Origin: Runella defluvii
Lineage (GTDB): Bacteria; Bacteroidota; Bacteroidia; Cytophagales; Spirosomataceae
Direction: 5' to 3'
Assembly (NCBI RefSeq): GCF_014195535.1
Contig: NZ_JACIBY010000005.1
Span: 59,807 to 123,806, forward strand
Length of the DNA: 64,000 bases
Shown here: positions 1 through 64,000 of the stretch, one piece after another
How positions within the stretch are numbered: the first letter of the stretch is position 1
Layout of the letters: each line of letters begins with the position of its first letter
The notes under the pieces: model-generated
Database searches by the model: none
Told to the model about the DNA's origin: nothing
Seen by the model: only the letters and a program-made list of their open reading frames with translations
Made by a program: the position numbers and the translations under genes

Positions 1-1
1 C

Positions 2-451
2 GCTCTTTTGAATTATCAAGAACAGCTTCGGATTTTTAAAGAGATTTATGAAAGCAGTCCCGAAAACCTTTCCTACAAAAACGGATTGGCCATATCGCTT
101 GCTCGTTTGGGTACTTTTTATTTGAAACAAAATCAAATCGGGGAAGCCCTTACTCACTTTTTGGAGAGCCGCACACTCTTTGCGGAGCTTTGGCAAGCCA
201 CGCAGGGGCAAATTGTGCAGTTTACTTACTATTTTGCTATGAATACCCACGATGTAACTCGTATTGTCAAATTCTTAATAGAAAACAACCAATATCCGCC
301 CGAGCAAGCCCCCGCCATCAAAGAAGCCATCAAAGCCATGCGGCAAGAGGGCCACGCCGCCTTGCACCCTCTCGCCGAGGCGGGCGTACTGCAAGAAAAC
401 CAAAAATGGCTACTGGCAGAGTTGGGCGATGAGGCGTGGTATGGGTTTTGA
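2..451 (+). CDS. TPR-like protein, C-terminal fragment (5' end outside window)
   Basis: The reading frame is already open at the first bases, so this is the last ~149 residues of a longer protein. An in-frame TTG at 8 is unlikely to be the start. Residues near the beginning (SLARLGTFYLKQNQIGEALT) have the spacing of a tetratricopeptide repeat: helix, turn, helix with conserved Gly/Ala and Tyr/Leu. The remainder is helical and charged with no catalytic motif. The role is probably protein-protein scaffolding. The upstream partner domain, which would define function, cannot be seen. Confidence 0.6.
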   Translation, partial: ALLNYQEQLRIFKEIYESSPENLSYKNGLAISLARLGTFYLKQNQIGEALTHFLESRTLFAELWQATQGQIVQFTYYFAMNTHDVTRIVKFLIENNQYPPEQAPAIKEAIKAMRQEGHAALHPLAEAGVLQENQKWLLAELGDEAWYGF

Positions 452-501
452 GGCAATGGGTTGAGAGGCTTTGCTGGGAGGTAACCATATAAAAAAACAG
501 T

Positions 502-509
502 TATTTTTG
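502..509 (+). promoter_or_regulatory. Bacteroidota -7 box
   Basis: TATTTTTG matches TAnnTTTG exactly and lies 21 bases before the ATG at 531 of the decayed antitoxin gene, a typical distance. No clear -33 element was identified. Confidence 0.45.
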
Positions 510-530
510 TAAGAAAAACGATAGAAAGCA

Positions 531-748
531 ATGGCAGCAACTCCCCCCAAACTCAGCCCGATACAGGTGCATTTGTTGCGTTTTTTAGCGAACGAAACGT
601 CAATGAACAAGAAACCCAAGAGCTTCAAAAACTCATAGCACACTACTACGCCCAAAAAGCTGATCAGTTGATGGAGGATATTTGGCAAGAAAAAAACCTC
701 AGCGAAGCCAAAATGCTTGAAATAGTAGAACAGGATTTGAAAAAATGA
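531..748 (+). pseudogene. Frameshifted antitoxin of a PIN-toxin module
   Basis: From ATG 531 the frame reads MAATPPKLSPIQVHLLRF and then fails at a run of six T (581-586). Adding one T restores a continuous ~72-residue protein: a short leader, ...LRFFSERNVNEQETQELQKL, an Ala/Lys-rich helix, and EIVEQDLKK at the stop 746-748. This layout (LTPIQ-h-HLL start, then a helical Tyr/Lys tail) resembles the small antitoxins paired with PIN_3-type toxins in Bacteroidota. The stop overlaps the next ATG by four bases (ATGA), the usual coupling of such pairs. A homopolymer indel could be a sequencing error, but the partner gene is broken as well. Confidence 0.55.
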
Positions 749-861
749 AAACCCGAATCCTGTTAGATACCAACTGTCTTTTGGTGGCGGTACCCAAACG
801 CTCTCCGTTCAGGTGAATTTATGATGACATTCTGGAAGGAAAATTGGAATTAATAGATTAG
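745..861 (+). pseudogene. Remnant of a PIN-domain (VapC-like) toxin
   Basis: The frame starts MKTRILLDTNCLLVAVPKRS. LLDTN carries the first acidic active-site residue of PIN ribonucleases. After 23 codons it hits TGA at 814-816, where the family usually has a Trp or similar residue. It reads on as IYDDILEGKLELID and ends at TAG 859-861. The remaining ~100 residues of a normal PIN toxin are gone, so it cannot make an active nuclease. Family assignment rests on this short N-terminus and the overlapping antitoxin relic. Confidence 0.6.
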
Positions 862-889
862 CTAAGCTTCAAAGACTTTAAAATTTTGG

Positions 890-897
890 TAAATTTG
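890..897 (+). promoter_or_regulatory. Bacteroidota -7 box of the RelE-type module
   Basis: TAAATTTG, an exact TAnnTTTG match, lies 33 bases before ATG 931. No convincing -33 element is visible. Confidence 0.45.
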
Positions 898-930
898 TTT
901 GAACAAATACTTTCAAACTGTTCCTATCGT

Positions 931-1167
931 ATGAAAACGACGTTAAGTTTCAATACAAATATTGAGATAACAGTCCATCAAATAGCAGACATGATTCGTC
1001 AGCTGTCTCAAAATGAACGTGCCAAACTCATCGCACTTTTGGCAGACGATGAACCTACCAAAACGGAAATTCTGACGGGTTTAAAAGAAGCTATCGAAGA
1101 GGTCAATTTGGCGAAACAAGGAAAAATGAAACTAAAATCCGCCCGAGCATTTTTGCATGAGCTATAA
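931..1167 (+). CDS. Antitoxin of a RelE/ParE-type toxin-antitoxin pair
   Basis: A 78-residue protein with an N-terminal beta-like segment (MKTTLSFNTNIEI) followed by HQIADMIRQLSQNERAKLIA and an acidic C-terminal helix that would wrap a basic toxin. The ATG at 931 was chosen over the TTG at 886 because the upstream 15 codons look non-coding and contain the promoter box. It overlaps the following toxin gene by 11 bases, implying translational coupling. By family knowledge such proteins neutralise the toxin and autorepress the operon. The exact antitoxin family is not recognised. Confidence 0.65.
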   Translation: MKTTLSFNTNIEITVHQIADMIRQLSQNERAKLIALLADDEPTKTEILTGLKEAIEEVNLAKQGKMKLKSARAFLHEL

Positions 1168-1483
1168 TGTCGAAGTGACCCATCGGTTTCAGAAAGAAGC
1201 AAAGCGATTGTCGAAAAAGTATCCTTCCATCAAAACCGACTTACTCAAATTAATCGAAGATTTGGAGGAAAATCCGATTCAGGGTAGTTCATTGGGAAAA
1301 TCCTCCTATAAGATTCGTCTCAAAATTAGTTCAAAAGGCAGAGGAAAATCGGGCGGTGCAAGGGTCATCACGCACGTACACGTCAGCCTTGAAAATGTCT
1401 ATTTACTCACCATTTATGATAAATCCGAGCAGGAAAGCATCAGCGATGAAGAACTGGATCAAATGCTCGAACTACTGGCTTGA
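1157..1483 (+). CDS. RelE/ParE-superfamily toxin
   Basis: A 108-residue basic protein with the RelE-fold pattern: N-terminal strand (YNVEVTHRFQKEAKRLSKKY), two Lys-rich helices, LGKSSYKIRLKISSKGRGKS and a terminal strand ENVYLLTIYDKSEQ. YKIR..., the GGARVIT turn and YLLTIYDK are typical of RelE-like mRNA interferases that act in the ribosomal A site. It overlaps the antitoxin by 11 bases, as in classic type II modules. Both genes appear intact, in contrast to the decayed modules on either side. Whether it is an mRNase or a ParE-like gyrase poison cannot be decided from sequence alone. Confidence 0.75.
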   Translation: MSYNVEVTHRFQKEAKRLSKKYPSIKTDLLKLIEDLEENPIQGSSLGKSSYKIRLKISSKGRGKSGGARVITHVHVSLENVYLLTIYDKSEQESISDEELDQMLELLA

Positions 1484-1489
1484 AAACTA

Positions 1490-1626
1490 TCACTTCGTTT
1501 TCCATCTTTCGTTGAGCAGTTTTCGGATTTTTACCGTTTCAGCATAGCCTTCGTCGGTCATGGTTGGGCCATTGAGGAGTGCTTTTTGAAATGCAGTATT
1601 TCTTGTTCTTCAAAAGTAATCTTCAC
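1490..1626 (-). pseudogene. Remnant of a small antitoxin-like gene
   Basis: Reading leftward, one frame gives VKITFEEQEIL and then, after a one-base shift, the adjacent frame gives AFQKALLNGPTMTDEGYAET and ends ...KIRKLLNERWKTK at a stop at 1490-1492. The joined reading (EEQEIL-AFQKALLNGPTMTDE) looks like the C-terminus of small Bacteroidota antitoxin-like proteins. The N-terminus is absent, since a stop lies just before. The rest of the gap to 1788 shows nothing else recognisable. Confidence 0.4.
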
Positions 1627-1788
1627 CCTCACTCAAGCCCAAAGAAACTGAGTACATATCTATACATGGCTGAATGTACCTAAAAATACCACGATTCAGT
1701 CAGGTACAAAAGCATTTTGTGGAAAAAAATAAGGTCAGGATTTGAGATTTTGAGTAAATTGGAAGCCAACTCTATTTGTACTCACCTC

Positions 1789-3189
1789 ATGCTCACCATC
1801 GGTATCACAGGCCACCGTGGCCTGCATCAAAAAGACAACGTCCGTGAGGCCCTACGGCAAGTGTTGGCCTACTACCAAGCCCAAGAGACTGAGATAGAAG
1901 CGCTTTCGGCCTTGGCGGTGGGTGCCGATACCCTCTTTGCCCAAGAGGCCCGTCGGCTTGGTTTGCCACTTCGGGTGTTGCTGCCCTTTGCGCAGGCGGA
2001 GTATGAGAAAGATTTTATCAAAAGTGGCAACCTTACGGAGCTACACCTACTCCTCAATACCGCTACTGAGGTACAAACAGTAAGTGCTACCCCCACCAAC
2101 GAAGCGGAGCGCGACGCGGCTTATTTGGCCTGCGGGCAGCGGTTGGTGCAGAAGGCCGATGTCCTCGTGGCCGTGTGGGATGGCTTACCCGCACGAGGCG
2201 TGGGCGGTACGGGTGCGGTGGTGGCTTATGCACAGGAGCAGGGCAAAGAAATTCAGTACATCAAAGCCCTTCGCGATGACCAAACTCCCAAAGAAGAGGC
2301 AGCGGTACTGCTTGGAGAGCTTGATGGACAGGCAATTAAGTACAAAAGTATTTTTGAGCGCGTATGGATAAGGGGCTTGGTGGCGGGGTGGTTGGCGGTG
2401 GTGTTTTTTGCGGTGGGTATTGCCTTCAAAGATACCCTGCATCATCAACATCATTTATTGTATGCTTTGGCGGTCTTGGAAGTATTGGGGGTGTTGGTTT
2501 CGTGGGTTCTGTTGGAAAAATTTGCCAAACAGCGCAAAGTACGATTTTTCACCCATCGCCGCGATGCCGAGTTTTTGCGGAGTCTCGTTGAGTTCCAAAA
2601 AGCGGGGGTAGCCATACCAAAACTTGCAAAGCCTCAGTACCAAGTGTCGGAAATGATGCGGCAACAGGAAGCTAAGATGATGGCTAATTTGCCTCAAAAG
2701 CTCAACTTAGCCCACGCCAAACGCTTGGTTTGGAGCTTGGCAGCGGGGCAGATAGCGTACCACCAAGACACGCGTATTCCACGGCTACACGGCCACGAAC
2801 ACACAGTCGAACTCCTACTTAAAGTCATCAAGTGGAGCTTTTTTGGCTTGGTAGGGGTCAAGTTTTTGCTTGAAACAGCCCATCATTTTCACCTTCATTT
2901 ACCCTTTGAGGTGACCCAATGGATGCCTTGTTTGAATTTCTTTGTCATTGTCTTACCACCTTCCTACGCGGCCTTGGAGGGAGTCAAGTATTTTGGGGCT
3001 TGGAAACAAGACATTCGCACCTCGAAAGAAATCGTGGCCCGTCTCACTTCCATACAAAAGCAAGTACTCGACTGCAAAACCGAGCAAATATTACAGGTTC
3101 ACACCGCAACCTTACGCGAAATTCTCGATTATGAAAATGGCCTGTGGGCGTTGCAATACGAACTCAAAGAAGTAGAATCAAAAGCCTAA
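1789..3189 (+). CDS. SLOG-domain protein with four transmembrane helices (putative nucleotide-responsive membrane effector)
   Basis: A 466-residue protein. The N-terminal ~165 residues form a Rossmann-like SLOG/LOG domain: GITGHR at 5-10, ALAVGADTLFA at ~41-51, and VLVAVWDG then GGTGAVVAYA at ~125-147 (the GGTG turn is the ligand-binding signature). Helices follow at ~195-213 and ~222-243, then a charged region with many Gln/Lys, then a second hydrophobic pair at ~347-363 and ~380-398 and a helical tail. SLOG domains fused to 2TM SLATT-type segments have been proposed as nucleotide-sensing, pore-forming effectors of conflict systems; that role here is inference. ATG 1789 was preferred to TTG 1717 because the fold starts at MLTIGITGHR. 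No cyclase or other nucleotide-making partner is adjacent. Confidence 0.65.
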   Translation: MLTIGITGHRGLHQKDNVREALRQVLAYYQAQETEIEALSALAVGADTLFAQEARRLGLPLRVLLPFAQAEYEKDFIKSGNLTELHLLLNTATEVQTVSATPTNEAERDAAYLACGQRLVQKADVLVAVWDGLPARGVGGTGAVVAYAQEQGKEIQYIKALRDDQTPKEEAAVLLGELDGQAIKYKSIFERVWIRGLVAGWLAVVFFAVGIAFKDTLHHQHHLLYALAVLEVLGVLVSWVLLEKFAKQRKVRFFTHRRDAEFLRSLVEFQKAGVAIPKLAKPQYQVSEMMRQQEAKMMANLPQKLNLAHAKRLVWSLAAGQIAYHQDTRIPRLHGHEHTVELLLKVIKWSFFGLVGVKFLLETAHHFHLHLPFEVTQWMPCLNFFVIVLPPSYAALEGVKYFGAWKQDIRTSKEIVARLTSIQKQVLDCKTEQILQVHTATLREILDYENGLWALQYELKEVESKA

Positions 3190-3223
3190 CTTGGTATTCA
3201 AAATAGCCTAGTACAGAACTCAT

Positions 3224-4474
3224 TCAAGACCCTTGTAACGTCTCATACTTCCGCTTAAAAAATCCAAACGACACCACCACCAACACCACATACACCACCG
3301 CCAAAATATAGCCCCCGTAGATAAAGAAATCCAGAAAACTGATGTTGGGTTGACCGAAGTTTTTGTAGAGCAGCACTAATACCGTTCCCAAATACCCCCA
3401 CCAATCGGCGAGCGTCACCACAAAACTTACCGTGCTGACGTACTTAAACGAGGCCACAAAACGCTCAAAATAAAGGCCATTGCAAGGTACATAGGCCAAA
3501 TACAACCCCACGCCCGTCAGCGTAAACCATACACCCGCCGAAAGCATTCCTTGCTGGTACATCCACGTACTAACGCCCACGGTAAGCCCTCCCGCCACCA
3601 AAAGCACGTTGATAAGCATAAACGCTTTCCAGTTGTCTTTCACCCAGCGCAATGTTCCCATCAAAATCAGGATAAAAACCGACACAAAGGTTTCAGTTTG
3701 GGTAAAAATAAGCGGGTCGTCCACGCCTGCGGTTTTGAGGATTTCGGGGGCAAAATTGTCGCGAAAATCGCGGAATGCCGTCAAAAAAACGTACGATACA
3801 ATCAGGGTAATCAACCCCACCGAAAAGGTGCTGATAAAACGACTACGGTCGGCGGCATTCATCGGCGCGCGTTCGGTGCGTTCGGCTCGGTCTTCGTCCG
3901 AAGGGGCAGGTAATTTGGCCAATGCCCAAACGGCCAACACGAGCGGAACGGCAAACATTAACCCCGTCAGAAAAGGCATCCAAAACTCCGAAATGCCGTT
4001 GTTGAGCAAGGTTTTTCCAACGGTTTTTACAAAACCAGACGCAAAAATAAACGAAGCCGTAAGCCCCGCCACGAGCGCGTCGGTTTGACGGCGTCCTTCC
4101 AAAAAGCCCAAAACGGTACCATAGACCATACCGAGCGGAAGACCGTTAAGAAACAAAAACGGAATATTATAAGGTGCAGGGACAAGGGCAAAACCCAGCA
4201 AGGCAAGTTCGGCAAATCCTACAAACGACAACAAATAAATGGCGCGTTGGGCGGGTTTCATTTCCGAAACCACCTTAATACCAATGAGTTTTGAAAGCGC
4301 GTAGCCAAAAACCTGTAAAGTAATCAGCCAGATTTTGTAGTTAATTCCCCAGAAAACCATCCCATCAAAAGTAGCGGCGGTAATCCCTCGTCGGAAAGCG
4401 TACATGCAGGCATAAGCACAAAAAGCAGCGGTAGCCCCCCAAAGCATGAGGCGGGATTCTGAAGGTCGTTTCAT
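3224..4474 (-). CDS. DUF5690-family MFS-like membrane protein
   Basis: A 416-residue polytopic protein with about twelve hydrophobic segments and a charged central loop (~residues 195-215, SDEDRAERTERAP) between two halves, the arrangement of major-facilitator carriers. The start MKRPSESRLMLWGATAAFCA and AYACMYAFRRG match the DUF5690 family of Bacteroidota as I remember it. The substrate is unknown. It converges with the SLOG gene across a 34-base gap. A -7 box lies upstream at 4524. Confidence 0.7.
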   Translation of the reverse strand: MKRPSESRLMLWGATAAFCAYACMYAFRRGITAATFDGMVFWGINYKIWLITLQVFGYALSKLIGIKVVSEMKPAQRAIYLLSFVGFAELALLGFALVPAPYNIPFLFLNGLPLGMVYGTVLGFLEGRRQTDALVAGLTASFIFASGFVKTVGKTLLNNGISEFWMPFLTGLMFAVPLVLAVWALAKLPAPSDEDRAERTERAPMNAADRSRFISTFSVGLITLIVSYVFLTAFRDFRDNFAPEILKTAGVDDPLIFTQTETFVSVFILILMGTLRWVKDNWKAFMLINVLLVAGGLTVGVSTWMYQQGMLSAGVWFTLTGVGLYLAYVPCNGLYFERFVASFKYVSTVSFVVTLADWWGYLGTVLVLLYKNFGQPNISFLDFFIYGGYILAVVYVVLVVVSFGFFKRKYETLQGS

Positions 4475-4523
4475 AAAAAGGGTTTAGAAATAGTAAAAAA
4501 ATGGGTGCTTGTTGATAAACACC

Positions 4524-4552
4524 CAAAAATAGTAAAATCTATGTTGCGGCAA
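4524..4552 (-). promoter_or_regulatory. Promoter for the DUF5690 gene
   Basis: On the minus strand, TTG (4552-4550) is followed after 18 bases by TATTTTTG (4531-4524), an exact -7 match, about 50 bases before the start at 4474. The 5' leader also contains a weak hairpin built on GGGTG/CACCC (4503-4525). Confidence 0.5.
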
Positions 4553-4619
4553 TGTTATTCTTCCAAACTGGTTTTATTGCCGATTAACCAACGGGGAACC
4601 ATCAACCCAAAATGGAAAA

Positions 4620-6203
4620 CTATTTCTTCACATGGTCAAGGTTAAAATGCAGACCGACATTTTCTCGCCGCGCCATGGCCATTTTTAGTACCAAATACGA
4701 CACGTTAATCATGTTGCGCAGTTCCATAATCGGCACCGAAACCTTTGATTGCCAGTAGAGTTCTTCATGTTCTTTATAAATCAATTCCACACGGTCATGC
4801 GCGCGTTTCAAACGACGGTTAGTGCGTACAATGCCCACATAGTTCGACATGATTGCTTCCAACTCTTTGGTCATTTCAGTGACCAAAATCGCCTCCTCAG
4901 GATGCGAAGTTCCCTCATCATTCCATTCGGGAATATGGTCTGGAATATACGCATCTGCCAAATTTTCGATGGTTTTGACAAACGCACGGTGTGCAAATAC
5001 CACTGCCTCCAAGAGCGAGTTAGACGCCAAACGATTGGCTCCGTGTAAACCTGTACAAGCACACTCCCCAGTCGCGTACAAAAAGAAAATATTGGTTTGT
5101 CCAAACTCGTTCACTTTGATTCCGCCACACATGTAGTGTTGTGCTGGCACGACAGGAATATAGTCTTTACGAACGTCGATACCCAGTTGTTCTTTACAAT
5201 AGGCCGTAATGTTGGGGAAGTGTTCAATGAATTTTTCGTAATCACAATGCGTCACGTCGATATACACGTGGTCATCGCCGTATTTTTTCATTTCAGAGTC
5301 AATCGACCGCGCCACAATGTCGCGCGGAGCCAACGAAAGTCGAGGGTCGTAATGCTCCATGAAGGTTTCCCCTTTCTTGTTACGAAGAATGCCCCCAAAA
5401 CCCCGAACGGCTTCCGAAATCAGGAAATTGGGTTTTTTACCAGGTTGATAAAGGGCCGTTGGGTGAAACTGAATAAACTCCATGTTGTCGCAAACACCCT
5501 TGGCGCGGTAGGCCATCGCAATGCCATCACCCGTTGCAATGCGAGGATTGGTTGTATTTTGGTAAATATTACCAATGCCGCCCGTGGCCAGCATAGTCGT
5601 TTTGGCCAAAAACTTCTCCACTTTCCCCGTTTTGGTATTCAATACATACGCACCAAAACATTTAATATCATCGCGGTGACGATAAACGGTTTCACCCAAA
5701 TGGTGTTGCGTAATTAAATCGACGGCGAAGTAATGCGTAAATATTTGAATAGAAGGATGGCGTTTTACCTCATCGAGCAATGCCCGTTCGATTTCCGCTC
5801 CCGTGGCATCTTTGAAGTGCAAAATTCGATGATCAGAATGCCCCCCCTCCTTGGCCAAATCATAATCGCCATCGGCTTCTTTGTCGAAGCGCGTGCCGTA
5901 CGAAATCAGCTCCATAATACGTTCAGGTGCTTCTTTGACGACAATTTCTACGATATTTCGTTTGCTGATGCCACCGCCAGCCACCATCGTATCTTCGATG
6001 TGTTTTTCAAAAGAATCTTCTTCCGACCACACGGCAGCAATCCCCCCTTGGGCATATTTGGTGTTGGTTTCATCGGCTTGTACTTTAGTGATGACAGCAA
6101 TAGAAACTTTTTCTTGTTGGGCATCAAAATGGCGCGCCAACTTGGCGGCGTAGCTAAGGCCCGCAATCCCCGAACCTATCACTAAAAAATCGAACTGAGG
6201 CAT
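4620..6203 (-). CDS. nadB: L-aspartate oxidase
   Basis: A 527-residue flavoprotein that oxidises L-aspartate to iminoaspartate, the first step of de novo NAD synthesis, in the cytoplasm. Visible features are the FAD dinucleotide fold GSGIAGLSYAAKLA (~9-22), the GGIAAVW loop, HSDHRILHFKDATGAEIE, the active-site region SLAPRDIVARSID, HYMCGGI, and GANRLASNSLLEAVVF near the flavin. A C-terminal helical domain follows, as in NadB rather than fumarate reductases. Length is normal. nadA and nadC are not adjacent. Confidence 0.95.
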   Translation of the reverse strand: MPQFDFLVIGSGIAGLSYAAKLARHFDAQQEKVSIAVITKVQADETNTKYAQGGIAAVWSEEDSFEKHIEDTMVAGGGISKRNIVEIVVKEAPERIMELISYGTRFDKEADGDYDLAKEGGHSDHRILHFKDATGAEIERALLDEVKRHPSIQIFTHYFAVDLITQHHLGETVYRHRDDIKCFGAYVLNTKTGKVEKFLAKTTMLATGGIGNIYQNTTNPRIATGDGIAMAYRAKGVCDNMEFIQFHPTALYQPGKKPNFLISEAVRGFGGILRNKKGETFMEHYDPRLSLAPRDIVARSIDSEMKKYGDDHVYIDVTHCDYEKFIEHFPNITAYCKEQLGIDVRKDYIPVVPAQHYMCGGIKVNEFGQTNIFFLYATGECACTGLHGANRLASNSLLEAVVFAHRAFVKTIENLADAYIPDHIPEWNDEGTSHPEEAILVTEMTKELEAIMSNYVGIVRTNRRLKRAHDRVELIYKEHEELYWQSKVSVPIMELRNMINVSYLVLKMAMARRENVGLHFNLDHVKK

Positions 6204-6372
6204 ATTGATGTAGAATGACGAAGGTTTGAAATACGAATGTTAAAGTCTTAATAAAACCAAAACTACCAATACAGCAGCGACTGCACAGGCGGTGATTACT
6301 CGGAAATGGCGCGGTTGTCTGCGCCTGCAAGGATAAAGAATAAATCAGTAAAAATTTAATTTTTTGAATCAT

Positions 6373-6404
6373 TTTGTGTTTCAAAAACCAAACCGCTATA
6401 TTTG
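6373..6404 (+). promoter_or_regulatory. Promoter of rplM-rpsI
   Basis: TTTG at 6373-6376 and TATATTTG at 6397-6404 (exact -7 match) with 20 bases between them form a textbook Bacteroidota promoter. The leader to the start at 6480 is about 70 bases. Confidence 0.7.
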
Positions 6405-6479
6405 CAGTCCGATTTTCGCCTCATAATGCCCGTTTATATAGTTAATTAATTGATTTTCAACGAAAAAACACTTAACAAA

Positions 6480-6923
6480 GTGGATACACTCAGTTACAGA
6501 ACCGTTTCGGCTAACGCTGCTACCGTACAAAAGGAATGGATAGTAGTAGATGCTAAGGGTGAAGTTTTGGGTCGTTTGGCTAGCCAAATTGCCAAAATTT
6601 TACGCGGTAAGCACAAGCCGTATTTCACTCCTCACGTAGATTGTGGAGACAATGTAATTGTCATCAATGCCGATAAAGTGCGTTTGACTGGCAAGAAAAT
6701 GACCGACAAAGAGTACGTTCGCCACACAGGTCACCCAGGTGGTCAGCGTTTTGCTACTCCGCGTGAAATTTTGGCCAAACAACCACACAAAGTCATTGAA
6801 ATGGCTGTGAAAGGTATGTTGCCAAAAAATCGTCTTGGTCGTAGCATTTACACTAATTTGCACGTGTATGCAGGTGCAGAGCACCCACATGCCGCTCAAC
6901 AACCGAAAGAAATTAAATTTTAA
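6480..6923 (+). CDS. rplM: 50S ribosomal protein L13
   Basis: A 147-residue ribosomal protein of the large subunit that binds 23S rRNA early in assembly. The core [20 protein letters not shown] and the [14 protein letters not shown] region are diagnostic. The GTG at 6480 ([20 protein letters not shown]) fits related Bacteroidota L13 proteins better than the TTG at 6450. It lies two bases before rpsI, the conserved L13-S9 operon. Confidence 0.96.
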
Positions 6924-6925
6924 TC

Positions 6926-7312
6926 ATGGAAGTTACTAACACAGTAGGTAGAAGAAAAACATCCGTAGCTCGCGTTTACGTATCAGCCGGAGAAGGCAAT
7001 ATCAAGGTGAATGGCCGTGAGTTTGCTGAGTACTTCCCAATCGAAACGCTCCAAATCATTTTGAAGCAGCCTTTGACAACCGTTAATGTAGCTTCAAGTT
7101 ATGATATTAAAGTGAACGTTCGCGGTGGTGGTGTTCGTGGTCAAGCGGAGGCAACTCGCATGGCGATTGCTCGTGCATTGTGCGAAATCAATGTTGAGTT
7201 CCGTCCAGCCCTTAAGAAAGAAGGATTCTTGACACGTGATGCTCGTATGGTTGAGCGTAAGAAATACGGTCGCGCTAAGGCTCGTCGTCGTTTCCAATTC
7301 TCGAAACGCTAA
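6926..7312 (+). CDS. rpsI: 30S ribosomal protein S9
   Basis: A 128-residue protein. [13 protein letters not shown] at the N-terminus, [20 protein letters not shown] in the middle and the basic tail ending RRRFQFSKR are the S9 signature. The C-terminal Lys-Arg reaches the ribosomal P-site tRNA. It is co-transcribed with rplM (two-base gap). Confidence 0.97.
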
Positions 7313-7320
7313 TACCTTTC

Positions 7321-7410
7321 AATTTGAAAATTGGAGAATTAGTAAATTTGAAAATTAAGGGCTTACAATTCACCCATTTTCAAATTACTGAATTATCAAA
7401 TTTTCAAATT
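7321..7410. repeat. Long imperfect inverted repeat between rpsI and rpsB
   Basis: A ~40-base arm (7321-7361) is built of two AATTTGAAAATT units around a GAATTAGTA spacer. It is mirrored by a ~39-base arm (7372-7410) containing TTTTCAAATT twice around TGAATTAT. The ~10-base loop is CTTACAATTC. The element is AT-rich and would fold into one long hairpin. It could end rpsI transcription, act in the S2 leader, or be a miniature palindromic repeat. No protein-coding frame is present. Confidence 0.55.
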
Positions 7411-7498
7411 AGCCAAGTCCAGACTGCGCTTATGGTGTCCGTTGCGTGGTGCTGCGTATTTAAAATTTTTCTAACAACATTTACATTTAGCTAATAAA

Positions 7499-8305
7499 AT
7501 GGCACAATTAGAGTACAAAGACCTGTTGGATGCAGGTGTACACTTTGGTCACTTGACACGTAAGTGGGATCCCCGTATGGCTCCATATATTTTCATGGAG
7601 AAAAACGATATCCATATCATTGACCTTAATAAAACAATCGCATCACTTGACGAAGCTTGCCAATACGTAAAAGGCGTAGTTCGTTCAGGCCGTAAAGTGA
7701 TGTTTGTAGCTACTAAGAAGCAAGCACAAGAAATCGTGTCGGAAGAAGCACGTCGCTTGAAAATGCCATTCGTAACCGAGCGTTGGTTAGGTGGTATGTT
7801 GACAAACTTCGCTACCATTCGTAAGTCATTGAAAAAAATGCAGAGCTTGGAGAAGTTGTTGGGTGACGAAGCTACTGCAAGCAATATTGCAAAGCGTGAG
7901 CGCCTTATCAAAGGTCGTGAGAAAGATAAGTTGGAGCGTTTGTTGGGTGGTGTAGCTGATTTGACGCGCTTGCCAGCAGCTTTGTTTGTAGTAGATGTGA
8001 AGCGTGAGCACATTGCGGTAGCAGAAGCAAAACGTTTGGGTATTCCTGTAATCGCAATGTGCGATACAAACTCAAATCCTAATGAAGTAGATTTCGTAAT
8101 CCCCGCAAACGACGATGCTTACAAGTCAATCTCATTGATTACCCTTGCCATCGGTAAGGCAATCGAAGAAGGACTCATCGAGCGTAAGCAAGAGCGCGAT
8201 GACGCACGTATGGCCGAAGAAGAAGACGCGAAGCGTTCGGAAGACACAGGTTCAGAAGCGCCAGCCGCCAAAGCTCCAGTAGCTAAAGCAACTGACGAGG
8301 ACTAA
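7499..8305 (+). CDS. rpsB: 30S ribosomal protein S2
   Basis: A 268-residue protein with the S2 hallmarks: LLDAGVHFGHLTRKWDPRM at the start, the coiled-coil arm around residues 100-150, and LFVVDVKREHIAVAEAKRLG. The last ~45 residues are an acidic, Ala/Pro-rich tail (AEEEDAKRSED...), a common extension in this phylum. rpsB and tsf are neighbours in most bacteria; here 204 bases separate them. Confidence 0.97.
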   Translation: MAQLEYKDLLDAGVHFGHLTRKWDPRMAPYIFMEKNDIHIIDLNKTIASLDEACQYVKGVVRSGRKVMFVATKKQAQEIVSEEARRLKMPFVTERWLGGMLTNFATIRKSLKKMQSLEKLLGDEATASNIAKRERLIKGREKDKLERLLGGVADLTRLPAALFVVDVKREHIAVAEAKRLGIPVIAMCDTNSNPNEVDFVIPANDDAYKSISLITLAIGKAIEEGLIERKQERDDARMAEEEDAKRSEDTGSEAPAAKAPVAKATDED

Positions 8306-8320
8306 GAACTCAATATATAT

Positions 8321-8379
8321 ACCACCGCTTCGGCGGCGGTCGGATAGCCCGTAGCTGCTCATAGGCTATGGGCTATTCC
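8321..8379 (+). promoter_or_regulatory. Tandem hairpins between rpsB and tsf
   Basis: The first stem, ACCACCGC (8321-8328) with GCGGCGGT (8333-8340), closes on a very stable C(TTCG)G loop with one mismatch. The second pairs GGATAGCCCGTAGC (8342-8355) with GCTATGGGCTATTCC (8365-8379), with one bulge and one G-U pair. No long T-run follows, so these could be a processing or attenuation structure rather than a plain terminator. Confidence 0.5.
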
Positions 8380-8509
8380 GTTTAACGATTTCATAAAGTA
8401 AGAGGTGAAACAAATACAAAACCGATTGCGTAGTTTTACCAAGTCACTTATTTTATTGGAAGTCAGTACTTATTAATCATTAAATTACTAAAATTAACTT
8501 TTATAAAAA

Positions 8510-9349
8510 ATGGCAATTACCGCAGCAGATGTAAACAAGCTCCGCCAAATGACTGGCGCTGGTATGATGGATTGCAAAAAAGCCCTTACCGAAGCAGATG
8601 GTGATTTTGAGCAAGCGGTTGACATCCTTCGTAAACAAGGTCAAAAAGTAGCAGCCAAACGCGCTGACAACGTTGTATCTGAAGGCGTAGTATTGGTTCA
8701 TGTAAGCCCTGATGGCAAAAACGGCAAAATCGTTGCATTGGCTTGCGAAACTGAACCTGTATCAAAAGTAGAAAGTTTCCAAAATTTGGCCATGAATATC
8801 ATGAGCCAAGCAGTAGCTACTAACGCTGCTGACAAAGAAACACTTTTGGCAACTCCTCAAGCCGACGGCCAAACACTTCAGGAGCTTATCACAGAATTGA
8901 TTGGTAAAATCGGTGAGAAACTTGAAGTTATAGGTTACGAAAACGTAACAGCCGACGCGATCAGCTCATACATTCACTCAAACAACAAGCGTGGTGTATT
9001 GGTGGCATTTGATGGCGTAACTGAAGGAACGGATCTTTCAGAAGTAGGCCGTGACATTGCGATGCAAATCGCAGCCATGAAGCCAATCGCAGTAGATAAA
9101 GGCGATGTGGATGCAGCTGTCATCGAGCGCGAAATCGAAATTGGTAAAGAACTAGCCCGCAACGAAGGCAAAGCAGAAGCAATGCTTGAGAAAATCGCCT
9201 TGGGTCGTTTGAACAAATTCTACAAAGAGAATACTTTGTTGAACCAAGAATTTATCAAAGATGGTTCTTTGACAATTTCTCAATTATTAGACAAAACTCA
9301 AAAAGGTCTTACAATTAAGGCATTCAAGCACATCGCTATCGGCGCCTAG
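8510..9349 (+). CDS. tsf: Elongation factor Ts
   Basis: A 279-residue guanine-nucleotide exchange factor for EF-Tu. The N-terminal UBA-like domain carries VNKLRQMTGAGMMDCKKALT. The core includes DNVVSEGVVLVHVS and IALACETEPVSK. Length is normal. It follows rpsB and ends just before a strong terminator. Confidence 0.97.
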   Translation: MAITAADVNKLRQMTGAGMMDCKKALTEADGDFEQAVDILRKQGQKVAAKRADNVVSEGVVLVHVSPDGKNGKIVALACETEPVSKVESFQNLAMNIMSQAVATNAADKETLLATPQADGQTLQELITELIGKIGEKLEVIGYENVTADAISSYIHSNNKRGVLVAFDGVTEGTDLSEVGRDIAMQIAAMKPIAVDKGDVDAAVIEREIEIGKELARNEGKAEAMLEKIALGRLNKFYKENTLLNQEFIKDGSLTISQLLDKTQKGLTIKAFKHIAIGA

Positions 9350-9371
9350 TTTATTCCTTTTAGATATAATA

Positions 9372-9406
9372 AATACCCTCAGAAAATTATCTCTGAGGGT
9401 ATTTTT
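9372..9406 (+). terminator. Rho-independent terminator of tsf
   Basis: A perfect 12-base stem (AATACCCTCAGA, 9372-9383, with TCTGAGGGTATT, 9392-9403) has an 8-base loop and a T-run through 9406. Confidence 0.9.
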
Positions 9407-9544
9407 ATTATATAAATAAACGTATTTAGCTTATTAAATAGCCATAACGAGCAAAATTAAATGCCTCATTGTGTGCAGTGTTAGAAGATTTTCTGTATTT
9501 TACTTCAATTTTTCTTGTTACTCTAAACCTATCTTACCGTCCTA

Positions 9545-10165
9545 ATGAGCGTACACTCAATTGGAATGAATCACTATACCGACGAGCAGTTGGTGCGCAT
9601 GTATGTTGACACGCAACGCAACACTTTTTTTGAAGCACTTTATGAGCGATACGCTGATAAGGTGTATAGGAAGTGTCTGTCTTTTGTGAAAGACCAGGCA
9701 AAAGCGGAGGACTTTACCCACGATATTTTTCTAAAATTAATCGTACGGATTGGCACGTTCAAAGAGTCTTCAAAATTCTCTACTTGGTTATTTTCTATTA
9801 CCTACAACTATTGCATGGATCAGTTGAGGTTAACCAAGAAAATGGCCGAAGATGAATTGACCGAAACAATTGATGTAGCCGAAGATGGAGATGATATTGA
9901 AGAAATAGAAATGGATGCTAAACGGCTTCGTCAGGCTTTGGATGGGATTTCGCACGAAGAGCGAACAATTCTACTCATGAAGTATCAAGACGACTTTAGT
10001 ATCAAAGACATCGCTGATACCTTTGGGTTAACTGAGAGTGCCGTTAAAATGCGACTAAAGCGCACCAAAGAAAAGCTCAAGAAACGCTACCTCGAAGGCG
10101 CGATGTTCACAATGCTGATTATAACCAAATTAACAATCTTAGTGAAGTGGTGGCTGAAACACTAA
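9545..10165 (+). CDS. ECF-type RNA polymerase sigma factor with a hydrophobic C-terminal tail
   Basis: A 206-residue sigma-70-family protein. Region 2 spans ~25-90 (YERYADKVYRKCLSFVKDQ, AEDFTHDIFLKL, FSTWLFSITYN). Region 4 spans ~135-185 (HEERTILLMKYQDDFSIKDI then a helix-turn-helix TFGLTESAVKMRLKRTKEKL). An acidic linker (~110-125) separates them. Unusually, it ends in MFTMLIITKLTILVKWWLKH, long enough to touch or span the membrane. A small gene and an MscS-like channel follow closely on the same strand. That spacing, and mscL downstream, hint at control of envelope or osmotic functions, which is inference. Confidence 0.9.
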   Translation: MSVHSIGMNHYTDEQLVRMYVDTQRNTFFEALYERYADKVYRKCLSFVKDQAKAEDFTHDIFLKLIVRIGTFKESSKFSTWLFSITYNYCMDQLRLTKKMAEDELTETIDVAEDGDDIEEIEMDAKRLRQALDGISHEERTILLMKYQDDFSIKDIADTFGLTESAVKMRLKRTKEKLKKRYLEGAMFTMLIITKLTILVKWWLKH

Positions 10166-10189
10166 CACTGGGAATACTAAAATCGCAAA

Positions 10190-10393
10190 ATGAATAATCC
10201 TTTTTTCGACATCGACCCCGACGATAAGGTACCCGAGTCGCTAAAAAAAGCAATCGTATCAGAAATTGACACGATTCGAAACACCATGGAGCTGGTAACG
10301 CTCTATGTGGGGCACTTTTTTAGTGCCGCTGGTGCCATGGCAAGCAATGAGCTAAATAAAGCTGTACCTAATCAAGACAAAACCTCTAGCTAG
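10190..10393 (+). CDS. Small hypothetical protein between sigma factor and channel
   Basis: A 67-residue protein, acidic at the N-terminus (FFDIDPDDKVPES) with a central amphipathic/hydrophobic helix (NTMELVTLYVGHFFSAAGAM). It starts 24 bases after the sigma gene stop and ends one base before the next start codon, so it is very likely co-translated. No family is recognised. Its position is where small anti-sigma or adaptor proteins often sit, but no known anti-sigma motif is visible. Confidence 0.6.
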   Translation: MNNPFFDIDPDDKVPESLKKAIVSEIDTIRNTMELVTLYVGHFFSAAGAMASNELNKAVPNQDKTSS

Positions 10394-10394
10394 A

Positions 10395-11225
10395 ATGAAA
10401 CAATTACCCAACCTCACCGAAATACTCATTAGTACGCTTACCAAACTAATCAATCAATTTGTAGAGTTTGTCCCCCGATTTATTTTCGCTGCTTTTATTT
10501 TGTTGATTGGTTATGCCGTCGCCAAAGGGTTAGCTGTGATTACAAGTAAAGTATTATCACGCGTAGGTTTTGATAAAATTGGCGATAAACTAAACGAAGT
10601 CAGCATTGTAAAACAACTGCAAACCGAAATTAAACTAAGTCATATCGTATCTAAAGTATTGTACTACTTTATCATGCTTGGTTTTGTAACGGATGCCACG
10701 CGCACACTGGGAGTCGGTGCTATTACGAGTTTGGTAGAAAAACTTGTCAATTTTGTACCTCAACTCATTGTAGCGGCCATCATGCTTCAAATCGGCGTGC
10801 TAGTGTCAGAAGCCATTAAAAATGCCGTGGTATCCATTTGTAAGTCCTTTAATGTGCCTTCGGCCAAACTAATTGGCTCGATTGTTTTCTCCTTCTTCCT
10901 AGTGATTACCATCATCAGCGCCCTTGGCCAAGCAGGCGTGAATACCGAATTGTTAGAGTCGAGTTTTAATCTTTTGATGGGTGGTATTGTTTTGGCCTTT
11001 GCCGTTGGATACGGCTTTGCCTCAAAAGACATTTTAGCCAACCTACTTTCCTCATTTTACAACAAAAACAAATACCAAGAAGGCCAGATTATTCAAATAG
11101 ACGATGTCAAAGGAAAAATCATTGCCCTTGATACCACCTCTATTACCCTCGAAACGGGCGAGTCAAAAACCGTCTTCCCACTTCAAGCATTGCAATCTAA
11201 AAAAGTAGAGATTTTTGATAAATAG
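10395..11225 (+). CDS. Mechanosensitive ion channel of the MscS type
   Basis: A 276-residue inner-membrane protein. Hydrophobic helices lie at ~26-48, ~88-105, ~125-145, ~160-182 and ~200-222. The last, with GGIVLAFAVGYGFASKDILA, is the Gly/Ala-rich pore helix. A short beta domain follows (QEGQIIQIDDVKGKIIALDT and LETGESKTVFP), the start of the MscS cytoplasmic vestibule. The earlier helices resemble the conserved TM-helix repeat of small MscS relatives. It would open under membrane tension to release solutes. It is the last gene of the sigma-factor transcription unit or lies within it. Confidence 0.85.
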   Translation: MKQLPNLTEILISTLTKLINQFVEFVPRFIFAAFILLIGYAVAKGLAVITSKVLSRVGFDKIGDKLNEVSIVKQLQTEIKLSHIVSKVLYYFIMLGFVTDATRTLGVGAITSLVEKLVNFVPQLIVAAIMLQIGVLVSEAIKNAVVSICKSFNVPSAKLIGSIVFSFFLVITIISALGQAGVNTELLESSFNLLMGGIVLAFAVGYGFASKDILANLLSSFYNKNKYQEGQIIQIDDVKGKIIALDTTSITLETGESKTVFPLQALQSKKVEIFDK

Positions 11226-11258
11226 ACCAAATAGCGCTGAAAACAAATCAGTTTTACC

Positions 11259-12149
11259 ATGAAAAAAGTTAGTAGATTAGTTGTAATGATGGCCCTTACA
11301 GCAATTGGTGCTTGGGCACAAGAAGCAGTAAAAGACACCAGTTACTGGAAGAAAAAATCACAATTTGGCGTCAATTTGAGCCAAGGTACATTTAGTAATA
11401 GCTGGCAAGGTGGAGGTATCAACAACATTGCCCTAGGAATCTATCTTAACTCTAAAGGCGAATATACCAAAGGTCCAAAAAACTGGGTGAATGATTTTCA
11501 GTTCCAACTGGGAGCCATCCAAAACCGAGGCGATGCTTTTCGAAAAAGTATTGACCGCCTTTTCTTTGATTCAAAGTATGGGTATAAACTCGGAGCCAAT
11601 TCGCAATGGTTGTTTTTTGCCAATGTAAACTTCTTGTCGCAAGTGGCCAATGGTCGTGATTTTACCAACGATAGACGACCGTTTATCTCTGGGTTCTTTA
11701 CGCCAGCCTACATTACGGAAGCCATCGGATTGGAATGGAAACCTAATAAGTTTTTCAACATGCAGTTTGCCCCAGGTGCCATTCGTCAAACCATTTTAGG
11801 CAATAAAGACCTGTATCTGGATATTGACCGTTTAAGTCCAGAATATAAGTTTGCCAACTACGGTGTGGAGCGTGGAAAAGCCATTCGGAACGAAGTAGCA
11901 ATCATGCAATTGGTGATGAACTATAACAAAGATTTGGTAAAAGATGTCAACCTAAAGTGGCGTTATCAAGCCTTTGCAAGCGCGAAAGACTTTGCCGCGA
12001 TTGATAACCGCTTAGATGCACAGTTGACCGCTAAATTTGCCAAGTACTTCAATGTCAATATTGGCTTGATTGCCATTTACGACCAAGACCAAATTGCCAA
12101 AATGCAGTTGGCACAATCAATCAACTTTGGCTTTTTGTACAGCTGGTAA
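11259..12149 (+). CDS. DUF3078 outer-membrane protein
   Basis: A 296-residue exported protein with a signal peptide ending at ...TAIGAWAQ (~21). It begins its mature part with WKKKSQFGVNLSQGTFSNSW and shows alternating aromatic strands with Gly/Asn turns and a C-terminal aromatic residue (FLYSW), as expected for a small beta barrel. This matches DUF3078 proteins of Bacteroidota; the molecular role is unknown. It starts 33 bases after the channel gene, so it may belong to the same unit. Confidence 0.75.
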   Translation: MKKVSRLVVMMALTAIGAWAQEAVKDTSYWKKKSQFGVNLSQGTFSNSWQGGGINNIALGIYLNSKGEYTKGPKNWVNDFQFQLGAIQNRGDAFRKSIDRLFFDSKYGYKLGANSQWLFFANVNFLSQVANGRDFTNDRRPFISGFFTPAYITEAIGLEWKPNKFFNMQFAPGAIRQTILGNKDLYLDIDRLSPEYKFANYGVERGKAIRNEVAIMQLVMNYNKDLVKDVNLKWRYQAFASAKDFAAIDNRLDAQLTAKFAKYFNVNIGLIAIYDQDQIAKMQLAQSINFGFLYSW

Positions 12150-12207
12150 TTGGGCACTTTAAAATGATTTTGTAAATTAGCCAAACAACCCTAAACAACT
12201 ACTAACT

Positions 12208-12546
12208 ATGCTTCAAGAATTCAAAAAGTTTATTGCCCAAGGAAATGTCCTAGATCTAGCCGTCGGGGTATTGGTAGGTGCTGCTTTCGGAAAAGTAGTA
12301 ACTGCTTTTATGGATGACATCATCAATCCTGTCGTAGGACTAGCTGTAGGCGGTGTTGATTTGTCGGCGCTCAAAGTAGTATTAAAAGCCGCAGATCCTG
12401 CTACACAAACCGCAGAAGTGGCAATACGCTACGGTAGCTTTATCAATGTAGGTATTCAATTTTTGATTACAATGTGGGTAATCTTCCTCATTGTGAAGGC
12501 TGCCAACAAAGCCAAACTTTCAAACTCTCTAGCTCCCAAAGAATAA
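12208..12546 (+). CDS. mscL: Large-conductance mechanosensitive channel
   Basis: A 112-residue protein. NVLDLAVGVLVGAAFGKVVT is the pore-lining first helix, followed by DDIINPVVGLAVGG. The second helix is INVGIQFLITMWVIFLIVKA. It is shorter than the ~136-residue E. coli protein, with a reduced periplasmic loop and cytoplasmic helix. It forms the emergency valve for hypo-osmotic shock. It lies downstream of the MscS-like gene but 58 bases after the DUF3078 gene and may have its own promoter. Confidence 0.93.
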   Translation: MLQEFKKFIAQGNVLDLAVGVLVGAAFGKVVTAFMDDIINPVVGLAVGGVDLSALKVVLKAADPATQTAEVAIRYGSFINVGIQFLITMWVIFLIVKAANKAKLSNSLAPKE

Positions 12547-12569
12547 GTAGCTTTTGCCATTTACCCTAG

Positions 12570-12602
12570 CCCTGCTTACATGCCGTAAACAGGGTTTTTT
12601 TT
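12570..12602 (+). terminator. Terminator of mscL
   Basis: CCCTGCTTAC (12570-12579) pairs with GTAAACAGGG (12585-12594) with one mismatch over a 5-base loop, followed by eight T. Confidence 0.8.
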
Positions 12603-12605
12603 ATA

Positions 12606-12719
12606 TACGTATTTCTACGTGTTTTATCAAGTGGTAGTACGGCATTCTTAAGCCATACCTTACAATAAGATACTGAATTACAGTGACTTACAAAGCAATG
12701 CGTATTTATACGTGTTTTA
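12606..12719 (+). repeat. Two 21-base direct repeats upstream of the LytTR gene
   Basis: The words at 12606-12626 and 12699-12719 agree at 19 of 21 positions. Both contain a CGTATTT core followed by TACGTGTTTTA. Their starts are 93 bases apart, and the second copy ends 19 bases before the -7 box at 12739, where a -33 element would sit. This placement suggests operator sites, possibly for the LytTR protein itself. Confidence 0.55.
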
Positions 12720-12738
12720 CTCCCCTCTTTTTTTGTAG

Positions 12739-12746
12739 TATGTTTG
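12739..12746 (+). promoter_or_regulatory. -7 box of the LytTR gene
   Basis: TATGTTTG is an exact TAnnTTTG match 56 bases before ATG 12803. Confidence 0.55.
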
Positions 12747-12802
12747 TTGTGTCAAATTAGAACGCAAACCCCTATCCCTCACACGCTAAAACTGACATAC
12801 TC

Positions 12803-13183
12803 ATGAACACACAACCTCTACTTACTAGCTTCCCTACTTCTTCGGGGACACATTCAAACAATAGCATTATTATTCCGAATGGTACGCGTCAAATAGTAAT
12901 TCCTATGAGTCAGTTGGTGTGCATGGAAGGCTCAGGAAACTATGCCTATATTTATACAAGTGACGGAAGACGGTATTTGGTGTCTAAAACACTGAAGAGT
13001 TATGCAGATATTTTGGACAAGACTGTGTTTTTGCGTGTTCACAAATCTTGGATTATCAACTTGGCGTTTTTGCAAGATTACTGTGAGGATGACCGATCAT
13101 TACGGTTGCAAGGGGGGAGAGAGATTGCTATATCACGCCGTCGGATTCGCGAAGTGTGCCCCGTATTGAGGCGTGCTGCTTAA
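12803..13183 (+). CDS. Stand-alone LytTR DNA-binding regulator
   Basis: A 126-residue protein consisting of a short Ser/Thr-rich leader and one LytTR domain (~25-122): ISMSQLV-like strand, LVCMEGSGNYAYIYTSDGRR, LVSKTLKSYADIL, FLRVHKSWIINLAFL, then the terminal ISRRRIREV. It has no receiver domain, so any input signal must come from the leader, a partner protein or its own level. LytTR proteins bind direct repeats; a 21-base pair of repeats lies in its promoter region. Confidence 0.88.
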   Translation: MNTQPLLTSFPTSSGTHSNNSIIIPNGTRQIVIPMSQLVCMEGSGNYAYIYTSDGRRYLVSKTLKSYADILDKTVFLRVHKSWIINLAFLQDYCEDDRSLRLQGGREIAISRRRIREVCPVLRRAA

Positions 13184-13242
13184 TCAGAAAACAATTCTAT
13201 CAGAATAAAGATTTTTTTTTAGTGGGTTAATTGATAAAATAT

Positions 13243-13268
13243 CGTCCTGCCGACTCATCGGCAGGACG
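13243..13268. terminator. Bidirectional terminator
   Basis: A perfect 11-base stem (CGTCCTGCCGA/TCGGCAGGACG) with a CTCA loop lies between the convergent LytTR and beta-barrel genes. AT-rich sequence flanks both sides. Confidence 0.8.
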
Positions 13269-13276
13269 AATTCATT

Positions 13277-13936
13277 TTAGAACAGGGTAAAACCCGCTGT
13301 GAGTTGAAAAAGCGACACTTTGCTATTAAACTGCGCGTTGTTTTGTAAATTCAACTGTGAAATATTTGAGAACCCACTTTCATAACGAAAATCGATATTG
13401 AACGAGCGAATGTCTAAGCCAATACCTGCTTGGTAGCCAAAAGTGGCTTGTTCGATGGTCTTGTTGATATTCTGAGAAGAATATACCTTCAAGGCATCTC
13501 CCAATTGACTTCCTTGCGCCACGTTGAGTGATGCCATTGGGCCCGCATTAAAACGCAATGGTCCCAATTTAAAACCCACCAAAACAGGAATATCAATCTG
13601 GCTAAACTTCACATCTACATTGACGGGCGTGCTGCTACCACTTTTAAGGATTTCAAACGTTCCACCTTTTGAGGATAAAAGAATCTCTGGCTGAATGAAT
13701 AATTTTCGGCCAATACGGGCATAAGCTCCGACCACATACCCTGTACGATTGCCTGAGTTATTTTTAAAAAAATCTTGAACAGATGCTCCTGGACGTGTAA
13801 TGCTCAGTCCTTCGGTTTGAAGTTGTGAGAAGTTTGCTCCTCCGCGCACACCGACAAAAACTAATTTGCGATTAAATTGCGCATTGGCTTGTAAAGCAGC
13901 AGATAGAACCAAAAACGCCAAAATTGCCTTTTTCAT
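13277..13936 (-). CDS. Outer-membrane beta-barrel protein (PorT-like)
   Basis: A 219-residue exported protein with signal peptide MKKAILAFLVLSAALQANAQ. After it come VGVRGGANFSQLQ (the typical first strand of PorT-family barrels), YVVGAYARIGRKLFIQPEIL, VKFSQIDIPVLVGFKLGPLR, and a terminal strand ending in Phe (LTAGFTLF). Residue periodicity fits an eight-strand barrel. No enzymatic motif is seen. Confidence 0.8.
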   Translation of the reverse strand: MKKAILAFLVLSAALQANAQFNRKLVFVGVRGGANFSQLQTEGLSITRPGASVQDFFKNNSGNRTGYVVGAYARIGRKLFIQPEILLSSKGGTFEILKSGSSTPVNVDVKFSQIDIPVLVGFKLGPLRFNAGPMASLNVAQGSQLGDALKVYSSQNINKTIEQATFGYQAGIGLDIRSFNIDFRYESGFSNISQLNLQNNAQFNSKVSLFQLTAGFTLF

Positions 13937-14306
13937 GGTTTGTTATAGAGAGTTATTGTGTAAAAATAATAACAATGATGACGGATTAACGCCCACAGTA
14001 TCGTCGAGATTGTTTGCAGAATTTTCTAAATTTGAAAATGATACCAATCTTACTTAAAAAACGCACCTCTTACACCCCCTTAACCACTCATAAAAATCTT
14101 ACAAATAGCACCCAACTACCTCATACATTTGAGCCGTTAAATCAATAAATCAGTCAAAACATTCAAGCAAACTCACTGTTTTACAGCAAATTAATTCGTA
14201 GCTATGCTATTCTTACTTGGTTCTGTTAAAATAGTTTCGGTACTTCGTCTGTTACTTGGCAGCCTAGTTATTACATCAAAAAACAATTAACAATCATTAA
14301 CCAATC
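13937..14306. other. 370-base intergenic region
   Basis: An AT-rich gap between divergent genes with no supported coding frame. TACATTTG at 14124-14131 is an exact -7 match on the plus strand, but it would give a leader of ~175 bases for the gene at 14307. No -7 box was found for the minus-strand gene. No strong hairpin or repeat is evident. Confidence 0.5.
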
Positions 14307-14756
14307 ATGGAACCTCAACAAGAACGCGGATTTTGGTCACAACTCACTACTTTTTCAAAAGTACTCATCTTTTTGGTCGTTGCAGGCGTGTTAGGTGGCT
14401 CGGCTTGGTATATTTTGAAAAACGGAAAGGAAGAAACAGCAGCAACGACGGCGAGTGCTGATACAGTTGCGGTATCAGATGGAGCAAGCACTTCGGTTTC
14501 GACAGATAAAGTGGCTTCGGATAGCAAAGAGCCAGCGAAAGTAGAAGAGAAAGCTCAGCCTAATGTAAGCGACGTGGCCGTTGATGAGGCTCCTGCGGCG
14601 GCAAAAGCGGCCGAACCTGCCAAAAAGGTGACGACTACGGCACCTAAAAAGGCAAAAGCAACGACCAAGAAATCGGTGACGAAAAAAGAGTCGGCAGAAC
14701 CAACAAAACCTAAAAAGAAGTCGAAAAACAACGAAGATGTTGAAGTAGATATCTAG
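14307..14756 (+). CDS. Single-pass membrane protein with Ala/Lys-rich tail
   Basis: A 149-residue protein. A short cytoplasmic start (MEPQQERGFWSQLTTFSK) is followed by one hydrophobic helix (~18-42, VLIFLVVAGVLGGSAWYIL). The rest is a low-complexity Ala/Thr/Ser then Lys/Pro tail ending in an acidic VEVDI. The tail resembles disordered histone-H1-like linkers and could bind peptidoglycan, polyanions or partner proteins. No family is recognised. It is first in the cluster with the actin-fold and PspA-like genes (20-base and 37-base gaps), so it probably belongs to the same complex. Confidence 0.65.
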   Translation: MEPQQERGFWSQLTTFSKVLIFLVVAGVLGGSAWYILKNGKEETAATTASADTVAVSDGASTSVSTDKVASDSKEPAKVEEKAQPNVSDVAVDEAPAAAKAAEPAKKVTTTAPKKAKATTKKSVTKKESAEPTKPKKKSKNNEDVEVDI

Positions 14757-14775
14757 GGTTAAAATTTCTCTAAAC

Positions 14776-15927
14776 ATGAAAAAATACATCAATAAAGGCT
14801 TGCTCATGCTTCTTGTTTTTTGCATGGTAGTCTTACAAACAATAGCACAAACGCCCAAATACGCGGGTTACCGCGGCGGGTTTGACATTGGCTCGCAGGG
14901 AGTAAAGCTGTCGGTGATGGGCTTTTATTTCCAAAACAACAAACTGCGCTATAAACTGGTTTATGACCGCCAAGAAACAGTAGGGCTGGTAAAAGGCATG
15001 GAAACTAACGGGGGAAAACTTCGCCCCGCTGACATTCAAGAAGCGATTGCTTTTGTGCAAGAAATGATGGAAGATGTGAAGTCAGCGTATAAACTCACCA
15101 ACAAAGACTTTATCATTTATGCGTCTTCGGGGGTGAATATTGCTTCTAACATTGGTGATTTAGACGCACTAGCCCAGAAAAACCTTGGTATGCGCGTAAA
15201 CATCAATATGCCTGCCAAAGCGGAAGCCACCTACGGCGCAAGGGCAGGATTGGCCCGCGAAGACTTCGATTCGGCAATTTTGGTCGATGTGGGCGGGGGA
15301 AACACCAAAGGAGGAATTTTGCAGAAATACGTTGGAGCCGATGGCCGCGAACGCTATACCTTCAAATCGTATAACATCGAGTACGGAGCCCGCCGTTTGT
15401 CGGAACGTATTTTGAAACGTACCAACGGATTTGAAGCTTACGTTCAGGATTTGAAAAGTATGGTCGAAGACTCCATTGCGCCGCTGATTCGTTCGTCGCT
15501 CAACGATAACCCTGAGATTCGCTCGGCAACTCGTAACATTGTTTATACCACAGGTGGCGTTTCGTACCAGTTCATCACGTGGTTGGTACCCGAAAAAGTA
15601 CAGGACGAAATCATCGAGTTTAAGTACGACGATTTATTGAAGTTTTACAACATGCTTCGTACACCCGACGGATGGTCGGAGTTTGAAACTCGCAAGTTTG
15701 ATAACGTCAAGGATGCAAAGCTGAAAGAGTTGATGGTACGCGACCTCGACAAAGCCACCAAAAAAGTATATAACCGCGATGCGTGTCTAGCGGGGATTTC
15801 GTTGGTACTACAAGCGATTCGCGAAATCGGTAATCCAGAACGTAAAACCTTCTATTTCACCCGAGATGCGTATTGGATCAACACCACCGTTTATGATACG
15901 TACAAAGGTGATTTTCAAGCTAAATAA
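14776..15927 (+). CDS. Exported actin/Ppx-fold (ASKHA-like) protein
   Basis: A 383-residue protein with a clear signal peptide (~1-25, GLLMLLVFCMVVLQTIAQ). The mature part carries two ASKHA nucleotide-site motifs: GGFDIGSQGVKLSVM (phosphate-1) and ILVDVGGGNTKGGIL (phosphate-2). A connecting helix has ASSGVNIASNIG, and an adenosine-like region follows (IVYTTGGVSYQFI). This is the layout of Ppx/GppA, actin or ParM folds. An exported ASKHA protein is odd, because ATP is scarce outside the cytoplasm. It may bind another ligand, be degenerate, or have an N-terminal anchor rather than a cleaved signal. The reaction is unknown. Confidence 0.7.
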   Translation: MKKYINKGLLMLLVFCMVVLQTIAQTPKYAGYRGGFDIGSQGVKLSVMGFYFQNNKLRYKLVYDRQETVGLVKGMETNGGKLRPADIQEAIAFVQEMMEDVKSAYKLTNKDFIIYASSGVNIASNIGDLDALAQKNLGMRVNINMPAKAEATYGARAGLAREDFDSAILVDVGGGNTKGGILQKYVGADGRERYTFKSYNIEYGARRLSERILKRTNGFEAYVQDLKSMVEDSIAPLIRSSLNDNPEIRSATRNIVYTTGGVSYQFITWLVPEKVQDEIIEFKYDDLLKFYNMLRTPDGWSEFETRKFDNVKDAKLKELMVRDLDKATKKVYNRDACLAGISLVLQAIREIGNPERKTFYFTRDAYWINTTVYDTYKGDFQAK

Positions 15928-15930
15928 ACC

Positions 15931-15938
15931 TATTTTTG
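15931..15938 (+). promoter_or_regulatory. -7 box upstream of the PspA-like gene
   Basis: TATTTTTG (exact match) sits 26 bases before ATG 15965, suggesting an internal promoter in the envelope cluster. No -33 element is clear. Confidence 0.4.
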
Positions 15939-15964
15939 ACAAAGTATAACCAATTCTTTTTCTC

Positions 15965-17095
15965 ATGGACAATAATCAAGCATTGACAAAATTGAGCGAC
16001 CTGCCTATCTTGAAACATTTGGAGGGTGGAGAAAATAAATTAAAAGTGTTGCCAGAAAACATGGCCAACTGGAAAAAAGGCGAAAAATCCATTGCATGGT
16101 TTGTCGGACTTATCCTGATGCTGGGGATTTTATACGGCTTTTTTATGTTCGTACTACCCGTCATTGTGGCGGCTTTTACGAAGGCACTAGCCGCATTGGT
16201 GGTGGTAGGTACGGTGGTATTAGGCGTAATGTTGGCACCGTTTATTTTTAAGTTGTTCCGTCGTTTGGTGCGTGGGTTACACAAGTTTCTGATTAAAGTA
16301 GATCCCTTTGGAGAGCTTGACGACCAATTGGACAAGATGAAAGATTCGCGTCAACAATTTGAAAAAGTAAAGGCCGAAATCAACGCTTGTAAAATTCAAA
16401 TGAAACAAGAAGCGGTGAAAGCCGAGAAACTAGCCAAAGATGCGGGTCAAAAAGTAGTGTATTGCCAAGAAGAAGCCAAAGTATTGAAAGTGAAGCTGGA
16501 CAAAATGGTGGAAAAAGGAGGTGATAACGCCCGCGAAACCGATGATTTTGTAGAACTTGAAGGTAAACTTAATGCGGCCATTGGCGACGGGAATCGTGCG
16601 GTGTCGGAAGCAGAAACGTACAAGCGATTGGTGGATACGTTTGGGTCTCGTGCCAATGTGTTTGCCAAACTTGACCGCAAGTTGGTAGGCTACGGCCACG
16701 CGTTTGACGAAAAATTGAAAGATTTTGCCACGAGTATTAACTTGCTCAAAACAGAGTCTCGTGCAATGGCTGCGGCCAACAATGCTACCACTCGCGCTCG
16801 CAAGGTGCTGGGTCAAGGCCAAGATTGGCAGTTGGACTACGCATTGGAAGTGATTTCGGGGCAAATTGCCAGCGACATTGCCAGTACGCAAGCCAACATT
16901 CGCGATTTGGACAGCATTGTAAGAGACTTTAATCCAAACGACGAACGCGCGTATGCTCGCTTGGAGACTTTCGCCAACCAAATCAAAGGAGGCGAGTTTG
17001 AAGTAAGTGACTCTAATCGGATTTCAAACCCGAACTACAAGCTCACTTCGGAGCAGAAAAATGCGGGTGGCGGTATTACAGATATTTTTAACTAG
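15965..17095 (+). CDS. Membrane-anchored PspA-like coiled-coil protein
   Basis: A 376-residue protein. Two hydrophobic helices (~43-66 and ~68-93) are followed by a basic stretch (FRRLVRGLHKFLIK) and DPFGELDDQLDKM. A long Lys/Glu/Ala coiled coil (~115-330) resembles PspA/IM30 or phage-shock proteins in composition and heptad pattern. The C-terminus (NRISNPNYKLTSEQ) looks unstructured. Classical PspA has an amphipathic N-terminal helix rather than two transmembrane helices, so this would be a tethered relative. It likely monitors or braces the inner membrane together with the exported protein encoded just upstream. A terminator follows. Confidence 0.6.
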   Translation: MDNNQALTKLSDLPILKHLEGGENKLKVLPENMANWKKGEKSIAWFVGLILMLGILYGFFMFVLPVIVAAFTKALAALVVVGTVVLGVMLAPFIFKLFRRLVRGLHKFLIKVDPFGELDDQLDKMKDSRQQFEKVKAEINACKIQMKQEAVKAEKLAKDAGQKVVYCQEEAKVLKVKLDKMVEKGGDNARETDDFVELEGKLNAAIGDGNRAVSEAETYKRLVDTFGSRANVFAKLDRKLVGYGHAFDEKLKDFATSINLLKTESRAMAAANNATTRARKVLGQGQDWQLDYALEVISGQIASDIASTQANIRDLDSIVRDFNPNDERAYARLETFANQIKGGEFEVSDSNRISNPNYKLTSEQKNAGGGITDIFN

Positions 17096-17103
17096 GATGA
17101 TGC

Positions 17104-17142
17104 AACTTCCCGAAAGCTACAACCTTTCGGGAAGTTTTTTTT
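17104..17142 (+). terminator. Terminator after the PspA-like gene
   Basis: A perfect 13-base stem (AACTTCCCGAAAG/CTTTCGGGAAGTT) with a 7-base loop and eight T lies immediately before the next gene. It separates or attenuates expression of the downstream membrane protein. Confidence 0.9.
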
Positions 17143-17152
17143 GACGCAACCC

Positions 17153-17659
17153 ATGACCTTACAACAGTTTTTTGACCGAATTGGAGAACGCCCTGATTGG
17201 GTGCTTTTTTATTTTGCAGTAGTGCCATTGATGGCGTTTTTGGCAGGACTTCTAGGTAAAAATGAAGGACATATTCCGCCGTGGAATTACTTCTATGCGT
17301 TCTTGATTTATTTGATTTGTATTCCAGGGATTTTCTCCGTAACCCTCAACGTGTATCTGTTTTTGTTTGAACGGCGTAGTATCTTCGATTTCAACATTTA
17401 CACCCAAATTCTTCCCTTTTTCTCCATGTTTCTGACCCTTTGGCTGATTCGCCGAAACGTGGTGTCGTTTGATTACATCCCAGGATTTCAGAAACTTAGT
17501 GGCTTGGTATTGATGATTTTTGCCACCATTGCCCTCATGTGGATTGTAGATCGTACGCGCATAGTAGTATTTTCGTACCTCAAGTTTGAGTACGTACTGG
17601 TCATTTTTGCGTTGCTGCTCGTGTTATTGCTGTGGGGATGGCGCAAGCTCTTTGGCTAA
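17153..17659 (+). CDS. Multi-pass membrane protein of unknown function
   Basis: A 168-residue protein with about five hydrophobic segments (FYFAVVPLMAFLAGLL, FYAFLIYLICIPGIFSVTLN, ILPFFSMFLTLWLI, LSGLVLMIFATIALMWIVD, YVLVIFALLLVLLLWGW) and short basic loops. No family motif is recognised. The ATG at 17153 is preferred to the TTG at 17141, which lies inside the terminator T-run. It converges with the vWA-like lipoprotein, three bases apart. Confidence 0.65.
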   Translation: MTLQQFFDRIGERPDWVLFYFAVVPLMAFLAGLLGKNEGHIPPWNYFYAFLIYLICIPGIFSVTLNVYLFLFERRSIFDFNIYTQILPFFSMFLTLWLIRRNVVSFDYIPGFQKLSGLVLMIFATIALMWIVDRTRIVVFSYLKFEYVLVIFALLLVLLLWGWRKLFG

Positions 17660-17662
17660 CTA

Positions 17663-18436
17663 CTACAATTCTTCTACCGAACCTGCTCCCAACTCCTGAA
17701 GGAGAGTTGTCCAATACTGCGTCACCGTAGGGTTGTTTTCTTTGGTGCTACTTGTGGGCTCAAACGGTAACGCAATTTTGATAGAAGATGCACTCAAGGC
17801 ATACTGCTGCATTTGTTTAGCGTCGGCCTTGGCCCATTCGTCGGCTTGCGCGTTGTCTTTAGGAGGGTTTGAGTGAAAATCGCGGCGATTGGTACCTTTC
17901 ATGCTTTCAATCATGTCACTTAGGTAATATACCCGCACCTCAGCGCCCGTTTCAGCCGCTTTGGTAATAACGGGCAAACTCGCCCAAATGTCGGTTTGGC
18001 GCTGCGACGCTCCTACATTCTGCACATTAAGTTTTGCCAACAATTGCTTCAAGAAAATCATGCGCTCCCGCTGAATGCCGAGGTCGGCGGTGGTTTCGGC
18101 CGCTTCGCGGTCAGTGGCGTTCATGTGGCTGACATCGTCCACCTCAGTGCGGCAAGTGAGCGACAGCGCGCGGGCTTTTTGGGTATTTTCGTGAATAAAA
18201 TACACCTCCATTTTATCGCCTTTCTGGTGAATGTTTTGTTCGACCAAATCGGTTAGAATCTGCTGGTATTTTTGCGTAACAAAGGCTTTGTTCACGTTTA
18301 CGCTTTGGGTTTTATCCATAAAAACCAACGTATAAACGGGGCCTTCCGTAACGGGCTTTTTTTCGTTTTCGGTAGAGCAGGCACAAAAGAATGCACTTGT
18401 AGCGAATACAATGAAGTAGGATAAGAGACGAGTCAT
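17663..18436 (-). CDS. vWA-like lipoprotein
   Basis: A 257-residue protein with a lipoprotein signal (FATSAFFCACSTEN; Cys ~20). Soon after comes LVFMDKTQSVN, a DxTxS variant of the metal-ion-dependent adhesion site of von Willebrand A domains, preceded by a hydrophobic strand. Later EVRVYYLSDMIES supplies another strand ending in SD, as in vWA folds. It would sit on a membrane facing the periplasm or outside. It is on the opposite strand to the four preceding genes but directly abuts them. No enzyme motif is seen. Confidence 0.6.
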   Translation of the reverse strand: MTRLLSYFIVFATSAFFCACSTENEKKPVTEGPVYTLVFMDKTQSVNVNKAFVTQKYQQILTDLVEQNIHQKGDKMEVYFIHENTQKARALSLTCRTEVDDVSHMNATDREAAETTADLGIQRERMIFLKQLLAKLNVQNVGASQRQTDIWASLPVITKAAETGAEVRVYYLSDMIESMKGTNRRDFHSNPPKDNAQADEWAKADAKQMQQYALSASSIKIALPFEPTSSTKENNPTVTQYWTTLLQELGAGSVEEL

Positions 18437-18528
18437 GGCTATGTGAGATTTGACGCGAAGGTGGTGATTGCGGTGTTAATTCGCAATCCAAAACGGATGA
18501 GTGGTTTAATTATTGCAAAATAAGAACG

Positions 18529-18565
18529 AAAAAAGCCCTTAACCAAACGAGCTAAGGGCTTTTTT
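18529..18565 (-). terminator. Terminator of lpdA
   Basis: A perfect 13-base stem (AAAAAAGCCCTTA/TAAGGGCTTTTTT) with an 11-base loop. In the minus direction it follows the lpdA stop by about 33 bases and ends in six T. Confidence 0.85.
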
Positions 18566-18598
18566 CAAAGGTAGTTAGGCACTACCAGTGTATCTATC

Positions 18599-19990
18599 TT
18601 ACAAGTGAATTACTTCGCCATAAGCAGCGGCAGCCGCTTCCATAATGGCCTCAGACATGGTTGGGTGAGGGTGAACCGATTTAACGATTTCGTGGCCTGT
18701 CGTTTCGAGGTTACGAGCTACTACCACTTCGGCAATCATTTCGGTTACGTTGGTTCCAATCATGTGAGCGCCAAGCCATTCGCCGTATTTTGCATCAAAA
18801 ATTACTTTCACAAATCCTTCGGGAGCACCTGCGGCTTTTGCTTTACCCGAGGCTGAGAAAGGAAACTTGCCTACTTTGATTTCGTAGCCCGCTTCTTTGG
18901 CCGCTTTTTCGGTATAACCTACCGAGGCGATTTCGGGTGAGCAATACGTACAGCCAGGGATGTTGTTGTAGTTGAGTGGATGCGGATGCTCTCCTGCAAT
19001 TTTCTCCACACAAATAATACCTTCGGCTGAAGCAACGTGCGCCAAAGCTTGGCCTTTGGTAACGTCGCCGATGGCGTAGTAGCCAGGAATGTTGGTTTGG
19101 TAATAATCGTCCGTAACGATTTTGCCACGCTCCAACTTGATGCCCGTTTCTTCCAAACCGATGTTTTCAATATTGGCGACTACACCCGCCGCTGAAAGTA
19201 CCACGTCAGTCTCAATTTTAATTTCGCCCGAAGGAGTTTTTACGGTCGAAACGCAACCTGCGCCGCTGGTATCTACTTTCTCAACACTTGAGTTGGTATA
19301 GATTTCAACGCCTAGTTTTTTGTATTGTTTTGCCAACTCTTTCGAGATTTCTTCGTCTTCTACAGGAACGATGTTTGGCATAAACTCTACGATGGTTACT
19401 TTGGTACCCATGCTTGCGTAAACGTACGCAAACTCAACACCAATTGCTCCTGAGCCAATCACCAACAACGATTTAGGTTGTTTTTCGAGCGACATAGCTT
19501 TGCGGTACTCGATTACTTTCTGACCGTCGATAGGGACATTAGGAAGTTGGCGAGCACGGCCGCCAGTAGCGACGATGATGTGGTTGGCAGTATATTCGGT
19601 TTTCTTACCGTCGTTTTCAACTTCTACTTTTTTGCCAGGCTTAACGCGTCCGAGGCCATCGATGATGTCGATTTTATTTTTCTTCATCAAGAAATTTACC
19701 CCTTTGCTCATCCCGTTTGCAACGTCACGGCTACGCTTAATAACAGCACCGAAATCGGCTTCTGCACTGCCTACCGTGATACCGTAATCTTTGGCGTGGT
19801 TGATGTACTGAAAAACTTGGGCACTTTTAAGCAATGCTTTGGTGGGAATACAGCCCCAGTTCAAGCAAATTCCACCGAGGTGTTCTTTTTCAACGATGGC
19901 TGTTTTCAAGCCCAATTGTGAGGCACGGATGGCAGCCACGTAGCCACCAGGCCCGCTGCCGATAATTATTACATCGTACTGTGAAGCCAT
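18599..19990 (-). CDS. lpdA: Dihydrolipoyl dehydrogenase (E3)
   Basis: A 463-residue FAD enzyme reoxidising lipoamide in 2-oxoacid dehydrogenase and glycine cleavage complexes. Seen are the FAD fold IIGSGPGGYVAAIRASQLG, the redox disulfide in GGICLNWGCIPTKALLKSA, the NAD-binding fold VIGSGAIGVEFAYVYASMG, GDVTKGQALAHVASAEG, and the C-terminal catalytic HPHPTMSEAIMEAAAAAYG (His-Glu pair). Length and motifs are complete. No E1/E2 genes are adjacent. Confidence 0.97.
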   Translation of the reverse strand: MASQYDVIIIGSGPGGYVAAIRASQLGLKTAIVEKEHLGGICLNWGCIPTKALLKSAQVFQYINHAKDYGITVGSAEADFGAVIKRSRDVANGMSKGVNFLMKKNKIDIIDGLGRVKPGKKVEVENDGKKTEYTANHIIVATGGRARQLPNVPIDGQKVIEYRKAMSLEKQPKSLLVIGSGAIGVEFAYVYASMGTKVTIVEFMPNIVPVEDEEISKELAKQYKKLGVEIYTNSSVEKVDTSGAGCVSTVKTPSGEIKIETDVVLSAAGVVANIENIGLEETGIKLERGKIVTDDYYQTNIPGYYAIGDVTKGQALAHVASAEGIICVEKIAGEHPHPLNYNNIPGCTYCSPEIASVGYTEKAAKEAGYEIKVGKFPFSASGKAKAAGAPEGFVKVIFDAKYGEWLGAHMIGTNVTEMIAEVVVARNLETTGHEIVKSVHPHPTMSEAIMEAAAAAYGEVIHL

Positions 19991-20120
19991 TTCTTCTAAT
20001 TTTGAGTAGTTGGATGTTCGAATTGTGGGGAGATTGTTGCTGGGAAAGCAAACAACCTCCCTGAAAACGAACGCAAAAATAGGCTTAAAAGTTGGTTTGA
20101 CAAGTAACTATCCGCAAACC

Positions 20121-22250
20121 CTAACCGAGCGGCCCATCTTGGTCGGCAAATGGCTGATTGTAGAGGCGTTTTCCTGTGGTTTTGAAAATCGCATTGGCCA
20201 ATGCTCCTCCCGTTGGTGGAAGTGCAGGCTCGCCCAAACCTGTTGGTTCGATGCCGTTATTCACAAAATGAGCTTCAATGTCTGGCACTTCATTGTATCG
20301 AATGAGGCGGTACTTGTTGAAATTTTCTTGCTGTGGAGCCCCATCTTTAAACGTCAAATTGCCGTACATGGCGTGACCAATTCCATCGACAATCGCGCCG
20401 TAAATTTGGTTTTTGGCACTACTTTCGTTGATGACGATTCCACAGTCAACCGCCGCATACACTTTCTTCAAAACAGGTTTTCCTTTTGCCATTGTCATTT
20501 CGGCCACCTGCGCTACGTACGATGCGTGAGAGAAATAAACGCTAAAGCCTTGTGAGACGCCTTTTTTCTTTTTACCCCAACCTGATTTTTCAGCGGCCAA
20601 CTTAATCACCTCACGGAAGCGCTTAGTTTCGTATGTGATTTTACCGACGGGGCTCTTTTCGGCTTTGTCCAACAGCTCAAGGCGGAATTGAACGGGGTCT
20701 TTGCCCGCCGCCGCCGCAACTTCATCCAAAAACGCTTGTTCGGCATAGGCCAAGAAGTTGGTGATAGGTGCTCGCCACGGGCCTGTTGTAATCGGAGATT
20801 TATAATCAGAGGATTGAATCAATAAGTTTTCAACCGCTCCCGCTGGGAAGTTATCTTGGCGGGTAGAGTTTCCTGCGTTCAAACCCGCCCCGTGGAGCAT
20901 AAAGGCCGTCATGTTTCCCGCCTTGTCGATGGACGCCTTGAAACGATAGCGAACCGCTGGGCGATAAATACCTCCCGTCATGTCGTCTTCGCGCGTCCAA
21001 GTTACTTTAACAGGCGCTTTGATGATACTCGATAGTTCGGCAGCTTCTACGGCATAATCGGTGTTGAGACGGCGTCCGAAGCCGCCACCCATGCGCGTCA
21101 GTTCCAACGTCACTTTTTCAGGAGCGATGTTGAGCATCTTGGCGATTTGCTTCTGGGCTGCTTCGGGCGTTTGGCTAGGGCCCGCTAACTCAATGCTATC
21201 TCCTTTGAAATGGGCAAAGAAGTTCATGGGCTCCATCGGCGAGTGGGGCAAAAATGGGCACTGGTACTCTGCCTCGATAACCTTGTGAGCATTCTTAAAA
21301 GCAGCCTCTACATCGCCGTCTTTGCGCTGTACCGTCACGTTGGTGCCGTTGAGCATTTCTTTGAACAAACGGTCGTGGTCGGCAGAACTTTCAAGGTCTT
21401 TTTCTTTTTCCCACTCAATTTTCACCGCCTTGCGGGCTTGCATTACTTCCCAGTTGGTCTTACCCACAATCGCCACTTTGTTTCCAAACGAAACGACATT
21501 GACAATCCCTGGCATTTTTTTGGCTTCGGTGGCATCAAACGACTTGAGTTTAAGACCAAACGCAGGCGGACGCTGAACTTGGGCGTGGAGCATCCCTGGA
21601 CGTTTGTAGTCAATCCCAAATAGGTTTTTACCCGTCAGGATATCCTTGTTGTCAACGCCTTTGACACGGCTTCCGATGAGGCTAAACGACGAAGTGGCTT
21701 TGAGTTTAACTTCTTTCGGAACGGGTAGTTTAGAGGCTGCAACGGCAAGGTCACCGTAAGCGATTTTTTTACCCGAACTGTGAATCACCATCCCTTTTTG
21801 GGCGCTGCATTCGCTGGCAGGCACGCCCCACTGCTGAGCAGCTGCTTCGATAAGCAATGCGCGAGCTGTAGCGCCTGCCTTGCGGAGGCGTTCCCACGAG
21901 TGGCGAATCGCGCCGCTCCCGCCCGTCAGTTGGCGTTCAAATTTTTTCGTATCAAGCGGTGATTGCTCCACTTTAACCTTTTCCCAGTCGGCGTCGAGTT
22001 CTTCGGCAACGATGATAGGAAACGCCGTTTTAATGCCCTGACCGATTTCGGGGTTGGGTGAAAATATGGTAACAGTACCTGAGGGAGAAATAGCTAAGTA
22101 AGCATTGAAGTCGATGGCATCAGCGGCCGCTGTGCCCACCACTTGAGGCTGAAAAGCCTCCGAGGAGAACCAACTAAACCCCAACACCAAGCCACCACCT
22201 GCGGCGGCAGTCGTTTTAAAAAAATCTCTTCTGGATTGATTTGTGCTCAT
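20121..22250 (-). CDS. Molybdopterin-dependent oxidoreductase large subunit (IorB/xanthine dehydrogenase family)
   Basis: A 709-residue periplasmic enzyme. It starts with a Tat signal (SRRDFFKTTAAAGGGLVLGF), so it is exported folded with its cofactor. Family features include GQGIKTAFPIIVAEELDADW, TGGSGAIRHSWERLRKAGA, MGGGFGRRLNTDYAVEAA and the terminal GLGEPALPPTGGALANAIF. The last contains the active-site Glu region that base-catalyses hydroxylation of N-heterocycles or aldehydes. It pairs with the Fe-S subunit ten bases upstream. It resembles isoquinoline 1-oxidoreductase beta; the true substrate is unknown. Confidence 0.88.
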   Translation of the reverse strand: MSTNQSRRDFFKTTAAAGGGLVLGFSWFSSEAFQPQVVGTAAADAIDFNAYLAISPSGTVTIFSPNPEIGQGIKTAFPIIVAEELDADWEKVKVEQSPLDTKKFERQLTGGSGAIRHSWERLRKAGATARALLIEAAAQQWGVPASECSAQKGMVIHSSGKKIAYGDLAVAASKLPVPKEVKLKATSSFSLIGSRVKGVDNKDILTGKNLFGIDYKRPGMLHAQVQRPPAFGLKLKSFDATEAKKMPGIVNVVSFGNKVAIVGKTNWEVMQARKAVKIEWEKEKDLESSADHDRLFKEMLNGTNVTVQRKDGDVEAAFKNAHKVIEAEYQCPFLPHSPMEPMNFFAHFKGDSIELAGPSQTPEAAQKQIAKMLNIAPEKVTLELTRMGGGFGRRLNTDYAVEAAELSSIIKAPVKVTWTREDDMTGGIYRPAVRYRFKASIDKAGNMTAFMLHGAGLNAGNSTRQDNFPAGAVENLLIQSSDYKSPITTGPWRAPITNFLAYAEQAFLDEVAAAAGKDPVQFRLELLDKAEKSPVGKITYETKRFREVIKLAAEKSGWGKKKKGVSQGFSVYFSHASYVAQVAEMTMAKGKPVLKKVYAAVDCGIVINESSAKNQIYGAIVDGIGHAMYGNLTFKDGAPQQENFNKYRLIRYNEVPDIEAHFVNNGIEPTGLGEPALPPTGGALANAIFKTTGKRLYNQPFADQDGPLG

Positions 22251-22260
22251 GTTCGTAGGG

Positions 22261-22725
22261 TTATTTTTTCATTTTGGTTGCCGCCACTTTTACTGCATCA
22301 TGGATACGGTGGTAAGTACCACACCGACAAATATTGCCGACCATCGCTTCTTCAATGTCTTTATCCGATGGGTTGGGATTTTTAGAAAGTAAAGCCGAAG
22401 CGGTCATGATTTGACCCGCTTGACAATACCCACATTGCGGAACATCCACTTCGTCCCAAGCTTCTTGGACGGGATGAGTGCCTTTTTCTGAAAGTCCCTC
22501 AATGGTGGTGATGTTGGCGGCAGAAACCGCCGAAATTGGAAGCACACACGAGCGCGTTGCATCGCCGTTGACGTGTACGGTACAAGCACCACACATGGCC
22601 ATTCCGCAGCCGTATTTAGTGCCAACTAAGTCGAGGTGGTCGCGCAATACCCACAAAAGCGGGGTATTGGCATCGACATCAACAGGATAGTTTTTGCCGT
22701 TGATTTTGAGTTGAAATAATGCCAT
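22261..22725 (-). CDS. [2Fe-2S] small subunit (IorA-like) of the molybdenum oxidoreductase
   Basis: A 154-residue electron-transfer subunit. The plant-ferredoxin-type cluster is held by CGMAMCGACTVHVNGDATRSC; the second cluster by CGYCQAGQIMTA and GNICRCGTYHRI. Both sets of four cysteines are present. It has no signal peptide and would be carried out with the Tat-targeted large subunit encoded directly downstream. It relays electrons from molybdopterin to an outside acceptor. No cytochrome partner gene is adjacent. Confidence 0.92.
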   Translation of the reverse strand: MALFQLKINGKNYPVDVDANTPLLWVLRDHLDLVGTKYGCGMAMCGACTVHVNGDATRSCVLPISAVSAANITTIEGLSEKGTHPVQEAWDEVDVPQCGYCQAGQIMTASALLSKNPNPSDKDIEEAMVGNICRCGTYHRIHDAVKVAATKMKK

Positions 22726-22943
22726 GTTAGAGAAGATTAAAGTTGGAACTATAACATAAAGTCAGTCTAAAAAGTTAGCCTTGACACAATGAAAGGTTAT
22801 TTTTCGCGACGAATCGTGGAAGATTCAAGATTAATAACCCAACTAGGTAACAGCTTGATACTTTGGGTGGTTGATTTCGTCTAAGTCTAAAAGCTAGACG
22901 TAATACAAAAGTAATTCATCGTCAAAGTTTATCTATAAAAGGG

Positions 22944-22951
22944 TAACTTTG
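22944..22951 (+). promoter_or_regulatory. -7 box of the first Rpn-type gene
   Basis: TAACTTTG, an exact TAnnTTTG match, lies 17 bases before ATG 22969, which suggests a very short leader. Confidence 0.5.
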
Positions 22952-22968
22952 TTTAAAATTAGTAGCTC

Positions 22969-23976
22969 ATGGCCTTAGAAGATAAATACGTAAATCCTTT
23001 CACTGACTTTGGTTTCAAGAAACTCTTTGGTTCTGAGCCTAATAAGGACTTGCTTATTGATTTTTTGAACGAAGTCGTCCTACCGAGTCGTCATAAAATC
23101 GCTGATTTGTCGTATGCTAAAAACGAACATCTTGGACAAAAAGAACTTGACCGCAAGGCCATTTTTGATTTGTATTGCGTAGGAACAAACGGTCAGCGCT
23201 TTATTGTAGAAATGCAAAAAGCGAAACAAAATTATTTTAAAGACCGAAGCGTATTTTATGCGTCTTTTCCGATTCAAGAACAAGCAAAACGCGGAGATTG
23301 GGATTTTAAATTAGCCGAAATATATACCGTTGGGATACTAGATTTTGTTTTTACGGAAGACAGCGACAAAAAAGAAGTCCGCCACGAAGTAAAGCTAAAA
23401 GACCAAAACAACCGTATTTTTTACGAAAAACTGACGTTTATTTACCTAGAAATGCCTCATTTTACCAAAACCGAGGCTGAACTTGAAACGGCCTACGATA
23501 AATGGCTGTATGTATTGAAACATCTTCCTTATTTGGAAAAGCGCCCTGTGGCTTTGCAAGAGAAAATTTTCACTAAACTATTTGAAGCGGCTGAAATCGC
23601 GAAGTTTTCGGCAGCAGAATTAGCAGGGTACGAAGCCAGCCTAAAATATTACCGAGATTTAAAGAATGTGATTGATACAGCAATCGCAGAAGGTGAACTT
23701 AGAGGTAAAACAGTAGGGCATTTAGAAGGCTTACAGGAAGGATTAGAACAAGGTTTACAAGAGGGTCTAAAAAAAGGGATCGAGCAAGGAATAGAACAAG
23801 GCATAGAACAAGGCATTGAAAAAGGGATAGAAAAAGGGATAGAAAAAGGGATAGAACAGGGAATGATTGAAAGCAAGAAATTGATTGCTCGTTCTGCATT
23901 GGCCGAAAATATGCCTATTGAAATTATCATGCGCTTAACAGGACTGTCGCAAGAAGAAATCGAAGCCTTGCGATAA
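22969..23976 (+). CDS. Rpn-family PD-(D/E)XK nuclease / transposase-like protein with repeat tail
   Basis: A 335-residue protein. It begins YVNPFTDFGFKKLFGSEPNK and continues with LLIDFLNEVV, FDLYCVGTNGQRFIVEMQKAK (the D...E-x-K nuclease core) and YASFPIQEQAKRGDW, all typical of recombination-promoting nuclease proteins abundant in Bacteroidota. Residues ~255-297 are a tandem tetrapeptide run of GIEQ/GIEK units, followed by a helical end (MPIEIIMRLTGLSQEEIEAL). By family knowledge, Rpn proteins have endonuclease activity linked to recombination or phage defence. A related gene lies at 39019. Confidence 0.88.
   Translation: MALEDKYVNPFTDFGFKKLFGSEPNKDLLIDFLNEVVLPSRHKIADLSYAKNEHLGQKELDRKAIFDLYCVGTNGQRFIVEMQKAKQNYFKDRSVFYASFPIQEQAKRGDWDFKLAEIYTVGILDFVFTEDSDKKEVRHEVKLKDQNNRIFYEKLTFIYLEMPHFTKTEAELETAYDKWLYVLKHLPYLEKRPVALQEKIFTKLFEAAEIAKFSAAELAGYEASLKYYRDLKNVIDTAIAEGELRGKTVGHLEGLQEGLEQGLQEGLKKGIEQGIEQGIEQGIEKGIEKGIEKGIEQGMIESKKLIARSALAENMPIEIIMRLTGLSQEEIEALR
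23740..23859 (+). repeat. 12-base tandem repeats inside the Rpn gene
   Basis: Seven consecutive 12-base units run from 23776 to 23859, of the form GGxATAGAAmAA (encoding GIE[QK]). Three more degenerate units precede them. Unit length is a multiple of three, so copy-number change would alter tail length without frameshift. Confidence 0.85.
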
Positions 23977-24004
23977 GACTTGTGTATCGTTCTCATTTTC
24001 AAAC

Positions 24005-24031
24005 AAAGTGTTCGAAATCGAACACTTTTTC
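24005..24031 (+). terminator. Terminator of the first Rpn gene
   Basis: A perfect 10-base stem (AAAGTGTTCG/CGAACACTTT) with an AAAT loop, then T-rich sequence. Confidence 0.85.
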
Positions 24032-24128
24032 CTTTTTAAAACAAAGCTAACATTCTGATAAATAAACAATTGACTTCTGGTACAGGTATTGAAGCCATTA
24101 ATAGAAAAACAGCCAAAATTTTTCAAAA

Positions 24129-25379
24129 ATGGACAGAGAGTTACCGGAAGAAAGTAAAAAGCAACAATCACGTCGCCGTTGGCTTTGGATAGCTGTAGGC
24201 ATAAGCGGGATTGTCCTTGCCGTATGGTTGCTGCGAAATTCCTTTGGAAATAGCATCAATCAAAAAGACGTGCGGCTCGCTACTGCAGAAGTGGGAGACG
24301 TTGAAAATACCCTCACTGCATCGGGCGAAGTACAGCCCGATTTTGAAGCCGTTATTACTAGCCCCATTACCGCGGTCATTCAGCAAACGTACCTAGAGCC
24401 TGGCGCTTCGGTGAAGGTAGGGGATAAGATTCTGGAGTTGGACAAAGAGTTTACCCAATTAAGCTTTGACAAACAAAAAGACCAACTCGAACTGAAACGC
24501 AACGGAATCGTCAAACTTCGCTGGGAGTTGGATAAAAGCGTGTACGACTTGAAAATCAACGACTCCATCAAAGGCTTAAAAATCAATAGTTTTCGGGCAG
24601 AAGTAGAAAATGCCAAGCGACTCTTTCGCGCAGGAGGAGGCACACGGGAGGCCATTGAGCAAGCAGAACAGACATTGCGCATCGCCCAACTCGAAAAACG
24701 CCAACTAGAAAATGACATTCGGATTAAGCAACAAACGGTGAAAGCCGACATCAAAGAGTCGGAAATTGAGGCGCAAATTCAGGCGAAAGATTTACAAGAA
24801 CTTCAGCGCAAACTGCAACAAGCAAATATCACGGCGAACCGCTCGGGGGTATTGACCTATGTCAACAAAAACATTGGCTCGAAAGTCTCGGAGGGCGAAG
24901 TGCTGGCGCGTTTGGCCGATTTGGGTGGGTTCAAAATCATCGGGGCTATTTCGGACAATTATGCCGAACAAATCCGAATCGGTATGGGAGTCGTGGTCAG
25001 GGTCAACGAGACATTGCTTAGAGGTACGTTGACGAATATCTCTCCTTCGGTTCAAAACAACATTGTCAATTTTGACATTCAGCTCGACGAGAAAGGGCAT
25101 AAGCTTCTACGCCCTAAAATGAAGGTCGAAGTCTTTCCAATTACGGATGCGCATTCGAAAGTTGTTCGGGTGGCCAATGGCGCAGGTTTCACGGGAGTTC
25201 CTGTTCAGGATGTGTTTGTCCTTCGCAACGACGGGAAAGCCGAGCGTCGCACGGTAAAGGTCGGCTTGGCCAACTTTGATTATGTCGAGATTTTGGAAGG
25301 TATCAAAGCGGGAGAAAAGGTGATTATCTCAGACATGAGCAAGTTTAAAAACGCGAAAGAGGTCGAACTTATTCCCTAA
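24129..25379 (+). CDS. Periplasmic adaptor (HlyD/MacA-type membrane fusion protein)
   Basis: A 416-residue protein. A Lys/Arg-rich start and one helix (~17-37, RWLWIAVGISGIVLAVWLL) anchor it in the inner membrane. Then come a half-lipoyl segment (ASGEVQPDFEAVITSPITAV), a long coiled coil (~110-240), a second lipoyl half (ANRSGVLTYVNKNIGSKVSE) and beta-barrel domains (FKIIGAISDNYAEQIRIG). It would link the ABC permeases to the TolC protein encoded eight bases downstream. It is the first gene of a five-gene efflux operon. Confidence 0.9.
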   Translation: MDRELPEESKKQQSRRRWLWIAVGISGIVLAVWLLRNSFGNSINQKDVRLATAEVGDVENTLTASGEVQPDFEAVITSPITAVIQQTYLEPGASVKVGDKILELDKEFTQLSFDKQKDQLELKRNGIVKLRWELDKSVYDLKINDSIKGLKINSFRAEVENAKRLFRAGGGTREAIEQAEQTLRIAQLEKRQLENDIRIKQQTVKADIKESEIEAQIQAKDLQELQRKLQQANITANRSGVLTYVNKNIGSKVSEGEVLARLADLGGFKIIGAISDNYAEQIRIGMGVVVRVNETLLRGTLTNISPSVQNNIVNFDIQLDEKGHKLLRPKMKVEVFPITDAHSKVVRVANGAGFTGVPVQDVFVLRNDGKAERRTVKVGLANFDYVEILEGIKAGEKVIISDMSKFKNAKEVELIP

Positions 25380-25386
25380 CAGCAGC

Positions 25387-26844
25387 ATGAAAAAGAGATA
25401 TTTATCCGCATTTATTGCACTTATACTGTCCTTTGGGGGGCAAGGAGGGAAGCTTTGGGGGCAAGTGGGGGTGACCCTTTCGGAAGTAGTAGAAATGGCT
25501 CGTAATCAGTCGATTTCGGCACGGCAGGCGGCTACTACCAAAGAAACTAAGTACTGGGAATACCGTACGTTTTTGTCGAATTACAAACCGCAACTAACCC
25601 TCAACGGAAATTTGCCCGCTTTCAGTCGGTCGTTTATTGAAGTGCGTCAGCCCGATGGAACGATTCAGTTTCAACCCGTTCGGAACAACAACTCTTCCTT
25701 GAACCTGTCTCTGAGCCAAAGTATTGCTGCCACGGGAGGAAGCATTTATGCGACATCGCAGTTGCAGCGTTTTGATGATTTTGACCGTAAAAATACCCTT
25801 TACAACGGTACCCCATTTGCCGTTGGGTATATGCAGCCGTTGCTACGCTTCAACTCGTTTAAGTGGGACAAAAAAATTGAGCCATTAAAATTCAACGAAA
25901 GCCAACAAGCCTACGTAGAATCGTTGGAACAAATTTCGTTGCAGGCCAGTGGATTGTTTTTCGATTTGTTGTTGGCACAAGTCAATTTACAGATTGCCGA
26001 AACCAACTTGACCAATACCGATGCGATTCTAAAAGTAGCCAAGGAGAAGTTTGAATTGGGAAAAACAAGCCGCAACGAAATTCTTCAATTGCAGTTGGAG
26101 TTGCTCAAAACCCAAAAAGCAGTAGGCGTGTCGAAGCGTGATTTAGAAATCGCGTCGCTCAATATGAAAAGCTTTATTGGCCTTCAAAACGAAGGAAAAC
26201 TCGTTTTGAATACGCCACGCCCTCCTATTGCAATGGTATTATCAACGGAGAAGGCCATTGCGGAAGCATTTGCCAATCGGGCCGATGCCATTGGATTTAG
26301 TCGCCGAAAGTTAGAGGCAGAGCGGGCTGTATCCAAAGCCAAAGGCGATAATGGGCTCAATGCCACACTGACGGCTACGATGGGGTTTTCGAACCGAGGG
26401 CAAACCGTGCCTGAGCTGTACCGCAAACCTCAAGACCAACAAACCGTTCAACTACAACTTGACATCCCGATTTTGGATTGGGGACGGTCGAAGTCGCGTA
26501 CCAAAACCGCCGAAGCACAGCGCCAGCTAACGCAGTATGCCGTGGAGCAAGACCAACAAAATTTTCGCCAAGAAATTTACACCCAAGTATCTCTCTTTGA
26601 GATGCTTCGCGACCAGTTGGCGCTTACCGTCGAAGCCGATAGCATTGCCTCAGAAAAATACAAGATAGCCCAAGAACGCTACGTATTAGGCAACTTGAGC
26701 ATTACGGATTTGAGCATTGCTTTTACCGAAAAAGACCAAGCTAAGCGCGATTATATCTATGCCTTGCGCGATTATTGGGGCGCCTATTATAAACTCCGTC
26801 AGTTGACGTTGTACGATTTTGAAACCAACAGTAAATTAAAATAA
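25387..26844 (+). CDS. TolC-family outer-membrane efflux protein
   Basis: A 485-residue exported protein with signal peptide (...FIALILSFGGQGGKLWGQ). It contains the two repeated long helical hairpins of the family: NLTNTDAILKVAKEKFELGKT, then QRYVLGN-like AQERYVLGNLSITDLSIAFT near the C-terminus. Outer-membrane strands such as QLQLDIPILDWGRSKSRTKT lie between. It forms the exit duct for the MacB-type transporter encoded around it. Eight bases separate it from the adaptor gene. Confidence 0.9.
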   Translation: MKKRYLSAFIALILSFGGQGGKLWGQVGVTLSEVVEMARNQSISARQAATTKETKYWEYRTFLSNYKPQLTLNGNLPAFSRSFIEVRQPDGTIQFQPVRNNNSSLNLSLSQSIAATGGSIYATSQLQRFDDFDRKNTLYNGTPFAVGYMQPLLRFNSFKWDKKIEPLKFNESQQAYVESLEQISLQASGLFFDLLLAQVNLQIAETNLTNTDAILKVAKEKFELGKTSRNEILQLQLELLKTQKAVGVSKRDLEIASLNMKSFIGLQNEGKLVLNTPRPPIAMVLSTEKAIAEAFANRADAIGFSRRKLEAERAVSKAKGDNGLNATLTATMGFSNRGQTVPELYRKPQDQQTVQLQLDIPILDWGRSKSRTKTAEAQRQLTQYAVEQDQQNFRQEIYTQVSLFEMLRDQLALTVEADSIASEKYKIAQERYVLGNLSITDLSIAFTEKDQAKRDYIYALRDYWGAYYKLRQLTLYDFETNSKLK

Positions 26845-26916
26845 CCCCACCCTGCCCTTCCCCTGTAGGGAGGAGAGAGTTATTCTCCTTCCCTACAGGG
26901 GAGGCGATGAGGTAAA
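26845..26916. repeat. Palindromic GC-rich intergenic repeat
   Basis: CCCCTGTAGGGAGGAGA (26860-26876) and TCTCCTTCCCTACAGGGG (26884-26901) form a near-perfect 17-base stem with a 7-base loop. They are flanked by CCCCACCCTGCCCTT and GAGGCGATGAGG, which extend the pairing loosely. It sits inside the efflux operon between tolC and the ATPase gene. A related-looking element is embedded in pbpC (49170-49262). Confidence 0.7.
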
Positions 26917-26930
26917 ACCAAAAACAATCC

Positions 26931-27596
26931 ATGATACAGCTAAAAAACATCGAAAAAGTCTATCGCACAACCACGATAGAGACAGTCGCGCTCAACAAAG
27001 TGAATTTGAGCGTCGAAAAAGGAGAATTTGTGTCGATTATGGGGCCTTCGGGTTGCGGAAAAAGTACCCTGCTCAACATCATCGGGCTACTCGACGAGCC
27101 TTCGAAGGGGCAAGTGGAGATTGACGGAAAACAAACCAACGGTCTTTCGGATGCGCAATTGGCGAGTTTTCGGAACCAAACCCTCGGGTTTATTTTCCAA
27201 AGCTTCCATTTGATTAATGACTTACCTGTCTTGGACAACGTGGAATTGCCCTTGCTCTACCGCAACGTGTCGAGTGCAGAACGCCGTCGCTTGGCCTCAG
27301 AAGCACTCGAAAAAGTAGGGCTGAGCAACCGCATGAAACACTATCCCAACCAACTTTCGGGTGGACAAAAACAACGCGTGGCCATTGCGCGGGCCATCGT
27401 AGGACAACCCGAAATCATCTTGGCCGATGAACCAACGGGAAATTTGGACAGCAACATGGGGAACGAGATTATGGATATTTTACTCACGCTCAACCAGCGC
27501 GATAACGCCACGATTGTGATGGTAACGCACGACGAAAACATGGCCAAACGCACACATCGTTTGATTCGATTATTTGACGGTTCACAGGTATCCTAA
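26931..27596 (+). CDS. ABC transporter ATP-binding protein (MacB/LolD type)
   Basis: A 221-residue ATPase. Walker A GPSGCGKSTLL (~39-49), Q-loop GFIFQSFHLI, signature LSGGQKQRVAIARA, Walker B IILADEPTGNLDS and the switch His in MVTHDENMAKR are all present. The length and the NLDS tail after Walker B fit the MacB/LolD/FtsE class that drives mechanotransmission rather than transport through the membrane. It energises the two permeases encoded directly downstream. Confidence 0.95.
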   Translation: MIQLKNIEKVYRTTTIETVALNKVNLSVEKGEFVSIMGPSGCGKSTLLNIIGLLDEPSKGQVEIDGKQTNGLSDAQLASFRNQTLGFIFQSFHLINDLPVLDNVELPLLYRNVSSAERRRLASEALEKVGLSNRMKHYPNQLSGGQKQRVAIARAIVGQPEIILADEPTGNLDSNMGNEIMDILLTLNQRDNATIVMVTHDENMAKRTHRLIRLFDGSQVS

Positions 27597-27607
27597 TTTT
27601 TAAAACT

Positions 27608-28858
27608 ATGCTATTTAATTACCTAAAAATCACCCTTGCCGTGCTGAAACGTCGAAAGTTTTTTACGTTTATCAGTTTGTTTGGCATCAGTTTTACGCTC
27701 ACTATCTTGGTGGTGGTCACGGCTTTTTTCGACCACTTGGTATCAGCAGGTTATCCCGAAGTAAATCGCGATAACTCACTTTATGTGTGGAATATCAAGG
27801 AAAAAGATACCAAAAATGAAGGCTCAAGTTCAGGCCCTGTTAGTTTTTCGTTTATCAATACGTACATTCGGACGCTCAAAACGCCCGCAAAAGTGGCCGC
27901 AGTGAGTATGTTCAACAGCATCAATATTTATCTGAACAACCACAAAATCAAGGTGATGTATCGCTACACCGATGCTAACTTTTGGGAAGTTACTTCTTTT
28001 GAATTCTTAGAAGGAAAAAGCTATACTGCTCAAAATATTGCTAACAACGATTACGTGGTGGTTATCAACGACAACGTGCGGGATCAGTACGTAGGAAAAG
28101 GACAGCCCGCCGTTGGAAAAATGCTCGAAGTCGATAACGTAAAGTACCGCATCATTGGGGTAGTGAAAGGGTGCCCCGTCACGCGTCTTCATACGTCTTC
28201 AGATTTGTATTTCCCCTACAACACTTCAAAAGCCGATTTGAAAAAGACCGCCTTACGAGGGGATTATATCGCACTTATTTTGCCTAACAATCCCAATGAT
28301 AAGCTCAAATTACAGGAAGAATTTAAGGCCGTTGCGTCTAAAATAAAACCTACAAAAACGGGTGACAAATGGTTTAACCCTGACAAATTATATGTATTTG
28401 CCGACACCTATTTTGTAAGCTTTACGCGCGAGCTAAAAGGTTCAGGCGACGGCGACGGGTCAGCGTTCATTATTTCTATTCTCCTTGGCGTTGTTCTGCT
28501 CTTTATGTCGCTTCCTGCCATCAATTTGGTAAATGTCAACATGAGTCGAATCATGGAACGGGCGTCGGAGATTGGCGTGAGAAAAGCATTTGGAGCATCG
28601 AGCAAGACGCTTGTGATGCAGTTTGTGATTGAAAATATCATCCTGACCCTCATCGGCGGTGTGATTGCCCTGATTCTGTCATCGTTGGTAATTTTTTACA
28701 TTAACCAAAGCAATCTCATTGCCTACATCGACCTAAGTTTCAACTGGAAAGTGTTTTCGGTAGCGATTCTGGTTAGCTTATTATTTGGGTTGTTGTCAGG
28801 GGTTTATCCTGCTTGGAGAATGTCAAAATTACAGGTAGTAGATGCCTTAAAATATTAA
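27608..28858 (+). CDS. MacB-like ABC transporter permease 1
   Basis: A 416-residue inner-membrane protein with one N-terminal helix (~17-42, FFTFISLFGISFTLTILVVV), a large periplasmic domain (~45-290), and three C-terminal helices (AFIISILLGVVLLFMSLPAI, the FVIENIILTLIGGVIALILS region, and VFSVAILVSLLFGLLSGVYP). The coupling motif ERASEIGVRKAFGASSKTLV is the FtsX/MacB signature. It ends with WRMSKLQVVDALKY, typical of the family. It starts 11 bases after the ATPase gene. Confidence 0.92.
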   Translation: MLFNYLKITLAVLKRRKFFTFISLFGISFTLTILVVVTAFFDHLVSAGYPEVNRDNSLYVWNIKEKDTKNEGSSSGPVSFSFINTYIRTLKTPAKVAAVSMFNSINIYLNNHKIKVMYRYTDANFWEVTSFEFLEGKSYTAQNIANNDYVVVINDNVRDQYVGKGQPAVGKMLEVDNVKYRIIGVVKGCPVTRLHTSSDLYFPYNTSKADLKKTALRGDYIALILPNNPNDKLKLQEEFKAVASKIKPTKTGDKWFNPDKLYVFADTYFVSFTRELKGSGDGDGSAFIISILLGVVLLFMSLPAINLVNVNMSRIMERASEIGVRKAFGASSKTLVMQFVIENIILTLIGGVIALILSSLVIFYINQSNLIAYIDLSFNWKVFSVAILVSLLFGLLSGVYPAWRMSKLQVVDALKY

Positions 28859-28863
28859 AAGCC

Positions 28864-30036
28864 ATGATAAAACATTTGTTTAAAATCATCTGGAAGCGAA
28901 GAAAAAGTAACTCCCTGATGATGACCGAAATCTTCTTTTCTTTCTTAATCTTGTTTGCGGTTTGCTCGCTTGGGGTGTATAATTTTCAAAACTACCTGAC
29001 GCCCGCTGGCCTAGAAACCAACAATGTTTGGGTGGCTTTTATCAACTTCAATACCTCAAGCGACACGGCGAAGATGGAGTACAAAGAGTTGGTCAGCCAG
29101 CAACTGAAGCGTTATCGGGAAGTAGAAAGTTTTTCTTATACGAGCGCCAACGCCCCGTTTACGTTTAGTACGATGAGCAACAGTTTTGCCTATAACAAGA
29201 AAAAAGCGTCGAGCGATGTCATCACCGTAGAACCCGATTTTCCTAAAGCGATGAGCATGAACATAACGCAAGGTCGTTGGTTTACGAAGGCAGACATTGC
29301 GGGCAATTTTGTCCCTGTCGTCATTACCAAACACTTAGCCAAGGAGTTATTTGAAACAGAAGACGCTGTTGGAAAAGTATTCGGGGGAGGTGAAGAGTCG
29401 GCAGGAAGTAAAAAAATGAAAGTGGTTGGCATGGTTGATTATTACAAACACAAAAGTGATTTTCAAGAACTTGACAATACACTCTTTCGCCCTTCTGAAA
29501 AATGGGACGATACCATGGTATTAAAAGTGAGAGCGGGAAGTGGAGCCGAGGAGGAAGCCAAAATTGTACGGGAACTGGCACGCCTTGGCAAAGATTGGAC
29601 CATTGAAATTCAACAGATGGACGAAATGAAATCGAACCGTAATAACCTAGTGTTGGTACCTGTTTTGATTTTGTTGATTATCTGCGGCTTTTTGGTCTTC
29701 AACGTCGCTTTGGGGATGTTTGGGGTATTGTTCCAAACCATCAATCGCCGCAAGCAAGAAATTGGCGTCCGCCGCGCTATGGGCGCTACTAAGGGAGCAA
29801 TTTTATGGCATTTTATTGGAGAAACGGCCGTTATCGCCACCTTTGGCCTGATTTTAGGGCTATTTTTTGCCGTTCAGTTTCCGCTGCTAAACGTTTTTGA
29901 CGTGGAGGCAAGTGTATATTTATTCGGCATGTTATTGGCTGTCATTGGTATATACATACTCGTCGGTATTTGTGCCTTTTACCCAAGCCGCCAAGCATCG
30001 GTGTTGCAGCCTGCGGTGGTACTTCATGAAGAATAG
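28864..30036 (+). CDS. MacB-like ABC transporter permease 2
   Basis: A 390-residue paralogue of the preceding permease: N-terminal helix (MTEIFFSFLILFAVCSLGVY), periplasmic domain, then three helices. The coupling motif RRKQEIGVRRAMGATKGAIL and the terminal YPSRQASVLQPAVVLHEE are clear. ATG 28864 was chosen because upstream codons overlap the previous gene and do not fit the family. The two permeases probably form a heterodimer, unlike the single-gene MacB homodimer. Confidence 0.92.
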   Translation: MIKHLFKIIWKRRKSNSLMMTEIFFSFLILFAVCSLGVYNFQNYLTPAGLETNNVWVAFINFNTSSDTAKMEYKELVSQQLKRYREVESFSYTSANAPFTFSTMSNSFAYNKKKASSDVITVEPDFPKAMSMNITQGRWFTKADIAGNFVPVVITKHLAKELFETEDAVGKVFGGGEESAGSKKMKVVGMVDYYKHKSDFQELDNTLFRPSEKWDDTMVLKVRAGSGAEEEAKIVRELARLGKDWTIEIQQMDEMKSNRNNLVLVPVLILLIICGFLVFNVALGMFGVLFQTINRRKQEIGVRRAMGATKGAILWHFIGETAVIATFGLILGLFFAVQFPLLNVFDVEASVYLFGMLLAVIGIYILVGICAFYPSRQASVLQPAVVLHEE

Positions 30037-30262
30037 CCTATAAAAAGTAAAAGGCAAAAAGCAAGGGGCAAGAAAGGCAAGAGGCAAGAAAGGTAAGAAA
30101 GGTAAGAAATAAGAAAGGCAAGAGGCAAAAAAGCAAGGGGGCAAAAGCAAATTTTTCTCTTACTTATTGCAATTTTGCTCTTTGCATTTTGCCCTTTGCC
30201 CCTTACTTTTTATCTTTTGCCCTTTGCCCTTTGCTAATTTGCCCCTTGCTAATTTACGCCCC
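30037..30262. repeat. Low-complexity purine/pyrimidine inverted repeat before the regulator gene
   Basis: About 110 bases of G/A-rich sequence made of GGCAAGA-, GGCAAAA- and GGTAAGAA-like words (30047-30150) are followed by about 110 bases of the complementary C/T-rich words (TTTGCCC, CTTGCCCC, TTTGCTAATTTGCCCC, 30168-30262). The whole could fold on itself. It ends at the regulator start codon. No protein is supported. A shorter piece of the same vocabulary lies inside the regulator gene at 30636-30717. Confidence 0.75.
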
Positions 30263-31705
30263 ATGCTCCTAATCATTGACGACGATATTGCAGTTTGTAC
30301 TTCACTTTCGCTTTTGGCGCGGAAGGAGGGGTTTGACGTGGCTGTTGCGCACAACCCCGACGATGCGTTTCGGATACTGAAGCGGCACGAAGTGGCATTG
30401 GTATTGCTCGATATGAATTTTTCCAACGAAACTTCGGGGAGAGATGGGTTACAGATGCTTCAAGAGCTAAAGACCTTGAAACCAACATTGCCCGTGATTC
30501 TCATTACGGGCTGGGCTACCATCGACTTGGCCGTACAGGGAATGAAACTCGGCGCGGCTGATTTTATTAACAAACCTTGGCAAAACGCGCATTTAATACA
30601 GTCGGTTCGGACGGCTTTGGCGTTGGCCCATTCAGAAGCAAAGGGCAAGGAGCAAAGGGCAGAAGAAATGCCAGATTCCTCACCGATTGCCCCTCGCCCC
30701 TTGCCCACTGCCCTTTCCCGCCGTGCGTTGGACAAACAATTTGATTTTGGACAAATCGTGGGAGAGTCGCCGCAGTTGGTGCAGATTTTACAGACCATTG
30801 GCCGCATCGCCCATACCGATGCCTCGGTGCTGATTTTGGGAGAAAGTGGCACGGGAAAAGAATTGGTGGCCGAAGCCATCCATCAAAACAGCCAACGCGC
30901 CAAGCGACCGTTTGTCAAAGTCAATTTGGGGGGCGTTTCGACTAGCCTTTTTGAGTCTGAAATGTTTGGACACGTTCGCGGGGCGTTTACCGACGCTCGT
31001 TTTGACCGTACGGGACGCTTTGAAATGGCGAACCGAGGAACCATTTTTTTGGACGAAATTGGCGAGCTCGATGCCAGTAGCCAAGTCAAGCTGTTGCGGG
31101 TATTACAAGACCGCACCTACGAGGTGTTGGGAAGTAGTAAAACCAAATCGGTGGATGTTCGGGTCATTTGCGCCACGAACCGAAACCTCGAAGAAATGGT
31201 AGCTAAAGGTACTTTTCGGGAAGATTTGTTGTACCGCATCAATTTGATAATCATCCACTTGCCCGCCTTGCGTGAGCGTCCCAATGATATTCCACTATTG
31301 GTGGAGTTTTTTGTGGATAACTTACGCCAAATCTACCAACGGCCGCATTTGCAGGTAACGCGAGAGGCATTGCAGTGGTTAAAAAACCTGAACTTGCCTG
31401 GGAATATTCGGCAGCTTAAAAATTTGGTAGAACGTACGGTACTGATTAGCCATCGCGACGTGCTAACGATTGAAGATTTTCAACAAAACTACCAAGGGAC
31501 TAAAAATTCGGCACTCTTCCCTTCTCCTTCATCACTCCCAGATGTGGGCAGTATGACGCTCGAAGAAATGGAAATTCAGATGATTCGTCGAGCGATGGAG
31601 TTTCACCGCGGGAAAGTGGCGCGCGTGGCTAAATCGTTGGGCATTACGCGTTCCGCACTTTACCGACGTTTGGAAAAGTTTAATATCCCTTTTGATGAAG
31701 AGTAA
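30263..31705 (+). CDS. NtrC-family sigma-54-dependent response regulator
   Basis: A 480-residue protein. The receiver domain (~1-120) has IIDDD, phospho-acceptor LLDMNF (Asp ~53), ITGWA and INKPW. A low-complexity linker follows. The AAA+ domain has Walker A ILGESGTGKELVAEAIH, the sigma-54 loop as GAFTDA instead of GAFTGA, and Walker B GTIFLDEIGELD. A Fis-type helix-turn-helix ends the protein (ARVAKSLGITRSALYRRLEK). ATG 30263 was chosen because it gives a clean receiver start; upstream codons translate the repeat. Its kinase is probably the gene at 32537, and the efflux operon upstream is the likely target. Confidence 0.93.
   Translation: MLLIIDDDIAVCTSLSLLARKEGFDVAVAHNPDDAFRILKRHEVALVLLDMNFSNETSGRDGLQMLQELKTLKPTLPVILITGWATIDLAVQGMKLGAADFINKPWQNAHLIQSVRTALALAHSEAKGKEQRAEEMPDSSPIAPRPLPTALSRRALDKQFDFGQIVGESPQLVQILQTIGRIAHTDASVLILGESGTGKELVAEAIHQNSQRAKRPFVKVNLGGVSTSLFESEMFGHVRGAFTDARFDRTGRFEMANRGTIFLDEIGELDASSQVKLLRVLQDRTYEVLGSSKTKSVDVRVICATNRNLEEMVAKGTFREDLLYRINLIIIHLPALRERPNDIPLLVEFFVDNLRQIYQRPHLQVTREALQWLKNLNLPGNIRQLKNLVERTVLISHRDVLTIEDFQQNYQGTKNSALFPSPSSLPDVGSMTLEEMEIQMIRRAMEFHRGKVARVAKSLGITRSALYRRLEKFNIPFDEE
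30636..30717 (+). repeat. Repeat insertion inside the response-regulator gene
   Basis: A left piece of AAAGGGCAAGGAGCAAAGGG-like words (30636-30663) and a right piece of TTGCCCCTCGCCCCTTGCCC-like words (30687-30717) form an inverted repeat. It is translated as a low-complexity stretch (AKGKEQRAEEMPDSSPIAPR) between the receiver and AAA+ domains. The frame is kept. The composition matches the intergenic repeat at 30037-30262. Confidence 0.7.
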
Positions 31706-31825
31706 AGTAAGTAAGTAAATGGGCAAATTTGCAAGTGAGGCAAAAAGCAAAATTAATTGATACTTCACATAGAGCCGCTAAGGCTTAGATAATCAGTCTT
31801 TTGTACCCTTTGCGTCATCGCGACT

Positions 31826-32530
31826 TTACGTGAATTGATTGGCATTAACACCCAAAAAAAACGATTCTAGCAGCAGGAAATTTTCGGAACGTTGGTACCA
31901 ATCGTTGAAAACAAGCTCTAACATATTGACGTCAAACGTACCAAAATCGTGCGCATAAAATGCTTGAAGGCGCTCCACAAAAGCAACGGGCTGCACGAGC
32001 GGGACACGAAAGCGAATTACAGTCGAATGCGCCGTTTGAATGCTATAACGCTTATCAATAGAATGCTGCAACGACGACGTTTTGAAGGTCGTTCGGAGGT
32101 CGTTCCGAATGGCCGCCAAGGTGTCATCCATCGGAAAACCTTGTACAAGTACGCAGCTTGCGGAGGCGGTAATGCCCGAAAAACGCACCCGAAAACCCGC
32201 ATACTTTTTAACAACCTCACGGATTCGGTCAATGTACTCCTGCGGATGAATCGCTGAAAGTGAAAAACCTTCGTAACACGAAATAATCGACAAGACGGTC
32301 AGATGAATATCCGTCAAAGGGTAGTAATATTGCTGAGGTTCTAGGAGAAATAACGCATCAAGCATCGTATGAATTTGCTGCTTACTTTCTGCCGACGGCC
32401 GCGCAATAAGCGTAATACCACGACGTGTATCAACGGGAGAGTCAATCAACGGGTCGTACTCAAAAAGACCCTTCGCGAATCCTTCGTTGGCCGCGAGCCA
32501 CATCTGTTGGTAATGCGCTTCTAAATTCAT
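31826..32530 (-). CDS. Putative 2H phosphoesterase (2'-5' RNA ligase-like)
   Basis: A 234-residue cytoplasmic protein. Two H-x-T/S-h motifs lie about 85 residues apart, DIHLTVLS and AHSTVIRFR. This is the arrangement of the 2H superfamily, which acts on 2',3'-cyclic or 2'-5' phosphodiester bonds. TLIARPSAESKQQIHTMLDA near the N-terminus would supply the first strand and helix. It lies on the minus strand between the response regulator and the kinase, and only six bases separate its start codon from that of the kinase. Substrate and link to the two-component pair are unknown. Confidence 0.6.
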   Translation of the reverse strand: MNLEAHYQQMWLAANEGFAKGLFEYDPLIDSPVDTRRGITLIARPSAESKQQIHTMLDALFLLEPQQYYYPLTDIHLTVLSIISCYEGFSLSAIHPQEYIDRIREVVKKYAGFRVRFSGITASASCVLVQGFPMDDTLAAIRNDLRTTFKTSSLQHSIDKRYSIQTAHSTVIRFRVPLVQPVAFVERLQAFYAHDFGTFDVNMLELVFNDWYQRSENFLLLESFFLGVNANQFT

Positions 32531-32536
32531 GGAGTT

Positions 32537-33814
32537 ATGAGACTAGGCACCAAATTTATTGTTTTTATTGCTATCATTCATTTGGTAGCCTTGGGACTTT
32601 CGTTCGCTATTTTTTTTACAAAGCCGCTGCTGTTTATTCTTTCGGAAGCGTTCATTTTGCTTTCGCTGTTTTTTGCGTGGCAGGTATATCAAGACCTCAT
32701 TCAGCCACTAAAGCTGTTGATGACGGGCGTGGAAGCTATTCACGACCGCGATTTTAACGTTAAGTTTTTAAAAACGGGCAAGTACGAAATGGACCAACTC
32801 ATTGAGGTTTATAACCAAATGATTGACCAACTTCGTACCGAACGGACGCAGCAACAAGAACAGCATTATTTTCTCCAAAAACTCGTTGCCACTTCGCCAA
32901 CGGGAATATTGATGTTGGATTTTGACCAACACATCACCGACCTAAACCCCAAGGCCGAAGAAATAGTGGGAATGCCCGCTCGGCAACTTCTTCAACTGTC
33001 GCTGACCGAAAGCTCACATCCGATACTACAAGCATTGAGTCGCTTGAAAACGGGCGAAGCGCGCACGTTCAATTTCAACGGAGTAGCGTTATTTAAATGC
33101 CAAAAAGCCCATTTTATCGACCGCGGTTTTCCTCGGTATTTTGTGATGTTGGAAGAACTAACGGCGGAGATTTTGGCCGCCGAAAAAAATGCCTACGGCA
33201 AAGTTATTCGCTTGATGGCCCACGAGGTCAACAATTCGATTGGCGCCGTTAACTCGATTTTAGACTCGACTTTGTATTATTTGGACGAAAATCCTGACGT
33301 CCAAAGTGCGGTGCGGGTAGCGATGGAACGCAACGACCACCTAAACCAGTTTATGCGAAACTTTGCGGACATCGTTCGTTTACCAATGCCCCAAAAACAG
33401 CGCCTTGACTTGCACGAATTGCTCCAAAACATGGCCAAATTGATGGAGTTCAATGCCCGAAGTCGCGAAATAACGTTGGAATGGGCGCTTCATCCCCAAC
33501 CGATTTGGCTTGACGCCGACCGTCAGCAGTTGGAGCAAGTGCTGGTGAATGTACTCAAAAATGCGTTTGAGAGCATCGGGCGTGGTGGAAAAGTCATCTT
33601 CAAAACGTCACCGTCCCAGTTGGAAATCATCGACAGCGGCTCAGGAATCTCCGCCGACGTGGCGGCTCAGTTGTTTACCCCATTTTTTTCTACCAAGAAA
33701 AACGGTCAGGGAATTGGCCTCACCCTTGTCCGCGAGATTTTGCACAACCACGGCTTTTCCGCCTCCCTCCAAACCGAAGAAGTGGGAAAAACGGTGTTTC
33801 GAGTGGGGTTTTGA
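32537..33814 (+). CDS. Sensor histidine kinase (NtrB-like)
   Basis: A 425-residue membrane kinase. Two N-terminal helices (FIVFIAIIHLVALGLSFAIF and PLLFILSEAFILLSLFFAWQ) have almost no periplasmic loop. HAMP-like sequence (LIQPLKLLMTGVEAIHDRDF), a PAS domain (~115-225), the H-box RLMAHEVNNSIGAVNSILDS and an ATPase domain follow. The ATPase domain has N-box LVNVLKNAFESI, G1 IIDSGSGI and G2 KKNGQGIGLTLV. The HEVNN box is common for kinases paired with NtrC regulators. With so small a sensor loop it probably senses membrane or cytoplasmic cues. Probable partner: regulator at 30263. Confidence 0.92.
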   Translation: MRLGTKFIVFIAIIHLVALGLSFAIFFTKPLLFILSEAFILLSLFFAWQVYQDLIQPLKLLMTGVEAIHDRDFNVKFLKTGKYEMDQLIEVYNQMIDQLRTERTQQQEQHYFLQKLVATSPTGILMLDFDQHITDLNPKAEEIVGMPARQLLQLSLTESSHPILQALSRLKTGEARTFNFNGVALFKCQKAHFIDRGFPRYFVMLEELTAEILAAEKNAYGKVIRLMAHEVNNSIGAVNSILDSTLYYLDENPDVQSAVRVAMERNDHLNQFMRNFADIVRLPMPQKQRLDLHELLQNMAKLMEFNARSREITLEWALHPQPIWLDADRQQLEQVLVNVLKNAFESIGRGGKVIFKTSPSQLEIIDSGSGISADVAAQLFTPFFSTKKNGQGIGLTLVREILHNHGFSASLQTEEVGKTVFRVGF

Positions 33815-35137
33815 TTATTTCACCGTCAAATTTTCTTGATGAATAATATTGTTTTGAATATCTCTTTGTACGATGATAAACTTGCCCTTGGGGAGATAGA
33901 GCGTATAAGTAGGAAAACCGTCGTAGGTTTGGTCAGCAGGTATGAGTGAGTGGATATTTTTCGTCTTTTTGACCTCTTTTTGGTAATAAGCTTGAACCAA
34001 AAAACAGTTTTCTTTAAATGTTGAAACGACTACTTTTTCTTTGGATATACCGAATGCTTGTATCCAATCGGGGCGAGCTTTATCAGTGATTGTCGGCGGA
34101 TGAATGAGGTAAAAATCGTACGTCTTGGGTTTATTTCTGTAAAAGGGTTGGCCGTTTTTCAATAAAATAGCCGTCTTCTTGATATTATGTCTTTGAACTA
34201 GATAATGATATCCCAACTGAGCGACACTATTGGTATTTCCTTCCGTATATTGTTGCTGATTGATAGATAGAGGCTCTATTCCTGTAAACAATTTTAAGAA
34301 ATACCCCATTGGTTTTAACTCGTCAAATGTTTTTTCAATGTGTCCATAGCCTGCATAGACAAATACCTTACTGTTGGGATTTTTCAGTAACACGTTTGAT
34401 ATAGTATGGGCTTGCATGGCTTCTCGGTCTATCATATCCCCTACAAATTCGTACGGGACAAGGGTGAATCCTAATTGGATAGCATACCGAAAAAACTCAG
34501 ACAGCATTGGGTCTAAGGCATAATACCCAAGAGAGGGGGATGGAATAAAATTGGCGCGATGGATGTATTGATTAGTTGGGTTATGCAAAGCTTCCGCCGC
34601 TAAATATCGAAACCCTTTTTTGTATAAATAATCAAGTAAAGTATAAGCAAAAACACGATTTAAACTCTTGTGATGAGACTCGTTCAGCATCACAATTTTT
34701 GACGTGTCAATGGAGGCGTAAAGTTGGTTGATGTTGCCTAAAGCTAAACTATCATAACGCTTGATACTCGCTTCACTAAGTTCGATTTTTTTGGTGCGAC
34801 CTACATTTTCGGAACTGTCAAAAAAAGCAATAGCACTGCGGGAGTCGCCAATAAATGTTGCAGCAATTCCTGTGTCGTAATAGTAGTCACGTAGTCTTCC
34901 TTGAGTATTATAAAAGCTCTTATTGGCTAATTGGAATTTAAGTGACGAAATGTAATCTATTTCGCCATTCGAATTTATCAATATCTCCCTATACGTCTTT
35001 TTGGAAAATGTAGAGTCTATTGGTGCTGAAATTGAGGCATAAAGGCGTTGCAGCCCCGTACTTTGAGCCAATACACTGGTTGAATTCAGCAAGAATAATA
35101 ATAACAAATGAATGTGGCACGTAAAGAAACGCCTCAT
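33815..35137 (-). CDS. Exported protein of the erythromycin-esterase/ChaN-like fold (tentative)
   Basis: A 440-residue protein with signal peptide (HIHLLLLFLLNSTSVLAQS). KIVMLNESHHKSLNRVFAYT, the Glu-containing FRYLAAEALHN about 35 residues later, and VFVYAGYGHIEKTF resemble the G/N-E-x-H ... E ... GxxH pattern of EreA/ChaN/TIKI-like proteins, which bind metal or haem or cleave esters. The remainder is strand-rich and unlike known families. Its stop abuts that of the kinase gene with no gap. It lies nine bases downstream of the helicase gene, so it may be co-transcribed with it. Confidence 0.45.
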   Translation of the reverse strand: MRRFFTCHIHLLLLFLLNSTSVLAQSTGLQRLYASISAPIDSTFSKKTYREILINSNGEIDYISSLKFQLANKSFYNTQGRLRDYYYDTGIAATFIGDSRSAIAFFDSSENVGRTKKIELSEASIKRYDSLALGNINQLYASIDTSKIVMLNESHHKSLNRVFAYTLLDYLYKKGFRYLAAEALHNPTNQYIHRANFIPSPSLGYYALDPMLSEFFRYAIQLGFTLVPYEFVGDMIDREAMQAHTISNVLLKNPNSKVFVYAGYGHIEKTFDELKPMGYFLKLFTGIEPLSINQQQYTEGNTNSVAQLGYHYLVQRHNIKKTAILLKNGQPFYRNKPKTYDFYLIHPPTITDKARPDWIQAFGISKEKVVVSTFKENCFLVQAYYQKEVKKTKNIHSLIPADQTYDGFPTYTLYLPKGKFIIVQRDIQNNIIHQENLTVK

Positions 35138-35146
35138 AATTTATTT

Positions 35147-36412
35147 CTATCCTCGTTTTTTCTTTCCTCTCTTTCTCCCCTGACGGAGTTTTTTGTCGGC
35201 TTCGAGGTCTTCAATTTCTTGGAGAAGCGACTTAATATTGCCTGCGGGGTCGTTGCTTGTGTCCACAATACCGTCGTATTCGGCTTTGCTGAGTTGGAGT
35301 ACCGTAACGGGCTTTCCTACATATTCTTCAATGGCGGTCAATTTCGGTTTTTCCTCCGTACTACAAAACGATACCGCGCTTCCGCGTTGTGTCCCACGGC
35401 CTGTACGCCCCACGCGGTGTACGTAGTTTTCGACCTCATCGGGCAAGTCGTAGTTAACCACATAGTCCACGTTCGGAATGTCAATTCCACGGGCACTGAT
35501 GTCGGTCGCAATCAACACCTTGGTTTTGCCACTTTTAAACGCTCCCAGTGCCAACGAACGCTCTTTTTGCTCTTTGTCACCGTGCAACGTCATGCTTTGA
35601 ATTTCCATGCGTTCGAGCGCATGAGCCACCCGTTCGGCGCGCACTTTAGTCCGCACAAACACCATGATTTTACTGTCGGGGTGCTCGTTGATGAGGCGTT
35701 CCAAGAAAAAACGTTTGTCGTCCATCTCGACGTACGTCACAAAATGGTCAACGTTTTTAGAGACGGGGTCTTTGGGTGAAATCTGAATCCGAATGGCCGC
35801 GCTGTGAATGATGGAATAGGCCAGTTTTTTGATTTTATCATCAATTGTTGCCGAAAAAAACAGCGTTTGCCGACGGCGAGGCAAGTGTTTGAGCAAATCA
35901 CGAATGTCTTTGATAAAGCCCAAATCGAGCATGTGGTCGGCTTCGTCGAGCACCAATAGTTCCACGCGTTCGAGGCGTAAATGACCTTGGCTCACCAAGT
36001 CAAACAAACGCCCTGGCGTGGCTACCACAATGTCCATCCCCTTGTCGAGGCGGGCGATTTGCGGGTCTTGGGCTACCCCACCAAACAACGCCAACGTTTT
36101 TACGTCGCTTCCTTTGCCAAGGCGTTCAAATACCTCCGTGATTTGTAGCGCCAACTCGTGCGTAGGCACCATGACCACGCACTTTATGCCGTCGGGGCGG
36201 CGCGAATTGCGTTTGCGCTCGTGGAGTAAATGAAGAATCGGAATCGCAAAAGCGGCCGTTTTTCCCGTTCCCGTTTGAGCAATAGCCAATACATCTTCTC
36301 CTTTCAAAATCGACGGAATCGCTTTGTATTGGATGTCGGTGGGGCGGCGAAAACCTAGTTTTTCGAGGTTTTGTTTTACAACGCCAGAAATGTGATAATC
36401 TTCAAACTTCAT
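35147..36412 (-). CDS. DEAD-box ATP-dependent RNA helicase
   Basis: A 421-residue helicase. It shows the Q-motif region (GFRRPTDIQYKAIPSIL), motif I AQTGTGKTAA, Ia VPTHELALQI, motif II VLDEADHML, motif III FFSATID, and motif VI YVHRVGRTGRG. A short Lys/Arg-rich tail (KLRQGRKRGKKKRG) would bind RNA. It belongs with the RhlE-like helicases that remodel rRNA or mRNA structure. A -7 box lies 28 bases upstream of the start. Confidence 0.95.
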   Translation of the reverse strand: MKFEDYHISGVVKQNLEKLGFRRPTDIQYKAIPSILKGEDVLAIAQTGTGKTAAFAIPILHLLHERKRNSRRPDGIKCVVMVPTHELALQITEVFERLGKGSDVKTLALFGGVAQDPQIARLDKGMDIVVATPGRLFDLVSQGHLRLERVELLVLDEADHMLDLGFIKDIRDLLKHLPRRRQTLFFSATIDDKIKKLAYSIIHSAAIRIQISPKDPVSKNVDHFVTYVEMDDKRFFLERLINEHPDSKIMVFVRTKVRAERVAHALERMEIQSMTLHGDKEQKERSLALGAFKSGKTKVLIATDISARGIDIPNVDYVVNYDLPDEVENYVHRVGRTGRGTQRGSAVSFCSTEEKPKLTAIEEYVGKPVTVLQLSKAEYDGIVDTSNDPAGNIKSLLQEIEDLEADKKLRQGRKRGKKKRG

Positions 36413-36440
36413 TTGCAGCTAATATCAGAGGTTGATTCTG

Positions 36441-36448
36441 CAAAGGTA
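36441..36448 (-). promoter_or_regulatory. -7 box of the helicase gene
   Basis: On the minus strand this reads TACCTTTG, an exact match, 28 bases before the start at 36412. Confidence 0.5.
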
Positions 36449-36573
36449 CGAAGTAGATTGGTGATTTGACACTAAGTGCGCTTTTAGGCCAAAAACCTCA
36501 TCGAAAGTAAGCTAAATCGAAATCAAATAGGCGTCAAAAATGGTTACTAAACCAAACCTAATGCGAGTTAACC

Positions 36574-37389
36574 ATGCCTGAACTACCCGAAGTCGAAACC
36601 TACCGCCATTATTTTGAAGCCACTTCTTTTCACCAAGCCATAGAAGCTATTGAGGTAGAAGACCGAAAGCTGCTTACAACCGACTACGCTACGCTCACTG
36701 AAACGCTTGTGGGACAGTCGTTTGCGGCTACGCGGCGAGTGGGCAAAAATTTGTTTGCGTTTACGGACGGAGGGCACACACTCCATCTTCATTTTGGGAT
36801 GACGGGCGATTTGGAGTATTATCATTCGTCGTTGCCTCGGCCTCGCCACGCGCGCATCGTTTTTGTGTTTCGTTCGGGCTTCAATTTGGGTTTTATTTGT
36901 CCCCGAAAATTTGAGCGCATTGGACTTGTTTCTAGCGTAGAAGATTATTTGAAACGAAAAAAAATTGCCCCCGATGGTTTAGAAATTACCTTGGAACAAT
37001 TGACTGAAACTATCCAAAAACGTAAGTCTCCGATTAAGCCTGTGCTTCTTGACCAAAGTACCGTAGCGGGGATTGGCAACTGGATTGTAGATGAAGTTTT
37101 GTTTCAAGCCAAAGTACACCCCGAGCGGTTGGCTAATGAACTTACTCCGTCGGAGCTTGAGCAGATTCACTCAGCGATTGGGTTTGTATTGCGTACAGCC
37201 ATCGAGCACGAGGCCAATTATGGACTTTTTCCACGCTCGTTTTTGATTCATGCCCGTGAGTGGGACGCTTCGCCCTTTGAGCATCCCGACCAGCACAAAC
37301 GCTGCCCCGAAGGCCACGCCGACATTGTGCAGACCCGAGTAGGCGGGCGAGCTACGTACTTTTGCCCTGTATGTCAAGTAATTCCCTAA
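36574..37389 (+). CDS. Fpg/Nei-family DNA glycosylase
   Basis: A 271-residue base-excision-repair enzyme. After Met removal the N-terminal Pro of PELPEVETYR is the catalytic nucleophile, and Glu follows in the same motif. HLHFGMTGDLEY, the helix-two-turn-helix LLDQSTVAGIGNWIVDEVLF and a C-terminal zinc-finger region are present. The finger reads HKRCPEGHADIV... then YFCPVCQ, giving Cys-x3-His then Cys-x2-Cys rather than four cysteines. Whether it prefers 8-oxoguanine (Fpg) or oxidised pyrimidines (Nei) cannot be settled here. Confidence 0.9.
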   Translation: MPELPEVETYRHYFEATSFHQAIEAIEVEDRKLLTTDYATLTETLVGQSFAATRRVGKNLFAFTDGGHTLHLHFGMTGDLEYYHSSLPRPRHARIVFVFRSGFNLGFICPRKFERIGLVSSVEDYLKRKKIAPDGLEITLEQLTETIQKRKSPIKPVLLDQSTVAGIGNWIVDEVLFQAKVHPERLANELTPSELEQIHSAIGFVLRTAIEHEANYGLFPRSFLIHAREWDASPFEHPDQHKRCPEGHADIVQTRVGGRATYFCPVCQVIP

Positions 37390-37406
37390 TATTTTTCAAA
37401 CAGAAG

Positions 37407-37437
37407 TTGTTAAATCCTACGGAATCCCTTATTTTTG
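37407..37437 (+). promoter_or_regulatory. Promoter of rplU-rpmA
   Basis: TTG at 37407-37409 and TATTTTTG at 37430-37437 (exact -7 match) are spaced 20 bases apart. The leader to ATG 37478 is about 35 bases. Confidence 0.7.
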
Positions 37438-37477
37438 CACTCCATTTTTGGAAAAAACTGTTTTAATCATAATCATC

Positions 37478-37789
37478 ATGTACGCAATCGTAGAAATCGC
37501 GGGACAGCAATTTAAAGTAGAAGAGGGCCAAGAAATCTTCACCAACCGTTTGGCTGGTGACTTGGACGCTGCGCTCGTATTTGACAAAGTTTTGTTGGTG
37601 GACAATGCAGGTGCCATCAGCGTAGGCGCGCCGACGGTAAACGGTGCGAGTGTAAAGGCTACAATCGTAGAACACCTTAAGGGAGAGAAAGTAATCGTTT
37701 TCAGAAAGAAACGCCGTAAAGGATACGAGAAGAAAAACGGTCACCGTCAAGCTTTGACTAAGGTTAAAATCGACGCAATCGTAGCTTAA
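37478..37789 (+). CDS. rplU: 50S ribosomal protein L21
   Basis: A 103-residue protein binding 23S rRNA. MYAIVEIAGQQFKVEEGQEI at the start, and FRKKRRKGYEKKNGHRQ, the basic motif near the C-terminus, are diagnostic. ATG 37478 was chosen over the TTG at 37448 because it gives the standard L21 N-terminus. It is followed by rpmA, the usual pairing. Confidence 0.97.
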   Translation: MYAIVEIAGQQFKVEEGQEIFTNRLAGDLDAALVFDKVLLVDNAGAISVGAPTVNGASVKATIVEHLKGEKVIVFRKKRRKGYEKKNGHRQALTKVKIDAIVA

Positions 37790-37834
37790 TTTTTTTCTTA
37801 AATAGCTTTTTGAAATTTTTAAATACCTAAAGAA

Positions 37835-38095
37835 ATGGCACACAAAAAAGGTGTAGGTAGTTCGAAAAACGGTCGCGAATCAGAAAGTAAACGCCTTGGC
37901 GTTAAAATTTTCGGTGGTCAGCCAGCCGTAGCGGGTAACATCATCGTTCGTCAGCGTGGTACTAAATACCACCCAGGTCGTAACGTAGGTGTAGGCCGTG
38001 ATTATACGCTTTTTGCTTTGACAAACGGTGTGGTTAAGTTTAGCCGTGGCCGTGACAACAAGTCATTTGTTCATATCGAATTGGCTGAAGCATAA
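37835..38095 (+). CDS. rpmA: 50S ribosomal protein L27
   Basis: An 86-residue protein. [20 protein letters not shown] is the flexible N-terminus reaching the peptidyl transferase centre. [20 protein letters not shown] follows as the family signature. It is in the rplU operon with a 45-base gap and ends before a strong terminator. Confidence 0.97.
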
Positions 38096-38120
38096 GCATT
38101 TTTTACAGAGAAATTTTGGT

Positions 38121-38156
38121 AAAAAACCCGTCTGAAGATATTCGGACGGGTTTTTT
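38121..38156 (+). terminator. Terminator of rplU-rpmA
   Basis: AAAAAACCCGTC and GACGGGTTTTTT form the outer stem; inner TGAA/TTCG pairs partly. It ends in six T. Confidence 0.9.
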
Positions 38157-38182
38157 GCTACCATGCTCTAAAAAATAATCCC

Positions 38183-38971
38183 ATGGCATACCAACGAGAC
38201 GAAAACCCCAAACGCCGCATTCATACCACTAAACCCGTGGACAAGGCTCGCGAAAAAGAGCTTATTTTTGGGTTACAACCGCTTTTAGAAGCGCTCCGCG
38301 CAGGGACCGAAATTGATAAAATTATGGTCTATCGCGAACAGAGTTTCGCCGAAGTGATTCAGTTAGCCAATGAGCGCGAAATACCTGTTCAGCGCGTTCC
38401 GATGGAAAAACTGAATAATATTACGGGAAAAAATCACCAAGGAGTCATTGCGTTTATGTCGGCGATTCGCTACGTTTCGCTTCATAACGTATTGGCTGAC
38501 ATCTATGAAAGAGGCGAAGTGCCGTTATTGTTGCTACTCGACCGCATCACCGATGTCCGTAACTTTGGAGCTATTGCCCGTACGGCTGAGTGTATGGGTG
38601 TTCATGCATTGGTAGTTCCCATGCGTGGAGCGGCTCAAATCAATAGCGATGCACTCAAAACCTCTTCAGGTGCGCTCAATCACCTTCCTGTTTGTCGTGA
38701 AAATAACTTGATAGATACAGTGCAGTATTTGCAAGATAGCGGTGTTCAGGTAGTGGTTTGTACTGAAAAAGCAGCACAGGTTACTTCAAATATTGACTTT
38801 ACGACTCCTACGGCTATTGTAATGGGCTCGGAAGAAGATGGCGTATCCACTGATGTGATTCGCCGCGCAAACATGGCCGTAAAAATTCCAATGATTGGAA
38901 AAGTAGCTTCGTTGAATGTATCAGTAGCTGCGGGCATGATTATCTACGAGGCAGCCCGCCAACGGGGATAA
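38183..38971 (+). CDS. rlmB: 23S rRNA 2'-O-methyltransferase RlmB (SpoU/TrmH family)
   Basis: A 262-residue methyltransferase. The N-terminal substrate-binding domain has ELIFGLQPLLEALRAG and NITGKNHQGVIAFM. The knotted SAM domain has LDRITDVRNFGAIARTAECM (motif 1), IVMGSEEDGVS (motif 2) and IGKVASLNVSVAAGMIIYEA (motif 3). These fit RlmB, which methylates G2251 of 23S rRNA (E. coli numbering). It lies 87 bases after rpmA, across the terminator. Confidence 0.92.
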   Translation: MAYQRDENPKRRIHTTKPVDKAREKELIFGLQPLLEALRAGTEIDKIMVYREQSFAEVIQLANEREIPVQRVPMEKLNNITGKNHQGVIAFMSAIRYVSLHNVLADIYERGEVPLLLLLDRITDVRNFGAIARTAECMGVHALVVPMRGAAQINSDALKTSSGALNHLPVCRENNLIDTVQYLQDSGVQVVVCTEKAAQVTSNIDFTTPTAIVMGSEEDGVSTDVIRRANMAVKIPMIGKVASLNVSVAAGMIIYEAARQRG

Positions 38972-38991
38972 AAATACACGTCAAAACCGCT

Positions 38992-39022
38992 ATGAGGCGG
39001 GTCATTTCAAAATCCGCCTCAT
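38992..39022. terminator. Hairpin between rlmB and the second Rpn gene
   Basis: A perfect 9-base stem (ATGAGGCGG/CCGCCTCAT) with a 13-base loop, followed by GCGTTTTG on the plus strand. Its right arm overlaps the stop codon of the convergent Rpn gene. Confidence 0.65.
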
Positions 39023-39942
39023 GCGTTTTGTTGACGTACATTTTGAACAAACTCAAGAGGGACTGAAGCTAATTCGGCGATTTTAGCATCGTCAAAATCA
39101 GTTTCCTTTAACAGCCTGCTCACAAAGGCAAAGTTACGCTCATAGCGTTCTTTCTCAATGCCTTTCTCAATACCCTTTTTCTCTCCTAGGCGACGTTCTC
39201 TTTCTAACACAAACTCTACGATTCCCATTGTTTCTTTTGGTTTATTTAGGAGTTGCTCAATGGCTTTATCAAATTTAACATCATTTTCGTTCTTTCCAAA
39301 ACGTACATACAACTTTAAAAAGCCCATTAACGCTTCTATTTTATCCCGAGAATACCCCTTGCTTATCAGCCGTTTAAGTAAATCTATTTTTTGGTTTAAT
39401 AGTTCGCTTTCGGTCACTTTCCCTTTTTGCAAGGCTACCAACACAGTTAATACGACCATTGCAAAAGGATTATTGCTGTTGGTTAATACTTCTGGGTTTT
39501 GCTCTAGGACTTTATACGTGTTAAAATCATATCGTAATTTGGTTCCCAAATAAGATTCCTCGAAATACAGCGGTTTAAAGCGCTTGTTTTTATCCGTTAA
39601 GATAGCGAAAGCAGTAATCGGGCGCTGGTATCTGTCATAAATTCGATAAAAATACTGAAACATTCGATGAGCAAATAGATTATCGGTATTGGCTTGCACT
39701 TCAATATGTACCAAAATCCACTTTTCATCACCCGTTTTAGTAAATACTTTTATCAATTTATCAACGTATTTCGGGGAGAAATCGTCAGGATTTATTGGAA
39801 AAAGCTGTTCGAGTTCCTTATCTAAAAACTCAAAAGGTTTTCGAAAATCAAACAGCTCTTCGGCATTATCAAAGAAAAACCTCAGAAAATCGTCGAAAAC
39901 GTCTTCTAAAATGGCTTTCCATAGACTATCGTCTCGTTTCAT
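39019..39942 (-). CDS. Second Rpn-family PD-(D/E)XK nuclease-like protein
   Basis: A 307-residue protein. It begins with the helical DDSLWKAILEDVFDDFLRFF region, then WILVHIEVQANTDNLFAHRM, the E-x-Q/K strand of the nuclease core, and FAILTDKNKRFKPLYFEESY. YSRDKIEALMGFLKLYVRF is characteristic of this cytoplasmic nuclease/transposase-like group. A short GIEKGIEKE run precedes the C-terminal helix, a reduced version of the repeat tail in the gene at 22969. It is separate from gmd across a terminator. Confidence 0.8.
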   Translation of the reverse strand: MKRDDSLWKAILEDVFDDFLRFFFDNAEELFDFRKPFEFLDKELEQLFPINPDDFSPKYVDKLIKVFTKTGDEKWILVHIEVQANTDNLFAHRMFQYFYRIYDRYQRPITAFAILTDKNKRFKPLYFEESYLGTKLRYDFNTYKVLEQNPEVLTNSNNPFAMVVLTVLVALQKGKVTESELLNQKIDLLKRLISKGYSRDKIEALMGFLKLYVRFGKNENDVKFDKAIEQLLNKPKETMGIVEFVLERERRLGEKKGIEKGIEKERYERNFAFVSRLLKETDFDDAKIAELASVPLEFVQNVRQQNA

Positions 39943-39988
39943 ACATCAAAAAAGGTTGTGTAATCAAAAAATAGTTACTAGCTCCTAT

Positions 39989-40033
39989 AAACACCAACGC
40001 CCTGAAAGCCGAAGCTTCAGGGCGTTGGTGTTT
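39989..40033 (-). terminator. Strong terminator of gmd
   Basis: A perfect 18-base stem (AAACACCAACGCCCTGAA and its complement) with a 9-base loop lies 16 bases past the gmd stop in the minus direction. It can act in both directions. Confidence 0.85.
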
Positions 40034-40049
40034 GTGAAAAAAATATATA

Positions 40050-41165
40050 CTATTCGTAGTAGTTCAATGTACGGTGACCTTCGCGTTCGAGCAATTGGTC
40101 ACGCTTGAAAATGTCCAAATCTGCTTCTACCATTTCTTTGACGAGGGCAGGGAGGTCATATTTAGGAATCCAGCCTAGTTTTGTGTTGGCTTTGGTAGGG
40201 TCACCAATCAATAAATCAACTTCGGTTGGGCGGAAATAGCGTGGGTCGATGCCTACCACTTCTTTGCCCACAGGTAGTTGATAACTTGGGTTATTGCACT
40301 TGGTAACAACGGCCATTTCATCAACTCCTTCTCCTTTAAATTCTAATTCAATGCCTACTTCAGCAAACGCCATGCGCACAAAATCACGAATGTAGGTAGT
40401 TTTTCCCGTGGCAATGACAAAATCCTCAGGGGTATCTTGTTGCAACATCAACCACATCGCTTCTACGTAATCTTTGGCGTGGCCCCAGTCGCGTTGGGCG
40501 TCGAGATTACCCAAAAATACCTTCTCTTGAAGTCCCAAAGCGATACGTGCTACGGCGCGGGTGATTTTACGCGTCACGAATGTCTCGCCGCGAAGGGGTG
40601 ACTCGTGGTTGAACAAAATCCCGTTTACCGCAAACATATCGTAGGCTTCGCGGTAATTGACCGTAATCCAGTAGCCGTATAGTTTAGCCACGGCGTAAGG
40701 AGAACGTGGATAAAAAGGCGTAGCTTCTGACTGGGGAACGGCCTGTACTAAACCGTATAGTTCGGAGGTAGAAGCTTGATAAACACGCGTTTTCTTAGTG
40801 AGCCCCAACAAACGAACTGCTTCCAAAATACGCATCGTTCCTAAGCCGTCAACTTGAGCGGTATATTCGGGTTCGTCGAAACTCACTCGTACGTGCGACT
40901 GTGCCCCGAGGTTATAAATTTCGTCAGGCTGGATTTCCTGAATCAATCGAATGATATTGGTCGAGTCCGATAAATCTCCGTAGTGAAGCACCAAACGAAC
41001 GTCGTTTTCGTGGGGATCTTCGTAGAGGTGGTCGATACGTTGGGTATTGAACAACGAACTACGGCGTTTGATACCGTGAACTTCGTATCCTTTATTTAGT
41101 AAAAATTCGGCCAAATAAGCTCCATCCTGACCCGTGATACCCGTAATGAGTGCGCGTTTTTTCAT
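40050..41165 (-). CDS. gmd: GDP-mannose 4,6-dehydratase
   Basis: A 371-residue short-chain dehydrogenase making GDP-4-keto-6-deoxymannose, precursor of GDP-fucose and related sugars. Seen are the NADP fold [20 protein letters not shown], the catalytic Thr/Ser region [10 protein letters not shown], the YxxxK active site in [15 protein letters not shown], and [23 protein letters not shown]-fucose synthase (fcl) is not adjacent. The product probably feeds surface polysaccharide. Confidence 0.95.
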
Positions 41166-41262
41166 CGTAATTTATAAAAAGAGTTGTGCCACTAAGCGGA
41201 GGCAAAACTTTGTGTTAAGCAATCAATCTAATCTTTTGACAAAATCAGAACGACAAAAGTAA

Positions 41263-41817
41263 CTATTTTACCAATAGACTCTTCTTCAAATCTATTTTCT
41301 CAGGCACAACTACCGCTGATTCATAGCGTTGACGTACTTGTTGAAGATAACGCTCAGCATCCAAGCGTGTCATAAAATCACCAATCCGAATCCGATACGT
41401 GGGTTGGTTATATACCATGTAAGGGTTGAGTTCGGGAAAAGTTTGGTACGAATACAAGCGGGCGTCGTCGGCTTCTTTACGGGTGTTGCCAACGTAAATC
41501 TGAATACGAAAACCCGCCGCAAACCGAATAGACTTATTACGAAGCGCAATCGTATCCACAACCGCATCTAATTGGCGATTGATGTGCAACGGCTGATCCG
41601 ACAATACGCGTTTTACTTCGGGCTTTTTGGCCGTAGCGCTTTCCGAAATTACGGTTTCTTTGTAACGGGGACGAATCGCCGTAAAGTCTTCGTCATACGT
41701 ACTGTAAGGGTCCACAGTAGTGGTTGATTTCGTGCCGACGGGTTTGGAGGTAACACAGCCAATCAATAGTAAGGCCGACGCCATTCCCAATGCCAAATAC
41801 TTGAAAATCATGCTCAA
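41263..41817 (-). CDS. SPOR-domain lipoprotein
   Basis: A 184-residue protein with a lipobox (MASALLLIGCVTSK, Cys ~21), a low-complexity linker, and a C-terminal SPOR domain (FRIQIYVGNTRKEADDARLY, YRIRIGDFMTRLDAERYLQQ). SPOR domains bind denuded glycan strands of septal peptidoglycan, so the protein likely sits at division or remodelling sites. A -7 box lies 26 bases upstream. Confidence 0.88.
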   Translation of the reverse strand: MSMIFKYLALGMASALLLIGCVTSKPVGTKSTTTVDPYSTYDEDFTAIRPRYKETVISESATAKKPEVKRVLSDQPLHINRQLDAVVDTIALRNKSIRFAAGFRIQIYVGNTRKEADDARLYSYQTFPELNPYMVYNQPTYRIRIGDFMTRLDAERYLQQVRQRYESAVVVPEKIDLKKSLLVK

Positions 41818-41843
41818 AAAGCGATTAATCTGTTTCTGAAATA

Positions 41844-41851
41844 CAAAAATA
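41844..41851 (-). promoter_or_regulatory. -7 box of the SPOR gene
   Basis: On the minus strand this reads TATTTTTG, an exact match, 26 bases before the start at 41817. Confidence 0.5.
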
Positions 41852-41870
41852 GGGAATCTCCGTTAGAGTT

Positions 41871-43820
41871 TTATTTTTTCTCCAATAAGAGCGTTACTTT
41901 GTTGAAATCAGCCGCCGCATTGATTACTTTTTGGAAAGGCTCGTAAATATCAATCGGTTGTAATACTTCCTTGTAAAACTCATCGATGGTAATTGTAAGT
42001 AGGTTTCCTTCCAATTTATAATCAGAAGTAAAGCCCATTACTGCGGGAGTTCTGCCATCTGTGATGTTGCGACGAAGGCTTTCCAAACCACTCACTTTAT
42101 ATCCCTCAGGAATCTTTACTTTCATCAGGCGTTTGTAGGCGTGAGCGTTGCCCATATCAATGGGATACTGACGGGCGCGTTCGTTGTACATTTCTACCTG
42201 CGGCCCAATCAATTCTCCTACTTTAAACAAATACTTTTTCCCAGCCCGTTCTACCACACTTTTAAGGACGATGTCAACACTAAAAATAAACGGTTTGTTT
42301 ACTTCGTCTGAGTTGAGATTGGTATTTTTGATTTGGGGGTTGGTATAAGTAACGTCGGGCTTGAGGGTCGATTTAACAATTTCATTGGTAAGCGCTTTCC
42401 GCTCTTCTTCGGCTTTGACAAAATGATAATACGGGCGCAATTGAGCGGCTTGATGCCCCGTCATTTGGCGCGTTACTTTGCCTTGAATTTGGTCCATGGT
42501 TGGCGAAAACGACACGTCAACCAACAAGTCGTCGTGGTTGTCGGCGATGGTTGAAAAGGGCACTAATCGAATCTCGCTTTCGGGCACGATGTCGTTGCCT
42601 TCTTTTTTCTTTTTAATAAACAATGCCTGATTTCCTTCCATTGTTTGGTCAATCATCCCGTAACGGAAAATCGGACTACCTGGGTCCAAAAACTTCTTGG
42701 TGGTTGGGAAATAGAGCAAGTATTCATCCAAAAAATTCCAGGATTCAAATTTTGGATCAAAGACCGCATCGGTCCGACTACATCCAATGACAATTTCGTA
42801 CGGAATGTTCAACGATTCGAGGGCAGCGATGTACAATTTCATCATGCCTGCTTTTGAAGCATACTGCTTTTTGAGTACATCCGAAGCCACGTCGGCGTCC
42901 TCTTCTTCTTTCAACGCAATGTTGGTTTTGACGTAATTTTCTAACTTTTTCACCGCCAATTCAGGAGCTAATCCTTTGATTTTTTCTTTGGCCAGCAACG
43001 CGTCAATGTCTTTTTTGGAATCGTCTATCCCCGACCGAAGGTAATCAAAAAACGTTTCGGCGGCACTTTGCCACGTATAGAGGCGCTCGGGGCCGCGACT
43101 GAGGTTATACGAAAGTTTGTAATCGAGGCGAATTAAGTTGGCTTTGAGGTTGGCGTACTTTTCCTCGTAAATTGGGGAAAGGTTCTGAAGTCCCACCGAA
43201 ATCGTACGCTTTTCGTTGAGGGTATCCGACGAAATCGTGGCGGGGGCATTATACACCTTGGCTTCAAATTGAAGGTAAGCAGGGGTAATAATTTTTACTT
43301 CTACCTTCCGAACGGGAATATCGCTTTGGAGAATTTCGCCCCCAAACAGCGAACTACTACGGCGGAAAAGCGTGGTGTATTCCAATTCTCCACCAATCTC
43401 AAGCCCTTCTACGGCTAGAATTTTATAGACCCTGCCTTGTTCTTCCAATTCTTTCACGGCCTCCATTCCGACTTCTTTAACCGTACCATTTTTGCTAATG
43501 CTACGTGCTTTGAGGTAAATAAGGTCGTTGGTGTTAGGCACAGGCAGGACGATTTTATTGTACATTTCAATGGCCTTGGAGTCATTGATGCGAATGCGCT
43601 TCACAATGCCTTGTAAGCAGGATAATTGCCCAAGTGAATCGAAGGTATATTCGACATAAAGTTGATGACGGAGCATTACGCCCGATTCTTTTTGTTCGCT
43701 ATCGGTCAACGTAGCCAGTTTGGTGTCGAGAGGGCTGCTGTCAATGAGTTTTTTGAAAGCTACATTTTGAGCGTGGAGCACTGATGTGGTGAGGAATACT
43801 ATCCAAAGGAGTCGTTTCAT
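41871..43820 (-). CDS. DUF3857 / transglutaminase-like exported protein (catalytic residues missing)
   Basis: A 649-residue exported protein (signal MKRLLWIVFLTTSVLHAQ). The N-terminal half matches DUF3857: KRIRINDSKAIEMYNKIVLP, DLIYLKARSISKNGTVKEV and EVKIITPAYLQFEAKVYNAP. The middle has the transglutaminase-like fold (ASKAGMMKLYIAALESLNIP, KKFLDPGSP). In active relatives the first motif holds a Cys within GDCKD and a later His; here the Cys is Ala/Ser and the His is absent. The C-terminal half is strand-rich. It probably binds rather than cleaves. ATG 43820 was used because the seven upstream codons do not resemble a signal peptide. Confidence 0.75.
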   Translation of the reverse strand: MKRLLWIVFLTTSVLHAQNVAFKKLIDSSPLDTKLATLTDSEQKESGVMLRHQLYVEYTFDSLGQLSCLQGIVKRIRINDSKAIEMYNKIVLPVPNTNDLIYLKARSISKNGTVKEVGMEAVKELEEQGRVYKILAVEGLEIGGELEYTTLFRRSSSLFGGEILQSDIPVRKVEVKIITPAYLQFEAKVYNAPATISSDTLNEKRTISVGLQNLSPIYEEKYANLKANLIRLDYKLSYNLSRGPERLYTWQSAAETFFDYLRSGIDDSKKDIDALLAKEKIKGLAPELAVKKLENYVKTNIALKEEEDADVASDVLKKQYASKAGMMKLYIAALESLNIPYEIVIGCSRTDAVFDPKFESWNFLDEYLLYFPTTKKFLDPGSPIFRYGMIDQTMEGNQALFIKKKKEGNDIVPESEIRLVPFSTIADNHDDLLVDVSFSPTMDQIQGKVTRQMTGHQAAQLRPYYHFVKAEEERKALTNEIVKSTLKPDVTYTNPQIKNTNLNSDEVNKPFIFSVDIVLKSVVERAGKKYLFKVGELIGPQVEMYNERARQYPIDMGNAHAYKRLMKVKIPEGYKVSGLESLRRNITDGRTPAVMGFTSDYKLEGNLLTITIDEFYKEVLQPIDIYEPFQKVINAAADFNKVTLLLEKK

Positions 43821-43894
43821 GAAATTTGCAAGGGGGTACAACGTTAATTTTTGTCAATCTTACTATCTTTCTGTCAACTATCCAACGCAAACGA

Positions 43895-44524
43895 ATGAAT
43901 TGTACGCTTATTGTTTTTGTAAAAAATCCAGTTCGAGGAAAAGTAAAGACCCGAGTGGCGGCTACGGTAGGGGATGAAAAGGCCGTAGAAGTGTATATTG
44001 AGCTGCTAAAGCACACAAAAAGAGTGATTTACGAATGGTTTTTGGTCGATGAAGCAGCGCAAAAGAAAAAAGTGGTGATTTATTACGGAGATTTTATAAA
44101 CCCTCAGGATAGCTGGTCAGGATTGGGCTTTCTCAAAAAAATGCAACCCAATGTACCCGACTTGGGCGCTCGAATGAAAGCCGCGTTTGAAGAAGAACTC
44201 AACGAAAACGCAGAACGCGTGGTGATTGTGGGCAGCGATTGCCTCGCTTTGCGTGCTCATCATCTCTCTCAGGCATTTTCTGAGCTTCAGCAACACGACA
44301 TCGTGCTAGGCCCAGCCGACGATGGTGGATACTATTTGCTGGGAATGAAGCAGCTGCACCGCTTTTTGTTTGAGAACAAATCATGGAGTCAGCCGTCGCT
44401 TTTAGCGGAGACGTTGGCGGATGCTCAAGCGCACTCCACCTCCTTTTGGGTTGGCGAAACCTTGTCGGACGTGGACACGTGGGAGGATTATTTACGGGAA
44501 TCTGCACGGCTTCCGTCATCGTAA
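43895..44524 (+). CDS. TIGR04282-family (DUF2064) glycosyltransferase
   Basis: A 209-residue nucleotide-sugar-transferase-fold protein. MNCTLIVFVKNPVRGKVKTR is the substrate-binding start. ERVVIVGSDCLALRAHHLSQ contains the metal-binding SD, and DIVLGPADDGGYYLLGMK is the signature. Members were linked to arsenosugar synthesis, but most lack that context, including this one. ATG 43895 was chosen to give the family N-terminus. It is divergent from the DUF3857 gene with 74 bases between starts. Confidence 0.85.
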   Translation: MNCTLIVFVKNPVRGKVKTRVAATVGDEKAVEVYIELLKHTKRVIYEWFLVDEAAQKKKVVIYYGDFINPQDSWSGLGFLKKMQPNVPDLGARMKAAFEEELNENAERVVIVGSDCLALRAHHLSQAFSELQQHDIVLGPADDGGYYLLGMKQLHRFLFENKSWSQPSLLAETLADAQAHSTSFWVGETLSDVDTWEDYLRESARLPSS

Positions 44525-44597
44525 TGCTAGAAGGTATCCCAATAATTTCTATTTTTACCAATCGTATTCAACAACTAAACCCTAAATCATAGTCACG

Positions 44598-46289
44598 ATG
44601 AGTAACTCTCTCTTTCGAAAAAAATCGGTGAGCCAAGTTTTGAACGACATCAAAACGGGCGAAGATGGCCACGGCAGCATGGCCAAAGTCCTGAGCGTAA
44701 AAGATTTGACCTCGTTTGGAATTGCGGCCATCATTGGAGGAGGAATTTTTAGTACCATCGGAAACGCCAGCTACGACGGAGGAGCGGCGGTCTCGCTTTT
44801 GTTTGTTTTTATTGCCTTTGCCTGTGCATTTACGGGTTTGTGTTATGCCCAATTCGCCTCCACGATTCCTGTCAGTGGAAGTGCCTATACTTATACCTAC
44901 GTTTCGTTTGGGGAGTTATTGGCCTGGATCATTGGCTGGGCGCTGATTTTAGAGTACGCCGTTAGTAACATGGTGATTGCCATCGGTTGGTCGGGGTATT
45001 TTATGGAAATGCTGGAGCGATTTGGCATTCATTTCCCCGAATACTTAGCCACAGATTTTATCTCAGCCCGCGATGGATTTAACGAGTTTCAGGAAGTAAT
45101 AAAGGCAGGAGGAGTGCCTAATCCGCGCTTGGTGTCTCAAGAAGAAGCCTTCCGTACCGCACCCATGATTGGCGGATTCAAGGTATTGATGAATATTCCT
45201 GCGGCATTGGTGACGGTTTTTATTACAGTATTGGCCTACATCGGCATCAAAGAATCCCGTACGACGGGCAATGCGTTGGTCTTGTTTAAAGTGATTGTGA
45301 TTTTAGCGGTTATCATCATTGGTGCTTTCTACGTAAATCCCGAAAACTGGGAACCGTTTGCCCCCAATGGCATGAACGGGGTTTTGCTGGGTGTATCGGC
45401 GGTCTTTTTCTCGTTTATTGGTTTTGATTCCGTTTCAACAACGGCCGAAGAATGCCAGAATCCACAGCGCGACTTGCCGCGTTCGATTATTTATTCGCTC
45501 ATCATTTGTACCGTTTTATACGTAACCATTGCCCTTGTTTTGAACGGCATGGTGTCGCACAAAGAACTCAAAGTGGATGACCCGTTGGCCTACGTGTTCA
45601 AAAGTGTTTCTCAAAATGCAGTAGGCTGGCAGAAGTCGTTTTTGTCGTCATTGTCAGGAATTATCGCGGTAAGCGCCGTAGTCGCGATGACAAGCGCGCT
45701 GTTGGCCTATCAAATCGGTCAGCCGCGGATTTGGATGACAATGAGCCGCGATGGATTGTTACCAAAGTCGTTTGGAAAAATTCACCCTAAGTACAAAACA
45801 CCTTCATTTTCAACGATTTTGACGGGGGTTCTGGTAGCCATTCCGTCGTTGTTTATGAACATGAAGTTTGTCACCGACCTCACCAGCGTAGGAACGTTGT
45901 TTGCCTTTATCATCGTGTGTGCGGGTATTTTGTACCTCGACAAGCAAAAAACTCCTTCTAAGTTTAAAGTACCTTATGTAAACGGGAAATATACCGTAGG
46001 CGTTTTGATGGTTGCAGCTTTGGCTTGGACTTACTCACAAGGAGGTTTTGTAGAACACCTCACCGAAAAACCGTTATTGATTGTGCTGTGGTTGGTGTGG
46101 TTGGGTTTAGCCATCGCGAGTTTTCTGCAACGTTTTTCTTTACTCCCTGTGTTGGGAATTTTAACCAACTTGTACCTGATGACCGAATTGGGCATCTCCA
46201 ACTGGATAATGTTCCTGATTTGGTTGATTATCGGCCTAGTGATTTACTTTGGCTACGGTTATCGAAAAAGTAATTTGATTGGAAAATAA
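44598..46289 (+). CDS. APC-family amino acid permease
   Basis: A 563-residue polytopic inner-membrane carrier with about 12-14 helices. LTSFGIAAIIGGGIFSTIG is the first, unwound substrate-binding helix, followed by LLFVFIAFACAFTGLCYAQF. The middle has FFSFIGFDSVSTTAEECQNP, also diagnostic of cationic amino acid transporters. It would import amino acids by proton or solute symport; specificity is inferred only. A weak -7 box (TATTTTTA, 44550-44557) precedes it. Confidence 0.9.
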   Translation: MSNSLFRKKSVSQVLNDIKTGEDGHGSMAKVLSVKDLTSFGIAAIIGGGIFSTIGNASYDGGAAVSLLFVFIAFACAFTGLCYAQFASTIPVSGSAYTYTYVSFGELLAWIIGWALILEYAVSNMVIAIGWSGYFMEMLERFGIHFPEYLATDFISARDGFNEFQEVIKAGGVPNPRLVSQEEAFRTAPMIGGFKVLMNIPAALVTVFITVLAYIGIKESRTTGNALVLFKVIVILAVIIIGAFYVNPENWEPFAPNGMNGVLLGVSAVFFSFIGFDSVSTTAEECQNPQRDLPRSIIYSLIICTVLYVTIALVLNGMVSHKELKVDDPLAYVFKSVSQNAVGWQKSFLSSLSGIIAVSAVVAMTSALLAYQIGQPRIWMTMSRDGLLPKSFGKIHPKYKTPSFSTILTGVLVAIPSLFMNMKFVTDLTSVGTLFAFIIVCAGILYLDKQKTPSKFKVPYVNGKYTVGVLMVAALAWTYSQGGFVEHLTEKPLLIVLWLVWLGLAIASFLQRFSLLPVLGILTNLYLMTELGISNWIMFLIWLIIGLVIYFGYGYRKSNLIGK

Positions 46290-46471
46290 TAGAAAAACTG
46301 GGTGTCGAGCCTTGTTCACAAACCGACTATTCGCGAAACTTTTTTTTGCAAATTTGTCTAAAGTGGCGAACATTTTCCTCCTTAATGAAGTTTTACTAGT
46401 ACCATATTCGATGTGACTATAGAACTGGTGACATCGAAAGTAGTATAATGGTAGAGGTTTAGGTAGTACAA

Positions 46472-46510
46472 GAATCCGCTTTCTTTTTTAGAGAAAGCGG
46501 ATTTTGTTTT
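46472..46510. terminator. Terminator after the permease gene
   Basis: A perfect 12-base stem (AATCCGCTTTCT/AGAAAGCGGATT) with a short T-rich loop, followed by TTTTGTTTTT. It lies between convergent genes and could serve both. Confidence 0.85.
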
Positions 46511-46514
46511 TAGA

Positions 46515-47345
46515 CTAGGCGTGTACCGTAAACCGATCAACCGTTTCGTCGGGATGAACATCCAGAACATTGGCCAAAACCAGTAATACGAGGGTTTTTG
46601 AGGCAATATTCCGCGAAATTCCCGCCACACTTGCAAAATCTGCCACCGTCACACTTTGGTGCTGATCCAGGTGCTGCATAAGCTTTCGCTCTTTGTCGCC
46701 ATATTGAAACTTGACGTTACGGTCGTCGTCCTGACGGCGTAAGATTTCCCGCATTTCCCAGCTCGCCTGAATCGAGCGGTCGGCTACACGGATGTAGGTT
46801 TTTTTGACTAAGTTAGTCGAAGACGATGCGTTTTTATTGCTCTTTTGAGGGGGCGTTTTTGGCGATGGTTTGACCGTCGCTACGGTTACTTCGGCAGGTT
46901 GTAAAACGTAGTGAGGGCGTTTGGGACTCGGCAAAATGGTGAATACCAACACGTCACGCTCTTCCCCAATAGGAATTCGTTCGATTTCGTACTCAATGCC
47001 AGGAGAACAGTATTTTTCAATGGCTCGCACGAGCAGGTATTCGTCTTCGTCGGCGTATTTGAGGCCCTTGATGCTGCGGTCGTCGCCTACTCCGATAAAG
47101 AGGTAGCCACCGCCCGAATTGGCGAAAGCGACGATTTCGCGGACAATTTTTTCGGGGTGATTGGTCTTGAGTTTAAACTCAATGTGCTTTCCTTCACCCT
47201 GTCTGACCAATTCGCGGAGTGTTTTGTAGTCCATGGGAAAGGGTCTAAATTCGGAGGAACGAATGTGTTGACTAAAGCTACTATTTCCTGACGAAGTCCC
47301 CAAGGCTTGAACATTATTTTTTTGTGGTACCGAAAAGCTGCTCAT
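46515..47345 (-). CDS. AlbA_2 (Schlafen-type) domain protein with C-terminal winged-helix-like region
   Basis: A 276-residue protein. After a short disordered start, LRELVRQGEGKHIEFKLKTN, REIVAFANSGGGYLFIGVGD and DEYLLVRAIEKYCSPGIEYE form an AlbA_2 domain (~35-150), which binds nucleic acid or nucleotides. A Pro/Ser/Lys linker and an HTH-like segment (QSVTVADFASVAGISRNIAS) follow. ATG 47345 gives a sensible N-terminus; an in-frame extension upstream to 47639 looks non-coding and runs antisense to the DUF4286 gene. Probably a regulator. Its start is 45 bases from that of the DUF4286 gene. Confidence 0.8.
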   Translation of the reverse strand: MSSFSVPQKNNVQALGTSSGNSSFSQHIRSSEFRPFPMDYKTLRELVRQGEGKHIEFKLKTNHPEKIVREIVAFANSGGGYLFIGVGDDRSIKGLKYADEDEYLLVRAIEKYCSPGIEYEIERIPIGEERDVLVFTILPSPKRPHYVLQPAEVTVATVKPSPKTPPQKSNKNASSSTNLVKKTYIRVADRSIQASWEMREILRRQDDDRNVKFQYGDKERKLMQHLDQHQSVTVADFASVAGISRNIASKTLVLLVLANVLDVHPDETVDRFTVHA

Positions 47346-47390
47346 TTTTTTAAATATTGCACCCACAATTAAAACAAAAAAAACGCAAAT

Positions 47391-47693
47391 ATGATTCTGT
47401 ATAGCGTCACAGTAAACATTGACCCAGCCATCGAACAAGATTGGTTGCAGTGGATGAAGGCAATACACATGCCCGAAGTAATGGCAACAGGACTGCCCGA
47501 AGGCAGCAAATTGCTTCGCTTGCTTACTGAAATTGAGAGTGAAGGAATCACGTATTCTTGTCAATACTATTTTCCATCCATGGAGGCTTATTTTACGTAT
47601 CAACAACTTCATTCGTCGGAGCTTCAACAGAAACACCACGACCGTTACGTTAATAAGTACGTGTCATTTAGAACACTTCTGGAAGAAGTTTAA
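47391..47693 (+). CDS. DUF4286 family protein
   Basis: A 100-residue cytoplasmic protein. MILYSVTVNIDPAIEQDWLQ, WMKAIHMPEVMATG and CQYYFPSMEAYFTYQ match the ferredoxin-like DUF4286 family, which is common in Bacteroidota and has no known function. It starts divergently from the AlbA_2 gene and is followed 14 bases later by pbpC. Confidence 0.85.
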   Translation: MILYSVTVNIDPAIEQDWLQWMKAIHMPEVMATGLPEGSKLLRLLTEIESEGITYSCQYYFPSMEAYFTYQQLHSSELQQKHHDRYVNKYVSFRTLLEEV

Positions 47694-47707
47694 ACGTATT
47701 TTTTGTC

Positions 47708-50128
47708 ATGCCGAATGCCTCTAAAACCGCCAAACAGTTGTTGGAAAGTGCCTTGAGCATGACAAAAAAACGGGCTTTTTGGCTTTCTGCGGGCTTTTTT
47801 ATCGCGTTGTTACTAATTGATTTAGCCTTTCCTTTTCGGGTAAATCCTCGCTACTCTACCCTAGTGACAGCATCGGACGGAACAGTGCTGCACGCCTTCC
47901 TCAATGAAGAAGACAAATGGCGGCTCTACACCGAGCTCGACGAGATTACGCCCCTGCTTCGCCAGACCATTCTCCAAAAAGAAGACCGCTATTTTTATTA
48001 CCACTTTGGCATCAATCCTGTGTCGGTAGGAAGGGCGTTGGCCAAAAACCTCACCACGGGGCGGCGGACGTCGGGGGCATCGACCATTACGATGCAAGTG
48101 GTGCGCCTGCTCGAACCCCGAAAACGTACGTACGGGAGTAAAATCATCGAAATGCTGCGGGCAATGCAGCTCGAATGGCATTATTCCAAAGACGAAATTT
48201 TACAGCTTTACCTCAACCTGATTCCATACGGCAGCAACGTGGAAGGCATTAAATCGGCCTCAATGTTGTATTTTGGAAAGTTGCCCCAAGTGTTGAGCCT
48301 GGCCGAAATTACGACGCTGACGATTATTCCCAACCGTCCTTCTAGCCTACGTTTGGGACGAAAAAATCCCTACATCGTACAAGAACGCAACAAATGGCTT
48401 CGGCGCTTTGAGAAGGCAGCTTTGTTTGACCCGCAGGTGATTGAAGATGCCCTGCGCGAACCCCTCCGCGCCGAACGTCGGGAAGCGCCCAAGTTGGCTC
48501 CCCATTTGGCGATTCGTTTGCGGAAACAATATCCCCAACTGCCTATCGTCCGAAGTACCCTCGTGCCTGCGCGCCAAACCCAAGCCGAGCAATTGACCCG
48601 CAACTACGTAAACCGCCTGCGAAGTATGAACATCCACAACGCGGCGGTGGTGGTGATTAACAACGAAACCATGAACGTGGAAGCTTACGTAGGTTCGGCC
48701 GATTTTAACAATCCCTACGACGGTGGCCAAGTGGATGGCGTACGGGCGGTACGCTCGCCGGGCAGTACGCTGAAACCCTTGCTGTATGCCGTGGGGTTTG
48801 ACAAAGGATTGATTACGCCCAAGACGGCCCTCAACGACGTTCCGACCAATTTTGGAGGCTTTGAACCCGAAAATTTTGACCGACGGTTCAATGGCAAAGT
48901 GACCGTTGAGTTTGCCCTCGCCAATTCCCTCAACATCCCCGCCGTGAAAGTCCTCAGCGACCTGACGCCCAGCGTGTTGATTGACTACCTCAAAAAAGCC
49001 GATTTTCAAACTGTCAAAAAACAATCGGCGGGGTTGGGCTTGTCGATGATTTTGGGGGGCTGCGGGGTTACCCTAGAAGAACTCACCCGACTCTTTGCCG
49101 CTTTTGCGCACGAAGGGCAATGGAAAGGGCTGCATTATACTATGGATGACAAATTAAATGCACCCTCATCCCCAGCCCTTCTCCTTGCAGGAAAAGGGAG
49201 CCGAAAAACCTCTCACCCGAAAGATGAGAACGCGCGTGCGGAGGGAGTTGGGGAGCGGTTAATTTCTCCCGAGGCCACGTACCTCATTACCAGCATCCTG
49301 ACGCAAGTAACGCGCCCTGATTTGCCCAATAATTTTGATAATACCTACCATTTGCCGCGTATTGCGTGGAAAACGGGCACTTCGTACGGCAAAAAAGATG
49401 CTTGGAGCATTGGCTACAACCGCCGTTTTACGGTGGGCGTGTGGGTGGGAAATTTTTCGGGAGCGGGTGTGCCTGAGCTCAACGGCGCCAATATTGCCAC
49501 TCCTCTGTTGTTCGATATTTTTAACACCCTCGACTATAACTCTCCTACGGGTTGGTTCAAATCAGCGCCCGATGTGGTTCGTCGAAAAGTGTGTGCCGAA
49601 AGCGGCGACGTGCCGAGCGAGTTTTGTACGCACCAACTCCTCGATTACGCCATCATGGGTGTGTCTTCGACGCGCAAATGCCAACACGTAAAATGGGTAT
49701 TTACCGACCCGACAGGGCAGCGTTCGTACTGCACGGAGTGCTTGCCCGACAGTGGTTACATCAAAAAGTTGTATCCCAACCTCGCCCCCGAACTGATAGC
49801 GTACTACGAACTTAACCGCGTTCCCTACGCCAAAATCCCGCCGCACAATCCCGCCTGCACGCGGGTGCTTGAGGTGGGCGCGCCCGTGATTATCAGCCCC
49901 AACGACGGCAGTGAGTATTTTTTAGAAGGGCAACAGTTGCAATTGGCTTGCCAAGCTGCCAACGACGTAAAGGAAGTGTATTGGTACCTCAACGACCGTT
50001 TGTACCAAAAAACCTCGCCCCAGCAACCGCTTTTTGTAACCCCACCGCTGGGCAAAGTAAAAATCTCGTGCAGCGACGATAAAGGACGAAATACGGATGT
50101 GAGGATTAACGTAATTGCGGTAAATTAG
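47708..50128 (+). CDS. pbpC: Penicillin-binding protein 1C (transglycosylase-transpeptidase)
   Basis: An 806-residue bifunctional peptidoglycan synthase. It has an N-terminal helix (~24-42), a glycosyltransferase-51 domain with QKEDRYFYYHFGINPVSVGR and TSGASTITMQV, and a transpeptidase domain with SPGSTLKP (nucleophile Ser-x-x-Lys) and WKTGTSYGKKDAW (KTG). A C-terminal BiPBP_C immunoglobulin-like domain starts near PVIISPNDGSEYF. An extra ~30-residue stretch before the KTG region (~485-515, APSSPALLLAGKGSRKTSHP...) encodes an inserted DNA repeat. Met18 (ATG 47759) is an alternative start. Active in the periplasm. Confidence 0.94.
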   Translation: MPNASKTAKQLLESALSMTKKRAFWLSAGFFIALLLIDLAFPFRVNPRYSTLVTASDGTVLHAFLNEEDKWRLYTELDEITPLLRQTILQKEDRYFYYHFGINPVSVGRALAKNLTTGRRTSGASTITMQVVRLLEPRKRTYGSKIIEMLRAMQLEWHYSKDEILQLYLNLIPYGSNVEGIKSASMLYFGKLPQVLSLAEITTLTIIPNRPSSLRLGRKNPYIVQERNKWLRRFEKAALFDPQVIEDALREPLRAERREAPKLAPHLAIRLRKQYPQLPIVRSTLVPARQTQAEQLTRNYVNRLRSMNIHNAAVVVINNETMNVEAYVGSADFNNPYDGGQVDGVRAVRSPGSTLKPLLYAVGFDKGLITPKTALNDVPTNFGGFEPENFDRRFNGKVTVEFALANSLNIPAVKVLSDLTPSVLIDYLKKADFQTVKKQSAGLGLSMILGGCGVTLEELTRLFAAFAHEGQWKGLHYTMDDKLNAPSSPALLLAGKGSRKTSHPKDENARAEGVGERLISPEATYLITSILTQVTRPDLPNNFDNTYHLPRIAWKTGTSYGKKDAWSIGYNRRFTVGVWVGNFSGAGVPELNGANIATPLLFDIFNTLDYNSPTGWFKSAPDVVRRKVCAESGDVPSEFCTHQLLDYAIMGVSSTRKCQHVKWVFTDPTGQRSYCTECLPDSGYIKKLYPNLAPELIAYYELNRVPYAKIPPHNPACTRVLEVGAPVIISPNDGSEYFLEGQQLQLACQAANDVKEVYWYLNDRLYQKTSPQQPLFVTPPLGKVKISCSDDKGRNTDVRINVIAVN
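49170..49262 (+). repeat. Palindromic repeat inserted in pbpC
   Basis: CCCTTCTCCTTGCAGGAAAAGGG forms a hairpin, and the outer words CCTCATCCCCAGCCC and GGAGGGAGTTGGGGAG pair loosely around it. The unit is in frame and translated into a Pro/Ala/Lys-rich loop. It resembles the intergenic element at 26845-26916 in word content. Confidence 0.65.
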
Positions 50129-50156
50129 TATCTTGTAGCAAGACAAAGTACAATTG

Positions 50157-50897
50157 ATGAAAGACTACCTCCAAACCTTCCCCGACAGCCCCGTTGCTTT
50201 CACTATGATTGCGATTGACGGGAACATGAATGGTGACCCGTTTAAAATGAGTGATACCTACCGAGTACGGTTGAGCGATTTTTGGATGGACCAATACCCC
50301 GTGACTCAAGCCCTGTGGGAGTATGTGATGCGTGATACGGATATGGTCAACCCATCGTATTTCAAAGGTGCAAACCGCCCTGTGGAAAATGTTTCTTGGA
50401 ATGATATTGACCAACTTTTTTTACCAAGACTCAATGAGGATACAAAAAACAACCGCCCTGCTAATACGATTTATCGCTTGCCTACCGAAGCCGAATGGGA
50501 GTACGCGGCGCGAGGTGGGAAATATTGGGACAAATACCCATTTGAATACGCGGGGAGCAATAAATTGGAGGAAGTAGGCTGGTATAGAAAAAATAGCCAG
50601 AATGAAACGCAGGTAGTAGGATTAAAAACGTCGAACCTATTGGGCTTGTACGATATGAGTGGGAATGTATGGGAGTGGTGTAGTGATTGGTATGATGAGG
50701 ATTTCTATAGTAGTTCTACTGCCAAGGTATCAGTCAATCCTACAGGCCCTACTATGGGCTCGTACCGCGTGAATCGCGGCGGTGGCTGGAGCTACTACGA
50801 GCGGAACTGCCGCTCTACGCTCCGCAGCAACGACTGGCCTGGGTATCGCGACGACGACGTTGGTCTTCGGTTGGTTCTTTCTTTCTCTGTAGTTTAG
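50157..50897 (+). CDS. FGE-sulfatase-fold (SUMF1-like) protein with DGR variable region, copy 1
   Basis: A 246-residue C-type-lectin-fold protein of the formylglycine-generating-enzyme family. Typical blocks are DFWMDQYPVTQALWEYVM, YRLPTEAEWEYAARGGKYWD, LGLYDMSGNVWEWCSDWYDE and the final RGGGWSYYERNCRS...GLRLV. Its last ~45 codons hold the hypervariable residues, and the repeat of these in the gene at 51894 shows DGR-type changes. The fold then acts as a binding scaffold rather than an enzyme. ATG 50157 was used; TTG precedes it. No signal peptide is visible, so it is cytoplasmic or exported by an unusual route. Confidence 0.88.
   Translation: MKDYLQTFPDSPVAFTMIAIDGNMNGDPFKMSDTYRVRLSDFWMDQYPVTQALWEYVMRDTDMVNPSYFKGANRPVENVSWNDIDQLFLPRLNEDTKNNRPANTIYRLPTEAEWEYAARGGKYWDKYPFEYAGSNKLEEVGWYRKNSQNETQVVGLKTSNLLGLYDMSGNVWEWCSDWYDEDFYSSSTAKVSVNPTGPTMGSYRVNRGGGWSYYERNCRSTLRSNDWPGYRDDDVGLRLVLSFSVV
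50763..50894 (+). repeat. DGR variable repeat 1 (VR1)
   Basis: Variable codons run 50763-50858, then a 36-base 3' flank (50859-50894) is identical to that of VR3. Compared codon by codon with 52497-52592, 12 of 32 codons differ. All 19 base differences fall in first or second positions of codons ending in C or T, and the other 20 codons are identical in all three positions. This is the expected outcome of adenine-specific mutagenesis of AAY codons in a template repeat. Confidence 0.85.
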
Positions 50898-50906
50898 AAG
50901 GGTAAA

Positions 50907-51047
50907 TCCCGTGAGCAAAAAAGGGTTCATTTTACCACAAAGGACACAAAGAAATTTGCACAAAGAGCGCAATGAAAGACTCAGACTTTGTGGCCATTGT
51001 GTCCTACTTTGTGTACTTTGCGTTTAAGAAACTGGAAGGCTAAAAAT
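50907..51047 (+). repeat. Intergenic repeat, copy A
   Basis: This spacer between FGE1 and FGE2 is nearly identical to the one at 51755-51893. It begins CCCGTGAGCAAAAAA, contains a palindrome of ACCACAAAGGACACAAAG with CTTTGTGG and TACTTTGTGTACTTTGCG, and ends at the start codon. The pair marks tandem duplication of the gene plus leader. Confidence 0.85.
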
Positions 51048-51749
51048 ATGCAAGACGCTTACACCGAATTTAAAAACACACCCGCTGCGTTTGATATGCT
51101 TTGGGTGGAGGGAGGCGTATTTGAGATGGGTAGCGAAGGTGAATATTCTGATTCTTTGCCTGTTCATAAAGTTGAGGTAAATAGTTTTTGGATGGGAAAG
51201 TTTGCTGTTACTCAGGCGTTATGGACGTATGTAATGCAAGAAAATCCCTCGAAATTTAAAGGAGCAAACCGTCCCGTAGAAAATGTGTCTTATAAAGATA
51301 TTATGAACGAGTTTTTGCCGAGACTGAAGAATATGACGGGGCTTGACTACCGTTTACCTACGGAAGCCGAGTGGGAATATGCTGCCAAAGGTGGAAAATA
51401 TGGCCATAAATACCCTTTTGAGTACGCGGGCAGTAATAAATTGGACGAAGTAGGCTGGTACGATAAAAACAGTCAAAATGAAACGCAGGTAGTAGGTTTG
51501 AAAACACCGAACCTCTTGGGTCTGTACGATATGAGTGGCAGTGTATGTGAGTGGTGTAGTAAGGAAGGTGATAATACAGACTTTATTGTAGACGGATTAC
51601 TGTTTCGTGGCACATTTCCGTACCGTGGAGGAGGGTGGATACATACCCAGGATAAGTGTAATTTAATACGTTCTACTAAAGATTTTTCAGGTATCTGTAT
51701 TAGCTATGTCGGCTTTCGACTGGCTCTTTTATATAGCTCAGTAGAGTAA
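51048..51749 (+). CDS. FGE-sulfatase-fold protein, copy 2 (no DGR variable region)
   Basis: A 233-residue paralogue. MLWVEGGVFEMGSEGEYSDS, NSFWMGKFAVTQALWTYVMQ, YRLPTEAEWEYAAKGGKYGH and LGLYDMSGSVCEWCSKEGDN follow the family order. The C-terminus differs from copies 1 and 3 (RGTFPYRGGGWIHTQDKCNL then GFRLALLYSSVE), is AT-richer in DNA, and has no NNY-codon pattern. It is therefore either a decoy, a fixed partner, or a copy that never received the variable repeat. ATG 51048 follows the repeated leader. Confidence 0.85.
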   Translation: MQDAYTEFKNTPAAFDMLWVEGGVFEMGSEGEYSDSLPVHKVEVNSFWMGKFAVTQALWTYVMQENPSKFKGANRPVENVSYKDIMNEFLPRLKNMTGLDYRLPTEAEWEYAAKGGKYGHKYPFEYAGSNKLDEVGWYDKNSQNETQVVGLKTPNLLGLYDMSGSVCEWCSKEGDNTDFIVDGLLFRGTFPYRGGGWIHTQDKCNLIRSTKDFSGICISYVGFRLALLYSSVE

Positions 51750-51754
51750 AATCC

Positions 51755-51893
51755 CGTGAGCAAAAAAAGGGTTCATTTTACCACAAAGGACACAAAGAAA
51801 TTTGCACAAAGAACGCAATGAAAGGCTTCTACTTTGTGGCCATTGTGTCCTACTTTGTGTACTTTGCGTTTAAGAAATTAGAAGGCTAAAAAT
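51755..51893 (+). repeat. Intergenic repeat, copy B
   Basis: The second copy of the ~140-base spacer described at 50907-51047, with a few substitutions. It leads directly to the start codon of FGE3. Confidence 0.85.
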
Positions 51894-52649
51894 ATGCAAG
51901 ACTCCTACACCGAATTTGAAAACACCCCCGCCGCGTTTGAGATGCTTTGGGTGGAGGGAGGTGTATTTGAAATGGGTGGTGAAAGTGTATTGGGCGATGC
52001 TTTGCCTGTGCATAGCGTAAAGATAGACTCTTTTTGGATGGGAGAGTTTACGGTGACGCAGGCTTTATGGGCCTATGTGATGGCGGGTACAGAGAAAGAA
52101 AATCCATCTGATTTTAAAGGAGCGAACCGACCTGTGGAAAAGGTATCTCACGATGATATTATGAACGAGTTTTTGCCAAAATTGAAAGCTATGACGGGCC
52201 TTGCATACCGTTTGCCTACGGAAGCGGAATGGGAATACGCGGCCAAGGGAGGGAAATATGGACAAAAATATCCTTTTGAGTATGCAGGCAGCAATAAATT
52301 GGAGGAAGTAGGCTGGTATAGAAAAAATAGCCAGAATGAAATACAGGTAGTAGGATTAAAAACGCCGAACTTGTTGGGCTTGTACGATATGAGTGGGAAT
52401 GTATGGGAGTGGTGCAGTGATTGGTATGATAAGGATTTCTATAGTGCTTCTACAGCTGCTGTAACAGTGAATCCTACAGGCCCTACTACGGGCTCGCTCC
52501 GCGTGTTTCGCGGCGGTGGCTGGCTCAACTACGAGCGGTACTGCCGCTCTACGAACCGCGACTACGGCTGGCCTGGGATTCGCTACGACCTCGTTGGTCT
52601 TCGGTTGGTTCTTTCTTTCTCTGTAGTTCAGGCGGGTAAAATCCCGTGA
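51894..52649 (+). CDS. FGE-sulfatase-fold protein with DGR variable region, copy 3
   Basis: A 251-residue paralogue. Its first ~40 residues resemble copy 2 (FEMLWVEGGVFEMGGESVLG), whereas the central region (SNKLEEVGWYRKNSQNE, LGLYDMSGNVWEWCSDWYDK) is nearly identical to copy 1, suggesting recombination between copies. The C-terminal region RGGGWLNYERYCRSTNRDYG and the following residues form the variable face. Because of base changes after the variable repeat it runs six residues further than copy 1 (ending QAGKIP). It lies 146 bases upstream of the LRR-Roc-CHAT gene. Confidence 0.88.
   Translation: MQDSYTEFENTPAAFEMLWVEGGVFEMGGESVLGDALPVHSVKIDSFWMGEFTVTQALWAYVMAGTEKENPSDFKGANRPVEKVSHDDIMNEFLPKLKAMTGLAYRLPTEAEWEYAAKGGKYGQKYPFEYAGSNKLEEVGWYRKNSQNEIQVVGLKTPNLLGLYDMSGNVWEWCSDWYDKDFYSASTAAVTVNPTGPTTGSLRVFRGGGWLNYERYCRSTNRDYGWPGIRYDLVGLRLVLSFSVVQAGKIP
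52497..52628 (+). repeat. DGR variable repeat 2 (VR in copy 3)
   Basis: Variable codons run 52497-52592 and the invariant 3' flank 52593-52628. Relative to VR1 the changes are AAY-type exchanges: CTC/TAC, TTT/AAT, CTC/AGC, AAC/TAC, GGC/GAC, ATT/TAT and others. The invariant flank GTTGGTCTTCGGTTGGTT is a candidate initiation-of-mutagenic-homing site. A short GGGTAAAATCCC hairpin follows shortly after, as in the other two copies. Confidence 0.85.
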
Positions 52650-52676
52650 GTAAAAAAGGAAAGCGGAATGGAGTGA

Positions 52677-52768
52677 CAAGGCAGCGCAGGGAGGAGGGAC
52701 GACGACCAAGTGCCTTGTGACGAAATGAAGCAGATGGCGACAAATGAACAGATACCCGCGAAGCGGGT
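52677..52768 (+). other. Two hairpins before the LRR-Roc-CHAT gene
   Basis: CAAGGCA (52677-52683) pairs with TGCCTTG (52711-52717) over a long G-rich loop, and ACCCGC (52754-52759) pairs with GCGGGT (52763-52768) over GAA. The second lies 27 bases before ATG 52796. They may be leader structures or leftovers of an earlier gene end; no coding frame is supported here. Confidence 0.4.
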
Positions 52769-52795
52769 CGAAACTCGTTTTTGACAAAACAGAAT

Positions 52796-55741
52796 ATGGC
52801 AAGACTCAACGAACTTACCCCAAAACTCACCCTCCAACAAGACGACGGTCTCATCACTGCCGTGCTCTTGGTGAAAGGCTACGACAACAGCTACGCGCTC
52901 AATGCCGCAGGGCACATCACGGCCTTTAGTTTGGGCAATAGCCGACTCAAGAAGTTGGTATTGGGCAAAGAAGCAGAAGCGTTAGAATACCTCTACTTCA
53001 GCGGGAGTGAGCCACTCACGGAGGTGGTTTTTGAAGTCCCTCTGCCGCAGCTTACGCATTTGTACTTAAACAATTGCGCCATCAAGCAAATCACTTTCCC
53101 TGCGGGTTTCAGGTCTTTGCAGCAAATCTATCTGCAAAAAAATGGCCTCCAACGGCTTGTTTTTGAGGGAGATTGTCCTTCGTTGGTGTTGATGGATGTG
53201 AGTGAGAATGAGTTGACCCAATTTTCGTTGCCTCAAGGCTTTGCCAATTTGACCTACCTGTATTTAAGCGGCAATCAGTTAGTAAGCCTTGAGGTGGCTA
53301 ACTTGGCGAAATTGAGCACTTTGTACCTTCAAAACAATCAATTTTCAAACCTGCCATTCCATTTTCAAAATACCCAATCAGGCGAAATACAACTTTGTTT
53401 ATCCAATGCCCCTTTAGTGGTTTTGGAGTTTTTACGCCTTTCTGCTAACCCACTGCCTGATGATATTCGAGGCTTTGTCGAAAATAACGATAATTGCCTA
53501 AACGAAATCAAAGCCTATTTCAAGGATTTATCCAAAGGAGAAACGTTGGACAATGAGTACAAAACACTTATTATAGGCAATGGCAATGTCGGCAAAAGCT
53601 GTTTGGTGGAGCGTTTAGTCTACAAGAGATTCAAAACTGAGTGGGACTCTACGCATGGCATTTCATTGGAACAGTTTTCTGACCAAAGTTACATCTTCAA
53701 CCTTTGGGATTTTGGCGGGCAAGATATTTACCATGCCACGCACCGTCTTTTTATGCAGTCTAACGCCCTCTATTTGGTGTTGTGGGATTCAAAAACCGAA
53801 CAGAGCGCGTTCACGGAACATCAGATAGGGAAGGAGTGCCGTCAGTATGAAAACTATCCGTTGGGTTATTGGTTAGACTACACCCACAATCAAGGCAAAA
53901 ACAGCCCCGTGATTGTGGTTCAAACAAAAACAAAACGGGATGGGGAGAAAGATTTGGCGGAGATTCGGGCAGCCTACAAAGATATCTTTACTTTTCTGAA
54001 ATTTGAGCACATTGACTCTCAGGAAGACGATTGGGACGAAAACGGCTTTAATTCTTTGCTGGCTGCCATGCGTTTGGCAGCAAAGCGTTTTAATCGAAAA
54101 CAGAAAACGCCTAAAAACAGAGCCGAAGTACGTCAGTCATTGCGCTTCAAACAAAAAGCGGGCGAAAAATACCTTTCCTTAGACGATTATTTGATTTTGG
54201 CAAAAGAGGTAACCAATCCAATTAGTGTTTTAGAAAACTGGCTGGTCAAAACAGGAGTAGTATTTTATCGTGCGGGTTTGTTTCAGGACAGTATCATCTT
54301 GGATCAGGCTTGGGCGATTGAGGCGATTTATACAATTTTCAGAAGAACCAACGAAAAAGGCCGACGAAACTCCACTTATTACGACATTCAAAGCCGCAAT
54401 GGCAGATTCACGGGAGAGGACTTGCAGGGAATTTGGGAAGAAAAATACAGTCCAGAAGAGCAAAATCTGTTCGTAAGCTTTATGCTTTCGTGTGAAATGT
54501 GTTTTGAAATCACTTCTCAAGAACATCCTGACCTCAAAGAATGGGAAATTCATTTTGAGCAAAGAAGTTTTGTAGCCCCGCAGTTGATGCCCGAAAACAA
54601 GCCCAAGAGCGTAGAAGATGTTTGGGAGGGGCGTTCGAGTTGGTATTTAACCTATCGCCACGATTTTCTGCATTACGGAGTTATTCAAAGTTTTATTGTA
54701 CGTACTCAAACTCTTGCCGAAATGCGGGATATATGGAAGTCGGGCATTTCTTTGAAAGATACGCACGATGGAGCCGTTCATTATGCCCTGGTAGAGTGTC
54801 AGGGCAATGAAATTCGGGTACGAGTGACGGCAGGAGGCAGAGTATTGCTTAATAAAATTCGGAACTTGTTTGAAAAACTGCGAGACAGCAAGGGTATAGA
54901 AACCGTCAGTCTCGACGGAGAAAATTATGTGCTGTTGGATGAATTGAAAAATCGCTCCAAAGACAATCCTAAACTTAAAACAGTGAACGGAACGTGGATA
55001 GAAGTGGATGGGTTGGAAGTTTTCTTGGAAAGGGATGAAAATGCAAGTTTTGATAAACCTAAAGAATCGGAACAGCGAAGCTCAGAAAAAGAACACCCCT
55101 CAACAAAAAAAATGATAGACAACTCAACACCCCACGAAGTAACAATGGCCGAAGGCGCCCGTAAGTTTGTGCCTTTCAGTGAGATAGAAGGGAAGATTAA
55201 GATTTTGTTTTTGGCGGCTAATCCTGATGATACATCAAGACTAAGAACAGACAAAGAAGGGAAAAAGTCTCAATTTGAGCTTAAATTAAGTGAAAACAAA
55301 GATAGATTCGAATTTATTTCAGTATTAGCTGCTACAAGTAAAGATTTTCAGAGAGAAATAGGGCATCACAAACCGCACGTTATTCATTATTCAGGGCATG
55401 GAGATAAGCATAGCCTTTATTTAGAGGATACAGATGTTACGACAGAATTGCTTACAAGTTTAATGGTTCGCTCAAAAAACGCTCAACTTGTTATTCTCAA
55501 TGCCTGCAATTCATTTGCGCATGGTGAAGCAATTGCTCAAAAAATTCCATACGTAATTTGTAACAGTAGTAAAGTAGATGATAAAGCTGCTATTGAATTT
55601 GCAGAAGGATTTTACATGGATTTCTTTGACTTAAGTGAAATTGAGGATTGTTTTGATAATGGCCTTTTATCCATCAAGTTAGCTAATTTACCCCATGCAG
55701 ATGTTCCTGTTTTGTTGAAGGGAACTCCTGCCAAATCATAA
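52796..55741 (+). CDS. LRR-Roc-COR-CHAT protein (GTPase with caspase-like protease domain)
   Basis: A 981-residue protein. Leucine-rich repeats occupy ~30-225 (LTHLYLNNCAIKQITFPAGF, LTYLYLSGNQLVSLEV). A Roc GTPase follows: Walker A GNGNVGKS (~261-268), G3 LWDFGGQD (~303-310) and a degenerate G4 (VQTKTKRD in place of NKxD). A COR-like region spans ~400-700. After a charged linker comes KIKILFLAANPDDTSRLRTD and a CHAT domain with His in HYSGHGD (~868) and Cys in LNACNS (~904). The architecture predicts ligand sensing by LRR, GTP-dependent switching and protease release. ATG 52796 was preferred over TTG 52781. It is downstream of the DGR-diversified FGE genes. Confidence 0.88.
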   Translation: MARLNELTPKLTLQQDDGLITAVLLVKGYDNSYALNAAGHITAFSLGNSRLKKLVLGKEAEALEYLYFSGSEPLTEVVFEVPLPQLTHLYLNNCAIKQITFPAGFRSLQQIYLQKNGLQRLVFEGDCPSLVLMDVSENELTQFSLPQGFANLTYLYLSGNQLVSLEVANLAKLSTLYLQNNQFSNLPFHFQNTQSGEIQLCLSNAPLVVLEFLRLSANPLPDDIRGFVENNDNCLNEIKAYFKDLSKGETLDNEYKTLIIGNGNVGKSCLVERLVYKRFKTEWDSTHGISLEQFSDQSYIFNLWDFGGQDIYHATHRLFMQSNALYLVLWDSKTEQSAFTEHQIGKECRQYENYPLGYWLDYTHNQGKNSPVIVVQTKTKRDGEKDLAEIRAAYKDIFTFLKFEHIDSQEDDWDENGFNSLLAAMRLAAKRFNRKQKTPKNRAEVRQSLRFKQKAGEKYLSLDDYLILAKEVTNPISVLENWLVKTGVVFYRAGLFQDSIILDQAWAIEAIYTIFRRTNEKGRRNSTYYDIQSRNGRFTGEDLQGIWEEKYSPEEQNLFVSFMLSCEMCFEITSQEHPDLKEWEIHFEQRSFVAPQLMPENKPKSVEDVWEGRSSWYLTYRHDFLHYGVIQSFIVRTQTLAEMRDIWKSGISLKDTHDGAVHYALVECQGNEIRVRVTAGGRVLLNKIRNLFEKLRDSKGIETVSLDGENYVLLDELKNRSKDNPKLKTVNGTWIEVDGLEVFLERDENASFDKPKESEQRSSEKEHPSTKKMIDNSTPHEVTMAEGARKFVPFSEIEGKIKILFLAANPDDTSRLRTDKEGKKSQFELKLSENKDRFEFISVLAATSKDFQREIGHHKPHVIHYSGHGDKHSLYLEDTDVTTELLTSLMVRSKNAQLVILNACNSFAHGEAIAQKIPYVICNSSKVDDKAAIEFAEGFYMDFFDLSEIEDCFDNGLLSIKLANLPHADVPVLLKGTPAKS

Positions 55742-55764
55742 ATTCAAATTAACTCATCTAAACC

Positions 55765-56088
55765 ATGCCCAACATCATTTACGAATACCAAAACGAAAAA
55801 GGCGAAACCATTTTGGTGCAAGCCGAGGATATTCGCAGTACTTCCAATGTCCGTGGAGGCCGAGACAGCGAAGAGTCAACCATCAAAAGAGTACAAGTAC
55901 GTTTTGAGGAAGCGCTAGGAACTGTAAAAGCGGCCGCAAGCGCGCTCAAAAACGTGGTAGATGAGGTAAAACCCGATGAGTTTTCGGTAGAGTTCAACCT
56001 CAAAGCCGAAGGAAAAGCGGGCTTTTTTGCCATTTGTCAGGCAGCTACGGGGGCAGAGTTTAAAATTACGTTGACGTGGAAAAAATAA
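55765..56088 (+). CDS. Trypco1-like (CU044_2847 family) protein
   Basis: A 107-residue cytoplasmic protein. IIYEYQNEKGETILVQAEDI, an acidic helix (FEEALGTVKAAASALKNVVD), and EFSVEFNLKAEGKAGFFAIC followed by GAEFKITLTWKK match the trypsin-co-occurring domain. That domain is typically encoded beside proteases and GTPases of conflict systems and is thought to regulate or deliver protease activity. It starts 23 bases after the CHAT protease gene, which supports a joint function. Assignment is from pattern memory. Confidence 0.75.
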   Translation: MPNIIYEYQNEKGETILVQAEDIRSTSNVRGGRDSEESTIKRVQVRFEEALGTVKAAASALKNVVDEVKPDEFSVEFNLKAEGKAGFFAICQAATGAEFKITLTWKK

Positions 56089-56090
56089 GA

Positions 56091-57698
56091 ATGAAAATAA
56101 CCAATTGGCGAGTTATTGCTTTTTTTAGCGCCTATCTCCTGCTAGGATTGGCGATTTATAAAGACTACGGTATTTCGTTTGACGAACCCATCAATCGGGC
56201 CAATGGTATCGTTTCCATCCAATACGTGGGTGAAACCTTGGGTTTGCTGGCGCCTAGCACAGACATTCCAAAACTCCACGACTACTACGACAAAGACTAC
56301 GGCGTGGTGTTTGACGTTCCGCTGGTCATTGGCGAAAAAGCACTCGGCTACAATTCCGATGACAAAAGCCAACAATTGTACCACTACCGTCACTTGATGA
56401 CCTTTTTGGTTTTCTTCCTTTCTACCCTCTTTTTTTACGCTACTGCCGCCAGCGTTTTTACCAATAAGTGGCTTCCGTGGCTGGGAACTCTCTTTCTTAT
56501 TGCAAGCCCAAGGATATTTGCGGAGTCTTTTTACAATAGCAAAGACATTATTTGCCTTTCGGCCTTTATCATTAGTACTTATTTTTTGCTCCAATTTCTC
56601 AAAACCTACGCTTGGCGTCCCCTGTTGCTGTTTAGCATTTGTAGTGCCATTGCCATCAATATTCGCCTAACGGGCGTCATCATTCCTGCCCTTGCGTTGG
56701 GATGGGGCGCAATTGATTTATTTCGTTTACGGAAACAAACAACTCCTATTGCCCTCAAATTAGGAGCTTATGCTGTGCTTACGGCGATGTTTACGGTGGT
56801 GTTCTGGCCGTATTTATGGAAAGCTCCCCTTGCCAATTTTCAATTTGCCTTTGCGAACATGAGTAAGTTTCGGGCCAACATGGACGTTTTGTTTTTTGGC
56901 GACAGGATTCCCGCTATGGAGCTGCCGTGGTATTACATCATCGGGTACGTGATTATTACAACTCCCCTTCTTTACGTAGTGCTATGGGTACTGGGGATAG
57001 TAAATGTACTAAAAGACAGTGTAAGGCACTTCTCGGCTTTCTGGGAAAACTTTGAGCCTTGGCGCACGCAACTGACTTTTTTTGTGATAAGCACCGCTCC
57101 GTTTGCTTTGGTAATTTTGTTGAAGTCCACGTTGTACGACGGCTGGAGGCAGTTATATTTTACCTACGGGGCGTTTCTGATGATAGCCTTGTATGGCCTA
57201 GACTGGGTTTTTGAGTATGCAAAAAAATACCCTTTGGCCTTAAAAACTGCCCAAGCAGTAGTTCTGGCGCAGCTGATTGTGATGGGCGTTTGGATGGGAC
57301 TCAATCATCCGTTTCAGCAAACCTATTTCAACACGCTCACTCCAACACCCGTCGCTAAGAATTTTGAAATAGATTACTGGGGACTATCGTACAAACAAGG
57401 ACTTGAATGGATTGTCCAACACGACAAGCGTCCGCACATTAAGGTAGTAGCCAACCTGACGCCAGGGGTTTATAATCGAATGCTTTTGGACAAATCGGAG
57501 CGAGCGCGGGTGGAGTGTACTTACCTAAAACCCTCCGTGAGAGACACCTTGAAGAGAGAGGCGTTAGAATGTGATTATTTCATAACGGAGTTTCGCTATC
57601 GGCCCGATGCTTCGCCTTATACGAAGGAGCTATACAGCATTAAGGTGGACGGTAACACCATTTTAGCGGTGTACGACGGGCATCAATTGGTGCGCTAA
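56091..57698 (+). CDS. GT-C-type membrane glycosyltransferase (ArnT/PMT-like)
   Basis: A 535-residue inner-membrane protein with a first helix WRVIAFFSAYLLLGLAIYKD followed by YGISFDEPINRANG, whose Asp-Glu pair in the first external loop is the catalytic/metal site of GT-C enzymes. Eight or more further helices follow, and a C-terminal periplasmic domain starts near YNRMLLDKSERARVE. It would transfer a sugar from a polyprenyl phosphate; the acceptor is unknown. Its start lies just after the Trypco1 stop, but it probably is a separate core gene. ATG 56091 was preferred to TTG 56076, which overlaps the previous gene. Confidence 0.75.
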   Translation: MKITNWRVIAFFSAYLLLGLAIYKDYGISFDEPINRANGIVSIQYVGETLGLLAPSTDIPKLHDYYDKDYGVVFDVPLVIGEKALGYNSDDKSQQLYHYRHLMTFLVFFLSTLFFYATAASVFTNKWLPWLGTLFLIASPRIFAESFYNSKDIICLSAFIISTYFLLQFLKTYAWRPLLLFSICSAIAINIRLTGVIIPALALGWGAIDLFRLRKQTTPIALKLGAYAVLTAMFTVVFWPYLWKAPLANFQFAFANMSKFRANMDVLFFGDRIPAMELPWYYIIGYVIITTPLLYVVLWVLGIVNVLKDSVRHFSAFWENFEPWRTQLTFFVISTAPFALVILLKSTLYDGWRQLYFTYGAFLMIALYGLDWVFEYAKKYPLALKTAQAVVLAQLIVMGVWMGLNHPFQQTYFNTLTPTPVAKNFEIDYWGLSYKQGLEWIVQHDKRPHIKVVANLTPGVYNRMLLDKSERARVECTYLKPSVRDTLKREALECDYFITEFRYRPDASPYTKELYSIKVDGNTILAVYDGHQLVR

Positions 57699-57721
57699 TA
57701 ATTGGTACAAACTCATTCAAA

Positions 57722-57760
57722 AAAGAAGCCCCTGAAACGCATTGTTTCAGGGGCTTCTTT
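57722..57760. terminator. Strong bidirectional terminator
   Basis: A perfect 17-base stem (AAAGAAGCCCCTGAAAC and complement) with a GCATT loop lies between convergent genes. Confidence 0.9.
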
Positions 57761-57775
57761 GTAGTGTTTTACGAC

Positions 57776-58282
57776 TTATTCGTCAGAGATTTCGGCGTTG
57801 TCGATGTTGTAGTTCAACTCGTAAATATTATCAGCGTTTAGTTTTAACGTACCACGCATCGTATGGCGCTCGTCCGTTTTAAACTTACGGCCATTTTTCT
57901 TGAACTTCAAGCCTACGACCGACTCAGGCCCTGCCCCACCGCAAAAGAAACAAGCACTGAATGGGAAGGCTGACAAGGCGTATAGGTTCGACTCGGCATC
58001 GATGGGAAGTACATAACCCGTCAACAATATTTCTTTACCGTTGAGTTTGTTGATGTTGGGGCCAAACGTTGGATACAACATATATACCGACTCCTCGGGA
58101 TACCATTTTTTCTTGAAAGTCACGTCGCGGAGTGTTTCCCAAGAAATTTTCACGGGATTATTTCCCGCAAGTGCGCGATACCGAAACTTCGTCCCTCCTT
58201 CGTTTTGCTCGGAGGTTTGGTTACTTACAAAGCCCGTAAAAGCAACGGCGCTTATCAGAATAGCAACTACAAGACTTTTCAT
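57776..58282 (-). CDS. DUF3299-type exported protein
   Basis: A 168-residue exported protein with signal peptide (MKSLVVAILISAVAFTGFVS). The mature part has ISWETLRDVTFKKKWYPEES, LNGKEILLTGYVLPID, and FPFSACFFCGGAGPESVVGL. The clustered Cys pair in SACFFCGGAGPE is the family hallmark and may bind a metal. A -7 box lies 43 bases upstream. Function unknown. Confidence 0.75.
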   Translation of the reverse strand: MKSLVVAILISAVAFTGFVSNQTSEQNEGGTKFRYRALAGNNPVKISWETLRDVTFKKKWYPEESVYMLYPTFGPNINKLNGKEILLTGYVLPIDAESNLYALSAFPFSACFFCGGAGPESVVGLKFKKNGRKFKTDERHTMRGTLKLNADNIYELNYNIDNAEISDE

Positions 58283-58325
58283 GCGTTCGTGGATGAATTG
58301 ACAGTACGTTCAATACAATTTTTTA

Positions 58326-58333
58326 CAAATTTA
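58326..58333 (-). promoter_or_regulatory. -7 box of the DUF3299 gene
   Basis: On the minus strand this reads TAAATTTG, an exact match, 43 bases before the start at 58282. It lies just past the stop of the FAS1 gene on the same strand. Confidence 0.5.
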
Positions 58334-58343
58334 CGTTCCCGCC

Positions 58344-59282
58344 TCACGGAATCAAAACTTTATCTATCACATGAATCAATCCATTGGTGGCCGTGATGTC
58401 GGTTTTGGTAATATTGGCAGGTTGAGTGGGGTTCGAACGTCCCGCGATGGTCAGCCCCGTTGATTTGGAGGCAAGCGTTGCCGTGTAGGAAGCGTCGAAC
58501 ATGTTCAAGGTAGAATTTCCCATAAAACTTGAAAAAAGCCGACTCAACATGATGTGATACGACACAATTCGCGCCAAGACAATCGGGCTAGTGGCGTTGA
58601 TTTCTGCTTGCGAAAATTTCCCCGCAATCATGGCTTGATTGGTGGGTAAAAACATCGTGTACGCAGGGTCAACGGGAAACGAACCTAACGTATCGGCGTA
58701 AAACGTGGCTAGACGAGGGTCTCCCGCAATGGCCCGCCGCGTAGCCTGACGAAATAGGCTAAAATCAGGGGTATTTTTGATGATTTGGGCTAATGATTGC
58801 GTTGGAATCGGAATCACCCTATTGATAATGTGTATCACCCCATTATTGGCCAAAATGTTTGATTTGACACTTTTGCCATGGTTGAGGTAGGGAGTACCGT
58901 CAGGATTTGATAAAAACAAGCGTGCATTCGACATCATTTTAACGGGGTTACTTAACCCAAACGGCATCGACTCTACGGGCAATGGCGAGGTGATGACGTG
59001 GTTGGTAATCAGCGCACGGACTTGCTCAGGAGGAAGGGAAGTGATGGCCCCAGCGTCGGCGTAGCCTGACGCTTTAAACCCCTCGTCGTTGGGCGCAAAA
59101 AGCGTTACTGAACTGGTCTTAAATGCGTCTTGAAGCCCCGCATGACTGATGGCCGCGCGCAAAATGGTTAAATCCTGCTGATCTAATAATACGTCGGAAA
59201 TGCTTTTGGGCTGAGGGTCGTCTTCTTTGCAGCCTACCAAACCCACTATCAGTAACATCAAGCCCCCAATGAGTTTTTTCAT
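58344..59282 (-). CDS. Lipoprotein with two fasciclin (FAS1) domains
   Basis: A 312-residue lipoprotein (GGLMLLIVGLVGCKED, Cys ~18). Two FAS1 repeats follow: the first has SVTLFAPNDEGFKA and ends VIHIINRVIPIP; the second has YTMFLPTNQAMIAG and ends NGLIHVIDKVLIP, so each carries the family's paired H1/H2 motifs. FAS1 domains mediate adhesion or matrix binding. ATG 59282 was used because it gives a clean lipobox. Confidence 0.88.
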   Translation of the reverse strand: MKKLIGGLMLLIVGLVGCKEDDPQPKSISDVLLDQQDLTILRAAISHAGLQDAFKTSSVTLFAPNDEGFKASGYADAGAITSLPPEQVRALITNHVITSPLPVESMPFGLSNPVKMMSNARLFLSNPDGTPYLNHGKSVKSNILANNGVIHIINRVIPIPTQSLAQIIKNTPDFSLFRQATRRAIAGDPRLATFYADTLGSFPVDPAYTMFLPTNQAMIAGKFSQAEINATSPIVLARIVSYHIMLSRLFSSFMGNSTLNMFDASYTATLASKSTGLTIAGRSNPTQPANITKTDITATNGLIHVIDKVLIP

Positions 59283-59387
59283 CTTTCTAATTAAGTTTAT
59301 AGCTGAGAATAAAAAGCCACGCCCTTGGTAATACACACGGGCGTGACTTTTCACTAAACGCATAGAAAAGGCGAAAATTGTAACACT

Positions 59388-60368
59388 TTACGCTTGCAAT
59401 AGCGCAAATTCTTTCGCGAAGTAGGTCAAAATAACCTTTGCCCCTGCCCGACGAATCGACATCAGGGTTTCTAACATCGCACGGTCGCCGTCGAGCCAGC
59501 CGTTTTGGGCAGCGGCCTTGATCATGGCATATTCTCCCGAAACGTTGTAGGCCGCAATCGGCAAATCAAAGTTTTGGTTCAATGTCTTGATGACGTCCAA
59601 GTACGCCAGTGCAGGTTTCACCATCAAAAAATCAGCTCCTTCTTGGTAATCAAGTTCGGCTTCAATCAGGGCTTCGCGTACGTTGGCAGGATTCATTTGG
59701 TACGTTTTTTTGTCACCAAAACGGGGGGCAGAATCAAGCGCATCGCGGAAGGGGCCATAAAACGCACTGGCGTATTTGACAGAATACGACATGATACTCA
59801 CGTCGGTAAACCCTTCAGCATCAAGTGCTTCACGAATGAAACCTACGCGACCATCCATCATGTCGCTGGGGCCGAGAATATCAGCACCTGCGCGTGCTTG
59901 CGCCACGGCCATTTTGGCTAGAATGTCGAGGGTTTCGTCGTTCAGGATTTTTCCGTTTTCAACCAAACCATCGTGCCCATCGCTGCTGTAAGGATCCATG
60001 GCCACGTCAGTCATTAATGCCAACTCAGGAAATTTGTCTTTGATGGCTTTGAGCGCATCAAGGTACAACGTTCCTTCGCGGTAGCTTTCGGTGGCGTATT
60101 TGTCTTTTTTATCTTCCGAATAATTGGGAAACAAATCAATGCACTTGATGCCCAAATCGGTCACCTCTTTCAGTTCTTCCAAAAGTGTATCGAGCGAGTG
60201 GCGGTAAATGCCTGGCATCGATTTTACTTCGCTCCGTACACCACTTCCTTCGACGATAAACATCGGGTAGATGAGGTCGTTGACGGAGAGGGTAGTTTCT
60301 TGCGCGAGCGCGCGAATGGCCGCCGATTGACGATTGCGGCGCGGGCGGCGTGGTATTGAATAACTCAT
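59388..60368 (-). CDS. hemB: Porphobilinogen synthase (5-aminolevulinate dehydratase)
   Basis: A 326-residue enzyme condensing two 5-aminolevulinate molecules in tetrapyrrole synthesis. RPRRNRQSAAIRALAQETTL begins it. The second Schiff-base lysine lies in ADFLMVKPALAYLDVI, followed by AAYNVSGEYAMIKAAAQNGW. DMMDGRVGFIREALD and IMSYSVKYASAFYGPFRDA, with the first Lys, are also clear. The metal-binding region lacks the triple-Cys zinc site and has an Asp-containing stretch (MTDVAMDPYSSDGHDG), so it is Mg-type. Length normal. Confidence 0.95.
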   Translation of the reverse strand: MSYSIPRRPRRNRQSAAIRALAQETTLSVNDLIYPMFIVEGSGVRSEVKSMPGIYRHSLDTLLEELKEVTDLGIKCIDLFPNYSEDKKDKYATESYREGTLYLDALKAIKDKFPELALMTDVAMDPYSSDGHDGLVENGKILNDETLDILAKMAVAQARAGADILGPSDMMDGRVGFIREALDAEGFTDVSIMSYSVKYASAFYGPFRDALDSAPRFGDKKTYQMNPANVREALIEAELDYQEGADFLMVKPALAYLDVIKTLNQNFDLPIAAYNVSGEYAMIKAAAQNGWLDGDRAMLETLMSIRRAGAKVILTYFAKEFALLQA

Positions 60369-60419
60369 AGTGGGGAAGTCGTTTTTAGTTATTTGTTATC
60401 CGCTAACCTAAAAAGAGTG

Positions 60420-60446
60420 GCACACAGACAACCAATGCCTGTGTGC
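60420..60446 (-). terminator. Hairpin after the PfkB kinase gene
   Basis: GCACACAG and CTGTGTGC form an 8-base stem over an 11-base loop between the PfkB stop and the hemB start. There is no strong T-run, so terminator function is weakly supported. Confidence 0.45.
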
Positions 60447-60476
60447 GCTTATGAGAGACGACGGTCGTCGATTTAA

Positions 60477-61391
60477 TTAAATATGGAATGTTGACAAGAG
60501 TACAAACTCTTGCACACGCGCGTCGATTTCAGCTTGAGTAAGATCGATGATGCGCTCAGGACCAAATTTTTCCACGCAAAACGACGCCATGGCCGAACCA
60601 TACACAATGGCGCGTTTCATGTTGGCAAAGCTGATGTCATCAGTACTTGCTAAATACCCAATGAAGCCTCCCGCGAAAGTGTCGCCAGCCCCCGTTGGGT
60701 CAAATACTTCTTCCAACGGCAACGCTGGGCAGAAAAATACTTCATCACCTTGGAAAAGGAGCGCACCGTGCTCACCTTTTTTGATAATGAGGGTTTTAGG
60801 CCCCATCGCCATAATGGTTTTTGCAGCACGACGCAACGAGTAATCACCCGAAAGCATCCGTGCTTCTTCGTCGTTGACCGTCAAGCAATCTACTTTTGCA
60901 ATAACCGCTTTGAGGTCTTCGAGGGCAATGTTCATCCACAAGTTCATGGTATCAAGCATCACAAACTTTGGACGATTGTTAAGACGATCCAAAACGGCCA
61001 TTTGAAGCGCAGGCACCATGTTTCCTAGCATCAAGTAGGTACAATCTTGGTAAGAAGCAGGAATGATAGGGTCAAAATCGCCAAAAACGTTGAGCTGCGT
61101 GTCCAACGTATCGCGGCTGTTCATGTCGTTGTGGTATTTACCCGACCAAAAAAATGTTTTTCCTTCTGGTTTGATTTCCAATCCTTCCGTATTGACACCG
61201 TGTTGTTCTAAGGTCTCAATCATTTCTTTTGGAAAATCACCGCCCACAACCCCAATAATATTGTTCTTTTTGGTGAAGTACGAAGCAGTAAGCGTGATGT
61301 AAGTAGCTGCGCCACCTACAATTTTATCGGTTTTTCCAAAAGGGGTTTCGATGGCATCAAAAGCAACCGACCCAACGGTTAGCAAACTCAT
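60477..61391 (-). CDS. PfkB-family carbohydrate/nucleoside kinase
   Basis: A 304-residue kinase. GGAATYITLTASYF near the start and FDPTGAGDTFAGGFIGYLAS, with the catalytic Asp of GAGD and the anion hole, are the two PfkB signatures. The N-terminal SVAFDAIETPFGKTDKIVGG and lid segment fit the ribokinase fold. The substrate is not determined; adenosine-kinase-like sugar kinases look closest. Confidence 0.9.
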   Translation of the reverse strand: MSLLTVGSVAFDAIETPFGKTDKIVGGAATYITLTASYFTKKNNIIGVVGGDFPKEMIETLEQHGVNTEGLEIKPEGKTFFWSGKYHNDMNSRDTLDTQLNVFGDFDPIIPASYQDCTYLMLGNMVPALQMAVLDRLNNRPKFVMLDTMNLWMNIALEDLKAVIAKVDCLTVNDEEARMLSGDYSLRRAAKTIMAMGPKTLIIKKGEHGALLFQGDEVFFCPALPLEEVFDPTGAGDTFAGGFIGYLASTDDISFANMKRAIVYGSAMASFCVEKFGPERIIDLTQAEIDARVQEFVLLSTFHI

Positions 61392-61442
61392 AGTTTTCGT
61401 TGTTAATCAGTAAAAAATAAATGATTGTATTGTTCTAAAAAA

Positions 61443-61477
61443 GAAAAGGATAAAGCCATAGCAGCCTTATCCTTTTC
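61443..61477 (-). terminator. Terminator of the TPR gene
   Basis: A perfect 11-base stem (GAAAAGGATAA/TTATCCTTTTC). On the minus strand it is followed by a T-run. Confidence 0.8.
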
Positions 61478-61497
61478 CTTGATTTTTCATATTGTAC

Positions 61498-62193
61498 TTA
61501 TTCAGCAGCGCTTTCGAGGAAACCTTTAAATTTCTTCGCGTTTAGCACTTCTGACGATTGAGGATATTTCTCAATAAGGTCGCTATATACTTCAATCGCT
61601 TCCGTGTTTTTCTTTGCTTTTTCGTAAGCCACACCAAGCTTAATCATGTACGAAGGTGTAAAATACGCATTTGGCTTATAATCAACCGCTTTTTGGTAGT
61701 AGCTGATGGCATCCTCAACGCTATTTTTTTCCATGTAAGCGTCACCAATCAACGAGTACGCACGGGCCTGAACCAACAAATCAGAAGAACTGAAAGATTT
61801 CAAGTGCTCAATGGCCTCGTCAAACTTACCTTGTTTCAACAAGGCAGCTCCTGAGTAAAACTGCGCAAGATTGCCTGCTGGTGTTGCACCGTATTCATCA
61901 GCGATGCTGGTTAAACCAGGGTTACCTGCGCTTCCTTTGAGCGCTTTATTAAGAGAATCGGTTTCAAAGGCAAAAACAGGAGCGTACAAAGCAGCTTGAG
62001 CTTGCTCATCTTGGCTACTTACGTAATAGTTATATCCGAACCATCCTGCTAGTGCAACGACAATTGCTCCCCCCGCAATGACGAATATATTGCGGTTTTT
62101 TTCGATGCTTTTTTCAAACTTGGTTAACTCTCCTGCCAAACCTTCTGGGCTCTCTAAAAAATCAAGCCCCGAATCTGTGTCTTTATTGCTCAT
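61498..62193 (-). CDS. Membrane-anchored tetratricopeptide-repeat protein
   Basis: A 231-residue protein. A short acidic cytoplasmic start is followed by one helix (~36-56, IFVIAGGAIVVALAGWFGYN). Three or four TPR units follow (AQFYSGAALLKQGKFDEAIE, ARAYSLIGDAYMEKNSVEDA, SYMIKLGVAYEKAKKNTEAI). The layout resembles YfgM/BepA-type helpers that dock with secretion or outer-membrane assembly partners. A promoter is visible upstream. Confidence 0.85.
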   Translation of the reverse strand: MSNKDTDSGLDFLESPEGLAGELTKFEKSIEKNRNIFVIAGGAIVVALAGWFGYNYYVSSQDEQAQAALYAPVFAFETDSLNKALKGSAGNPGLTSIADEYGATPAGNLAQFYSGAALLKQGKFDEAIEHLKSFSSSDLLVQARAYSLIGDAYMEKNSVEDAISYYQKAVDYKPNAYFTPSYMIKLGVAYEKAKKNTEAIEVYSDLIEKYPQSSEVLNAKKFKGFLESAAE

Positions 62194-62218
62194 TACTATT
62201 GATTTTCAAATTGGAGTG

Positions 62219-62247
62219 CAAAATTAGGAAAACTCTTGAAACTCAAA
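62219..62247 (-). promoter_or_regulatory. Promoter of the TPR gene
   Basis: On the minus strand, TTTG (62247-62244) is followed after 17 bases by TAATTTTG (62226-62219), an exact -7 match, 25 bases before the start at 62193. Confidence 0.6.
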
Positions 62248-62369
62248 AAGAACTCAGCTATTTTTTATACGGATTGAGCGCCTATTTAAGTGACTTTGTT
62301 CTTTTGCTCGACAACAACAGTGCCAAAAATTTCGTCAGAACAAAAAAATAGCCAAAATCTGCGCATTCT

Positions 62370-64000
62370 TTACTGTTCTTTTTTGACCCAACGAATCATT
62401 TTTCGCCAAATAGATTTGGATGGCGTCTCGTTGTGGTAGTAATTATTTTTCTTGCCGTAATAATCGTACGTCTGCTTGTAACTGTACCCGTAGCCTTTCG
62501 ACGAATAATAAGCCGCTGGCATGAGGTTGGCGTAGAGGTCATCTTTGTAAAAATCATTGATGATAACACCCACGTTTTTGATTTTATATTCTTCCGCAAT
62601 TTGGTTGACCAACAAATACGATTCTTTGTGCGAGTACAACCAACGAATGATGTAAATCACCAAATCGCTTTTCTTCAACAAAGGAACGTTGTCCGACACC
62701 AAACCAACGGGGGCAGTATCCACCAACACAAAATCATACTCTTGCTGAGCACTGGTAATAAATGCCTCAAAGCGCTCATTTTGAATAAGCTCAGTTGGAT
62801 TAAAAGGCGAAGGCCCCGCAGGAATAAAGTCGAGATTTTCGATGACCGAATGGTGAATCGTCTGGTGAAAATCATCTGCCTTTCCCGACAGGTACGTACT
62901 AAGCCCAATTTTGTTGTTGTGGTTAAAATAACGGTGCATGTTCGACCGCCGCAAGTCTGACACAACCACCAGCACCGTTTTCCCAATTTTGGTCAAAGAC
63001 GTCGCCAAATTCAGCGTCACAAACGATTTGCCTTCGCCTGAGAGTTCGGACGTAATCACCAGCAATTTGCCTTGCTGACTTGGGGCGTCGGTCAGAAAAC
63101 TCAGATTGGTACGGATGCTGTTGACCGATTCGGAAAACAATGAACGGTTTTCCAAAAAGTGCAGCAAATCTTTTTCGTTTTGCGAAATTTTGTGCGGAAA
63201 TCGCTGAATGAGTCCCAGCAAATTGACGCGCTCGGAAGCGCCAATTTTGGAAATTTCGGTAAATTTCCCGTTGGCAAAACGGGCCAAAAAGATTGAGCCA
63301 AACCCAATCAGTAACCCCAAAACGAGCGACACCGAAATAAGGCGCGGCGCTTGTGGGTAAATCTGGTATGCATAACTGCGGGTAAGTACCGTAAACGACG
63401 GCAAAACTCCCGCTTTTACAATCGAGGTTTCAATCTCTTTGTTAATCAACAAAAGGTATATTTTTTCGTTGACATCACGGTCGTTTTGAAGATACCCAAG
63501 CTCTCGTTCTACCGATGGCAGGGCATTCATTCGGCTTTTAATTAGCGCCAAATTTTGACTGATAATGCCCAGTGTGCTCTCATTTTTTTGACGCTGTACC
63601 TTGATGTTAGAAAGAATTTGCTCCCGTACACGGTCAATTTCGTCGTCGGCAGTTTTGACAATTGGGTTATTGACACTCAGGTTTTTACCAATAATATACG
63701 CTTTCCGATCAAGAATGAGGCGGTTGAGATCCGAGACTAACTTGAGAAGGACACCGTCGCTGGTACCATCAAGCCCCAAACTACCCACATTGACGGGTTC
63801 AAAACGATTGCTCAGGCTTTGTTCGAGCAAATTGATGTACGATTTGGCAATCTCTAGGGTATTTTTTTGCGCTTCAAGTTGGGTCATTTGCCCCATGACG
63901 TCCGACATAGAAGCTTGCAAACTAGGCACCGAACTGCGTTGTTTGTACCGTTCTAACTCCGACGACGCTTTTTGAAGTGCTGTCGCGTAGATTTTGATTT
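62370..64000 (-). CDS. Polysaccharide-export tyrosine autokinase (Wzc/BY-kinase), 5' end outside window
   Basis: The frame stays open to the right edge, giving the last ~542 residues. A long coiled coil (Wzz periplasmic part) precedes the helix PRLISVSLVLGLLIGFGSIF. The cytoplasmic kinase follows: Walker A SELSGEGKSFVTLN, Walker A' VVVSDLRRSNMHRYF, and Walker B YDFVLVDTAPVGLVSD. A tyrosine-rich tail (SKGYGYSYKQTYDYYGKKNN) is the autophosphorylation cluster. It controls length and export of capsule or exopolysaccharide. The N-terminal Wzz segment is truncated by the window edge. Partners Wza/Wzx would lie further right. Confidence 0.92.
   Translation of the reverse strand, partial: IKIYATALQKASSELERYKQRSSVPSLQASMSDVMGQMTQLEAQKNTLEIAKSYINLLEQSLSNRFEPVNVGSLGLDGTSDGVLLKLVSDLNRLILDRKAYIIGKNLSVNNPIVKTADDEIDRVREQILSNIKVQRQKNESTLGIISQNLALIKSRMNALPSVERELGYLQNDRDVNEKIYLLLINKEIETSIVKAGVLPSFTVLTRSYAYQIYPQAPRLISVSLVLGLLIGFGSIFLARFANGKFTEISKIGASERVNLLGLIQRFPHKISQNEKDLLHFLENRSLFSESVNSIRTNLSFLTDAPSQQGKLLVITSELSGEGKSFVTLNLATSLTKIGKTVLVVVSDLRRSNMHRYFNHNNKIGLSTYLSGKADDFHQTIHHSVIENLDFIPAGPSPFNPTELIQNERFEAFITSAQQEYDFVLVDTAPVGLVSDNVPLLKKSDLVIYIIRWLYSHKESYLLVNQIAEEYKIKNVGVIINDFYKDDLYANLMPAAYYSSKGYGYSYKQTYDYYGKKNNYYHNETPSKSIWRKMIRWVKKEQ

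Follow-up and report, generated by a model that had tools for sequence, protein, structure and literature searches.

Two variable FGE-fold genes of Runella defluvii as probable targets orphaned from a diversity-generating retroelement cassette

Background

How two neighbouring genes of one bacterium have come to differ at their 3' ends in the manner of diversity-generating retroelement (DGR) targets, in a genome where neither the reverse transcriptase (RT) nor the template repeat (TR) of such an element is found, is the question raised by the locus described here. The locus lies within a window of 64,000 nucleotides on contig C5 of Runella defluvii (genome G000; assembly of 7.99 Mb in 50 contigs, 99.99% complete) and consists of PBP1C, FGE1, FGEmid, FGE3, LRR-Roc-COR-CHAT and Trypco1 genes in that order (Table 1). 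Comparisons were made within a set of 13 Runella genomes, R. defluvii included, with one genome per species. The explanation that best accounts for the observations, with a probability of roughly 0.87, is that FGE1 and FGE3 are DGR targets orphaned from an HRDC-RT-TR cassette. The literature search found no published link of a diversity-generating retroelement to Runella, and variable region and reverse transcriptase searched together with Runella returned an Argonaute study only.

Table 1. Features of the R. defluvii locus (positions are those of the 64,000-nucleotide window; VR, variable region)
Feature	Position	Strand	Basis
FGE1, FGE-sulfatase-fold (C-type-lectin-type), with 3' variable region	50157-50897	+	Pfam PF03781, E 7.5e-42 (called from 50154)
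VR1, variable region of FGE1	50763-50864	+	codon comparison; DNA match to G009 TR about 50761-50888
Invariant 36-base stretch 3' of VR1, same as after VR3	50859-50894	+	codon comparison
Spacer repeat copy 1, 5' of FGEmid	50917-51046	+	genome DNA search
FGEmid, paralogue without DGR-type variation	51048-51749	+	PF03781, E 2.4e-35 (called from 51054)
Spacer repeat copy 2, 5' of FGE3 (identity with copy 1, 95%)	51763-51892	+	genome DNA search
FGE3, FGE-fold, with 3' variable region	51894-52649	+	PF03781; best PDB sequence match 2y3c
VR3, variable region of FGE3	52497-52598	+	codon comparison; DNA match to G009 TR about 52499-52622
Invariant 36-base stretch 3' of VR3	52593-52628	+	codon comparison
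LRR-Roc-COR-CHAT protein	52796-55741	+	Pfam Roc, COR-A, COR-B, LRR, CHAT (called from 52799)
Trypco1 (trypsin-co-occurring domain 1) protein, same gene group	55765-56088	+	PF19493, E 2.6e-20

The spacer repeat is present genome-wide as two full copies and one 34-base partial match, and its folding is not clearly better than that of shuffled sequences (z -0.73 and -1.23); its description as a widespread MITE is thus unsupported.

Pattern of variation between VR1 and VR3

Codon-by-codon alignment of positions 50763-50858 with 52497-52592 gives 12 of 32 codons different by a total of 19 base differences, every one of which falls on the first or second base of a codon whose last base is C or T; the remaining 20 codons are the same at all three positions, and the next 12 codons (36 bases) are identical in FGE1 and FGE3. 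The first-pass annotation had given these counts, which proved exact on recount, and had argued that ordinary drift would strike third positions, as it has in the gene bodies: the 196 aligned body codons of FGE1 and FGE3 differ 49, 39 and 80 times at first, second and third positions, as against 11, 8 and 0 times in the 34 codons of the repeat (third-position share, Fisher p=1.2e-5). The pattern is not the product of chance or of ordinary drift. No TR having been found in R. defluvii itself, its VRs were scored against the TR of the congener G009 described below. Of the 32 A sites of that TR, 19 differ between VR1 and VR3, and of the 70 remaining sites none does (Fisher p=1.7e-12). The differences are confined to template-A positions and lie, as judged by sequence, in the 3'-terminal VRs of C-type-lectin/FGE-fold genes. 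FGEmid serves as an internal control, since between R. defluvii and the congener G005 it shows one non-synonymous and one synonymous codon change in the corresponding 34 codons, while FGE1 and FGE3 on either side of it show 15 of 34 non-synonymous codons each.

The identical 36-base stretches may occupy the position of an IMH-like 3' anchor. There the G009 TR departs from six VRs by a single base, GTA in the TR and GTT in the VRs; since the TR has A at this site, the difference may be no more than an A change. It had been cautioned that a few invariant codons (GAG, ACG) contain an A left unmutated in both window copies; such A's are nonetheless mutable, since in G009 an ACG of the TR has become GCG in one VR and a CAG has become CGG in the other. 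The G009 TR has GCG where the window VRs have GAG. At six non-A sites both window VRs depart alike from the G009 TR; five of these states occur in VR3 of G005 and three in its VR1, and one, T at alignment position 101, is absent from both G005 VRs as well as from the G009 TR. The six shared states fit a lineage template slightly unlike the G009 one; FGE1 and FGE3 would both have been rewritten from this lineage template not long ago.

The cassette of a congener

DNA resembling the VR or TR was found in 5 of the 13 Runella genomes. G009 has the order HRDC, RT, TR, FGE with VR, LRR-Roc-COR-CHAT and Trypco1, in which the HRDC gene overlaps the RT gene by 20 nt, and thus holds RT, accessory gene, TR and VR in one locus. 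The cassette shares its contig with one FGE gene; the first FGE gene is on another contig, joined to it only by an exact 119-base end overlap. The RT of 335 residues has IGNLTSQ and YMDD in its translation, the former matching IGxxxSQ, a hallmark of DGR RTs. At all 12 codons in which VR1 and VR3 differ, the TR reads AAC or AAT. Its own two VRs depart from it at 19 and 17, respectively, of the 32 A sites, and neither does so at any of the 70 others. The ascription of the variable regions on these FGE-fold genes to a DGR is therefore supported by a congener in which the predicted template, with AAC or AAT at every variable codon, adjoins a DGR-type RT. An Avd accessory had been expected as well, but the gene before the RT in G009 encodes an HRDC-domain protein instead.

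In the two plasmids that the G009 RT matches best (37-38% identity), the match overlaps or directly adjoins a gene that bears the annotation avd, the name of a DGR protein; of the 145 phage records that match it, 5 are Bordetella phages. No close source of the cassette was found among plasmids and phages, all 1785 plasmid and 145 phage matches being below 60% identity, or among viral contigs, where the best segment in the best 80 of 116 matches reaches 44%. Searched at 1e-30 against 222 genomes of the family, the RT matched in six: G009 itself and five from other genera at 33-37% identity. The search thus reaches to RTs of 33-37% identity, yet finds none in R. defluvii, G005, Runella sp. MFBS21 (G011) or R. 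zeae DSM 19591 (G012). An Rfam scan of four loci gave no match at the gathering threshold; the TR 3' flank folds, with little covariation over 3 sequences (both sides changed in 1 of 55 pairs), and on that count is not claimed as an RNA family.

Absent and fossil cassettes

DNA searches of the R. defluvii genome for TR-like sequence, with VR1 and with the inferred template, returned the two VRs and otherwise matches of E 0.08-6 that were rejected as templates, being only 15-28 bases long. RVT_1 has one match at E <= 0.001, the reverse transcriptase on contig C18, which was rejected as a DGR RT because it scores best with Drt4/Drt6/AbiK defence RT models. The G009 RT as query found only this Drt4/AbiK-like protein (23% identity, E=0.0066), and a 1.7 kb cassette query found the two VRs and no other cassette fragment. 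In the genome as assembled the targets are therefore present, and neither a DGR-type RT nor a template repeat with A at the variable sites is detectable by the DNA, RVT_1 and G009-RT searches; it is unlikely that the cassette lies on an unassembled piece. The first-pass annotation had proposed that this genome would yield a template reading AAC or AAT at the variable codons beside a DGR RT, which fails for R. defluvii and holds for its congener. It had also held that a genome with neither would refute the claim; in R. defluvii neither was found, yet G009, R. zeae and MFBS21, set beside it, show that the cassette is missing and not that it was never active.

The assembly of G005, in 4 contigs, has the same PBP1C-FGE-FGE-FGE-LRR gene order as the window and no RVT_1 match. 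R. zeae and MFBS21 retain a fossil of the cassette, which follows their second FGE gene and precedes the third. It comprises 65-66 bases from the 3' end of the RT (88-89% identical) and a TR collapsed to its two ends with its 3' flank kept at 87% identity. The breakpoints are the same in both, so that either the cassette was already dead in their common ancestor or a dead form of it has spread. Other RVT_1 matches number one in MFBS21 and five in R. zeae. In a tree of rpoB from 11 genomes of the set (G007, with a truncated stretch, and G008, without a match, were left out), R. defluvii groups with G005 and G002, G009 stands apart and MFBS21 groups with R. zeae; the state of VR without RT requires three changes on this tree, two of them forced by well-supported branches, which may be losses or transfers. 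No VR match was found in G002, near as it is to R. defluvii by rpoB. R. defluvii has no cassette fossil left, and the argument for loss at its exact locus is consequently drawn from G009, R. zeae and MFBS21.

Probable replacement and exchange of alleles

Between R. defluvii and G005 the third positions differ in 17 of 188 codons of FGEmid and 93 of 802 of PBP1C, as against 68 of 199 in the FGE1 body, 36 of 201 in the FGE3 body and a raised 205 of 972 in the LRR gene; alleles have probably been replaced. The CHAT-Trypco1 end is 89% identical over 986 nt between R. defluvii and G009, more than the 84% of rpoB, and so the locus probably moves between lineages. The target genes may accordingly be arrivals in R. 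defluvii, brought by recombination without the cassette.

Other comparisons depart from the A-only pattern. VR1 and VR3 of G005 differ at 16 of 32 A sites and also at 5 of 70 others, which fits an older end of rewriting in that genome. Within MFBS21, the ends of the second and third FGE genes show differences at 21 of 32 A sites and 10 of 70 others (rows for the second FGE gene of R. zeae, one codon out of register, were left out of the FGE-end comparison). The first FGE gene ends of R. zeae and MFBS21 are nearly identical, with 4 third-position differences in 34 codons. The FGE3 ends of these two species, which share a dead cassette, differ at 22 of 32 A sites and 4 of 70 others; either FGE3 was imported, or some other source of template acted once the species had separated, or the two alleles predate that separation.

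Probable loss of the mutator and its alternatives

If FGE1 and FGE3 are orphaned targets, an error-prone RT would have copied a template of about 100 bases with template A's changed to other bases, and the cDNA would have overwritten the 3' ends of both genes as far as the fixed 3' anchor, i.e. by mutagenic retrohoming. Since no cassette is found in R. defluvii, VR1 and VR3 would now probably be frozen unless new alleles come from another cell. That no DGR took part, the paralogues having come under diversifying selection or gene conversion and differing only at first and second positions by chance, is hardly credible: it is generally known that gene conversion can homogenise tandem paralogues and that new residues on a binding face can be favoured by selection, but a real TR with AAC or AAT at the 12 variable codons lies beside an RT in a congener, no non-A site differs between this TR and either of its VRs or between VR1 and VR3, and the window gene bodies are rich in third-position differences. 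It is also very improbable that an active DGR, absent from the assembly or extrachromosomal, acts on FGE1 and FGE3 in trans. The agreement of VR1 and VR3 at non-A sites while the gene bodies differ widely does point to probably recent rewriting from one template, and trans activity has been proposed in Thiohalocapsa PB-PSB1 (PMC10907252); on the other side stand the near-complete R. defluvii assembly with neither a DGR-like RT nor a TR found, the 4-contig G005 assembly without RVT_1 and the distance of all the plasmid, phage and viral contig matches of the RT given above.

Import of the target genes or their variable ends from cassette-bearing strains, into a lineage that perhaps never had the cassette, is a minority possibility of more substance. 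It would account for the excess of third-position differences in FGE1, FGE3 and the LRR gene over FGEmid and PBP1C, and for FGE3 VRs that differ between R. zeae and MFBS21 in spite of identical cassette breakpoints; the six non-A states common to VR1 and VR3 are mostly not private, and the authors of the T. denticola study give the same alternative for one target gene (PMC4891356). However, R. zeae and MFBS21 have their fossils at places that correspond to that of the G009 cassette, which indicates that a cassette was resident in the ancestor, and one resident template suffices for VRs that agree at 70 of 70 non-A sites, including the T at position 101. Rather doubtful is an extension of this thought in which the Runella DGR serves the lineage and not the single cell, a few strains with the cassette making new sensor variants and genomes without it renewing theirs by recombination of whole variable gene ends. 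This would explain both the A-specific FGE3 difference between two species with a shared dead cassette and the faster change of FGE1 and FGE3 than of FGEmid and PBP1C between R. defluvii and G005. Targets orphaned from their cassette are the reading preferred here.

Relation to known systems

Treponema denticola and Runella belong to different phyla. Orphaned DGR targets and an HRDC accessory have already been reported from the former, in which isolates keep VR-bearing targets after loss of the RT and TR, read as DGR leftovers, and the HRDC accessory gene overlaps the RT gene (PMC4891356). The likeness to Runella extends from the FGE/C-type-lectin variable protein to the overlapping HRDC accessory and the orphaned targets; in T. 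denticola, however, the accessory gene is described as lying between TR and RT, unlike the HRDC-RT-TR order of G009 (PMC4891356). The target genes are also different, those of Runella adjoining LRR-Roc-COR-CHAT and Trypco1, and in two Runella species the cassette survives as a sequence fossil. Runella provides a comparative series at one DGR locus in one genus, from an existing cassette through a collapsed template with a fragment of the RT to no cassette at all, which lets loss of the mutator and its effect on the targets be dated and tested.

In Thiohalocapsa PB-PSB1, DGRs are described on putative antigen sensors with FGE/CLec targets in CHAT and Trypco2 neighbourhoods, and the incomplete loci with variable targets and conflict-system surroundings resemble the window (PMC10907252). 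That genome has other DGRs, for which action in trans is proposed, whereas no DGR RT was found in R. defluvii; moreover its targets carry effector domains, whereas the R. defluvii FGE proteins are separate genes adjoining the Roc-COR protein (PMC10907252). Ternary conflict systems likewise combine FGS/FGE domains tied to DGRs with Trypco1 and GTPases, although these are described for MoxR-vWA and the window has LRR-Roc-COR-CHAT (PMC7159879). The proposal for such conflict systems is that an invader is recognised by the FGE/CLec domain and answered by proteases (PMC10907252, PMC7159879). The Runella locus ties DGR-made variable FGE proteins to LRR-Roc-COR-CHAT and Trypco1, and the genes together are in keeping with a conflict system of sensor, GTPase and protease.

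Protein fold and presumed function

All three FGE proteins are covered by PF03781. The best PDB match of FGE3 by sequence, 2y3c, is T. denticola variable protein 1; the alignment runs through the VR, and the variable residues sit in the part of the fold that is aligned to the end of this DGR variable protein. Formylglycine-generating enzyme (6s07) shares the same Pfam family and matches FGE3 by sequence, and its stretch FLCHESYC aligns with WLNYERYC in FGE3 and WSYYERNC in FGE1. The cysteine pair of FLCHESYC is presumably the catalytic copper site of the enzyme, and one of the two aligned positions falls on a variable codon in the window proteins, which do not keep both cysteines; enzymatic activity is therefore unlikely. 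By analogy with the systems above, FGE1 and FGE3 would most likely sense ligands on behalf of the LRR-Roc-COR-CHAT protein beside them, in defence or conflict. That protein could be a GTPase-protease partner of the FGE proteins or their effector. The same Roc, COR, LRR and CHAT domains adjoin an FGE gene in G009.

Fossil DGR cassettes and FGE genes in congeners

Runella zeae and Runella sp. MFBS21 have in common one dead diversity-generating retroelement (DGR) cassette, which in both consists of the 3' end of the reverse transcriptase (RT), a collapsed template and the template's 3' flank, with identical breakpoints. Despite this, the variable ends of their FGE3 genes differ at 22 of 32 template-A sites (scored on the template repeat, TR, of the congener G009) and at 4 of 70 other sites; the local cassette does not account for the A-site differences. 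The second FGE gene of MFBS21 appears interrupted, its open frame having 130 residues while homologous sequence runs on beyond.

The TR flank of G009 is well conserved and ends in a terminator-like hairpin; given its 87% identity to its counterparts in the fossil cassettes, it may belong to the DGR RNA as a structured element, although covariation among the three sequences compared is only weak.

Features located (L, stretches in own coordinates)
Feature	Genome	Position	Strand	Source
TR flank, downstream of TR	G009	L040:7570-7775	minus	
Fossil cassette	R. zeae	L042:6809-7095		
Fossil cassette	MFBS21	L043:4688-4970	minus	
FGE3 with variable end	R. zeae	L042:7121-7855		
FGE3 with variable end	MFBS21	L043:3922-4662		
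Second FGE gene	MFBS21	L043:5014-5738		
Sole RVT_1 match	R. defluvii	C18:66440-66898 (L005:694-2313)	minus	RVT_1 search of genome
130-base spacer repeat, before FGEmid	R. defluvii	window 50917-51046		
130-base spacer repeat, before FGE3	R. defluvii	window 51763-51892		
RT gene and next gene, contig C14	R. zeae	L055:1351-3382		

Spacer repeat and other reverse transcriptases

The two spacer repeat copies of the window are 95% alike, and a search of the R. defluvii genome found no further full copy. The single RVT_1 match there is a Drt4/Drt6/AbiK-like defence reverse transcriptase of 539 residues. The R. zeae C14 reverse transcriptase is perhaps CRISPR-associated, because the gene directly 3' of it is one that we take, by its look, to be Cas1-like.
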